Source of the DNA: Candidatus Obscuribacterales bacterium
Lineage (GTDB): Bacteria > Cyanobacteriota > Vampirovibrionia > Obscuribacterales > Obscuribacteraceae
Length of the DNA: 33,652 bases
Direction of reading: 5' to 3'
NCBI GenBank assembly: GCA_020050835.1
Contig: JAGVKB010000080.1
Span: 1 to 33,652, forward strand
Part shown: positions 1-33,652 of the stretch, piece by piece
Numbering within the stretch: position 1 is the stretch's first letter
Layout: each line of letters begins with the position of its first letter
Notes under the pieces: generated by a model
What the model was told of the DNA's origin: nothing
Seen by the model: the letters and a program-made list of their open reading frames with translations, nothing else
The model's database searches: none
Made by a program: the position numbers and the translations under genes

Positions 1-180
1 GCCCGGCTGCGGATAACTCGGGTTGAACTGATTCGGGTTGTAGCCGCCCGGCTGCGGATAACTCGGGTTGAACTGATTCGGGTTGTAGCCGCCCGGCTGT
101 GGATAGCCCGGGTTGAACTGATTCGGGTTGTAAGCACCCGGAGCTGGATAACCCGGTTTAAATTGATTCGGGTTGTATCC
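1..180 (-). repeat. 45-bp tandem repeat encoding 15-residue units
   Basis: Four consecutive 45-bp units occupy 1-45, 46-90, 91-135 and 136-180. The first two are identical and the next two diverge progressively. Degenerate shorter units continue to about 297. On the minus strand each unit encodes a variant of GYNPNQFNPSYPQPG in frame with the thioredoxin-fold gene. The array continues past the left edge, so the total copy number is unknown. Confidence 0.95.
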
Positions 181-1587
181 ACCTGCTTGCGGGTTGAATT
201 GGTTCCGCTCATAACCGCCCGGAGCTGGCTGCCCTGGTCTAAACTGGTCTGGATTGAAACCTGGCGGCGGTGAACCAAACGCGCCGGGATTGTAGCCGCC
301 CGGTTGGGCGATTGTGGGAGCGGCAGGTCTCTGGTCGAAGCCTGTCTGCTGACCGTCAGCCTGCTTGTAAAAATTCGGATTAGCCCGGCCCCTCTCAATC
401 AGGGTAAGGGTTGACTCAGGAGGATAACCGGCTTTCATGAGAGCGCGGGCGAAGCTTGGATCGTTGTACATTTCCGGATTGCGGCTACCGGCATCCAGAA
501 TCCAGGAGATGCCTTCCGCCGGCAGACCTTGCCTGATCTTTGCCAGACCGAGGTTCGCTCGCGCGAACCCAGCTGCCTGGGTAAGATCTTTCAAGCTGAG
601 CGCCTGCTGAACAATCTCTCTCATACGCTCCTGGTTGCCACCACTGGTGGCAACCGTTTGATATTCCTTTTGCAGTAGGCCGATCTCGGTCATGATCGCC
701 TGCGGCGAGACTTGATCGGCCGCTGCGATTGCTGCCTTGTACAAGCGCTCCTGCTCCTGCGGTTCGCTCGTCTTGCCAGCTTGTCGCAAGCTGGTGAAAA
801 TTTCGGTGTGCTTGTCCTGCAAAACATTGCCGGTAAGCGCTGGAGGCTTGATGTCATCAACCGGCCTCGGTGGCGGAATCAACTCCGGCCTAACCGGGGG
901 CTCTACTGCTGGCAACTGCTTGTCTGGGTGATCTGCCGCATAGCTGCGTTGCGTGGCGACGAGGTCAGGCAGAACCTGTCCGAGTTGCTGCATGTATGTG
1001 CGCGAGTCTAGCGCTCCGTAGAGCGGTGTAGGCAGATCGGCTTGCAGCTTACCGTTTTGATCCGGACGCTGAGTAAACACCATGGTCGTGGGCAGCGGAT
1101 ACTGTTCCTGCCCACGCGTTCCTTTAAAATGCCGCTTGACATAGTCGTTCAAGAAAGAGTTGCGATCGAGCGAGTCAACATCAACATATATAAAGGTCGC
1201 GCGATCCTTGAAATTGTGATGAGCAGACCTCATTACGCCTTCTACCATCTGTTGGCAATCACGCGAATTGCGAGAGCCGAACATCATGACAACCGGCTTG
1301 CCAGCTTGAGCGGCCTTGGAAAGCGCTTCATGCAGCTGCTTGTCGGTGAAGTCGAAATTCTGTGAGATCGCGCGGTCGTAGGCTTGGAGATTCCAGGGCT
1401 TGCCTCGATTATCCTCAGGACGCCGGACATCCCGTCCGTTACCGTAGTCGGGCAGCGCTTCGCAACCGTAACGCTGGCGCGGATCATACTCCCGGCGCCA
1501 GGCCTGATCGGCATTCTGGTCCTGTCCAGGTTGCTCTTGCCTGCGGTCCGGTGTTTCACACGACGGACGGCAACGTCCAAAACTCAT
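1..1587 (-). CDS. Thioredoxin-fold protein with C-terminal 15-residue tandem repeats (partial, runs off left edge)
   Basis: The frame is open without a stop from an ATG at 1587 to the window edge (529 codons). A stop codon directly precedes the ATG, so this start is forced; a G-rich SD-like stretch lies about 11 nt upstream. Residues about 80-215 look like a thioredoxin fold: a GKPVVMMFGSRNSRDC segment sits where thioredoxins carry the active site, and YPLPTT (163-168) supplies the cis-proline. Only one cysteine (Cys111) remains of the usual CxxC, so ordinary disulfide exchange is unlikely. A proline-rich linker (about 230-250) and a helical region (about 255-400) follow. From about residue 430 the protein becomes tandem repeats of GYNPNQFNPSYPQPG, a low-complexity Gly/Tyr/Pro/Asn/Gln tail like those of surface or condensate-forming proteins. 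No signal peptide is visible. It may share transcription with mraY upstream. The function is unknown; the fold call is from motif reading only. Confidence 0.8.
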   Translation of the reverse strand, partial: MSFGRCRPSCETPDRRQEQPGQDQNADQAWRREYDPRQRYGCEALPDYGNGRDVRRPEDNRGKPWNLQAYDRAISQNFDFTDKQLHEALSKAAQAGKPVVMMFGSRNSRDCQQMVEGVMRSAHHNFKDRATFIYVDVDSLDRNSFLNDYVKRHFKGTRGQEQYPLPTTMVFTQRPDQNGKLQADLPTPLYGALDSRTYMQQLGQVLPDLVATQRSYAADHPDKQLPAVEPPVRPELIPPPRPVDDIKPPALTGNVLQDKHTEIFTSLRQAGKTSEPQEQERLYKAAIAAADQVSPQAIMTEIGLLQKEYQTVATSGGNQERMREIVQQALSLKDLTQAAGFARANLGLAKIRQGLPAEGISWILDAGSRNPEMYNDPSFARALMKAGYPPESTLTLIERGRANPNFYKQADGQQTGFDQRPAAPTIAQPGGYNPGAFGSPPPGFNPDQFRPGQPAPGGYERNQFNPQAGGYNPNQFKPGYPAPGAYNPNQFNPGYPQPGGYNPNQFNPSYPQPGGYNPNQFNPSYPQPG

Positions 1588-1713
1588 TTAACTGGTAACC
1601 CCCTGAACTTCCGATTACTGAAAGTCCAGCCCAGTAGAAAGATAAAGCGCCCGGTCCACCAAATCAATGGGAGAACCACGTAGTCAGGCAAACTACGCCG
1701 CGGCTCTGGCTGC

Positions 1714-2826
1714 TCAAATCTGCAAGAAAATCAAAAGCACCGCCACACAGATCGCCAATTGTGCCAGCCAGAAGGCAAAGACAACTTCCCATTCTTTGAG
1801 TCCTCGCTCAGCACCAACTGCTTCGAAATGATGATGCAAAGGTGCCATCTTAAAGAAGCGCTTCCCTTCACCCGGCAACTTCTGAGTCAGCTTGATCCAG
1901 ATGACAATCAAAGCCGGCATCGGACCGTCCGGCTCATACTTCTTAGTAAGCTTGAAATAAGCGACCTGGACAATGACCGAAAGAGCTTCAAGAATATAGA
2001 TAAGCGATAGCGGAATGAACCAGAGCTCGAGCTTGCCGGCCAGCACCAAACCGGCCATCAGCCCCCCCAAAAAGAGGCTGCCGGTATCACCCATGAAAAT
2101 GGCAGCCTTATACCGGTTGTAAATCAAGAACCCGCCTACCGCTCCAGCACCGGCGGCAGCTACTACCGCTAACTGCAGCTGTCCAGTAAAAAAGAGCATG
2201 GTGGCCAACGTGAGGAGAACCAGCAAGGTGGTGCCGGCAGCCAAGCCATCCATGCCGTCGTGCAAATTGACAGCGTTGGTAGTGGCAGTCATATAGAATG
2301 CCGAAGCGCCAAGAAAGAGAACCAGTGGAATCTGCCCTGTGACCGGTCCTGTTACAAACGACTGCGCACCACCGAAAAATGCAAATGTCTCGCCGCCGCT
2401 ACTGTAAAGAAGCGCTGAACCGAGAGCTAGTCCCAGCCCAATCTCCAACAACAGGCGCAGGCGCGCCGATAGACCGGCATTAGCCTGTCGCTTCAGTTTC
2501 GCAGTGTCGTCGGCCAAACCAATCAAGCCAGCCAGCAGAGCGGCGACTACCACCATCCCCGCTTCCATTCCATGCGCTACCTGCATCGAGCAGGCCAGCC
2601 AAGCCAGGACTGCCACCAAAAATGACACCATGAAGCAGACACCGCCCATGGTAGGAGTCATCGCCTTCGAGCTGTGGCTTTGCGGCCCTTCCTCTCGGAT
2701 GAACTGCCCAATCTCTTTCGCCTTGAGCGAATGAATATAGAGCGGAAAGCTCACGGCCGACACTAAAAACCCGACCAGGCAAGATACGAGCAGGCTCAAC
2801 GGATTTGGTTCGGAAGTCGGAAGCAC
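1714..2826 (-). CDS. mraY: Phospho-N-acetylmuramoyl-pentapeptide-transferase (MraY)
   Basis: An integral membrane enzyme of peptidoglycan synthesis that transfers phospho-MurNAc-pentapeptide from UDP to undecaprenyl phosphate, giving lipid I. Visible family signatures in order: TPTMGG after the first cytoplasmic loop, the LADDTAKLK aspartate pair, NAVNLHDGMDGLAAG, GDTGSLFLGG and the C-terminal PLHHHFE histidine motif, embedded in about ten hydrophobic segments. The frame is open further upstream (to 2961), but that would overlap the preceding gene by over 130 bp and add a non-family N-terminus. I therefore choose the GTG at 2826, two bases after the upstream stop, giving 370 residues, normal for MraY. 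The HDG in place of the usual TDG in the third motif is a small deviation. Expression is probably coupled to the DprA/LOG-like gene just upstream. No other mur or division genes adjoin it. Confidence 0.93.
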   Translation of the reverse strand: MLPTSEPNPLSLLVSCLVGFLVSAVSFPLYIHSLKAKEIGQFIREEGPQSHSSKAMTPTMGGVCFMVSFLVAVLAWLACSMQVAHGMEAGMVVVAALLAGLIGLADDTAKLKRQANAGLSARLRLLLEIGLGLALGSALLYSSGGETFAFFGGAQSFVTGPVTGQIPLVLFLGASAFYMTATTNAVNLHDGMDGLAAGTTLLVLLTLATMLFFTGQLQLAVVAAAGAGAVGGFLIYNRYKAAIFMGDTGSLFLGGLMAGLVLAGKLELWFIPLSLIYILEALSVIVQVAYFKLTKKYEPDGPMPALIVIWIKLTQKLPGEGKRFFKMAPLHHHFEAVGAERGLKEWEVVFAFWLAQLAICVAVLLIFLQI

Positions 2827-2828
2827 GA

Positions 2829-3347
2829 TTAATCCAGATAGAAACTGGTTACGATCTTGCGGTGTTCCTTCGCGTAGTTTACTGATTCCAGCAAGGTATG
2901 ACTGGTGTGATACAAGAAGCAGATGATCTGCTGGCAACGGTCGATAATCTCGTGATTGCACAGCTTGCTAGCATCGGCAAGAGTCATTGTGCGCCGCTCC
3001 GGATATTCGTGAATATGCTTGATGCCGATTAACAGATCTTGAACTTCAGTCGGCTGCTGCCCGATCGTCTGCGGCAGGATTATCTCGAGCCGATCCGGGT
3101 TAGCTCTCTGCGCTCCCCTGATCGCCGCCATATTAGTTCCATTGGCACCACCGGAGGTGACGACCTGATTGCCGGAAAGAACGAGCGCATAACTCAACAT
3201 CTCGACCAGTTGCTGATGCGTCAAAGGCAGATTACGGGTACCGATAATCGCCACGCGCCGCGGTCCTGATTGCTGGATGAGCAAGAGCTCCTGTGCTAGT
3301 TCGTCCACTGTCGGGACGGTAATTGCGCCTGGTTCAGAGGGACTCAT
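2829..3347 (-). CDS. DprA/LOG-like Rossmann-fold protein
   Basis: A 172-residue protein with the nucleotide-binding Rossmann core shared by DprA (Smf) and lysine-decarboxylase-like (LOG) proteins. A beta strand leads into IIGTRNLP (34-41), and the central TSGGANGTNMAAIRGA segment (64-79) corresponds to the DprA SGGAxGID-type phosphate-binding loop. The flanking DprA domains (SAM-like N-terminus, winged-helix C-terminus) are absent, and the length is about half that of a full DprA. It is therefore a single-domain relative and not the transformation protein itself. The ATG at 3347 has a GGA-type SD 8 nt upstream. The stop is two bases from the proposed mraY start, which implies one transcript. 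The substrate is unknown; a nucleotide or nucleotide-sugar ligand is plausible. Confidence 0.75.
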   Translation of the reverse strand: MSPSEPGAITVPTVDELAQELLLIQQSGPRRVAIIGTRNLPLTHQQLVEMLSYALVLSGNQVVTSGGANGTNMAAIRGAQRANPDRLEIILPQTIGQQPTEVQDLLIGIKHIHEYPERRTMTLADASKLCNHEIIDRCQQIICFLYHTSHTLLESVNYAKEHRKIVTSFYLD

Positions 3348-3715
3348 GTAGCGATTCCGATTCCTGGTTGAGAGGTGAGTAAGAAGTAAGCGGTCGAGTC
3401 GGGCTCTACTTTGTTATGATTTGGACTTAGTGCCAGAACCTAGAGTACCTGTCATTCTGGTCTTGCGAGCCGGTCGCCTGCCGGGCTGTTTACAAGTCGT
3501 AATCAAATGCCCTTGCCAACAGACGACACGATTACCGCCAGAGCCATTGGTGGGGGATATTCTGGGTAGGGTACGGTCCGCCCGGACTGAATAATAGCAC
3601 GACTTGAAGCACAAATCAGGTGACCGCGCTAGAGGGTTTCAGCCAGAAAGTAGGGCGTTTGCAGCCAAGGCGGCAAATGGAACAGGGGAAAGCGGCGACG
3701 GAGCACTTTATTTAG
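3348..3715. other. Divergent intergenic region, no confident gene
   Basis: This 368-bp stretch separates the minus-strand DprA-like/mraY genes from the plus-strand helicase and should hold promoters for both. I do not see a convincing promoter pair. A 66-codon minus-strand frame (3414-3614) has four cysteines and a basic tail, but no clear SD or recognisable domain, and I do not call it. Confidence 0.5.
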
Positions 3716-6199
3716 ATGACAATGGCAACAGCGGATGATTTATTAGCCAAGCTCAACCAGCAGCAGCAGGAGTCCGTCTCTCTGGGATGGGGACCGACGC
3801 TGGTTGTAGCCGGCGCCGGCAGCGGCAAGACTACTGTTTTAACCCGCCGGGTCGCTTACTTGATCCGGCATCTGCACCAGGACCCTGGCACGGTGCTGGC
3901 GGTCACATTCACCAACAAAGCAGCGGCTGAAATGAAGCAGCGCCTGGAGCGCTTGGTCGGCCCCGACCTGTCCCGCCGGCTGTGGATAGGCACTTTCCAC
4001 AGCATCTGCGCCAGATTGCTCCGCCGTGAAATTGAGCACTATAAGAACCTGGACGGGTTTAAATGGCAGAGCAACTTTGTCATTTACGATGAAACAGACA
4101 GCCTGAACGTAGTCAAAGCAGTCATCAACCGGCTGAATTTGGACGACAAGGCATTCCCCCCCCGCGAAATCCGCGGGAAACTCTCAGACCTCAAGAACGA
4201 CAGTTATTCCAGCGACCGGTTTAGCCGGGACGCTCGTACTTACAAAGAGAACAAACTGGCCGAAATCTATAGCGCTTACCAGAGCGAGCTGGCGCGCAAC
4301 AACGCGCTCGATTTCGACGATCTCATCCTTGTCTTTACCGAACTGCTCAAGACTAACGAAGAAGTTAGGCGGCGGCTTCAGGAGCGGTTTCATCATATCC
4401 TGGTCGACGAGTTTCAAGACACCAACCAATCGCAATATGAACTGATCCGGATGCTGGCTGGGCACGGCGAACGGGCGCACGATTGGCACGAAAGAAGCCT
4501 GATGGTAGTAGGCGATGTCGACCAATCGATTTATTCCTGGCGCAAGGCGGACTTTCGTATTATTTTGGGATTCCAAAGCGATTTCAAAGAATCCAAAGTG
4601 GTGAAGCTGGAGGAAAACTATCGCTCGACCAGCACCATCCTGGCAGTAGCTAACTCCATCATCGAAAACAACAGCGAGCGAATCGAAAAGGTGCTCCGTT
4701 GCAATCGCGGGCAGGGAGCCAAAGTACAGTGTTTTGCTGCCGTCGACGAGATCGATGAAGCATATTGTGTTGTCGAGGAACTCAAGAAACTGCGCGCTCG
4801 CGGCAAAGCTTTGTCAGATTGCGTCTGCCTTTATCGCACCAATGCTCAAAGTCGAGCGATCGAAGAAATCTTGGTGCGCAACAACATCCCATATATCATG
4901 GTCGGCTCTACTCGCTTTTACGATCGAGCCGAGATCAAGGACGTTTTGGCTTACCTCAAGCTAACTTTCAATCAGCATGACGGGCAGTCCTTCGGCAGAG
5001 TAATCAACAATCCCAGGCGCGGGCTGGGCAAGACGACTCTCGAGCGCCTCTCAGCTTATGCTGACCAAGAAGGTATTAGCATGATGCAGGCTGCCACAGC
5101 AGCCGAGCGTATATCCGACATTTCAGCCAAGAATGCCAAGACCATCAAGGATTTCGCGGCAATGGTGGCTCGCTGGCAGACGCTCTCGCAGGCGGTCTCG
5201 GTTTCGGCGCTGGTCGAAGTGGTGATGAGCGAGACCAAGTATCTAGACGAGCTGGAGAAGGATGCCCGTGAAAGCAAAGACCCGCTGGCTTTCGGCCGGA
5301 TCGAAAACGTCAAGGAGTTGACAGCAGTTGCCAGAGAATTCGAGTCGATTGCCGATGAGCCGGATCTTGAATCATTCTTGACCCGCATCTCGCTGATAAG
5401 CGATCTTGATCAAGCCAAGCTGGACCAGGATTCAGTCAAGTTAATGACATTGCATTCGGCCAAGGGATTGGAGTTTCCGGTCGTCTTCTTGATGGGCCTG
5501 GAAGAGGGACTGTTTCCACACTCCCGCTCGGTCAACCTGCCAAGCGCCCTGGAAGAGGAGCGGCGCTTAATGTATGTCGGAGTTACCCGGGCCGAAGACT
5601 TGCTCTATCTAAGCTATGCACGACGGCGAATGATGTTCGGGGGCGGAGCGACAACCAACTATATGATCCCCAGCCGATTCTTGAGCGAAATCTCGGCCGA
5701 TCTTCTCCTTGGCTATTATCCAGACGCTGAAAACCCCAAAGAGCAGAATTCCCCCTGGCAGGAGAGCTCCGGCGGCTGGCAAGCTGGCAATTACAGCGGT
5801 AGCGGCAGGCAGGCTCAAAGTTCCGAGAGCGAGCGGGGCAGTACGAGCGGATATGGCGGCAGCATACGGTCCAGCGGTCCAGCCAGACAGCCCTCCGGAT
5901 ACGACTCCGGAGGGCGGAGCAACTCGCCTTCCCAATTCGAAAAGCCTCGTGTTATTCGCACCGGCATTCACACCGGCGCAGCCGGCGCCAGCGCTGGAGA
6001 GAGCGGGCGAACCAGCTCAAAGGTGCCGGACTTTGAACGCCTGGTAGTCGGCGATGCGGTTCAGCACGTCAAATTCGGAGTCGGCAAGGTCGTTCAAATT
6101 ATTGGCGAAAACGACAAAGAGCTCTACAACGTGGAATTTGAAACGGCTGGCAAGCGTTTGCTGGACCCCCGTTTTGCAAAACTAGTTAAATTGTCATAA
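3716..6199 (+). CDS. pcrA: UvrD/PcrA-type superfamily 1 DNA helicase
   Basis: A 3'-5' ATP-dependent DNA helicase (827 residues) of the UvrD/Rep/PcrA group, acting in repair and replication-fork maintenance. The SF1A motifs appear in order: Walker A GAGSGKTT (33-40), [10 protein letters not shown] (Ia), DEFQDTN from residue 231 (II), [13 protein letters not shown] (III), LEENYRS (IV), [16 protein letters not shown] (V) and [15 protein letters not shown] (VI). After the helicase core comes an unusually Ser/Gly-rich linker (roughly 690-770). A C-terminal Tudor-like module follows ([17 protein letters not shown] to the end), as in PcrA proteins that bind RNA polymerase. A second ATG two codons downstream could also serve; a GGAG lies 12 nt before the first. 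It is followed at 128 bp by ndk on the same strand. The choice between pcrA and uvrD as symbol is by convention only. Confidence 0.93.
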
Positions 6200-6327
6200 A
6201 ACCCGAATCCTCCCGATCAGCCCTGCCAAAGAAGCACAGGCAGGCGCCGGCACAGGCACGCCCGCGCCGGACAGCGGGTTATACTGCGATGCCGTATCTC
6301 ATTTATCGCAATCGAGGAGTTCAAGCA

Positions 6328-6789
6328 GTGGCAGAATTGGAGAGAACTTTTGTAGCCGTCAAGCCGGACGGCGTTCAACGTGGTCTGGTGGGAGAGGTAA
6401 TCTCTCGATTCGAAACTCGCGGGCTCAAGTTAGTCGGACTAAAGATGTTGAAAGTCACTCCTGCACTGGCAGAGAAGCACTACGGCGAGCACAAAGGCAA
6501 ACCGTTCTACGAAGGGCTGGTCAATTTCATTACTTCCGGACCGGTAGTAGCCATGGTGTGGGAAGGTAAAAACGCCATTGCGCTGTCCCGCAATGTCATC
6601 GGCGCCACCAATCCAGGCAGTGCAGCGCCTGGCACCATTCGCGGTGATCTCTGCGTCGATATCGGTCGCAATGTCGTGCATGGCTCGGACGGTCCGGAAA
6701 GCGCCGTCAGAGAGGTATCGATTTTCTTCCACGACGGTGAGATCCTGAAGGAGTGGGGTCGTAACGTGGACAGCTGGGTTTGCGAATAA
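6328..6789 (+). CDS. ndk: Nucleoside diphosphate kinase
   Basis: Transfers the gamma-phosphate of ATP to NDPs through a phosphohistidine, balancing NTP and dNTP pools in the cytoplasm. The protein from the chosen GTG is 153 residues and begins with the typical [19 protein letters not shown]. It carries the catalytic His118 in [12 protein letters not shown], the exact family position, plus the Kpn-loop region around [15 protein letters not shown]. The frame is open for 13 more codons upstream. The GTG at 6328 is preceded by GAGGAG with an 8-nt spacer and matches the family N-terminus, so it is preferred over the ATG at 6289. A strong hairpin lies 30 bp after the stop. No sequence anomalies were seen. 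Confidence 0.96.
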
Positions 6790-6818
6790 CAAAGCCTGCG
6801 TTAGCCGGCATTCAGTTT

Positions 6819-6848
6819 AAGGCGGAAGACCGATCGGTCTTCCGCCTT
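6819..6848. terminator. Bidirectional hairpin terminator between ndk and the GT9 gene
   Basis: A perfect 13-bp inverted repeat (AAGGCGGAAGACC / GGTCTTCCGCCTT) with a GATC loop lies between convergent genes. A-rich and T-rich stem ends flank it, but no long T-run follows on either side. It is therefore a likely but not textbook intrinsic terminator serving both directions. Confidence 0.75.
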
Positions 6849-6868
6849 CTGTTTGCGGCACTTGATCG

Positions 6869-8005
6869 CTAAGTACCCAAAAGTCGCCTCACTCCATCCA
6901 ATACCACCTGCGGAGTCAGGTCTTTCAAACAAGCAGTGGTGGACAATGGGCAGATTTTTTCGAAACAGGGCTGGCACCAAAGTCCCGCGCTTACGGTTTG
7001 GCATTGAGCACCATAAGGACCATTTCTGCCGACCGGAGTGCTGCCATAGACTCCCAGCACCTTGGGTTTGCCGGTCGCAGCCGCCAGGTGAAGCGGGCCG
7101 GTGTCCCCGCCGACCACCAGATCGGACCTTTGAAAAAGCGCCACCAGATCCAGCAGGTTGGTCCTACCAGTTAGATTGAGAATTCCCGCCTCGGGATTCT
7201 CTCGTTCGATCCAATCAACTATCCCGGCGTTGGCAGACTCCTCTGAGGCACCACCGACCAGGCAGATGCGCGGACTATATTGCCCAGCGAGCAGCCCAGC
7301 CAGAATGGCCCAGTTCTGCCAATCCCAAATCTTGGACAGCCAAGTGGTGCCGGGGATTAAAACCACGTTTCGTACCATACCTACGTATTGATCATCGCCG
7401 GCGAGGGAAACTGATCCAAGCCACTGCTCGACTCTCTGGACGGACTCCTTAGCTGGCGGCGGCAAGGGAAACTCGACCGGACCCAACCCACTTTCAGCGC
7501 TCGGGACTCCACCGCCGGCGATGCCAATTACCTTCAAAGCATGGTCGACCGCTGAAAGATTGAGATCAACGATATGCCTGTCGGGACGGAAGTAATCGCC
7601 GATATCCAAACGGTTTGTCAAAAATAGCGGTGCACCTTCCCGGGTGTGCGCAAACCCGACCCGAATCGGTGCAGCCGAGAGACCGGCCCAGATAGCGCTT
7701 TTGAACAGTCCCTGCAGCTCGAGAACAAGATCGAACTTAGCCGCTCTCAGTTCGCTTACAAACGCACCAATACCGGTGATAGTGGAATGCCATTGCCCGG
7801 GCTGGCTCAAGGAGCTAGCCCATTGCCTTTTCGGCAGGATAATTGTCCGGTCGACCGCCGGATTATCAATCAATAGCGGAGCGCTAGCAGGTTCCACCAG
7901 CCAGGTAATCTCTGCGTTCGGAACATTGCGCTTCAAAGCCGCAGCCACAGGCAAGCAATGAATGGTGTCACCGATCGCGCTAAGTCTGATAATCAGGATT
8001 CTCAA
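6869..8005 (-). CDS. GT9-family glycosyltransferase (ADP-heptose:LPS heptosyltransferase-like)
   Basis: A 378-residue GT-B enzyme of family GT9 (WaaC/WaaF group), which adds heptose or a related sugar to the LPS core at the cytoplasmic face of the inner membrane. The N-terminus MRILIIRLSAIGDTIHCLPVAAALK is the classic GT9 acceptor-domain signature. VVLIPGTTWLSKIWDWQNWAILA and VVGGDTGPLHLAAATGKPKVLGVYG form the donor-binding half with its conserved GDTGPLHLA. The start is TTG at 8005, supported by GGGGGAAGA about 6 nt upstream. The gene stands alone, convergent with ndk and divergent from the H1-tail protein. The acceptor and sugar are not deducible; the family implies an LPS-type outer membrane. 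Confidence 0.9.
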   Translation of the reverse strand: MRILIIRLSAIGDTIHCLPVAAALKRNVPNAEITWLVEPASAPLLIDNPAVDRTIILPKRQWASSLSQPGQWHSTITGIGAFVSELRAAKFDLVLELQGLFKSAIWAGLSAAPIRVGFAHTREGAPLFLTNRLDIGDYFRPDRHIVDLNLSAVDHALKVIGIAGGGVPSAESGLGPVEFPLPPPAKESVQRVEQWLGSVSLAGDDQYVGMVRNVVLIPGTTWLSKIWDWQNWAILAGLLAGQYSPRICLVGGASEESANAGIVDWIERENPEAGILNLTGRTNLLDLVALFQRSDLVVGGDTGPLHLAAATGKPKVLGVYGSTPVGRNGPYGAQCQTVSAGLWCQPCFEKICPLSTTACLKDLTPQVVLDGVRRLLGT

Positions 8006-8398
8006 CGCTCTTCCCCCGGCACGATTCTACCCGAAGTTAATCCTTCGTTACTTTTAATCAGCAACTGCACCGCTCACGGTTGCCCGGCGAAAAGTCCACC
8101 CCTGTTACCGCTTCGGCTGAAATTGTCCGATCAGGAAAGAAGAATTCGCCAAAGTCTCAACCGTTTGAATTCCAATCTACCGTTTGCGTCCCGGCAGCGA
8201 GCTGGCGTCCCTAAAGCCTTACTGTCATAGCCTTTTCAGGCTCGAACCGCTGTTAGTTCGCGCTCCGACCTTCCAGCTTGAGTCTAATCGATCGTTGTCG
8301 AAAGTGATACCAGCCATTAAGCATGGTGCGGCACCAGCTGTGGAGCCATCTTCGTAAGGGTCTGCCAGCCGGGCTCTCCGGGAATGCCACCATCGCAT

Positions 8399-8421
8399 AT
8401 CCAAAGTGATACATATTGGAT
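8399..8421. promoter_or_regulatory. Inverted repeat upstream of the basic-tail RHH gene (candidate operator)
   Basis: ATCCAA and TTGGAT flank an 11-nt spacer. The element sits just upstream of a TAGAAT -10-like hexamer (8431-8436) and overlaps the second copy of a 10-bp direct repeat, AAAGTGATAC (8403-8412). RHH proteins commonly bind such repeats and repress their own genes; autoregulation here is inference. Confidence 0.4.
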
Positions 8422-8440
8422 AGTTTTTGGTAGAATATTC

Positions 8441-8469
8441 ATGCCACCTTAAGTGGTGGTAGGTGGCAT
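8441..8469 (+). promoter_or_regulatory. Inverted repeat in the 5' leader (ATGCCACCT / AGGTGGCAT)
   Basis: A perfect 9-bp inverted repeat with an 11-nt spacer that itself contains GTGGTGG. CCACC can therefore pair with either of two GGTGG segments, giving mutually exclusive hairpins. It could be a DNA operator or an RNA switch in the leader of the 110-residue RHH protein. Confidence 0.45.
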
Positions 8470-8483
8470 CCTCTATCGATGGG

Positions 8484-8502
8484 CACCGCGGCGTCCGCGG
8501 TG
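8484..8502 (+). promoter_or_regulatory. GC-rich leader hairpin
   Basis: CACCGCGG and CCGCGGTG form an 8-bp all-Watson-Crick stem around a CGT loop. No T-run follows, so it is more likely a leader structure or pause hairpin than a terminator. It is 96 nt before the start codon of the basic RHH protein. Confidence 0.45.
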
Positions 8503-8597
8503 GCCTCCTTAGATGTACCTGTAAATACTCCGGGATAGCCCTGTTGGGGGCACAAATCGCATTCCGGACACTACAGACCAAAAACAAGGAGAGAAAC

Positions 8598-8930
8598 ATG
8601 GCACAGAAGAAGAAGGCTAAAGCTAAGCCAAAACCAGCAGCTAGAGCTGCCAAACCAGCAATTGCCCACAAGAAAGTGAGCGTTGCCCGCAAGGCGACCC
8701 GCAAGGCTCCCGTGAAGCACGCCGTCAAGGCCACCAAGGCCACTAAGGCACCGGCAGCACGGTCCGGCGGAGACTATACCAAGTACAGTGGCAAGTTCAC
8801 GGTCAGACTTCCAAAATCGCTGCATCAAGCTCTAGTTGAAAGAGCGGACAAGGAAGGAGTTAGCCTCAATCTGTTCGTCACTAACGCACTCTCCAGAACG
8901 GTGGCAGTACCGGGCAAAGGCAAGAAATAA
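8598..8930 (+). CDS. Histone-H1-like basic tail fused to a HicB-type ribbon-helix-helix domain
   Basis: A 110-residue protein. Residues 1-56 are almost entirely Lys/Ala/Pro/Arg (15 lysines, 4 arginines, KATKATKAP-type repeats), as in the tails of histone H1 and bacterial H1-like proteins. Residues 64-102 (SGKFTVRLPKSLHQALVERA, then EGVSLNLFVTNALSRTV) match the RHH fold of HicB-type antitoxins: a DNA-contacting beta strand, two helices, and the SLN start of the second helix. The ATG at 8598 has AAGGAG at a 6-nt spacing, so the longer upstream frame is rejected. No HicA toxin or HicB N-terminal RNase-like domain is present, so this is not a standard HicAB module. The likely role is nucleoid-associated or regulatory DNA binding, with the tail adding non-specific affinity. 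The gene is monocistronic, closed by a strong terminator. Confidence 0.85.
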   Translation: MAQKKKAKAKPKPAARAAKPAIAHKKVSVARKATRKAPVKHAVKATKATKAPAARSGGDYTKYSGKFTVRLPKSLHQALVERADKEGVSLNLFVTNALSRTVAVPGKGKK

Positions 8931-8945
8931 CTTTCCGGTTCTAAG

Positions 8946-8990
8946 AAAAGGGAGAGGGGCGAACGTCGAGGTTCGCTCCTCTCCCTTTTT
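8946..8990 (+). terminator. Strong intrinsic terminator
   Basis: AAAAGGGAGAGG... pairs with ...CCTCTCCCTTTT as a 19-bp stem with one G·U pair and a 6-nt GTCGAG loop, ending in a T-run. It starts 15 bp after the stop codon of the basic RHH gene and is one of the strongest terminators in the window. Confidence 0.93.
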
Positions 8991-9275
8991 CCGGCGCTCC
9001 AGTTTGCGCCGCTTTCGCTTGCCACCGCCGCTGAAGCCCTGGCGATTGCCTCTACTGATAGTGCCCGCTGTTCCGCACCATCTGTAATGCGGGAGCAATT
9101 TGCAACGATTTGACACCACTCAATTCTTCAGCGGCAAAGCGCCAAGATGAAAATAATTTTACCAGCACCCTCTTCTCAACCTTATATATGTCGCCTTTAA
9201 AGTCGCAGCACAATCGAGCTAGACTTTTGGTTTGATTGCACTCGCCCAATTGGCTCGGGTAGAGCGGAGACATGT

Positions 9276-10454
9276 ATGGTGATCGAAAAAATTCCAGTTC
9301 TTGATTTGCAAAAACAATATGCCGAAATCGGCGCCGATCTCGAAAGGCGTGTCCTGGAGGTCTTGCGCAGCGGCCACTACATTTTGGGTCCGCATTTATC
9401 CCATCTCGAAGCGCTCGTGGCTGATATGTGCAGTTGCACTCATGGCATTGGAGTGGCAAACGGCACCGATGCTTTGATTTTGGCATTATGGGCTTTAGGG
9501 GTCGGGCCGGGCGACGAAGTGATCACTACCCCATTTACATTCGCGGCCACCGCCGAAGCAATCGCACTGCGCGGGGCTAAAGCAGTTTTCGTGGACATAG
9601 ACCCAGCCACCTTCAATCTCAATCCAGACCTGATTGAAGCAGCCGTCACAAAGAAGACAAAAGCAATCTTGCCGGTTCACTTGTATGGACTGCCGGCCGA
9701 CATGGATCGAATAACCGCGATTGCAAACCGCTACAACCTGAAAGTAATTGAAGATAACGCACAGGCAATCGGAGCGCTTTACAAGCAAAAACCGACCGGC
9801 GCTCTGTCGAACGCCGCCTGTATCAGCTTTTATCCGACCAAGAACCTGGGAGCCTGTGGCGACGCCGGTATGATCGTCACAAATAATCCGGAGACAGCCG
9901 AACGGCTTAAGGTTCTGCGAGCTCACGGTATGCGTACGCGCTACTATCATGACGAGCTGGGGGTCAATAGCCGCCTTGACGAGCTGCAAGCGGTCGCCCT
10001 TTTGACCAAATTGCCTTACCTGCCCACTTGGAATGAAAAGCGCCGCCAGGTCGCCGCCTGGTATGCCGAAGCGCTTGCGGACTGTCCGAATTTGAGATTG
10101 CCCAGCCTGCCAGTTTACGCTACGCCGGTCTGGCATCAATACACAGTCTGCGTTCTCGGCAATAAGAACGAGCTGCGGGACGAGCTGCAGCAGCAACTGG
10201 CTGCCGAAGGGATAGGCTCGATGTGCTATTACCCGGTGCCACTGCACCGGCAGAAGGCCTTTAGCGATCTTGGTTATGGACCGGGCAGCTTCCCGGCAGC
10301 CGAAATGGTATCGCAGCAAGTGCTGTCTCTGCCGATGTATCCGGAGTTGGAGGCAGCCCAGGTAAACCGCGTCGCCTCAGCAATCAAGCGCTTCATGCAA
10401 GCTCGGACAGCGATCTCGGTACCAACTACGACTGCGCCACCCGTTTTTGGTTAG
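9276..10454 (+). CDS. DegT/DnrJ/EryC1/StrS-family sugar aminotransferase
   Basis: A PLP-dependent aminotransferase (392 residues) of the family that aminates 3-keto or 4-keto nucleotide-sugars for surface glycans. Evidence: N-terminal IPVLDLQKQY and the FILGPHL-like YILGPHL, then GVANGTDALILAL, GDEVITTPFTFAATAEAI, HLYGLPADMD, and the Schiff-base lysine Lys189 in SFYPTKNLGACGDAG. LDELQAVAL and HQYTV follow in family order. The ATG at 9276 has GGAGA 5 nt upstream. The next gene encodes a hexapeptide-repeat acyltransferase starting 7 nt after this stop. That pairing is familiar from WbpE/WbpD-type pathways, which make N-acylated diamino sugars. The exact sugar is not determined. The C-terminus is slightly extended with a Thr/Pro-rich tail. 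Confidence 0.92.
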   Translation: MVIEKIPVLDLQKQYAEIGADLERRVLEVLRSGHYILGPHLSHLEALVADMCSCTHGIGVANGTDALILALWALGVGPGDEVITTPFTFAATAEAIALRGAKAVFVDIDPATFNLNPDLIEAAVTKKTKAILPVHLYGLPADMDRITAIANRYNLKVIEDNAQAIGALYKQKPTGALSNAACISFYPTKNLGACGDAGMIVTNNPETAERLKVLRAHGMRTRYYHDELGVNSRLDELQAVALLTKLPYLPTWNEKRRQVAAWYAEALADCPNLRLPSLPVYATPVWHQYTVCVLGNKNELRDELQQQLAAEGIGSMCYYPVPLHRQKAFSDLGYGPGSFPAAEMVSQQVLSLPMYPELEAAQVNRVASAIKRFMQARTAISVPTTTAPPVFG

Positions 10455-10461
10455 AAAGAAG

Positions 10462-11241
10462 ATGAAATCGGACTTGGATCACCAGCAACCCGGCGTTTCA
10501 GCCGACGCAAGAATCGGCACCGGCGCAGAGATTGCTCACGATGCGTTTATCGCTGCCGGAGTAGTACTGGAAGCGAACGTCAAGATCGAACCGGGCGTCG
10601 TAATTTACGAAAATGTTCGAATCGGAGCCGGCTCCTACATCGGCGCGCAATGCATCCTGGGTGAACGTTTGAGCGGCTTTAGAAAGGACGCCGCCTACGA
10701 GAACCCGACGCTTTCAATCGGGGCGAACAGCACTATTCGCTCCGGTACGATCATCTATGCCGGTTGCACAACCGGCATAGACTTCCAAACCGGTCACCGG
10801 GCGGTCATACGCGAGTACAGTCATTTCGGCGACAACTGCGCCTTCGGCACTCTCTCTCAATCGGACGGACAGATCAAAGTCGGCAACAACTGCCGCTTTC
10901 ACAACAACGTATTCATCGCGACCTATACCACAATCGAAGATGACGTGCACTTCTATCCGATGGCGTGCACGACCGACAGCTTGCATCCACCCTGCCAAAA
11001 GGGCAGAGAGGGCCCATATCTGGAATCCGGTGCCATTATCGGAGCAAGAGTTCTGCTCTTGCCCAGGGTCAGAATCGGCCGGGGCGCGATTGTAGCCGGC
11101 GGCTCGGTGGTATCACACGACGTGCCACCTAACATGGTGGCGGCTGGAGTACCAGCGAAAATCATCAAGAACAGGGCAGACGTGCGTTGCCATCTCGAAG
11201 ACCGACCGGCTTACGAAGTCGCCTTCGAATCGGAGTCTTAA
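10462..11241 (+). CDS. Left-handed beta-helix (hexapeptide-repeat) acyltransferase
   Basis: A 259-residue trimeric-type acyltransferase with many [LIV]-G-x4 hexapeptides from about residue 18 to 235, for example IGTGAEI, VIYENVRIGAGSYIGAQCILG, FIATYTTIEDDVHFYPMAC and VRIGRGAIVAGGSVVSHDVPP, ending in the typical AAGVPAKIIK capping motif. The likely reaction is acyl (often acetyl) transfer to the amino group made by the preceding aminotransferase. The frame opens with a TTG at 10447 overlapping the previous gene. I prefer the ATG at 10462, 7 nt after that stop; the SD is weak (AAAGAAG), consistent with coupled translation. Acyl donor and sugar are inferred from context only. Confidence 0.85.
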   Translation: MKSDLDHQQPGVSADARIGTGAEIAHDAFIAAGVVLEANVKIEPGVVIYENVRIGAGSYIGAQCILGERLSGFRKDAAYENPTLSIGANSTIRSGTIIYAGCTTGIDFQTGHRAVIREYSHFGDNCAFGTLSQSDGQIKVGNNCRFHNNVFIATYTTIEDDVHFYPMACTTDSLHPPCQKGREGPYLESGAIIGARVLLLPRVRIGRGAIVAGGSVVSHDVPPNMVAAGVPAKIIKNRADVRCHLEDRPAYEVAFESES

Positions 11242-11248
11242 GTCAGCG

Positions 11249-13696
11249 ATGCAGAGCGGACCGACCCTGACGAGCGACTCGTTAGGCACTACCAGTAACA
11301 CCGAACAGTCGTCCGGCAAGCAACTATTCGGACACTCTGCCAGCGCGTGGGTTGCTTTCGGGGTGATTATCGCCTGCACCGTCGCTGTCTATCTTCCCAT
11401 TCTGTTCAATTTCTTCTCGGGCGACGACTTCGTTCATCTCACCTGGCTGACCGAAGCCGTGAAGAATCCTGAGTTGATCTGGCGGAACTTTCACAGCTCC
11501 TGGCTGGACGGCACAACTACTCGATTTTACCGCCCGCTGATCTCGGTCTTCATGGTGACTGACTACTTGCTGTGGCACGACAACGGGCTCGGCTTTCACA
11601 TAACCAATCTCGCCTTTCATATCGCCGGCTCGATCTTCCTATTTTTGATCTTGTCCGATTTCGGAGGGCAACGTCCGGAGCCCGCAGCTCCTGAGGCTAA
11701 GTGTACTTTGGCCTGGCCGCTGGCTGCCGCTTTGCTTTTTGCGCTCTATCCGCTCCATCCGGAAGCGGTTTCATGGATAACCGGCCGGGTCGATGCAATC
11801 GTCACGGCTTTCGCGCTCTGCTCATTCTGGTGCTATATCAACTGGCGCAAGCAGAACAAGGCTGTCTGGTTTGTCTTAACCGTCATCACTATGGCGCTAG
11901 CGCTCTTATCGAAAGAGATGGCTGTCACGCTGCCGCCTCTGTTTCTAATCTGGGAGTTTTTCCTGGGCAAGAATTCCGGAGCGCCTCTGGTTGTGCGCTC
12001 GGTCAAAGCCTCTTTGCCGACCACATTCTTCTGGCTTTTCTTGGCGGTCTACTTTGTTCTGCGCCGATTCGCGCTTGGAACATTCGTCGGCGGCTATGAC
12101 GATTCACTCTTTTTCGTGGCTAACTGGCGTCTCTTCCTGGGAGGGTGGCTCCACGGGTTGAGAATGCTCTTAGTTCCGGTCAACCAGGAGTTGATGGGAG
12201 CGCATCATCCGCTCACCAAACTCTGGGAGATTGCAATTGTAAGCTCTATAATCCTGACCGGCGTTAGCCTGGTTAGAACTCGTCGGCAGTCGCTGCCTTT
12301 TTTCTTCATCATCTCTTGGCTGGCACTATCGCTAGTGCCGGTCTACAAGATCTTTGCCGTAGCAGATGATCTCGAAGGCAGCCGCCTGGCTTATCTTGCT
12401 ACCGCGCCGCTGTGCGCTCTGGTCACGCTCGGCTTCGCAGACAGCGCCCGCGGCCGTGGCGCCAAAGTTTTGAATGCGCTTTCGTGGTGCGTCACCTTAA
12501 CTCTCCTGGCAGGCGCTGCCGGCGTCTTGTGGAACAACAACCAAGCCTGGCGCCAGGCCGGTCTCGAATCGAATTTGATTCGCACCGAGCTCGATACACT
12601 TTACCGCTCGATTGAAGGCGATCCGCAAGTAATGCTGACCGGGCTGCCTGACAATGTTCATGGCGCCTATATCTGTCGTAATGCGATCGTCGGTATGACC
12701 CATCAGCCGCAGATGTCGCGCACGGTCAACAATTGTCTGATGGTCGGACAGATTGAGCCGATCCTGCCCTTTGGCTATTTGAAAGAATCGATTGAAAAGA
12801 ACAATGACAAAGTAAAAATCTTCCGCTGGACCAACGATTCGCACAAGTTCATCCCGACAGCAATCGAGCAAAATGCAGGCACCGAGCTCTATCCAAGCTG
12901 GCGGGCACAAAATTTGAAGGCTGTGCTCAAAACCGACCCGGCCTATCCGGCCGGTCTTAAATGGCAGGAAGACGGCAGCTTGAAAGCCAGCGGCGGGCAA
13001 GGACCGAAGGACCGACCGCAGATTCTCATTGACTTGAATGGATTCCCCTGCTGGAAAGTCGACTTCGTCGCTGTCAAACTGTCGGTAGAGTCACAATCCG
13101 GCAGCCCGGAAGCAAATGCCGGCTGCGATCTGCTTTACGCCAACGACTTGAATCCAGCCTTCGAGCTGCGTCGACGCCTGCACATGCCGGTTTCGCCCGG
13201 CGACAATATGCTGATCTTTCCTTTGCGTGGTTTGCCGGAATGGGCGCTCGGCGGAGATTGTCGAGCCTTAAAACTATTGCTGCCATTGCGCTCTACCGTA
13301 TCTTTAAAATCAGTCTCCTTATTGTCGCCAGAAAGTATAATGCCGCGCCTCAGCTTCCCTAACTCCGGTTATCTTGGCAGCAAGGGATTCGTGCACCTAT
13401 CACCGCAATCGCCGGCGCAAGAGCTCAAATTCGACAGCAGCGCCGTGCCTGGCGCAGCGCGCCTGACACTCGAGCTAACGCGCCCCAATCTTACATTTGA
13501 AAGTCAGAACTCGAGCGCGCCCAGTCAAGTGCTCCTGAAGCGGCTCGACTGTAATACCACCGCTGGTACTATGCTCCTCAAGCGCGAGCAATTCCCAGCC
13601 GCCGGTATCTACGAAATCAGGCTGCGCGCGCTGGACCGCTACGGTTCACCGGTCGGGGTGGCTGGCGATCACATCGTTATTTCGGTAGACTCTTAG
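11249..13696 (+). CDS. Large polytopic GT-C-type glycosyltransferase-like membrane protein
   Basis: An 815-residue protein. The N-terminal half has about ten hydrophobic segments. A GDDF motif (58-61) follows the first one, the acidic first-loop signature of GT-C glycosyltransferases of the PMT/ArnT/TMTC type, which use polyprenyl-phosphate sugars on the outer face of the membrane. HPEAVSWITGRVDAIVTAF and LALLSKEMAVTLPPLFLIWEF resemble the conserved TMTC/PMT-like core. The C-terminal half (about 440-815) is soluble and presumably periplasmic, with no domain I recognise. The ATG lies 7 nt after the acyltransferase stop. It may assemble the amino-sugar made by the two upstream enzymes onto lipid carrier or protein; donor and acceptor are unknown. 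Confidence 0.75.
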   Translation: MQSGPTLTSDSLGTTSNTEQSSGKQLFGHSASAWVAFGVIIACTVAVYLPILFNFFSGDDFVHLTWLTEAVKNPELIWRNFHSSWLDGTTTRFYRPLISVFMVTDYLLWHDNGLGFHITNLAFHIAGSIFLFLILSDFGGQRPEPAAPEAKCTLAWPLAAALLFALYPLHPEAVSWITGRVDAIVTAFALCSFWCYINWRKQNKAVWFVLTVITMALALLSKEMAVTLPPLFLIWEFFLGKNSGAPLVVRSVKASLPTTFFWLFLAVYFVLRRFALGTFVGGYDDSLFFVANWRLFLGGWLHGLRMLLVPVNQELMGAHHPLTKLWEIAIVSSIILTGVSLVRTRRQSLPFFFIISWLALSLVPVYKIFAVADDLEGSRLAYLATAPLCALVTLGFADSARGRGAKVLNALSWCVTLTLLAGAAGVLWNNNQAWRQAGLESNLIRTELDTLYRSIEGDPQVMLTGLPDNVHGAYICRNAIVGMTHQPQMSRTVNNCLMVGQIEPILPFGYLKESIEKNNDKVKIFRWTNDSHKFIPTAIEQNAGTELYPSWRAQNLKAVLKTDPAYPAGLKWQEDGSLKASGGQGPKDRPQILIDLNGFPCWKVDFVAVKLSVESQSGSPEANAGCDLLYANDLNPAFELRRRLHMPVSPGDNMLIFPLRGLPEWALGGDCRALKLLLPLRSTVSLKSVSLLSPESIMPRLSFPNSGYLGSKGFVHLSPQSPAQELKFDSSAVPGAARLTLELTRPNLTFESQNSSAPSQVLLKRLDCNTTAGTMLLKREQFPAAGIYEIRLRALDRYGSPVGVAGDHIVISVDS

Positions 13697-13726
13697 TGTC
13701 AGCAAAGGAGTCTGGAGCGTCGTCAA

Positions 13727-14104
13727 ATGCCAAATGCATCGCGCAGCTTTTCTTCGAGTCTGATTGGCCAGCGCCTGATTGAGGCGGGTTACCTGACCGA
13801 CTTGCAATTGAAAGAAGCGCTGGCGGCTCAAGTGGAGACCGGACTGTTGCTGGGAGAAGTGTGCATGCTGAAAGGCTGGCTGACTTATCCACAGGTCAAA
13901 GAATGCCTGCCGACTTTACGCAGCAAGCTGGGTGAGAAGTTGCTGGCTTTGGGCTACATAACGATCGAGCAGCTTTGGCTGGCCTTGTTCGAGCAGCGCC
14001 AGACCGGCGTCAGGCTCGGAGCGATCCTGGTTGACAGAGGCTGGGTAGACCGCGCCGTGCTTGATACGGTACTGCCAGCTCCGGCAAGAATCACCCCGAG
14101 CTAA
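13727..14104 (+). CDS. Stand-alone tandem MshEN-domain protein (predicted c-di-GMP receptor)
   Basis: A 125-residue protein made almost wholly of two MshEN modules (T2SS ATPase N-terminal type). Each fits two 24-residue motifs of the form RLGxxLxxxGxLxxxxLxxxLxxQ joined by five residues: motif 1 at 12-35, spacer 36-40, motif 2 at 41-64; motif 3 at 67-90, spacer 91-95 (RQTGV), motif 4 from 96. MshEN domains are established high-affinity c-di-GMP binders. Here the leading Arg is Leu in motifs 1 and 2, Lys in motif 3 and Arg in motif 4, so the second module is the better candidate binder. No ATPase domain is attached. The ATG at 13727 has GGAG at a 9-nt spacing. The gene is 30 bp downstream of the GT-C gene, so it may couple c-di-GMP to surface-glycan output. 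Its TAA overlaps the convergent selB TAG. Confidence 0.82.
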   Translation: MPNASRSFSSSLIGQRLIEAGYLTDLQLKEALAAQVETGLLLGEVCMLKGWLTYPQVKECLPTLRSKLGEKLLALGYITIEQLWLALFEQRQTGVRLGAILVDRGWVDRAVLDTVLPAPARITPS

Positions 14105-16044
14105 CTTAAGTCAGCCGGCAAAACCAAGAGCGCGCGCCCCTCGGCCAGGCGGCGGGTGATCTTTCTGTCGTCAAAATAGGCCAGCAGAGCCATCGCATAC
14201 TTCCTCGTCGTGCCCAGCCCCTCCTTGAACTCGCTGGGAGAGATCTGCTTCTTCTCCTGCCATAGCTTGGCGATCACCCGATGGGCTTTCAAAATGGTCT
14301 GACTGGAGGCGGCAAATTCGTAGTCGACGAGAGCGGCGCGGGATGAGCGGACCATCTGTTCGAGCGCCGCTTTTACTTCTTTAGAAGATCTCCTCGATTG
14401 TTTGGCGATCTCTTCGATCTCCAGGCAAAGATGCTCACTTAAAATACGCTCGATCTCATTGCACAGAGCATCTTGCGCCGGAGAAGAGGCGACAACGTCC
14501 TTGCCTTTAAGCGTCAACTTATCGGCCTGCCGTACGACTGCCCCCGATTCCTCCAGCTCTTGCACCAACGCTTGAAAGGCCGAGCGCTCCGCCACCGGCA
14601 TCACTTTTACCTTGAGATTCTCCAGCGGCATAAACGGCTTTTCGTGCGCCGTTTCCTTTTCTTTGACGAAGCGGGCAATCTCATTCAAAGCCTTTTGACG
14701 GAGCTCGGCATGAAACGCTTTCGGCAAGAGTAGATCACCGAGCCGGACCAACAAGCCAGCGCCTACTAGTCGGTTTACAGTCTCACTCCTGACCGAAGTA
14801 GGCAAAAGCTTATCCAGTTGTCCGTAATGAACCATCTTCTGCGGCGATGCTTGAACATAAGCGACGGCTGCAGCCGCAAAATCACCCTTCAGAAACAGTT
14901 GAAAGGACTCCTTGATCTTGGCACGCGTCAGCCAACGAGGCTGATCTCGCATCGCGATGGTCCCACCATAGATAGCATCATCACTCAGTCTGACAACGAA
15001 TCGATCCTGAGCTTCGGCGACTGCCGGATCGAAAAGTCCGAGTGCCGCCATCGCTTCTGCGCCCCGACGCAAGCTGCAGTCTTGCTCGCGGCTAATCGGC
15101 TCGATCCAGCGAATGCGCCCGTGACATTCCGCAGTGCCGTGATAGAAGCGAACCGGTTGACCGCTCAGGTTTTCAATCTCGCTTGACTTAAAGCTTTCCG
15201 GCAATCTCACGAGATGGACGAGCAAGAGATTTGTTGGCGCCAGCGGCTCGCCTAAGACAACATGACCTCGGCTCAAGGCTGCATCATCCTTCACGACCAG
15301 ATTGCAAGCCAATCGCTGGCCGGCATTTGCCTTCTCGAGCGAGAGTCCGAAGGTTTCAAGTCGCCGAACGCGCGCGCTGATTCCACCCGGTTCCAGGAAG
15401 ACTTGCTCGCCTACCTGCAGCCCCCCCCGCACCAGAGTGCCTGTAATCACAGTGCCAAAGCCTGTCTTGCTAAAGACTCGGTCGACCGGCAGGAAAGCTG
15501 CCCCGCTGCGCGACCGCGCGGTCAGCTTGCGCAGACTTTCAGCCAGCACCGTTTTTAACCGCTCGAGACCAGCGCCGGTTACACTCGAGACCGGCACTAC
15601 ATCCATAATCTCTATTCCTTCCTCGGCAAGAAGCTCCCGGGTCTGCTGCTCGACAATCTGGGCAAGCTCCTCGTCGACTAAGTCAATCTTTGTGACCGCC
15701 ACCAGCGCAGCTTTGATGCCTAGTAATCCGAGAATTCGCACGTGCTCCAGTGTTTGCGGCATCGGACCTTCATCGGCCGCGACTACCAGGAGCGAAAGTT
15801 CGATTCCGCCCACACCGGCCAGCATATTCTTGAGAAACTTGCCGTGCCCAGGCACATCGATCAAGCCGATCACCAGCCCATCTGGCAGCTTCAGATGGGC
15901 AAACCCGAGATCGGTTGTCATTCCGCGCTCTTTTTCCTCTTTGAGCCTGTCCGGGTCGATTCCGGTCAAGGCTTTCAGCAGGCTGGTCTTGCCATGATCC
16001 ACGTGACCAGCGGTTGCCAGAGTGAAGTAGCTGTTGTCGGTCAT
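14101..16044 (-). CDS. selB: Selenocysteine-specific elongation factor SelB
   Basis: A 647-residue translational GTPase that delivers Sec-tRNA to UGA codons marked by a SECIS element. The G domain has GHVDHGKT (13-20), the MTTDLGFA switch I segment with SelB-type spacing, DVPGHGKF (G3), TKIDL (G4) and an SSVTG G5. Beta-barrel domains follow (DRVFSKTGFGTVITGTLVRGGL). The C-terminus carries winged-helix modules, ending in ISPSEFKEGLGTTRKYAMALLAYFD, the hallmark SelB SECIS-binding helix that separates it from EF-Tu. The ATG has GGAG 9 nt upstream. Neither selA, selD nor tRNA-Sec is in the window. It is convergent with the MshEN gene and divergent from dedA. Confidence 0.95.
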   Translation of the reverse strand: MTDNSYFTLATAGHVDHGKTSLLKALTGIDPDRLKEEKERGMTTDLGFAHLKLPDGLVIGLIDVPGHGKFLKNMLAGVGGIELSLLVVAADEGPMPQTLEHVRILGLLGIKAALVAVTKIDLVDEELAQIVEQQTRELLAEEGIEIMDVVPVSSVTGAGLERLKTVLAESLRKLTARSRSGAAFLPVDRVFSKTGFGTVITGTLVRGGLQVGEQVFLEPGGISARVRRLETFGLSLEKANAGQRLACNLVVKDDAALSRGHVVLGEPLAPTNLLLVHLVRLPESFKSSEIENLSGQPVRFYHGTAECHGRIRWIEPISREQDCSLRRGAEAMAALGLFDPAVAEAQDRFVVRLSDDAIYGGTIAMRDQPRWLTRAKIKESFQLFLKGDFAAAAVAYVQASPQKMVHYGQLDKLLPTSVRSETVNRLVGAGLLVRLGDLLLPKAFHAELRQKALNEIARFVKEKETAHEKPFMPLENLKVKVMPVAERSAFQALVQELEESGAVVRQADKLTLKGKDVVASSPAQDALCNEIERILSEHLCLEIEEIAKQSRRSSKEVKAALEQMVRSSRAALVDYEFAASSQTILKAHRVIAKLWQEKKQISPSEFKEGLGTTRKYAMALLAYFDDRKITRRLAEGRALLVLPADLS

Positions 16045-16249
16045 CTGCGCACGCTCCGAGCAAGGCTGGTGAAACTCAGGTCTAGCTCCGTTTCAGCTGG
16101 CACACCAGCCACCAACGACAGCCGGTTGTCACATCTTTTTGGTTTCTCTCCAGCCGGAGTGAGACGCACCTAATATATCAACCCAGTCAGCTCTCTGGGA
16201 GCGGCGGGAAAGAGAACGATCATTTATTTAGCTTACTTTTGCTGTAGTT

Positions 16250-16280
16250 TTGCCCTTTGGCGACTTTCAGACGGTAGAAT
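16250..16280 (+). promoter_or_regulatory. Weak candidate promoter for dedA
   Basis: TTGCCC (16250-16255) and TAGAAT (16275-16280) are separated by 19 bp, wider than optimal. A 10-bp palindrome TTGTTAACAA (16287-16296) lies just downstream and could be an operator. The call rests on consensus similarity only. Confidence 0.35.
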
Positions 16281-16319
16281 TTCCGGTTGTTAACAAGAGT
16301 CCAGAAGAAGAGGCCATCC

Positions 16320-16931
16320 GTGATACACGAACTGATCGATCCAATCCTACAGATGATTAAGGACACCGTTGCCAATTGGGGCTACGGCGGAATTGTGGTA
16401 ATGATGGCGATTGAATCCGCTAACATCCCGTTGCCAAGTGAAGCGATCATGCCGACCGCCGGCATTCTCGTGCAACAAGGCAAGATGAACATTCATTTGG
16501 CCGCTTTGGCCGGTGCAATCGGTTGCTTGATCGGATCTATTCCGTCTTACTTCCTCGGACTCTGGGGCGGCAGACCGATTGTAGAGAAGTACGGTCGCCT
16601 TCTATTGCTCAAGCCAAAGGACCTGGAGATGGCAGACCGCTGGGTGGACAGATATGGGGATCTCACCTTTTTGATCTGCCGGATGCTGCCTGTGGTTCGG
16701 ACCTTCATCTCCTTTCCAGCCGGCGTTTTAAAAGCTCACTTCCTGATGTTCTGCCTGTTCACCTTCGTAGGCTCGCTGGCATGGTGCTACTTCCTGACCT
16801 ATGTCGGAGTGAAGTTTGGCGAAAACATGCAGATGTTTGTTGACTTGTGGCACAAGTTTGATCTGGCGATCGTGCTGGTGGTCCTGGCCGGACTCGGATT
16901 CTACGTCTATCATCATCTCAAGCAAGACTAG
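16320..16931 (+). CDS. DedA-family membrane protein
   Basis: A 203-residue inner-membrane protein of the DedA (SNARE-associated/VTT) family, whose members flip undecaprenyl phosphate or phospholipids and support envelope integrity. Signatures: WGYGGIVVMMAIESANIPLPSEAIMP (the E-x-x-x-P-x-P-S/G-E re-entrant loop), GAIGCLIGSIPSYFLGLWGGRPIVEKYG, and the ICRMLPVVRTFISFPAGVLK arginine-containing motif, then two C-terminal TM segments. The frame begins at a TTG (16287). The GTG at 16320 is chosen because GAGG lies 6 nt upstream and the resulting N-terminus matches the family. A short hairpin-capable GGCATCACCGGTGGTGCC overlaps the stop. Confidence 0.9.
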   Translation: MIHELIDPILQMIKDTVANWGYGGIVVMMAIESANIPLPSEAIMPTAGILVQQGKMNIHLAALAGAIGCLIGSIPSYFLGLWGGRPIVEKYGRLLLLKPKDLEMADRWVDRYGDLTFLICRMLPVVRTFISFPAGVLKAHFLMFCLFTFVGSLAWCYFLTYVGVKFGENMQMFVDLWHKFDLAIVLVVLAGLGFYVYHHLKQD

Positions 16932-16963
16932 GCATCACCGGTGGTGCCCGACCCGGCAAGCAG

Positions 16964-17317
16964 TTACTTGCGGTACTGCCGGCGCCTGGTATCTTCTCGA
17001 ATTTGAAGAAGATCTCTCAAGAGCTCCTGCCGTTCTGGTCCATCCCATCTCTTAAGCCATTCAGCAATCGCCTGCTGAATCATGCCGCTCTTGTCCGGCG
17101 AATGAGCGCCGTACAGTCGCTTCAGCTCCAACCAGATCGACTGGAGCGCGGCCAGCTGCTCTGATGGCAGCTTAATCGTGTAAGCGACATACTTGCGAGA
17201 TGAGCCGAGCGCGGAGCTTATGGTGACTGTCTGTTGGGCAGTATGCTCGCCGGATTCGGACTCGGATGCCGGCCCGTCAGCTTCCGGCTCATCGAATTCA
17301 CTATGCTCTGCAGACAT
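16964..17317 (-). CDS. Ribbon-helix-helix-like protein with acidic N-terminal tail
   Basis: A 117-residue protein. Residues 1-40 are acidic and Ser-rich (EFDEPEADGPASESESGE), likely disordered. Residues 43-90 fit a ribbon-helix-helix: strand YVAYTIKLP, helix A around EQLAALQSIWLELKRLYG, then DKSGMIQQAIAEWLKRW as helix B. A basic coiled tail ends ...REDTRRRQYRK. The frame extends to a GTG at 17341, but the ATG at 17317 has GAGG 5 nt upstream and overlaps the stop of an upstream small ORF as TGATG, a translational-coupling arrangement. It is probably a DNA-binding regulator or the antitoxin-like partner of the upstream micro-ORF; I recognise no specific family. Confidence 0.65.
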   Translation of the reverse strand: MSAEHSEFDEPEADGPASESESGEHTAQQTVTISSALGSSRKYVAYTIKLPSEQLAALQSIWLELKRLYGAHSPDKSGMIQQAIAEWLKRWDGPERQELLRDLLQIREDTRRRQYRK

Positions 17318-17454
17318 CAGCGCCTCAATCCACGGTCCCACGAGCCGGCCGGCACACTTTCCATCGTTTCCAACGCCGCGACTTCCGGGACGTCAGCCTC
17401 GTAGCCCACCTCATTGTACAGGTTTTTCCAAAGACCACTGGGCCGATTCGACAT
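17317..17454 (-). CDS. Small protein coupled to the RHH gene (hypothetical)
   Basis: A 45-residue ORF (MSNRPSGLWKNLYNEVGYEA..., ending SWDRGLRR) whose TGA overlaps the RHH start as TGATG. GGTGA lies 7 nt before the ATG at 17454. The frame is open further upstream to a TTG at 17511, which would add Cys-containing residues. It is acidic in the middle with no recognisable domain. The overlap is the main reason to believe it is translated. It could be a partner of the RHH protein or a short leader ORF; no function is assigned. Confidence 0.4.
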   Translation of the reverse strand: MSNRPSGLWKNLYNEVGYEADVPEVAALETMESVPAGSWDRGLRR

Positions 17455-17576
17455 GGGAACATCACCATGGCTGGCCTTGCTTTTTATAAAACATGACACA
17501 CAATGTGACAAGCAGAGATCGCTTAGACCGAATTGAAAGCGCGATCAGCCGATGTCCCTTTCCAAGAAGATCGCTC

Positions 17577-18188
17577 ATGATTCAAGAGATCGTCCACGCC
17601 TTGGTGCAACGCATCATCCACGACAAAATAATTATGGGGTTACTCATAATCGGCATCCTGGCCATTTTCATGGGTGGCATGAATAGCAAAGATGAGCAGT
17701 CAGCGACCGGCAAAGGTCCAGCCGCCACCGAGCAAACACAAGCCAGCAGTCAATCACCCCAGGGCTCAACCGCTCAGGCGAGCGTCGAGCCAAGCTTGGC
17801 CACCGATTTCATTAAGTGGTGGTTGGCGATGGCTATGGATTACTCAGCGCAAACCGCCAATCAAAATCATCAACAAGCGCTGGGCTGGATGAGCCAAGAG
17901 GCAGCTCAGCAGTTCCAATCAATCTACTGGACGCCAGATATGGCAAATGGGATAGCAGACGGAAGGATTGTTGCTGCATTTCAACCGACGTCCATCCGGG
18001 CCGAAGCTCTCAACCCAGACGGCAGCGTCGTTGTCGGTGTCAACGGCACCTATGTTGTTCAATCGAGCGGACAACCAGTTCCTTATCAGGTAAAAGCAGA
18101 GTTTCTGGTGCGGCGCGCACAGGACGGCTTGAGGGTAGCCGGTGTTTACAATGAGCTGGCGGCAAGACCGGGGTCGTCTGTCTACTAA
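17577..18188 (+). CDS. Membrane-anchored VirB8/NTF2-like protein
   Basis: A 203-residue protein with one TM segment (about 17-33, DKIIMGLLIIGILAIFMGG). A Ser/Gln/Ala-rich linker (about 38-75) follows, then a C-terminal domain (about 78-195) with the alpha-then-beta pattern of VirB8/TraE-type NTF2-like folds: FIKWWLAMAMDYSAQTANQNHQQALGWM, then strands VVVGVNGTYVVQSSG, YQVKAEFLVRR and DGLRVAGVYNE. In conjugation and type IV secretion systems this fold is an inner-membrane scaffold. No other such genes are nearby, so it is an orphan and its role is unknown. The frame opens at an ATG at 17493 with no SD; the ATG at 17577 (AAGAAG upstream) better places the TM segment. Confidence 0.6.
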   Translation: MIQEIVHALVQRIIHDKIIMGLLIIGILAIFMGGMNSKDEQSATGKGPAATEQTQASSQSPQGSTAQASVEPSLATDFIKWWLAMAMDYSAQTANQNHQQALGWMSQEAAQQFQSIYWTPDMANGIADGRIVAAFQPTSIRAEALNPDGSVVVGVNGTYVVQSSGQPVPYQVKAEFLVRRAQDGLRVAGVYNELAARPGSSVY

Positions 18189-18374
18189 GCGACCGCTCCT
18201 CAGTCCAACCCAGCTCGCAATTACAGTCAGCGCCAGTTAAGCTGAAAGATTTATCGTTGCCGCCGGATGACATGACAACCGAGCCGCTGTCGGCAATTTA
18301 TCAGCCTCTTTGGCGCACCTAAGATTTAGCCTGCCAGTTTTCAAGCGACCTCTGTTAATGAGTCGCTCTCAGCC

Positions 18375-18405
18375 TTGCTAAAAGGTGATCCGGATATGAT
18401 ATATT
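18375..18405 (+). promoter_or_regulatory. Candidate promoter for tRNA-Phe
   Basis: TTGCTA (18375-18380) is followed by overlapping -10-like hexamers, TATGAT (18395-18400) and TATATT (18400-18405), within an AT-rich patch about 60 nt upstream of the tRNA. Spacing is 14 or 19 bp, neither optimal. The rest of 18189-18462 shows nothing else I can name. Confidence 0.35.
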
Positions 18406-18462
18406 GGGTCTCTGTCGCGTTCACGCGAATGTTTCGCTGCGGCTGAAACAACAGAGCTTTCT

Positions 18463-18535
<73 letters not shown>

Positions 18536-18633
18536 TTTTTTCGAATCCGAACTAACTAGTGGCAACCACCAGAGCTGTGTTGTCAGCTAGTAAGATGACA
18601 TTAGGAGTCAGGTTGCGTACAGTTGGCCGGTAA

Positions 18634-19884
18634 ATGCGATTTAGGATTGCAAGAAACGAACACTTAACTGTTCTCCTTTTGCCAGTAGTGATATCGGTAG
18701 CGGCGCTTTGTTTTCATCCGCTGGAGGTACAAGCGGCAAAACGTGACGTCAAACGCGATCAGGTTTATCAAAAGGGAATGGCCTTGCTGGCCGAAGGAGA
18801 CTGTCGCAAAACGATCGAATATTGCGACAAGACGCTTTCCGAAGATCCCAAATGTGCAATGGCACAGGCCATTCGAGCTTATGCGCTCTACAAGCTGGGT
18901 GATCTTCAAAAGTCTTTGGAAAGTTTCGACAAAGCCATATTAATCGACCCTCGACTTTTCTGGTCTTATGAAGCACGTGGAACTGTCTATCACACGATGG
19001 GGCTCGAGCAAAAGGCGATCGAGGATTCAACTAAGGCGCTTAGGCTGACCGATGGCAACCCATTTTCCATTTACTTAAATCGTGGCATGGCTTATCGCAA
19101 GCTTCAGAAGTACAAAGAAGCGCTCTCGGATATCAACACATCTATCTCCTACAATCCGCACCACGCCTTAGCATACTCAGAACTCGGACAGCTTTATTCC
19201 GATTTGCATCAGTATAAGAAATCACTTGATGCCGACACGAAAGCAGTCCAACTCGAGCCCAAGAACGTTAACTTCCTTGGCTGCAGATCTACTCATTACG
19301 CAGCGCTCAATGAGATAGATAAAGCGATCAAGGACCTTACTAAAGCAGTGACGATCGATCCGAAATACGAAGCCGGTTACGTTGCCAGAGGACTGGATTA
19401 TCAACAGATTCAAGAATTCGACAAGGCGATAAGCGATGCCAATCGGGCCATTCGCCTCAACCCAAAATCAGCCTCCGGCTACATGCTGCGAGGGATGTCC
19501 TATCTCAACATGGGCGAGTCGAAGAAGGCGGTTGCGGATCTTTCAAAGTCAATCGCCCTGGAACCGAGGCTGGTCACCAACTTTATCTCCCGCGGCGACG
19601 CATACGCCAGTCTCGGTCAGCACCAAAATGCCCTCAAGGACTATACCTTCGCCATCAGCCAATTGCCGACGATGGTGACACCGTACCAGAAGCGGGCATT
19701 CGTTTATGAGATTACAAAACAGTATCAAAAGGCGATCGATGATTGGACTAAGATCATCAGTTTTTCGCCGGAGAGTTACAAGCCGTACCTAGACCGCGCT
19801 GCCGTTTACGAGAACATGGGCAGAAAGGACTTGGCGGAGAAGGACAAGAAAAAGGCCAAGGAAGTGCGCCGACAGATGTGGTGA
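18634..19884 (+). CDS. Exported tetratricopeptide-repeat protein (11 TPRs)
   Basis: A 416-residue protein. Residues 1-34 form a signal peptide with a hydrophobic core (LTVLLLPVVISVAALCF) and a VQA-AK cleavage site. From about residue 42 to the end there are eleven consecutive 34-residue TPRs, with the expected G/A/Y positions and NP/DP turns, such as EAGYVARGLDYQQIQEFDKA. TPR solenoids mediate protein-protein contacts, so this is probably a periplasmic scaffold. The SD before the ATG at 18634 is weak (GGCCGG). It is convergent with the zinc-ribbon gene, the stops lying one base apart. No catalytic domain is seen. Confidence 0.9.
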   Translation: MRFRIARNEHLTVLLLPVVISVAALCFHPLEVQAAKRDVKRDQVYQKGMALLAEGDCRKTIEYCDKTLSEDPKCAMAQAIRAYALYKLGDLQKSLESFDKAILIDPRLFWSYEARGTVYHTMGLEQKAIEDSTKALRLTDGNPFSIYLNRGMAYRKLQKYKEALSDINTSISYNPHHALAYSELGQLYSDLHQYKKSLDADTKAVQLEPKNVNFLGCRSTHYAALNEIDKAIKDLTKAVTIDPKYEAGYVARGLDYQQIQEFDKAISDANRAIRLNPKSASGYMLRGMSYLNMGESKKAVADLSKSIALEPRLVTNFISRGDAYASLGQHQNALKDYTFAISQLPTMVTPYQKRAFVYEITKQYQKAIDDWTKIISFSPESYKPYLDRAAVYENMGRKDLAEKDKKKAKEVRRQMW

Positions 19885-19885
19885 G

Positions 19886-20554
19886 CTATGTCTCGAAGGT
19901 TGGAAACAGCTCCGGATCTTCCTCTTGAAACAATTCCATCGGCACACGAATTCGTCGCCTCGGATGCACCCCAACGTCATTGCCGCATACAAAGCAGAAG
20001 TTGGCACTAACCGGCAGTTGAGTCTTACAGTCCGCACAGCGTTTCATCTGTGGCGGAGAGCGCTCCGGTTGCTTCTCACCGCACCAGATGCAAAACTTAT
20101 CCAGCGCGCGAATTGATGTGCCGCACGAGACGCATTGAGGAGCAGTACCCCTGATTGTAGTAGGACCAGGCTCGGTCTGAGCCATGCTCGCCACTGCGGC
20201 CGGACTGACTGGCTGCTCGACTCGACTGGAATCAGAATGCTGGCTGTCAATCGCCACACCGCCCCGCTCCTTTAACTCCGCCACAACCTCTTCTTCGGTG
20301 ACCTCCTCCACCAGCAATTCTTCTGACTCACCGGCAAGTTCGGTTTCGGTAGCAGAATTCGACTCGTCAGAAGACGACTCCAGAGCCGGCTCTGATTCAA
20401 CTATCCGAGCCGGCACTTCAGGCGAAACCGCTTTTGCTTCTTCCTTGGGTGCCACCACCTGCAATGGCTCCTCTTCTGGACGCTGGACACCACACCGCCG
20501 ACAGAACTTCGCTGTCGGGCGATTCTCCGCATGACAAAGACGGCAGATGTACAA
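19886..20554 (-). CDS. Triple zinc-ribbon protein with acidic linker
   Basis: A 222-residue protein with three rubredoxin-like CxxC...CxxC zinc ribbons: residues 4-21 (CRLC...CRRC), a second near 140-157 (CVSC...CIWC) and a third near 170-190 (CADC...CFVC). A strongly acidic Glu/Ser/Ala-rich linker of about 110 residues separates the first from the others, and a basic RRRIRV patch precedes the acidic C-terminus. Zinc-ribbon pairs of this kind are often interaction modules of large regulatory proteins. The start is TTG at 20554, well supported by AGGAGG with a 7-nt spacer. Function is unknown; it lies between two TPR genes. Confidence 0.85.
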   Translation of the reverse strand: MYICRLCHAENRPTAKFCRRCGVQRPEEEPLQVVAPKEEAKAVSPEVPARIVESEPALESSSDESNSATETELAGESEELLVEEVTEEEVVAELKERGGVAIDSQHSDSSRVEQPVSPAAVASMAQTEPGPTTIRGTAPQCVSCGTSIRALDKFCIWCGEKQPERSPPQMKRCADCKTQLPVSANFCFVCGNDVGVHPRRRIRVPMELFQEEDPELFPTFET

Positions 20555-20803
20555 CTGTTTTCCTCCTGGGAGCTCTCTTGAATTTCTACCCGACTGAGCC
20601 TGAACAGCATCGAGCCTCGAATCGGTTTAGGCAACGCCACCGGTTGCCAAGGTCGTACTTTCCGCTGTCCTTGCGGGTTCCCCCATTCCAAACGAAACTC
20701 GACCTGCCCATTATAGGCAATTGAACTCGCCGCAAGAAAGCCGCCCATGTCAAGTGATTCCATCTTTCGAAAGATCTTCCTTTCCGATTACGAGAACAAC
20801 TAA

Positions 20804-23098
20804 ATGTCTACCAAAGAGCAACGCTCAAATCTCTCTACTCGATCAGTAAATACCGACTGCGACCTGCTGTCGATTCAAGAGCTCAAAGAGTGCATTCGAA
20901 TGCTGAAAGCTCAAAAACGCTGCGGTGAAGCCATATCGCTGTTCCGAAAAGCAATCGCCTGCCAGGAGCAAGTGCTCGGCAGCGAACACGCACAGGTAGC
21001 AGACAGCTTGCAGGAGCTCGGTCTACTCTTTGTCGAGCTGGCAAAGTTCAAAGAGGCTGAGCCTTGCGCCGTCAGAGCCCTGGCAATCAGAAGACATCAG
21101 CTCGGTGCCGACCACCGCAAACTGGCCGAAAGTCATCACTTATTGGCTACTATCCTCCGCTTCCAAGGAAGGTTAAGCGAGGCGGAGCTATCGTTCAAGC
21201 GCTCACTCGAGATTATCGACCGCAATGACGGAGCCAATCACCCAAATGCCACTACTATCCTGAGCGGGCTGGCCGGTATGTACGGCTTTCAATCACGCTA
21301 CCAGGAAGCCGAACAGCTGTTGGCAAGGGTCTTGAATATTCAGGAAAGGCTGTACGGACTGTGTCACCCGCGCGTTGCCGAATGCCTCGACGATTTGTCG
21401 ACATTGTCTCAAAGGCAGAGAAAATGGGAGGCGGCCGAACCGTTTTCACGCAGAGTCTTATCGATCCGGGAAGCCACACTCGGCATCGATCATCCGGACA
21501 CTTTGACTGCGGTGCACACCCTGGCCCAGCTGCTGGAGCGACTGGGTAAGACAGCTGAAGCGGCTTCAACCCTCAACCGCGCGCAGGCAGGAAAGAGTGC
21601 TGAACCGGAAATGTCCGCCGCACCATCGGCGCTCGAACTGGTGGAAAGCGCCGCCTGCAACCGAAAGCAAAGGCGCTATGAAGAGGCAGAAACACAGTGC
21701 CACAACGCAATCGAAATCAGCCGGCACGCGCTCGGCAACGAGCATCCGCAAGTGGCAACCTGCCTGCAAGAGCTGGCAACACTCCATCGAGTACAAGGTG
21801 ATTACGGTCGAGCTGAAGCGCTTTACCTTCTTACATTGGCAATCAGAGAGAAGCAACTGCACTCGAATGACCCTCAAATCGCCGATACAGTTTGCAGCCT
21901 GGCGCAGGTAAACCATGCTCTCGAGCGCTACTGCAAAGCCGAGCCGCTTTACAAACAGGCGTTATCGATCCGCGAAAAGGCACTCGGTCGCGAACATCCA
22001 GACGTCGCAATTGCCTCAAATCGATTGGCAAATTTATACATGGAGACGGGAAGGTCCGCCGAGGCAGCACTGCTTTACAAGGGAGTGATCGCCATGAGCG
22101 AGCGCTCGTTAGGCAGCGATCACCCGGAAGCAGTCACCGCTCGCCAGAACTACACACTACTTTTGAAGAAACGGCTTAAACGCGTTGAGCTGGAGAACAA
22201 ACTGAAAGTAGGCTCCTTCGAAGAGCCTTCCTTGACAGAGACGACATTTGTATCCGCCGAAAACAGATTGTACGAGGTAGAGAAGAAACACGAACTGCTC
22301 AACCGGGCCAGCCGCTTGCGAGAACAAAGGAGATACGATCAAGCCAGGCAGCTGTTATCTCGCTGCCTGCAGCTGACCGCTTGCCAGAAAGACGGTGATT
22401 TAGACTCCGTCGTTAACTGTTTAACAGAGGTAGCCTTGTGCCATTTCGACCAGGGAAATCTCGAAGAAGCAAGCACTGCGTACGAGCAGGTGATCGCCCT
22501 CAAACGGAAAGTCTGCTCGCCCAACAACTTGTCGCTATCCGCATCCATCAACAATCTCGCCATGATCTACTTTGAGCTTGGACAATTCGAGAAAGCCGAA
22601 AGACTCAATTCCGAAGCGCTGACCATCCGTGAACGCAACCCTAATACCGCTCCCAGACTTGTGGCGACCAGCTTGAACAATCTTGCCGCCTGCCTCTACC
22701 AGCAAGGCAAATATCTAGAAGCCAAGCCACTTTTCGAGCGCGCATTGCGCGTTCGAAAAGAGTGCCTGGGAAGCGTCCATCCGGATCTGGTGGCAAGCAT
22801 TCATAACCTGGCGATCATCAATCACGCGCTGGGGAAATTTATGGAAGCCCAGCAGCTGTACCGGCGCGTCATCGAGGTGAAAGACAGAATTCTGGGCGAG
22901 CAGGACGCTCGCCTCATACCGGCGCTCAACGCTCTGGCAAGGCTCTACATTCAACACGGTAACTACCTCGAAGCAGCACCGCTTCTGCGCAGAGTCTTAA
23001 AAGTAAAAACGGCTGTCTGCGGGCAGGATCACCCGGAAGTTGCCAGCGCACTGGAAAACTACGGACAAGCGCTCTCCCGGCTTGAATGGGCTGTCTAG
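20804..23098 (+). CDS. Kinesin-light-chain-like TPR protein
   Basis: A 764-residue cytoplasmic-looking protein without a signal peptide or TM segment. It is built of about a dozen 42-residue TPRs of the kinesin-light-chain/TPR_12 type, recognisable by the repeated pattern of LGxxHPxVAxxLxxLAxLYxxxGxYxEAExLYxRALxIRE, for example GREHPDVAIASNRLANLYMETG. A non-repeat helical stretch near 440-505 divides two blocks. Such arrays act as protein-binding scaffolds; some flank NB-ARC or CHAT domains, but none is present here. The SD before the ATG is poor. It lies 250 bp from the divergent zinc-ribbon gene. Confidence 0.88.
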   Translation: MSTKEQRSNLSTRSVNTDCDLLSIQELKECIRMLKAQKRCGEAISLFRKAIACQEQVLGSEHAQVADSLQELGLLFVELAKFKEAEPCAVRALAIRRHQLGADHRKLAESHHLLATILRFQGRLSEAELSFKRSLEIIDRNDGANHPNATTILSGLAGMYGFQSRYQEAEQLLARVLNIQERLYGLCHPRVAECLDDLSTLSQRQRKWEAAEPFSRRVLSIREATLGIDHPDTLTAVHTLAQLLERLGKTAEAASTLNRAQAGKSAEPEMSAAPSALELVESAACNRKQRRYEEAETQCHNAIEISRHALGNEHPQVATCLQELATLHRVQGDYGRAEALYLLTLAIREKQLHSNDPQIADTVCSLAQVNHALERYCKAEPLYKQALSIREKALGREHPDVAIASNRLANLYMETGRSAEAALLYKGVIAMSERSLGSDHPEAVTARQNYTLLLKKRLKRVELENKLKVGSFEEPSLTETTFVSAENRLYEVEKKHELLNRASRLREQRRYDQARQLLSRCLQLTACQKDGDLDSVVNCLTEVALCHFDQGNLEEASTAYEQVIALKRKVCSPNNLSLSASINNLAMIYFELGQFEKAERLNSEALTIRERNPNTAPRLVATSLNNLAACLYQQGKYLEAKPLFERALRVRKECLGSVHPDLVASIHNLAIINHALGKFMEAQQLYRRVIEVKDRILGEQDARLIPALNALARLYIQHGNYLEAAPLLRRVLKVKTAVCGQDHPEVASALENYGQALSRLEWAV

Positions 23099-23362
23099 GC
23101 GCGCGAGGGATCGGACGATGCCACTATATGCAGTATCACACACAGAGCCGCACTAAATGACAGAAGCGGAGTTCGGCCGCTGGCAAGAAACAAACGGCAG
23201 GTTGCGCATTTGCATTCGGCAGCGGCAGACTTCGACCTTGGCAATCACAATTGCCGACTTATTCCGCCTGCCGGCCAGCCCCAATCGCTCGGCGGTAAGC
23301 GGCGGCAGTCACATTGGCAGTACTTTCCCCGCTCAAGACGCATTATCAGGCACAAACCAACT
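23099..23362. other. Intergenic region upstream of the DEAD-box promoter, nothing recognised
   Basis: This is the first part of the 488-bp gap after the TPR gene. Short frames exist (for example 23157-23366 plus) but lack SD sites and domain signals. There is no clear terminator for the TPR gene. The remainder of the gap is promoter and leader, listed separately. Confidence 0.5.
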
Positions 23363-23391
23363 TTGACAACCGGGCAAATCTATGCAATAAT
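23363..23391 (+). promoter_or_regulatory. Near-consensus sigma-70-type promoter for the DEAD-box gene
   Basis: TTGACA (23363-23368, 6/6) and AATAAT (23386-23391, 5/6) are separated by exactly 17 bp. The predicted start is near 23398, leaving a leader of about 190 nt. This is the best promoter match found in the window. Confidence 0.8.
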
Positions 23392-23397
23392 GCGTTG

Positions 23398-23586
23398 AAC
23401 TCTAAATTACAATCAATGGTAGAGAAGCTGCAGGTCTTAGTTAACAACATTTGGTTAACATCATTGATTGATGAGCGGATCAACCGGCTGTCCTGAAAGA
23501 CGGACAACTAGCAACCTGAACAGCAGCTAGAACGTGTCTAGCTTGAATCTGCTCCATGAGCAGGAGTTCTACAAAAGGAAATAACA
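23398..23586 (+). promoter_or_regulatory. Structured ~190-nt 5' leader of the DEAD-box helicase
   Basis: The leader contains a GTTAAC...GTTAAC repeat pair around 23440-23460. It also has a GCTAGA/TCTAGC hairpin with a 5-nt loop (23526-23542) and a CTGCTC/GAGCAG hairpin with a 3-nt loop (23549-23563). The last lies 11 nt before the AAGGAA SD (23575-23580). Cold-shock RNA helicase mRNAs often carry long regulatory leaders, so translational or autoregulatory control is plausible but inferred. Confidence 0.5.
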
Positions 23587-24747
23587 TTGACGAATTTTAT
23601 TGAGCTTGGACTGACCAAGCTAACAGCGGCTGCCTTAGAGGAAGTTGCCTACCTGGAGCCGACGGAGATACAGGCAAAAACCATCCCCCTCATACTTGCC
23701 GGGCAAGACGTCATGGCTTCAGCCCAGACCGGCTCCGGCAAGACAGCGGCGTTCGTGTTGCCGATCATCGAGTTGCTGAAGGCAAGAGACAAGCAGCCAA
23801 GGGCCCTCGTCGTCGTCCCCACCCGAGAGTTGGCTCTGCAAGTAGAGGAACAGTTCAAGAAGCTGGCAAAACATTCGCGCTTGCGTTCGGTAACCTTGTA
23901 TGGTGGCACCGGTTATCACCGGCAAACCAATCTGCTTCAACGTGGAGTCGATGTAATTGTCGCCACCCCAGGCAGACTGCTCGATTGTTTTGAGCGCAAG
24001 TTGGTCGATCTGTCGGCCATTCAGATCCTGATCCTCGACGAGGCCGATCGCCTGCTCGACATGGGATTTATGCCGCAGATTCGACGAGTTATTGCCAGTT
24101 TGCCTAAAGAACGGCAAACTGTGATGTTCTCCGCGACATTCGACCCACCGGTCTTACAGATCGCCAAGGAGTATCAAGTCAATCCAACTACTGTTCGAAT
24201 CAATACAAAGCAGGTCGAGCCAACAGACATCGATCAGCGCATGTATCACGTCAACGAATTCGCCAAAGACGCGTTGCTGCTCAAATTGATTCGAGAGAAT
24301 GAGATGAGCTCCGTCCTCGTATTCACCAAGACCAGGCGCAAAGCAACCTGGGTCACAGACAGACTGCGTGATTCGAATATTCAGGCCGAAGAGATTCACA
24401 GTGATATCAGTCAAGGTCAACGCGAGCGGACTCTTGCCCGTTACCGTGAAGGATTGTTTCCGGTATTGGTCGCTACCGATGTCGCTGCTCGCGGGCTGGA
24501 TATTCCCTCAATCAGCCACGTAATCAACTACGACCTTCCTGAATCGCCAGCCGATTACGTGCACCGAATCGGAAGAACCGGCAGAGCCGGTCGCTCTGGA
24601 GTAGCATTTTCCTTTGTCGGCGAAGGTCAAAAGAGCTTGGTCCGGGACATTGAACGACTGATTGGACGAACGGTCGACCCCGAGTCCAACGTAAGACGCG
24701 TCCTGCCGGCCAGAAGGATGAAGCTATCCGGCCGCCGACGACCCTAG
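23587..24747 (+). CDS. DEAD-box ATP-dependent RNA helicase (RhlE/CsdA group)
   Basis: A 386-residue RNA-unwinding ATPase with all SF2 DEAD motifs: an upstream FIELGLT element, Q motif (PTEIQAKTIP), AQTGSGKT (I), PTRELA (Ia), GG and TPGR (Ib), DEAD (II), SAT (III), VLVFTKT (IV), ATDVAARGLDI (V) and HRIGRTGRAG (VI). The C-terminal extension is short and basic (RRMKLSGRRRP), as in the RhlE-like or cyanobacterial Crh group. The start is TTG, backed by AAGGAA at a 6-nt spacing; no nearby ATG fits better. It is probably involved in ribosome assembly or mRNA remodelling, perhaps cold-induced given the long leader. Confidence 0.94.
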   Translation: MTNFIELGLTKLTAAALEEVAYLEPTEIQAKTIPLILAGQDVMASAQTGSGKTAAFVLPIIELLKARDKQPRALVVVPTRELALQVEEQFKKLAKHSRLRSVTLYGGTGYHRQTNLLQRGVDVIVATPGRLLDCFERKLVDLSAIQILILDEADRLLDMGFMPQIRRVIASLPKERQTVMFSATFDPPVLQIAKEYQVNPTTVRINTKQVEPTDIDQRMYHVNEFAKDALLLKLIRENEMSSVLVFTKTRRKATWVTDRLRDSNIQAEEIHSDISQGQRERTLARYREGLFPVLVATDVAARGLDIPSISHVINYDLPESPADYVHRIGRTGRAGRSGVAFSFVGEGQKSLVRDIERLIGRTVDPESNVRRVLPARRMKLSGRRRP

Positions 24748-24774
24748 CCAACCCGGGCATTCGCCTCGTTTCGC

Positions 24775-25347
24775 TCAATTCCCGACGTACAGGTGATTGA
24801 ATCCACCACTGCCGCTGCGGATCATGTTTTGCACGGCATTTTCGCGCTGCTCCCTGCGCGCTCCTAACATGGCGCCGAAACGAGAAACGGCGGCTCCACT
24901 GGCCGATCCGGTTCCGCCAGCAGAGCCGTGCGGCTGATTGGCACTGCCACCGGTCTCCATCTGGCGCAATTCACCCAAACGCTGGAGGCATCTGGCAGTA
25001 CCGAGATAGGTCCGGCTGCTTTCAGCGCGCTCACCGCTTCGGTATCCCGAGCTAGTTTGATTGTTGCTCGCATTCTGCCAGGAACGGCCGGTGTTGGAGT
25101 TGTTATTCGAATAGCTCCAGCCGCTTGCGGGCTCAAATCGGCTTCCACCATAATGACTGCGCGCTTCCGAAGCCCGGTAACCATTCTGCTGCTGAGCCGG
25201 CAGATGGAGATCGCCGTGATAGTGACTGTCAAACTCGGAGGCGCGGTAGCCATTGGGTTGATTGGGATTTTCGCCGCGCCAGTTCTGAGCTTGCGCACAA
25301 CTACCGGCTAGTGAGGAGCTCAACAACAGTACAAGCACTCTAACCAT
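24775..25347 (-). CDS. Secreted repeat-containing protein (hypothetical)
   Basis: A 190-residue protein. Residues 1-20 form a signal peptide (VLVLLLSSSLAG core) with a likely type I cleavage after AQA. The nearby AGSC does not fit a good lipobox. The mature part is Asn/Ser/Gly/Tyr-rich and contains two NGYRASE motifs (32-38, 55-61), each followed by SHY, and a variant SGYRSGE further on. It then has a Gly/Ala/Ser segment and a helical, charged RFGAMLGARREQRENAVQNMI. I recognise no domain; a surface or matrix protein is plausible. The SD is weak (GAAAG). The gene is convergent with the DEAD-box helicase. Confidence 0.7.
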   Translation of the reverse strand: MVRVLVLLLSSSLAGSCAQAQNWRGENPNQPNGYRASEFDSHYHGDLHLPAQQQNGYRASEARSHYGGSRFEPASGWSYSNNNSNTGRSWQNASNNQTSSGYRSGERAESSRTYLGTARCLQRLGELRQMETGGSANQPHGSAGGTGSASGAAVSRFGAMLGARREQRENAVQNMIRSGSGGFNHLYVGN

Positions 25348-25464
25348 GAATTCTTTCGCTCTTCACTGTCGTTCAGGGCACCGAAAGACATCTTACGGCA
25401 TCCACTCATAGCAATTATTCCCATTCTGTCGAAACGAAAGCATCCGAACTGAAGGCTGGTCAGT

Positions 25465-26910
25465 TCATTCTGCACGCCGGGTCACGAACGTGATTAATCG
25501 CAGCGAAAGACTGCCGCGAACAGCGATAATCTTCTGGCGGAGCTCTCGCAGATACTCTTTGTGCCGCTTCAACACCGCCTCGGACTCCAGGATCGATAAA
25601 ATAGTGGCGGTCGACGCCGGTTCAATCTTCTTTAAAGTCATTCGAGCTGCACTTACCGATTCAGCCATAGGCGCGCCAGCCACCGGCTCTTTCACTGATG
25701 AGCTGCAAGCTGTCGGTCTGGGCAATGACCTGTCAGTTGAATCAGTCGAAGCGACTGGTAATCCACTTCCCAGCCGCAAACGAAGCCTGGACTTGAGCTC
25801 GCGCATGGACTTGGTTAATTGCCAGGTCCGTCCCGATAACAACTTTGCAAGCTGGTGCTCACGTTGTTCGATCAACTGCTCGTAGCGAAATACGGACAAC
25901 CAGAGTTGCTTCTCCGCTGTGTATAAAGACTGTGATCGCCTCCAGTCTGTCAGAGTCTGAATCGCCAATTGCTCAAGCATATGCACATCTTCGAACGTCG
26001 GTATCTTTGTTAAACAGTGCTCCGGTTGACCGCGCTCCACTATCAAGCAAGCAGGCTTACTTATGTCCGCCAGTGAAAGCTCACCGGCATCAGCTCGATG
26101 CCGCCAGTCCTTGACGATCGACTCGAGCGCCCCTTCTTTATAGAGGGCATCGGAAACACCGGCCAGTCTAAGAAACGGTTGTAACTTTGCCCCAAGTTTA
26201 AGCAGGTCGCCGGCAAAGGACAGATAGCTATCCTTTTCGGCTCGCCGCCGACGATGCACTATGGTATTGCACAGCCTTTCCGGCAGGAAGTAAAACTGCC
26301 CACTTTGCAGAACTCGCAACCATAGATCCAGATCTCCCAAACGCTCAAAATCCGGATCAAAGCCGTCACCACAGGCGGTGCGTCTCAACGAGACCGTACC
26401 GAAGTAGCCGACAATGTTTCGGATCGGGACAAGACTCTTTACTGCTACTTCCATCCCGGCGACCGGCACCGCCGGCTTGACAAAGCGATCTGCGGAAATT
26501 TCTTCAAACGGCCAGGATTTTTGGTTGCCGTTCCTGTCAATAAAACCTCGACCGGTGGCAACCAAACTCACTCCCGGATTGCTCTCCAGTACATCTACGG
26601 ATGCAGCGAGCATGCCGGGAGTGAGGAGATCATTTTGGCCTAGAAGTTTAACAAACCGTCCCTGGCAGCGAGTCAGGCACTGGTTGTAACTTTCAAACAG
26701 ACCTGGCGAAACAACGCTTCGCCAGTGAATGATTCGCTTGTCACTGCCTGCATACCTTGCAGCGATCTCGAAAGAACGGTCTTGCGAGCCGGCATCGAAA
26801 ACGAGCAACTCGAAATCAGCGTAAGTTTGCTCCAGGACGGATTCTATCGCTTTCGACAGAAACCGCTCTCCGTTAAAAACTGGCAGTAAGACTGAAAAGT
26901 TAGCAGTCAT
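25465..26910 (-). CDS. GT2-family glycosyltransferase with C-terminal helical extension
   Basis: A 481-residue protein. Residues 1 to about 230 form a GT-A domain: FSVLLPVFNGERFLSKAIESVLEQTY, FDAGSQDRS (38-46), LLGQNDLLTPGML (89-101, where Asp94 stands in the DxD position) and GDLDLWLRVLQSG. GT2 enzymes transfer sugars from nucleotide donors to glycans or lipids at the inner membrane. The remaining 250 residues are helical and charged, with a Ser/Thr/Pro-rich break near 375-420. They may be an oligomerisation or partner-binding region. The ATG has GGGAG only 2 nt upstream, an unusually tight spacing. No partner polysaccharide genes adjoin it. Confidence 0.86.
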   Translation of the reverse strand: MTANFSVLLPVFNGERFLSKAIESVLEQTYADFELLVFDAGSQDRSFEIAARYAGSDKRIIHWRSVVSPGLFESYNQCLTRCQGRFVKLLGQNDLLTPGMLAASVDVLESNPGVSLVATGRGFIDRNGNQKSWPFEEISADRFVKPAVPVAGMEVAVKSLVPIRNIVGYFGTVSLRRTACGDGFDPDFERLGDLDLWLRVLQSGQFYFLPERLCNTIVHRRRRAEKDSYLSFAGDLLKLGAKLQPFLRLAGVSDALYKEGALESIVKDWRHRADAGELSLADISKPACLIVERGQPEHCLTKIPTFEDVHMLEQLAIQTLTDWRRSQSLYTAEKQLWLSVFRYEQLIEQREHQLAKLLSGRTWQLTKSMRELKSRLRLRLGSGLPVASTDSTDRSLPRPTACSSSVKEPVAGAPMAESVSAARMTLKKIEPASTATILSILESEAVLKRHKEYLRELRQKIIAVRGSLSLRLITFVTRRAE

Positions 26911-27114
26911 ATCTCCCTATCCGACACGCCGAAAGCCTGCCAATGCCATAACCGCAGTCTACGCAAGCTTCGCTTGACATGCATTACACTAAGCTAATCC
27001 TTTCTGCCACCACAGAATGGCTACAATCGCCAAGGGCGGGCAGCTCCTTGCTCACTAGACTGACCGAAGACTCGCTATAATTACCCTTCCTCCACCCACT
27101 GCGATCACTTGAGT

Positions 27115-27906
27115 ATGCGCATAGCCATCGTCGGCGCCTCAACAGCCGGAAAGACCACCCTCGCGAAAAAACTGCAGGACTACATCGGTCATGACCTAGC
27201 CGATGTAATCGACCTGGACTCATTCATAAACGAGAAGTGGAACCTGCCTGATCCCGGCTTGAGACGCTTGAGAGCCCTTGATCAGTCGGAGCTACTGCTG
27301 TCGGATCGCGGAAAGACCATTCATCAGTTGGAAACGGAGCGAGAGTCTGAATTTCAGGACCGCCTCGACCACTTGCGAACGGACAGAGTAACCATCCTTG
27401 CGCTCAGAACACACTCCTTTCAATTCAACGCTTCCAACTATCCACACGAGCCACGCAAGCAATGGTGGGATCGCTTGGTTGCAGATGCAGCCCACCCCGC
27501 CAAGCGAACCTATATACTTCGCTTGGCGATTGATGCTGAAACTATCTTCGAAAGAATCAAGGAGAGACACGAACGTTACCGTGAAGACTTTCCGGACCTG
27601 ACTGACTCCTTTGCCCGCTGGTCCGAACCGACTCTCTGGTCAAACGGAGTCCTGCGAGACAAAAAGCAGATAGTTCGCGACTTGCATCAAAATCAGATCG
27701 TCGAACTGTTTCCGCATTATTGTCAATTTCCGCATCTGCTCGTCAATCAGAGTGGTCCACATATTACTGCTGCCCAAGCGCTGGAACGCCTGGCACTGCC
27801 AAGCATTCCAACCGAGTTGCTCGCACGATTGTCCGATCGCAACTCATCAACCCGAACGAGCGCCGATCAAAAACAGGTTCAATCAAGCAACCGATGCATT
27901 CGATAA
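27115..27906 (+). CDS. P-loop NTPase/kinase-like protein
   Basis: A 263-residue protein beginning directly with a strand and Walker A (MRIAIVGASTAGKT, loop G7-T14), followed by VIDLDSF at the position of the kinase acceptor/Walker B-like DxD. The FERIKERHERYREDF...RWSEPTLW segment could act as a lid. This architecture is common to small-molecule kinases of the uridine kinase/shikimate kinase type; the substrate is not evident. The frame opens at a TTG (27109), but the ATG at 27115 places the P-loop strand correctly. A TATAAT at 27076-27081 is a possible -10 without a good -35. The stop is 4 nt before the phosphatase start, so the two are probably cotranscribed. Confidence 0.7.
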   Translation: MRIAIVGASTAGKTTLAKKLQDYIGHDLADVIDLDSFINEKWNLPDPGLRRLRALDQSELLLSDRGKTIHQLETERESEFQDRLDHLRTDRVTILALRTHSFQFNASNYPHEPRKQWWDRLVADAAHPAKRTYILRLAIDAETIFERIKERHERYREDFPDLTDSFARWSEPTLWSNGVLRDKKQIVRDLHQNQIVELFPHYCQFPHLLVNQSGPHITAAQALERLALPSIPTELLARLSDRNSSTRTSADQKQVQSSNRCIR

Positions 27907-27910
27907 ATCA

Positions 27911-29404
27911 ATGACCATTCCTGACACTCATCACAAATCTTGCGCCAGACTTTGCGTCCTGTTAGCTCTCCTGCTGTTTTCTCTTTCGCCCGCATCAATC
28001 AGGGCAAACGAGACCGCTGACAGCACAAGCAATAACTTTGTAGTTGCCCCTTATCTTCAGCTAGGGGACAGGCCATCTTTGACCGACCCGGAAAGCTTGA
28101 CTCTTCTTTGGCAAACGATCGACAGTAAGGACAACTGGTCAGTGCAGGTAAAAGACGACGGGGCGAGACGCTGGAAAAGCCAAGCTGCGCCCAAAGTCCA
28201 AAGTGTCGAGCTTCCCGGCAATGGTCCGCGGTGCTTCTTCACCGGACAATTAACCGGGCTCGCGCCAGGCAAACCATTCGACTATCGTCTCTTGAGAAAC
28301 GATGCACCGGTTTTTGAAGCACACGCGCAAGCTCGCAAGGCGGCAAGTCAACCGTATCGTTTCGTCGTAGTTGGCGACTGCGGTACTAACTCTGCTCCGC
28401 AGCGTCAAGTAGCGAATCAGATCTACAGCGCCAAGCCGGACTTCGTCATGGTTCCAGGCGACATCGTCTACAACAATGGCCGGCTGTCTGAATACATGCA
28501 CCGCTACTTTCCGATCTACAACAGCGAGCAAGCGACACCGGACAAAGGCGCTCCGTTGATCAGATCGACAGTATTTGTGGCAGCCGCCGGCAATCACGAT
28601 ATAGACGTAATGGGAAGAGTGGTTGCCAGAGACCTGGATCTGTTTCCTGATGGACTCGGCTACTTTTACTTATGGTCTCAACCGCTGAATGGTCCACCGC
28701 TGGTCAGCGGTCAAGCGAACACTCCGAAATTGATTGGACTGGAGTCGCATCAGAGTCGTTTCCTCAAGCTCGCCGGCCCCCGCTATCCACGCATGGCAAA
28801 CTTTTCCTTCGATTACGGCAACGCTCACATCGTAGTTCTGGATGCCAACCAATACATGGATTGGCTGGACCCCAAACTGCGAACCTGGCTCGAAGATGAC
28901 TTGGCATCGGCTAATAATGCAAAGTGGCGGTTCGTCTGCTTCCACCAACCAGGCTTCAATTCCGATCTGGGACATTTCATCGAACAAAGGATGCGGCTGC
29001 TTTCCGATATCTTCGAGCGCCAAAAGGTCGACGTTGTTTTCAACGGGCATACCCATAACTACCAACGTTCGTATCCTCTCCATTTCGTACCTGCCAAGCG
29101 TGAGCGTGCCAAGCCAGGCGAACAGATCAATGCCGTGCCTGGAACATGGACGCTCGACAGAGCGTTCGACGGAGTTACTAACACTCATCCTGACGGCGTT
29201 CTATATATAGTCTCTGGTGCCGGCGGCGCCGGACTGACAGGAACCTATCAAGCCGGCAACCAATCGACCTGGCAAGAGTTCACCTTCAAGTTCATCGCCC
29301 CGCCGCATTCATTTACAACCTGCGATGTGAACGACAAAACGCTAATTGTTCGCCAGCTTTCGGCAGATGGAGACGAATTGGACCGCTTCACCATAACCAA
29401 GTGA
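27911..29404 (+). CDS. Exported purple-acid-phosphatase-like metallophosphoesterase
   Basis: A 497-residue protein with a signal peptide (1 to about 32; RLCVLLALLLFSLSPASIRA) and a fibronectin-like N-terminal domain (about 45-140). A calcineurin-like core follows: VVVGDCGTN, MVPGDIVYNNG, AAGNHDID, CFHQPGF and FNGHTHNYQRSYPL. The GDxxY and GHxHxYxR forms are those of purple acid phosphatases and related enzymes, whose Tyr ligates Fe(III). It probably hydrolyses phosphate esters in the periplasm. The frame is open upstream into the kinase gene, but the ATG at 27911 is the only start that gives a signal peptide. No SD is visible; translation is likely coupled to the kinase 4 nt upstream. Confidence 0.88.
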   Translation: MTIPDTHHKSCARLCVLLALLLFSLSPASIRANETADSTSNNFVVAPYLQLGDRPSLTDPESLTLLWQTIDSKDNWSVQVKDDGARRWKSQAAPKVQSVELPGNGPRCFFTGQLTGLAPGKPFDYRLLRNDAPVFEAHAQARKAASQPYRFVVVGDCGTNSAPQRQVANQIYSAKPDFVMVPGDIVYNNGRLSEYMHRYFPIYNSEQATPDKGAPLIRSTVFVAAAGNHDIDVMGRVVARDLDLFPDGLGYFYLWSQPLNGPPLVSGQANTPKLIGLESHQSRFLKLAGPRYPRMANFSFDYGNAHIVVLDANQYMDWLDPKLRTWLEDDLASANNAKWRFVCFHQPGFNSDLGHFIEQRMRLLSDIFERQKVDVVFNGHTHNYQRSYPLHFVPAKRERAKPGEQINAVPGTWTLDRAFDGVTNTHPDGVLYIVSGAGGAGLTGTYQAGNQSTWQEFTFKFIAPPHSFTTCDVNDKTLIVRQLSADGDELDRFTITK

Positions 29405-29547
29405 CGGACAAACTTTAACTTCGGATCATTAACCGGTCTTTCAACGAGCGCGCATACGCATTCGACATCCAGGCGATAAGCAATCGGCACCACGAGCGCC
29501 CCCTTTGACATATCCGCTGCCGCAGCTGTTTGTCCCAACAGCAGATC
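29405..29547. other. Spacer before the first RNA copy
   Basis: No gene is called. A minus-strand frame (29248-29538) overlaps the phosphatase by about 150 bp and includes a segment reading KGALVVPIAYRLDVE. It has no SD or recognisable domain, so it is either a shadow or decayed sequence. Confidence 0.4.
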
Positions 29548-29884
29548 CGGCGCTTGTTAATCAAACAGTACGTTGCCACCACTCCTGGTTATGCGCCTCT
29601 CATTGTTCACAAGAGATAGATCTTAAATGTCTAACGGGGTACTTCCGGATAAACGAAGATCGCCTAAACTAAATGCATCAACGGTGAGTGCTTACAAATG
29701 AGTTAGGCACTTTGAGCCGAGGGGCCCTGCGGCAACGACAGGTAGCGCTATCCGGAAACGGTACCAGGTGAGCCCGATTTACGTGAAGGATTGGCTGAAG
29801 CGTAGATAGATACTGAGCCCATTCGCAATGGGCAGCCAGACAGTAGTAAAAGCACCACCGCAAGTTTACTTGGGTGGTGCTTTT
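29548..29884 (+). repeat. Duplicated block, copy 1
   Basis: A 337-bp segment that aligns to 30321-30658 in the same orientation with a single 1-nt indel (offset 773, then 774). Shared anchors include the starting CGGCGCTTGTTAATC, AGATAGATCTTAAATGTCTA and CTAAACTAAATGCAT. A 90-nt stretch (29768-29857) is identical in the two copies. Beyond both ends the flanks are unrelated, so these are the block edges as far as the eye can tell. Confidence 0.92.
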
Positions 29885-29888
29885 GTTT
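29676..29888 (+). ncRNA. Candidate structured non-coding RNA, copy 1 (unrecognised family)
   Basis: A proposed ~210-nt transcript. Helices: GTGCTTA/TAGGCAC (29688-29694 with 29704-29710), GCCCATT/AATGGGC with a CGC loop near 29817-29833, TTGGCTG with the CAGCCAG around it, and a terminal intrinsic terminator. Loops carry GGCAACGACAGG and CCGGAAAC segments. Compared with copy 2, changes in the first hairpin and terminator are compensatory, which argues for selection on RNA structure. A conserved TAAACT (29665-29670) could be a -10; the 5' end is a guess. I tested it by eye against tmRNA, RNase P RNA, SRP RNA, 6S RNA and common riboswitch cores and found no match. Confidence 0.65.
29848..29888 (+). 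terminator. Intrinsic terminator of RNA copy 1
   Basis: AAAAGCACCACC and GGTGGTGCTTTT form a 12-bp stem topped, across one bulged G, by CAAG-TTTA-CTTG, followed by GTTT. The corresponding hairpin in copy 2 differs only by paired substitutions. Confidence 0.88.
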
Positions 29889-30032
29889 GCACAGGGCTCA
29901 GATTGCCGAAGCTGGGCGAGCAATCTTGGCTTGATCGGCCACTCGCTGCGCTTTGATCACCTGAAAACACGCTTCTGTCGATAGCACCACATATAGCATC
30001 AAAGCTTCCGCCATCGGCTCACATAATTACAA
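29889..30032. other. Spacer between RNA copy 1 and the TonB-like remnant
   Basis: No gene, promoter or repeat recognised in this stretch. Confidence 0.5.
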
Positions 30033-30242
30033 TTATTTGAGAGTCGCGCGACCGTCAGCACCGAAGGCGGTGTAGTCGAATGTGTAGTTCATGTCCACAG
30101 CCTGTGGCGCTCCAGCCGGCAACGGTCTGAAAGGAGCAGCGTTTTTTGGCGCTTTCAGTACAGCTTGATTTGCTATATCGCTGGAAGACGGCTTGGAGAT
30201 TCTCAACCCACTCAGACCGCCACCACCTTCCTTTCGATCCAA
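30033..30242 (-). pseudogene. Truncated TonB-C-like remnant
   Basis: The minus-strand frame ends in a 60-residue stretch typical of the C-terminal half of TonB-type energy-transducer domains: LSGLRISKPSSSDIANQAVLKA, then NAAPFRPLPAGAPQAVDMNYTFDY and a short tail. In full proteins this is preceded by the rest of the TonB-C domain, a proline-rich linker and an N-terminal TM anchor. Here an in-frame TGA lies five codons upstream of the first possible start (TTG 30242), and no anchor or linker is present. It is read as a 3' gene remnant, stranded between the two RNA copies. The alternative is a small free-standing domain, less likely without an SD. Confidence 0.6.
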
Positions 30243-30320
30243 TTGGCAAAGTATTCAGAATCAGATAATGATCCCTACTTATAGTACTAACACCGCAATA
30301 GCAGGCCAGCGTTATTGGCC

Positions 30321-30658
30321 CGGCGCTTGTTAATCCAATTCAAGACCGCCACCACATATGGTTTAGCGCCTTTCCGCATTGCAAAAAGATAGATCTTAAA
30401 TGTCTATTGGGGTAGTTCCATCTAGAAGAGGATCGGCTAAACTAAATGCATAAACGGTGAGAGCTCACAAATCGAGTTGAGCACTTTGAGCCGAGGGGCC
30501 TTGTGGAAACGACAGGCAGCGCTGTCCGGAAACAGTAGCAAGTGAGCCCGATTTACGTGAAGGATTGGCTGAAGCGTAGATAGATACTGAGCCCATTCGC
30601 AATGGGCAGCCAGACAGTAGTAAAAGCACCATCGCAGGTTTACCTGGATGGTGCTTTT
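30321..30658 (+). repeat. Duplicated block, copy 2
   Basis: The 338-bp homologue of 29548-29884, directly repeated 774 bp downstream. Divergence concentrates in the 5' third and in specific helix positions. 30542-30631 is identical to copy 1. Its end abuts the stop codon of the histidine kinase on the other strand. Confidence 0.92.
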
Positions 30659-30660
30659 AT
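30450..30660 (+). ncRNA. Candidate structured non-coding RNA, copy 2
   Basis: Same architecture as copy 1. The first hairpin is GCTCA/TGAGC (30463-30467 with 30478-30482), where copy 1 has GCTTA/TAGGC; both are fully paired. The GGAAACGACAGG and CCGGAAAC segments and the identical 90-nt core follow. In copy 2 GACAG/CTGTC could also pair around GCAGCG (30511-30526), an option mismatched in copy 1. The minus-strand frames over the two copies encode similar peptides, but the 90-nt core is identical at every wobble position too, which fits RNA and not protein constraint. Confidence 0.65.
30622..30660. terminator. Terminator of RNA copy 2, shared with the convergent kinase gene
   Basis: AAAAGCACCATC and GATGGTGCTTTT form a 12-bp stem with an inner CAGG-TTTA-CCTG helix and a bulged G, followed by ATTTA. 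It ends 2 bp from the kinase stop codon on the minus strand and can fold in both directions. Confidence 0.88.
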
Positions 30661-32175
30661 TTATCGTGGCACCCTGAACCAAAAGGTAGCGCCTTCGTTC
30701 TGCTCGCTCTCCACTCCGATCGCTCCCTTGTGAGCTTCGATCAACATCTTGCAAATTGGTAGACCCAGTCCGGTTCCCTTTCCGTAATTACCATCGGAAG
30801 TCTGTACCTGTTTGTATCGTTCGAAAATTGAACTAATCGATCCCGATGGAATGCCACGGCCCCTGTCGCTTACTCGAAACTCAATCATTTCGCCGTGGCG
30901 GTCAACCGAAACAGTAACCGTTTCGTCCGGTGGCGAAAACTTGACAGCGTTGGACAAGAGATTGACTAGAACCTGAATGATACGGTCCTCATCAAGGTTG
31001 GCTTCGAGCCCAGCCTCTGGTTTGCCGACTGCAAGCTTGACGGCTTTCTGCCTGGCCAACCCTTCGACCGCTTGCACTGATTTTTCCAGGAGTTCTTCGA
31101 CTTTCGTCGGCTTGGCATCAAGTGTGAATGCACCCGCTTCGAGTTTGTCATAGTCCAGAAGATCGTTAATCATCTTGATCAACCGCTGGACATTTTTTTC
31201 CATGATACCGATCTGCCTGACCGCCGGCTCCCGCATGAACCCTCGTTCGCCTTCGCGTGCCAGCAGTCCAATCACGCCAAAAATCGAAGTGAGCGGCGTG
31301 CGCAGATCATGGGTAACCATGGACATGATCTCTTGCTTCTGCTCCGCTGCGAGCGCCAAAGCATCCGCCATCTCGTGAAACACCTTGTCCAGTCCGGCAA
31401 TCTCATCCGAGCCAGGTAGAATTTCCGCCAGCGGCCGACCTTCCGAAAGGCGCCTGGTATTGTCTGTCAATACTTGTAGCCTAACAACAACTCCTCTTGA
31501 GAAGAAGAGAGCGAGAGCAAAAGCCAGACCTACATTGAGCGAAAGTCCGATTAGCAAAATCTGCCGCTGCCGGTCCCTGAGCTTTCTTTGCGCTTCCGGC
31601 GCGCTCTTCTCGATCTCCTGATATCTTGAGACGAACTTCACGAACCGATCTTGAATATCTTCAGCCAACCGGTCTCTATAATGCCGGTACGACTCTATCC
31701 CTTTTGAAGTTTCTGCATCGCAACGGCCATGCATAAACGCTCTTACCCCCTCAATCTGCTCGAGAGCGAAATCGTAGACACGATTGAGCTCCTGCAATGA
31801 CGGAATATCGCCGGGATTCTCCGAAACGACATCGGTTAAGCGCCTGCGGCAGTCCGCTATCGTATTAACGGTCCGGTCAAACTTCTGCGCTAGCGCCGGG
31901 GTGGTTTTGTTTAGATCGAGTGCGGCCGAAGCGATAAAACCGATGTCAAAGGTGAGTTTTACGAGCTTGCTGCTGACCGCTAGAATCTCCTTGGCTCGAG
32001 CCTCCTGCCTGGCTTCCCTTTCGACTTCTTGCAGCTGAGAAAAGAGAATGAAGACAAGCACAAGCTCGAAAGCAAGCGGTAAGAAGACAATGATCAGACC
32101 TTTCTGAATGAGTCCTAGCTTGAGCCAGCCTTCGGTGATAAACAGTTGACACTCCCCCTGCCCGCTTTTCAACAT
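30661..32175 (-). CDS. Membrane sensor histidine kinase with HAMP domain
   Basis: A 504-residue two-component sensor. An N-terminal TM segment (about 20-45, GLIIVFLPLAFELVLVFILF), a helical extracytoplasmic sensor region (about 50-205, CHASE3-like in pattern) and a second TM lead to a HAMP linker. HisKA follows with the phospho-acceptor His289 in MVTHDLRTPLTSI. The HATPase domain has NLLSNAVKFSPPDE (N box), DRGRGIP (G1), FERYKQV (F) and GKGTGLGLPI (G2). The frame begins at a TTG (32205) with another ATG at 32199. I choose the ATG at 32175, which has GGTGGA 7 nt upstream. No response regulator is adjacent, so it is an orphan kinase here. Confidence 0.9.
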   Translation of the reverse strand: MLKSGQGECQLFITEGWLKLGLIQKGLIIVFLPLAFELVLVFILFSQLQEVEREARQEARAKEILAVSSKLVKLTFDIGFIASAALDLNKTTPALAQKFDRTVNTIADCRRRLTDVVSENPGDIPSLQELNRVYDFALEQIEGVRAFMHGRCDAETSKGIESYRHYRDRLAEDIQDRFVKFVSRYQEIEKSAPEAQRKLRDRQRQILLIGLSLNVGLAFALALFFSRGVVVRLQVLTDNTRRLSEGRPLAEILPGSDEIAGLDKVFHEMADALALAAEQKQEIMSMVTHDLRTPLTSIFGVIGLLAREGERGFMREPAVRQIGIMEKNVQRLIKMINDLLDYDKLEAGAFTLDAKPTKVEELLEKSVQAVEGLARQKAVKLAVGKPEAGLEANLDEDRIIQVLVNLLSNAVKFSPPDETVTVSVDRHGEMIEFRVSDRGRGIPSGSISSIFERYKQVQTSDGNYGKGTGLGLPICKMLIEAHKGAIGVESEQNEGATFWFRVPR

Positions 32176-32205
32176 CAGATATTCCACCGATCGGCGCATA
32201 TCCAA

Positions 32206-32488
32206 TCGGACTACTTTTTACAGCTTTTGCACAGCCTGTAAATATCCGATCAAAAACAGGTAGCTTCCAGGGACCATCCGAGTTACCGATAAATGTCTCT
32301 CGGCACAATCTGGCGATTCACAACATTTTCACTAGCGCCGCCCGCTAGCCCTACACGGACTCCGAACGGCGCTTGCACCGGAGCCGATTGGTTAAATTCA
32401 ACCAGTATGGACCGCTGGAAATCTGCCAACCTTTCGTTTCGTACGGCGGCGGCGGTGGTCTCCACTGGCAACGGGAGCAATGATCGCT
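32206..32488. other. Intergenic region between methyltransferase and kinase, nothing recognised
   Basis: About 280 bp downstream of the methyltransferase stop and upstream of the kinase. Short open frames occur on both strands, but none has an SD with a recognisable product. It presumably contains the kinase promoter. Confidence 0.5.
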
Positions 32489-33604
32489 TTATCTTCGGCA
32501 GAGCACTGCGTTCAACTGAATCACGTTGAACGGATAGGCATCAGGGCTGGCACAGACCGCGGCCCGCATCCGTTCGTAGATCTCCGAGACAAGCCTGGTT
32601 ACTCTTGATTCTTCACCGCCGCCGACACTGAGCCCTTTTACGACCATCGGTTCCGTAAACGCCCTGACTGTGGCGACCAGCTCCGCTGCATAAGCTTTGA
32701 CATCGCCGGTCTGCTTAAACTGGGCATAAAATGGACAATCCATATAATCGGTCTTAGCATGCTCGACAATGAACGCTCCAGCGAGAGCCTCTTGATCAAA
32801 CGGCGCAAGAAATTGATCGAGCGTGCGCATGTAGATCGGAATTGACATCAGCTCATAGGCAGTGCGTGAGATTGCGGATTCACGCACCATATTTAGTATC
32901 ACATCGTTCAACAAATCCAGCGGTTTCTGAGCGCTGTAAGATTGTCCGACCTTAGCTGGGTCTATCCCATCATATCCATTCTCACCGAGACTGCCTGCCA
33001 TGGAAATGATCATTCGCCCACCCGGCGCAAGCTCCCTGGCTCTCTGTTGGAGAATGATGGACCAGTCCTGAGCGGAAAGCTCGGCGAGGTGTCTTGATTC
33101 GTCTGGAGCACCCCCCCAGTGAAAGAGATGGTTTTTCAGACTGCCATCGGGAAACTCGCGCAACCAGTGCAGAGCCGACGAAGAGTAGCCGAATTGAACG
33201 GACGCCTTCGGCAACACTTGGCTATAGAAAGTGGACGCACCAGCCAGCACGAAAGTGCGTCCGCCGTCGTCGGTCTGAGAGCCGAGGTACGAATCTTCAT
33301 CAACGCCGTAAACGTCCTTGAACAATCCGTTGAAATTGTTAGTAGGCAGGTCATTATGTACGACACAGATATCCTGTTGTCTCCTTCGCCTGCGAACAGC
33401 TTGAACAACCGTGCGCACAGGAATTACTGAATTCCGCCCCTCACCACACCCGTAGTCCACGATCCAAAATGGCTGAAAGTCGGCAGGCAAAGGAACTCGC
33501 GAAGCCGCATCACTGATCAGCGGCTCAATCACCTCAATCACCTTTCGCTGAATCAGAGAATGCGACTTGTAAAATCCGTCACCTTTCATACTGGTTGGCA
33601 ACAT
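32489..33604 (-). CDS. SABATH-family (plant-type) SAM-dependent carboxyl methyltransferase
   Basis: A 371-residue protein resembling the salicylate/jasmonate/benzoate carboxyl methyltransferases, which use SAM to esterify small carboxylic acids. Visible family marks: GFYKSHSLIQRKVIEVIEPLI (the Tyr/Ser/Gln N-terminal SAM motif), IVDYGCGEGRNSVIPV (SAM-binding loop, DLGCSSGPN in plants), HNDLPTNNFNGLFK (plants NDLPGNDFN), and GASTFYSQVLPKASVQFGYSSSALHWL (plants SFYGRLFP...SSYSLHWL). GGRMIISMAG follows. Length fits the family. The frame opens at a TTG (33628); the ATG at 33604 has GGTGA 7 nt upstream and is preferred. The substrate cannot be told. It stands alone, separated from the kinase by 313 bp. 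Confidence 0.87.
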   Translation of the reverse strand: MLPTSMKGDGFYKSHSLIQRKVIEVIEPLISDAASRVPLPADFQPFWIVDYGCGEGRNSVIPVRTVVQAVRRRRRQQDICVVHNDLPTNNFNGLFKDVYGVDEDSYLGSQTDDGGRTFVLAGASTFYSQVLPKASVQFGYSSSALHWLREFPDGSLKNHLFHWGGAPDESRHLAELSAQDWSIILQQRARELAPGGRMIISMAGSLGENGYDGIDPAKVGQSYSAQKPLDLLNDVILNMVRESAISRTAYELMSIPIYMRTLDQFLAPFDQEALAGAFIVEHAKTDYMDCPFYAQFKQTGDVKAYAAELVATVRAFTEPMVVKGLSVGGGEESRVTRLVSEIYERMRAAVCASPDAYPFNVIQLNAVLCRR

Positions 33605-33652
33605 TGTTTTATCACCGGCACCGCTCAACTACCCAACTTCAACCAAGCACAA

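Follow-up and report, generated by a model that had tools for sequence, protein, structure and literature searches.

The window, by which we mean the whole analysed stretch of 33,652 nt, carries two tandem copies of a structured RNA. Repeat comparison within the window showed direct repeats of 92% identity (29700–29888 vs. 30474–30662) and 78% identity (29575–29699 vs. 30348–30472), with a spacing of 774 nt between the two copies. The original prediction had reported both the tandem arrangement and an identical 90-nt core, and both reproduced: the block at 29768–29857 and 30542–30631 is exact, with mismatches flanking it on both sides. We observed that each copy matches the Rfam model of poplar-1 (RF03041) over model positions 1–141, at 29711–29850 (130.7 bits) and 30485–30624 (142.8 bits), above the gathering score of 110.5 bits. 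The consensus helices of RF03041 are present in both copies, and P2, P3, P4, P6 and P7 covary among 82 homologues. By this match the repeats are tandem paralogues of a catalogued RNA, and the genome that carries them belongs to the order Obscuribacterales.

The copies had been described as paralogous small RNAs of an unrecognised family, and an Rfam hit to a known family had been named as what would remove the novelty. The scan returned such a family above its gathering score, and the claim of a new family is therefore refuted; the description of the RNAs as paralogous, separately terminated and structured stood. Rfam gives the type of RF03041 as "Gene; sRNA", and poplar-1 is reportedly a candidate structured RNA from the 2017 set of Weinberg et al. 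In the literature searched, we found no paper on poplar-1 and none on small RNAs of Obscuribacterales. The Rfam model leaves out P0/P1 at its 5′ end and the terminator at its 3′ end, and is displayed without a pseudoknot. Sequence comparison is what establishes the family, boundaries, structure and pseudoknot, promoter block, order restriction, two subfamilies and loop self-complementarity described here; the full length, promoter, host order, subfamilies and palindrome switching are new beyond the RF03041 entry.

The following features were assigned to the two copies (R1 is our full-length model, for which E-values are rough).

29550–29561, + strand: putative upstream promoter box GCGCTTGTTAAT, copy 1, ~ −130 from the RNA (enriched k-mers in 80 upstream regions and alignment)
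29623–29644, + strand: putative core promoter block TTAAATGTCTAACGGGGTACTT (−35 region), copy 1 (exact pattern match and column information)
29665–29670, + strand: −10-like TAAACT, copy 1, with a predicted start near 29677 (consensus TATACT, 94 promoters)
29682–29889, + strand: predicted full-length poplar-1 RNA, copy 1, ~205 nt (R1, 207.5 bits; RF03041 as above)
29745–29748, + strand: self-complementary P3 tetraloop GCGC, copy 1, proposed kissing-dimer site (122/122 self-complementary)
29848–29889, + strand: intrinsic terminator, copy 1, with a perfect 12-bp stem (29848–29859/29873–29884) that covaries in 82 homologues
30323–30334, + strand: putative upstream promoter box GCGCTTGTTAAT, copy 2 (enrichment and alignment, as for copy 1)
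30396–30417, + strand: putative core promoter block TTAAATGTCTATTGGGGTAGTT, copy 2 (exact pattern match)
30438–30443, + strand: −10-like TAAACT, copy 2, with a predicted start near 30450 (consensus TATACT, 94 promoters)
30455–30663, + strand: predicted full-length poplar-1 RNA, copy 2, ~205 nt (R1, 209.4 bits; RF03041 as above)
30519–30522, + strand: P3 tetraloop GCGC, copy 2 (self-complementary loop alignment)
30565–30569, + strand: pseudoknot 5′ strand in the P4 loop, copy 2 (two-sided changes in 5/5 pairs; 94.6% of cells paired in 82 sequences)
30609–30613, + strand: pseudoknot 3′ strand, copy 2, partner of 30565–30569 (two-sided changes in 5/5 pairs)
30621–30663, + strand: intrinsic terminator, copy 2, with a perfect 13-bp stem (30621–30633/30647–30659) that covaries in 82 homologues

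The original prediction had let the RNAs run from 29548 and 30321. Upstream regions aligned on the conserved CGGTGAG start place the predicted beginnings at ~29677–29682 and ~30450–30455, and the similarity further upstream is promoter sequence. The 5′ part of ~130 nt (29548–29681) is, from its alignment and boxes, a conserved promoter rather than RNA, which rules out an RNA beginning at 29548. Both copies are predicted to be transcribed from these starts, giving an RNA of about 205 nt that would be a few nucleotides longer at the 5′ end if it begins at the predicted A.

The promoters share one layout, with a TATACT-like −10 followed by CATAACGGTGAG. Across 94 non-redundant promoters, the −10 consensus TATACT lies at a constant distance ahead of the latter element. 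The −35 region holds the block TTAAATGT..T.TGGGGTACTTCC with fixed spacing, a further box GCGCTTGTTAA lies near −130, and ATATRCR elements occupy ~ −150 to −230. Between −140 and −90, CAAGCGC was present in 27 of 80 upstream regions (1.4 expected) and CTTGTTA in 18 of 80 (0.33 expected). The core block takes the form TTAAATG-N6-GGGGTACTT. The pattern TTAAATGN6GGGGNASTT occurs at exactly 4 sites in the 7.0 Mb of the own genome, one before each RNA copy; inexact matches to the core block were not commoner in that genome than those to a reversed control pattern. A single regulator may control all poplar-1 copies. ATATACG was found in 12 regions compared to 0.15 expected within the −150 to −230 clusters, which are probably further regulator sites. 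Regular spacing of the upstream ATATNC elements was sought and not found.

From 34 genomes we gathered 141 copies, of which 82 distinct ones were aligned. The resulting structure comprises P0, P1, P2/P2b, P3, P4, P6, P7 and the terminator, counted as nine helices; in addition, the P4 loop forms a pseudoknot with the strand 3′ of P7. In these 82 sequences, 92.7% of cells in the named structure were paired and 51/58 pairs showed two-sided changes, and none of 500 shuffles equalled any covariation measure. Slid partners paired in only 31–38% of cells, a contrast somewhat overstated by this control, as the alignment was made with MAFFT without structure and the structure was drawn from that same alignment. 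RNAalifold recovered the nested helices unguided, and an independent analysis with APC correction gave mostly helix pairs among its strongest covariations. All helices covary, including three elements beyond the model displayed by Rfam: the pseudoknot, the 5′ hairpin and the terminator. One pair of the initial structure, P2 49–110, is G-G and was omitted from the model.

These data bear out the compensatory changes noticed between the two copies, namely C-G to U-A in the terminator (alignment columns 229–248) and the changes in the inner terminator stem and the 5′ hairpin P1; the pairs then named also covary among the 82 distinct homologues. The prediction of a separate intrinsic terminator for each copy was likewise upheld, with a stem of 12–13 bp and a U-run at each end, and a simple terminator scan listed neither of them. 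Two GAAAC strands, located in the internal loop that surrounds P3, are nearly invariant, and the CUUUGAGCCGAG segment is unpaired and invariant. An encoded small protein was rejected: the longest ORF inside the RNAs had a median of 25 aa compared to 27 aa in shuffles, with no coding signal.

The P3 tetraloop was self-complementary in 82/82 aligned sequences and in 122/122 full-length copies, whose loops were extracted by motif and checked by eye. Five forms were observed: GCGC, ACGU, GCGU and GUAC in 121 of the 122 copies, and GGCC in one, with GCGU pairing through wobble. The outer loop positions (columns 76–79) were G-C in 70, A-U in 9 and G-U in 3 of 82 sequences, and the inner positions (columns 77–78) C-G in 81 and U-A in 1. 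On a tree built from this short RNA, the loop changed state 9 times, and none of these changes broke self-complementarity. Four-mers from other loops of the same RNAs were self-complementary in 2–14%. Because four adjacent loop bases cannot pair within one molecule, a loop-loop homodimer is indicated. G-U closing pairs occur at P3 in 28/82 sequences, and together with the GCGU loops they favour pairing as RNA over a DNA operator. These data suggest that two poplar-1 molecules probably pair via the P3 tetraloop as a homodimer, and either a kissing complex or an extended duplex could fit the sequences.

Loop types are mixed within each of three genomes (G001, G005 and G029), so not all copies there could cross-pair. 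In the genus of G004 and G025, ACGU is the loop of nearly all copies in both subfamilies, and G025 also has one GGCC.

The same palindrome-switch reasoning has been applied to OLE and GOLLD (Kretsch et al. 2025; PMC12286853), in a study that describes natural RNA homo-oligomers as rarely observed. Poplar-1 resembles OLE, GOLLD and ROOL in having a palindromic loop that switches among self-complementary forms, there read as intermolecular kissing loops (PMC12286853). It differs in being shorter and without an Rfam match to them, and its dimer is a predicted one. A covarying self-complementary loop, as in homo-oligomeric RNAs of the OLE/GOLLD kind, was found in poplar-1 in all of its full-length copies and in five forms. 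A four-base kissing homodimer has a precedent in MoMuLV/MoMuSV, whose genomic RNAs form homodimers via the self-complementary four-base loop GACG (review PMC7357161); these are viral genomic RNAs with no homology to poplar-1.

The own genome contains four poplar-1 copies: two in the window, one on contig C55 and one on C143. Copies were present in 34/60 relatives, at up to 12 per genome, all copy numbers being lower bounds with at least 17 matches abutting contig ends. Many copies lie <100 nt from contig ends (L174, L178, L146–L150, L172 and others), which suggests that assemblies break at poplar-1 and that copy numbers are underestimated. Among 382 genomes drawn from the class there were 47 carriers, 44 in the window's family and 3 in one other family of the order; the other families in this draw had no poplar-1. 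In a phylum-wide draw we found no carrier besides the own genome. When the full-length model was applied, truncated copies turned up at contig ends in one family member that had been negative.

Independently, a pattern search across 84,980 species yielded 68 stretches, labelled as Obscuribacterales, Obscuribacter, Melainabacteria or Cyanobacteria MAGs, with a few under other phyla or "bacterium". The odd-labelled records Centralia_MAG_505 (G007) and BOG_genome_mining.164 (G003) are taken as mislabelled family members. A candidate homologue from outside the order (G059), at 24.4 bits, owed its match mainly to the terminator and was taken as spurious. As sampled here, poplar-1 appears only in the order Obscuribacterales, non-photosynthetic cyanobacteria of the Vampirovibrionia/Melainabacteria.

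We observed two subfamilies. In 18 genomes, 20 copies lie on the same strand upstream of an operon of M16 peptidase-dut-dapB-asd-dapA-rnj, and this position is kept even in genomes without a detected M16 gene. Pfam confirmed M16, dUTPase, DapB, semialdehyde dehydrogenase, DHDPS and RNase J among the operon genes. The operon-linked copies sit inside one clade of the RNA tree (6 label changes vs. a shuffled mean of 15). The C55 copy of the own genome (L103:5000-10054) belongs to this subfamily; both window copies fall into the second, a dispersed and tandemly duplicated one. Neighbouring copies <5 kb apart were co-oriented in 22/22 cases, as expected from tandem duplication.

Our best reading, at a probability of about 0.62, is that the window holds tandem free-standing genes for trans-acting structured poplar-1 RNAs, probably homodimeric, under one dedicated regulator. 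Each copy would be a gene of its own, with a multi-box promoter, an RNA of ~205 nt and an intrinsic terminator, and would act in trans, not as a leader for the next gene. The palindromic P3 tetraloops of two molecules would pair, and the homodimer may present the unpaired GAAAC strands flanking P3 and the invariant unpaired segment to a protein or ligand. The conserved pseudoknotted fold, the GAAAC strands and the dimer loop favour a dimeric protein or ligand binder over a simple antisense RNA. A fuller version, which we regard as possible and put forward tentatively, is a ~205-nt homodimer formed by a symmetric kissing tetraloop that serves as a lineage-wide regulator of Obscuribacterales, with paralogues carrying partly orthogonal dimer loops and one dedicated transcription or sigma factor. 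If true, poplar-1 would be a convenient model, as a short homo-oligomeric RNA with a clean palindrome-switch signature. The present results identify the hosts of poplar-1, define its complete boundaries and structure, and make its function testable; P3-loop dimerisation is open to test, as is the identity of the regulator behind the promoter block, which in the own genome precedes poplar-1 copies only.

Structured poplar-1 could also act in trans as a monomer, with the P3 palindrome kept for a dimeric protein or for pairing with a palindromic site elsewhere. The structure and the free-standing genes are equally secure on this account, and in our reading the formation of a dimer in the cell is inferred, as is its action on a protein or ligand. 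We consider a monomer unlikely, however, as switches among GCGC, ACGU, GUAC and GGCC preserve only self-complementarity and no fixed sequence, columns 76–79 have no outside partner among the 75 top covarying pairs, and the wobble pairs at P3 argue against a DNA operator. Less probable still is a cis-acting leader or attenuator that senses a signal and controls the downstream gene through its terminator, ancestrally the M16-dut-dapB-asd-dapA-rnj operon. The same-strand placement of the 20 operon-linked copies, whether M16 is detected or not, suits such a role and leaves room for it in that subfamily. Apart from these copies, we found no consistent site upstream of related, co-oriented genes: the next downstream gene was on the same strand in 57 cases and on the opposite strand in 48, which makes a leader role unlikely for the window copies. 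Most copies, both window copies among them, lack a conserved or co-oriented gene downstream, and window copy 2 is followed by a gene in the opposite orientation. Moreover, all copies conserve the terminator stem, and no conserved alternative pairing was seen in the covariation analysis.

Multi-copy, promoter-driven RNAs that end in a terminator are typical of known riboregulators. Qrr, LhrC and CsrB/RsmZ are multi-copy bacterial sRNA families with several paralogues per genome and a shared promoter type. Poplar-1 resembles them in both respects, but its fold is more elaborate, conserved and pseudoknotted. It is very improbable that poplar-1 sponges CsrA, depends on Hfq as an antisense sRNA or is a diverged 6S RNA. 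CsrA was detected in 1 of 16 members of the order that were searched, but not in the own genome, and the GGA motif of a CsrB/RsmZ-type sponge is not conserved, the first G of the two GGAAAC strands being replaced in 21 and 28 of 82 sequences. Hfq was detected in 0/21 genomes (E ≤ 0.001), and the Rfam 6S model (RF00013) has no match in the window, with weak single 6S-like hits lying at other loci. We give hardly any credence to a dispersed DNA repeat or mobile-element remnant with no functional RNA. Variable copy number and tandem arrays of co-oriented neighbours would suit a repeat, but strong two-sided covariation, conservation of promoter and terminator, and synteny in one subfamily would not. 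No recurrent neighbour was recognised as a mobile-element gene, and phage carriage was rejected, as no viral contig contained an exact match to the core.

Other loci were noticed along the way. A weak 6S-like hit below the Rfam cut-off lies elsewhere in the own genome (G000:C84:32886-33079), and many relatives have one such hit per genome; these are possibly the diverged 6S RNA of the class. Within the window, 14101–16044 (− strand) encodes a SelB-type elongation factor, and no tRNA-Sec was found within the window. At 32489–33628 (− strand), the window of this bacterium encodes a SAM-dependent carboxyl methyltransferase of Pfam Methyltransf_7, the plant SABATH type.
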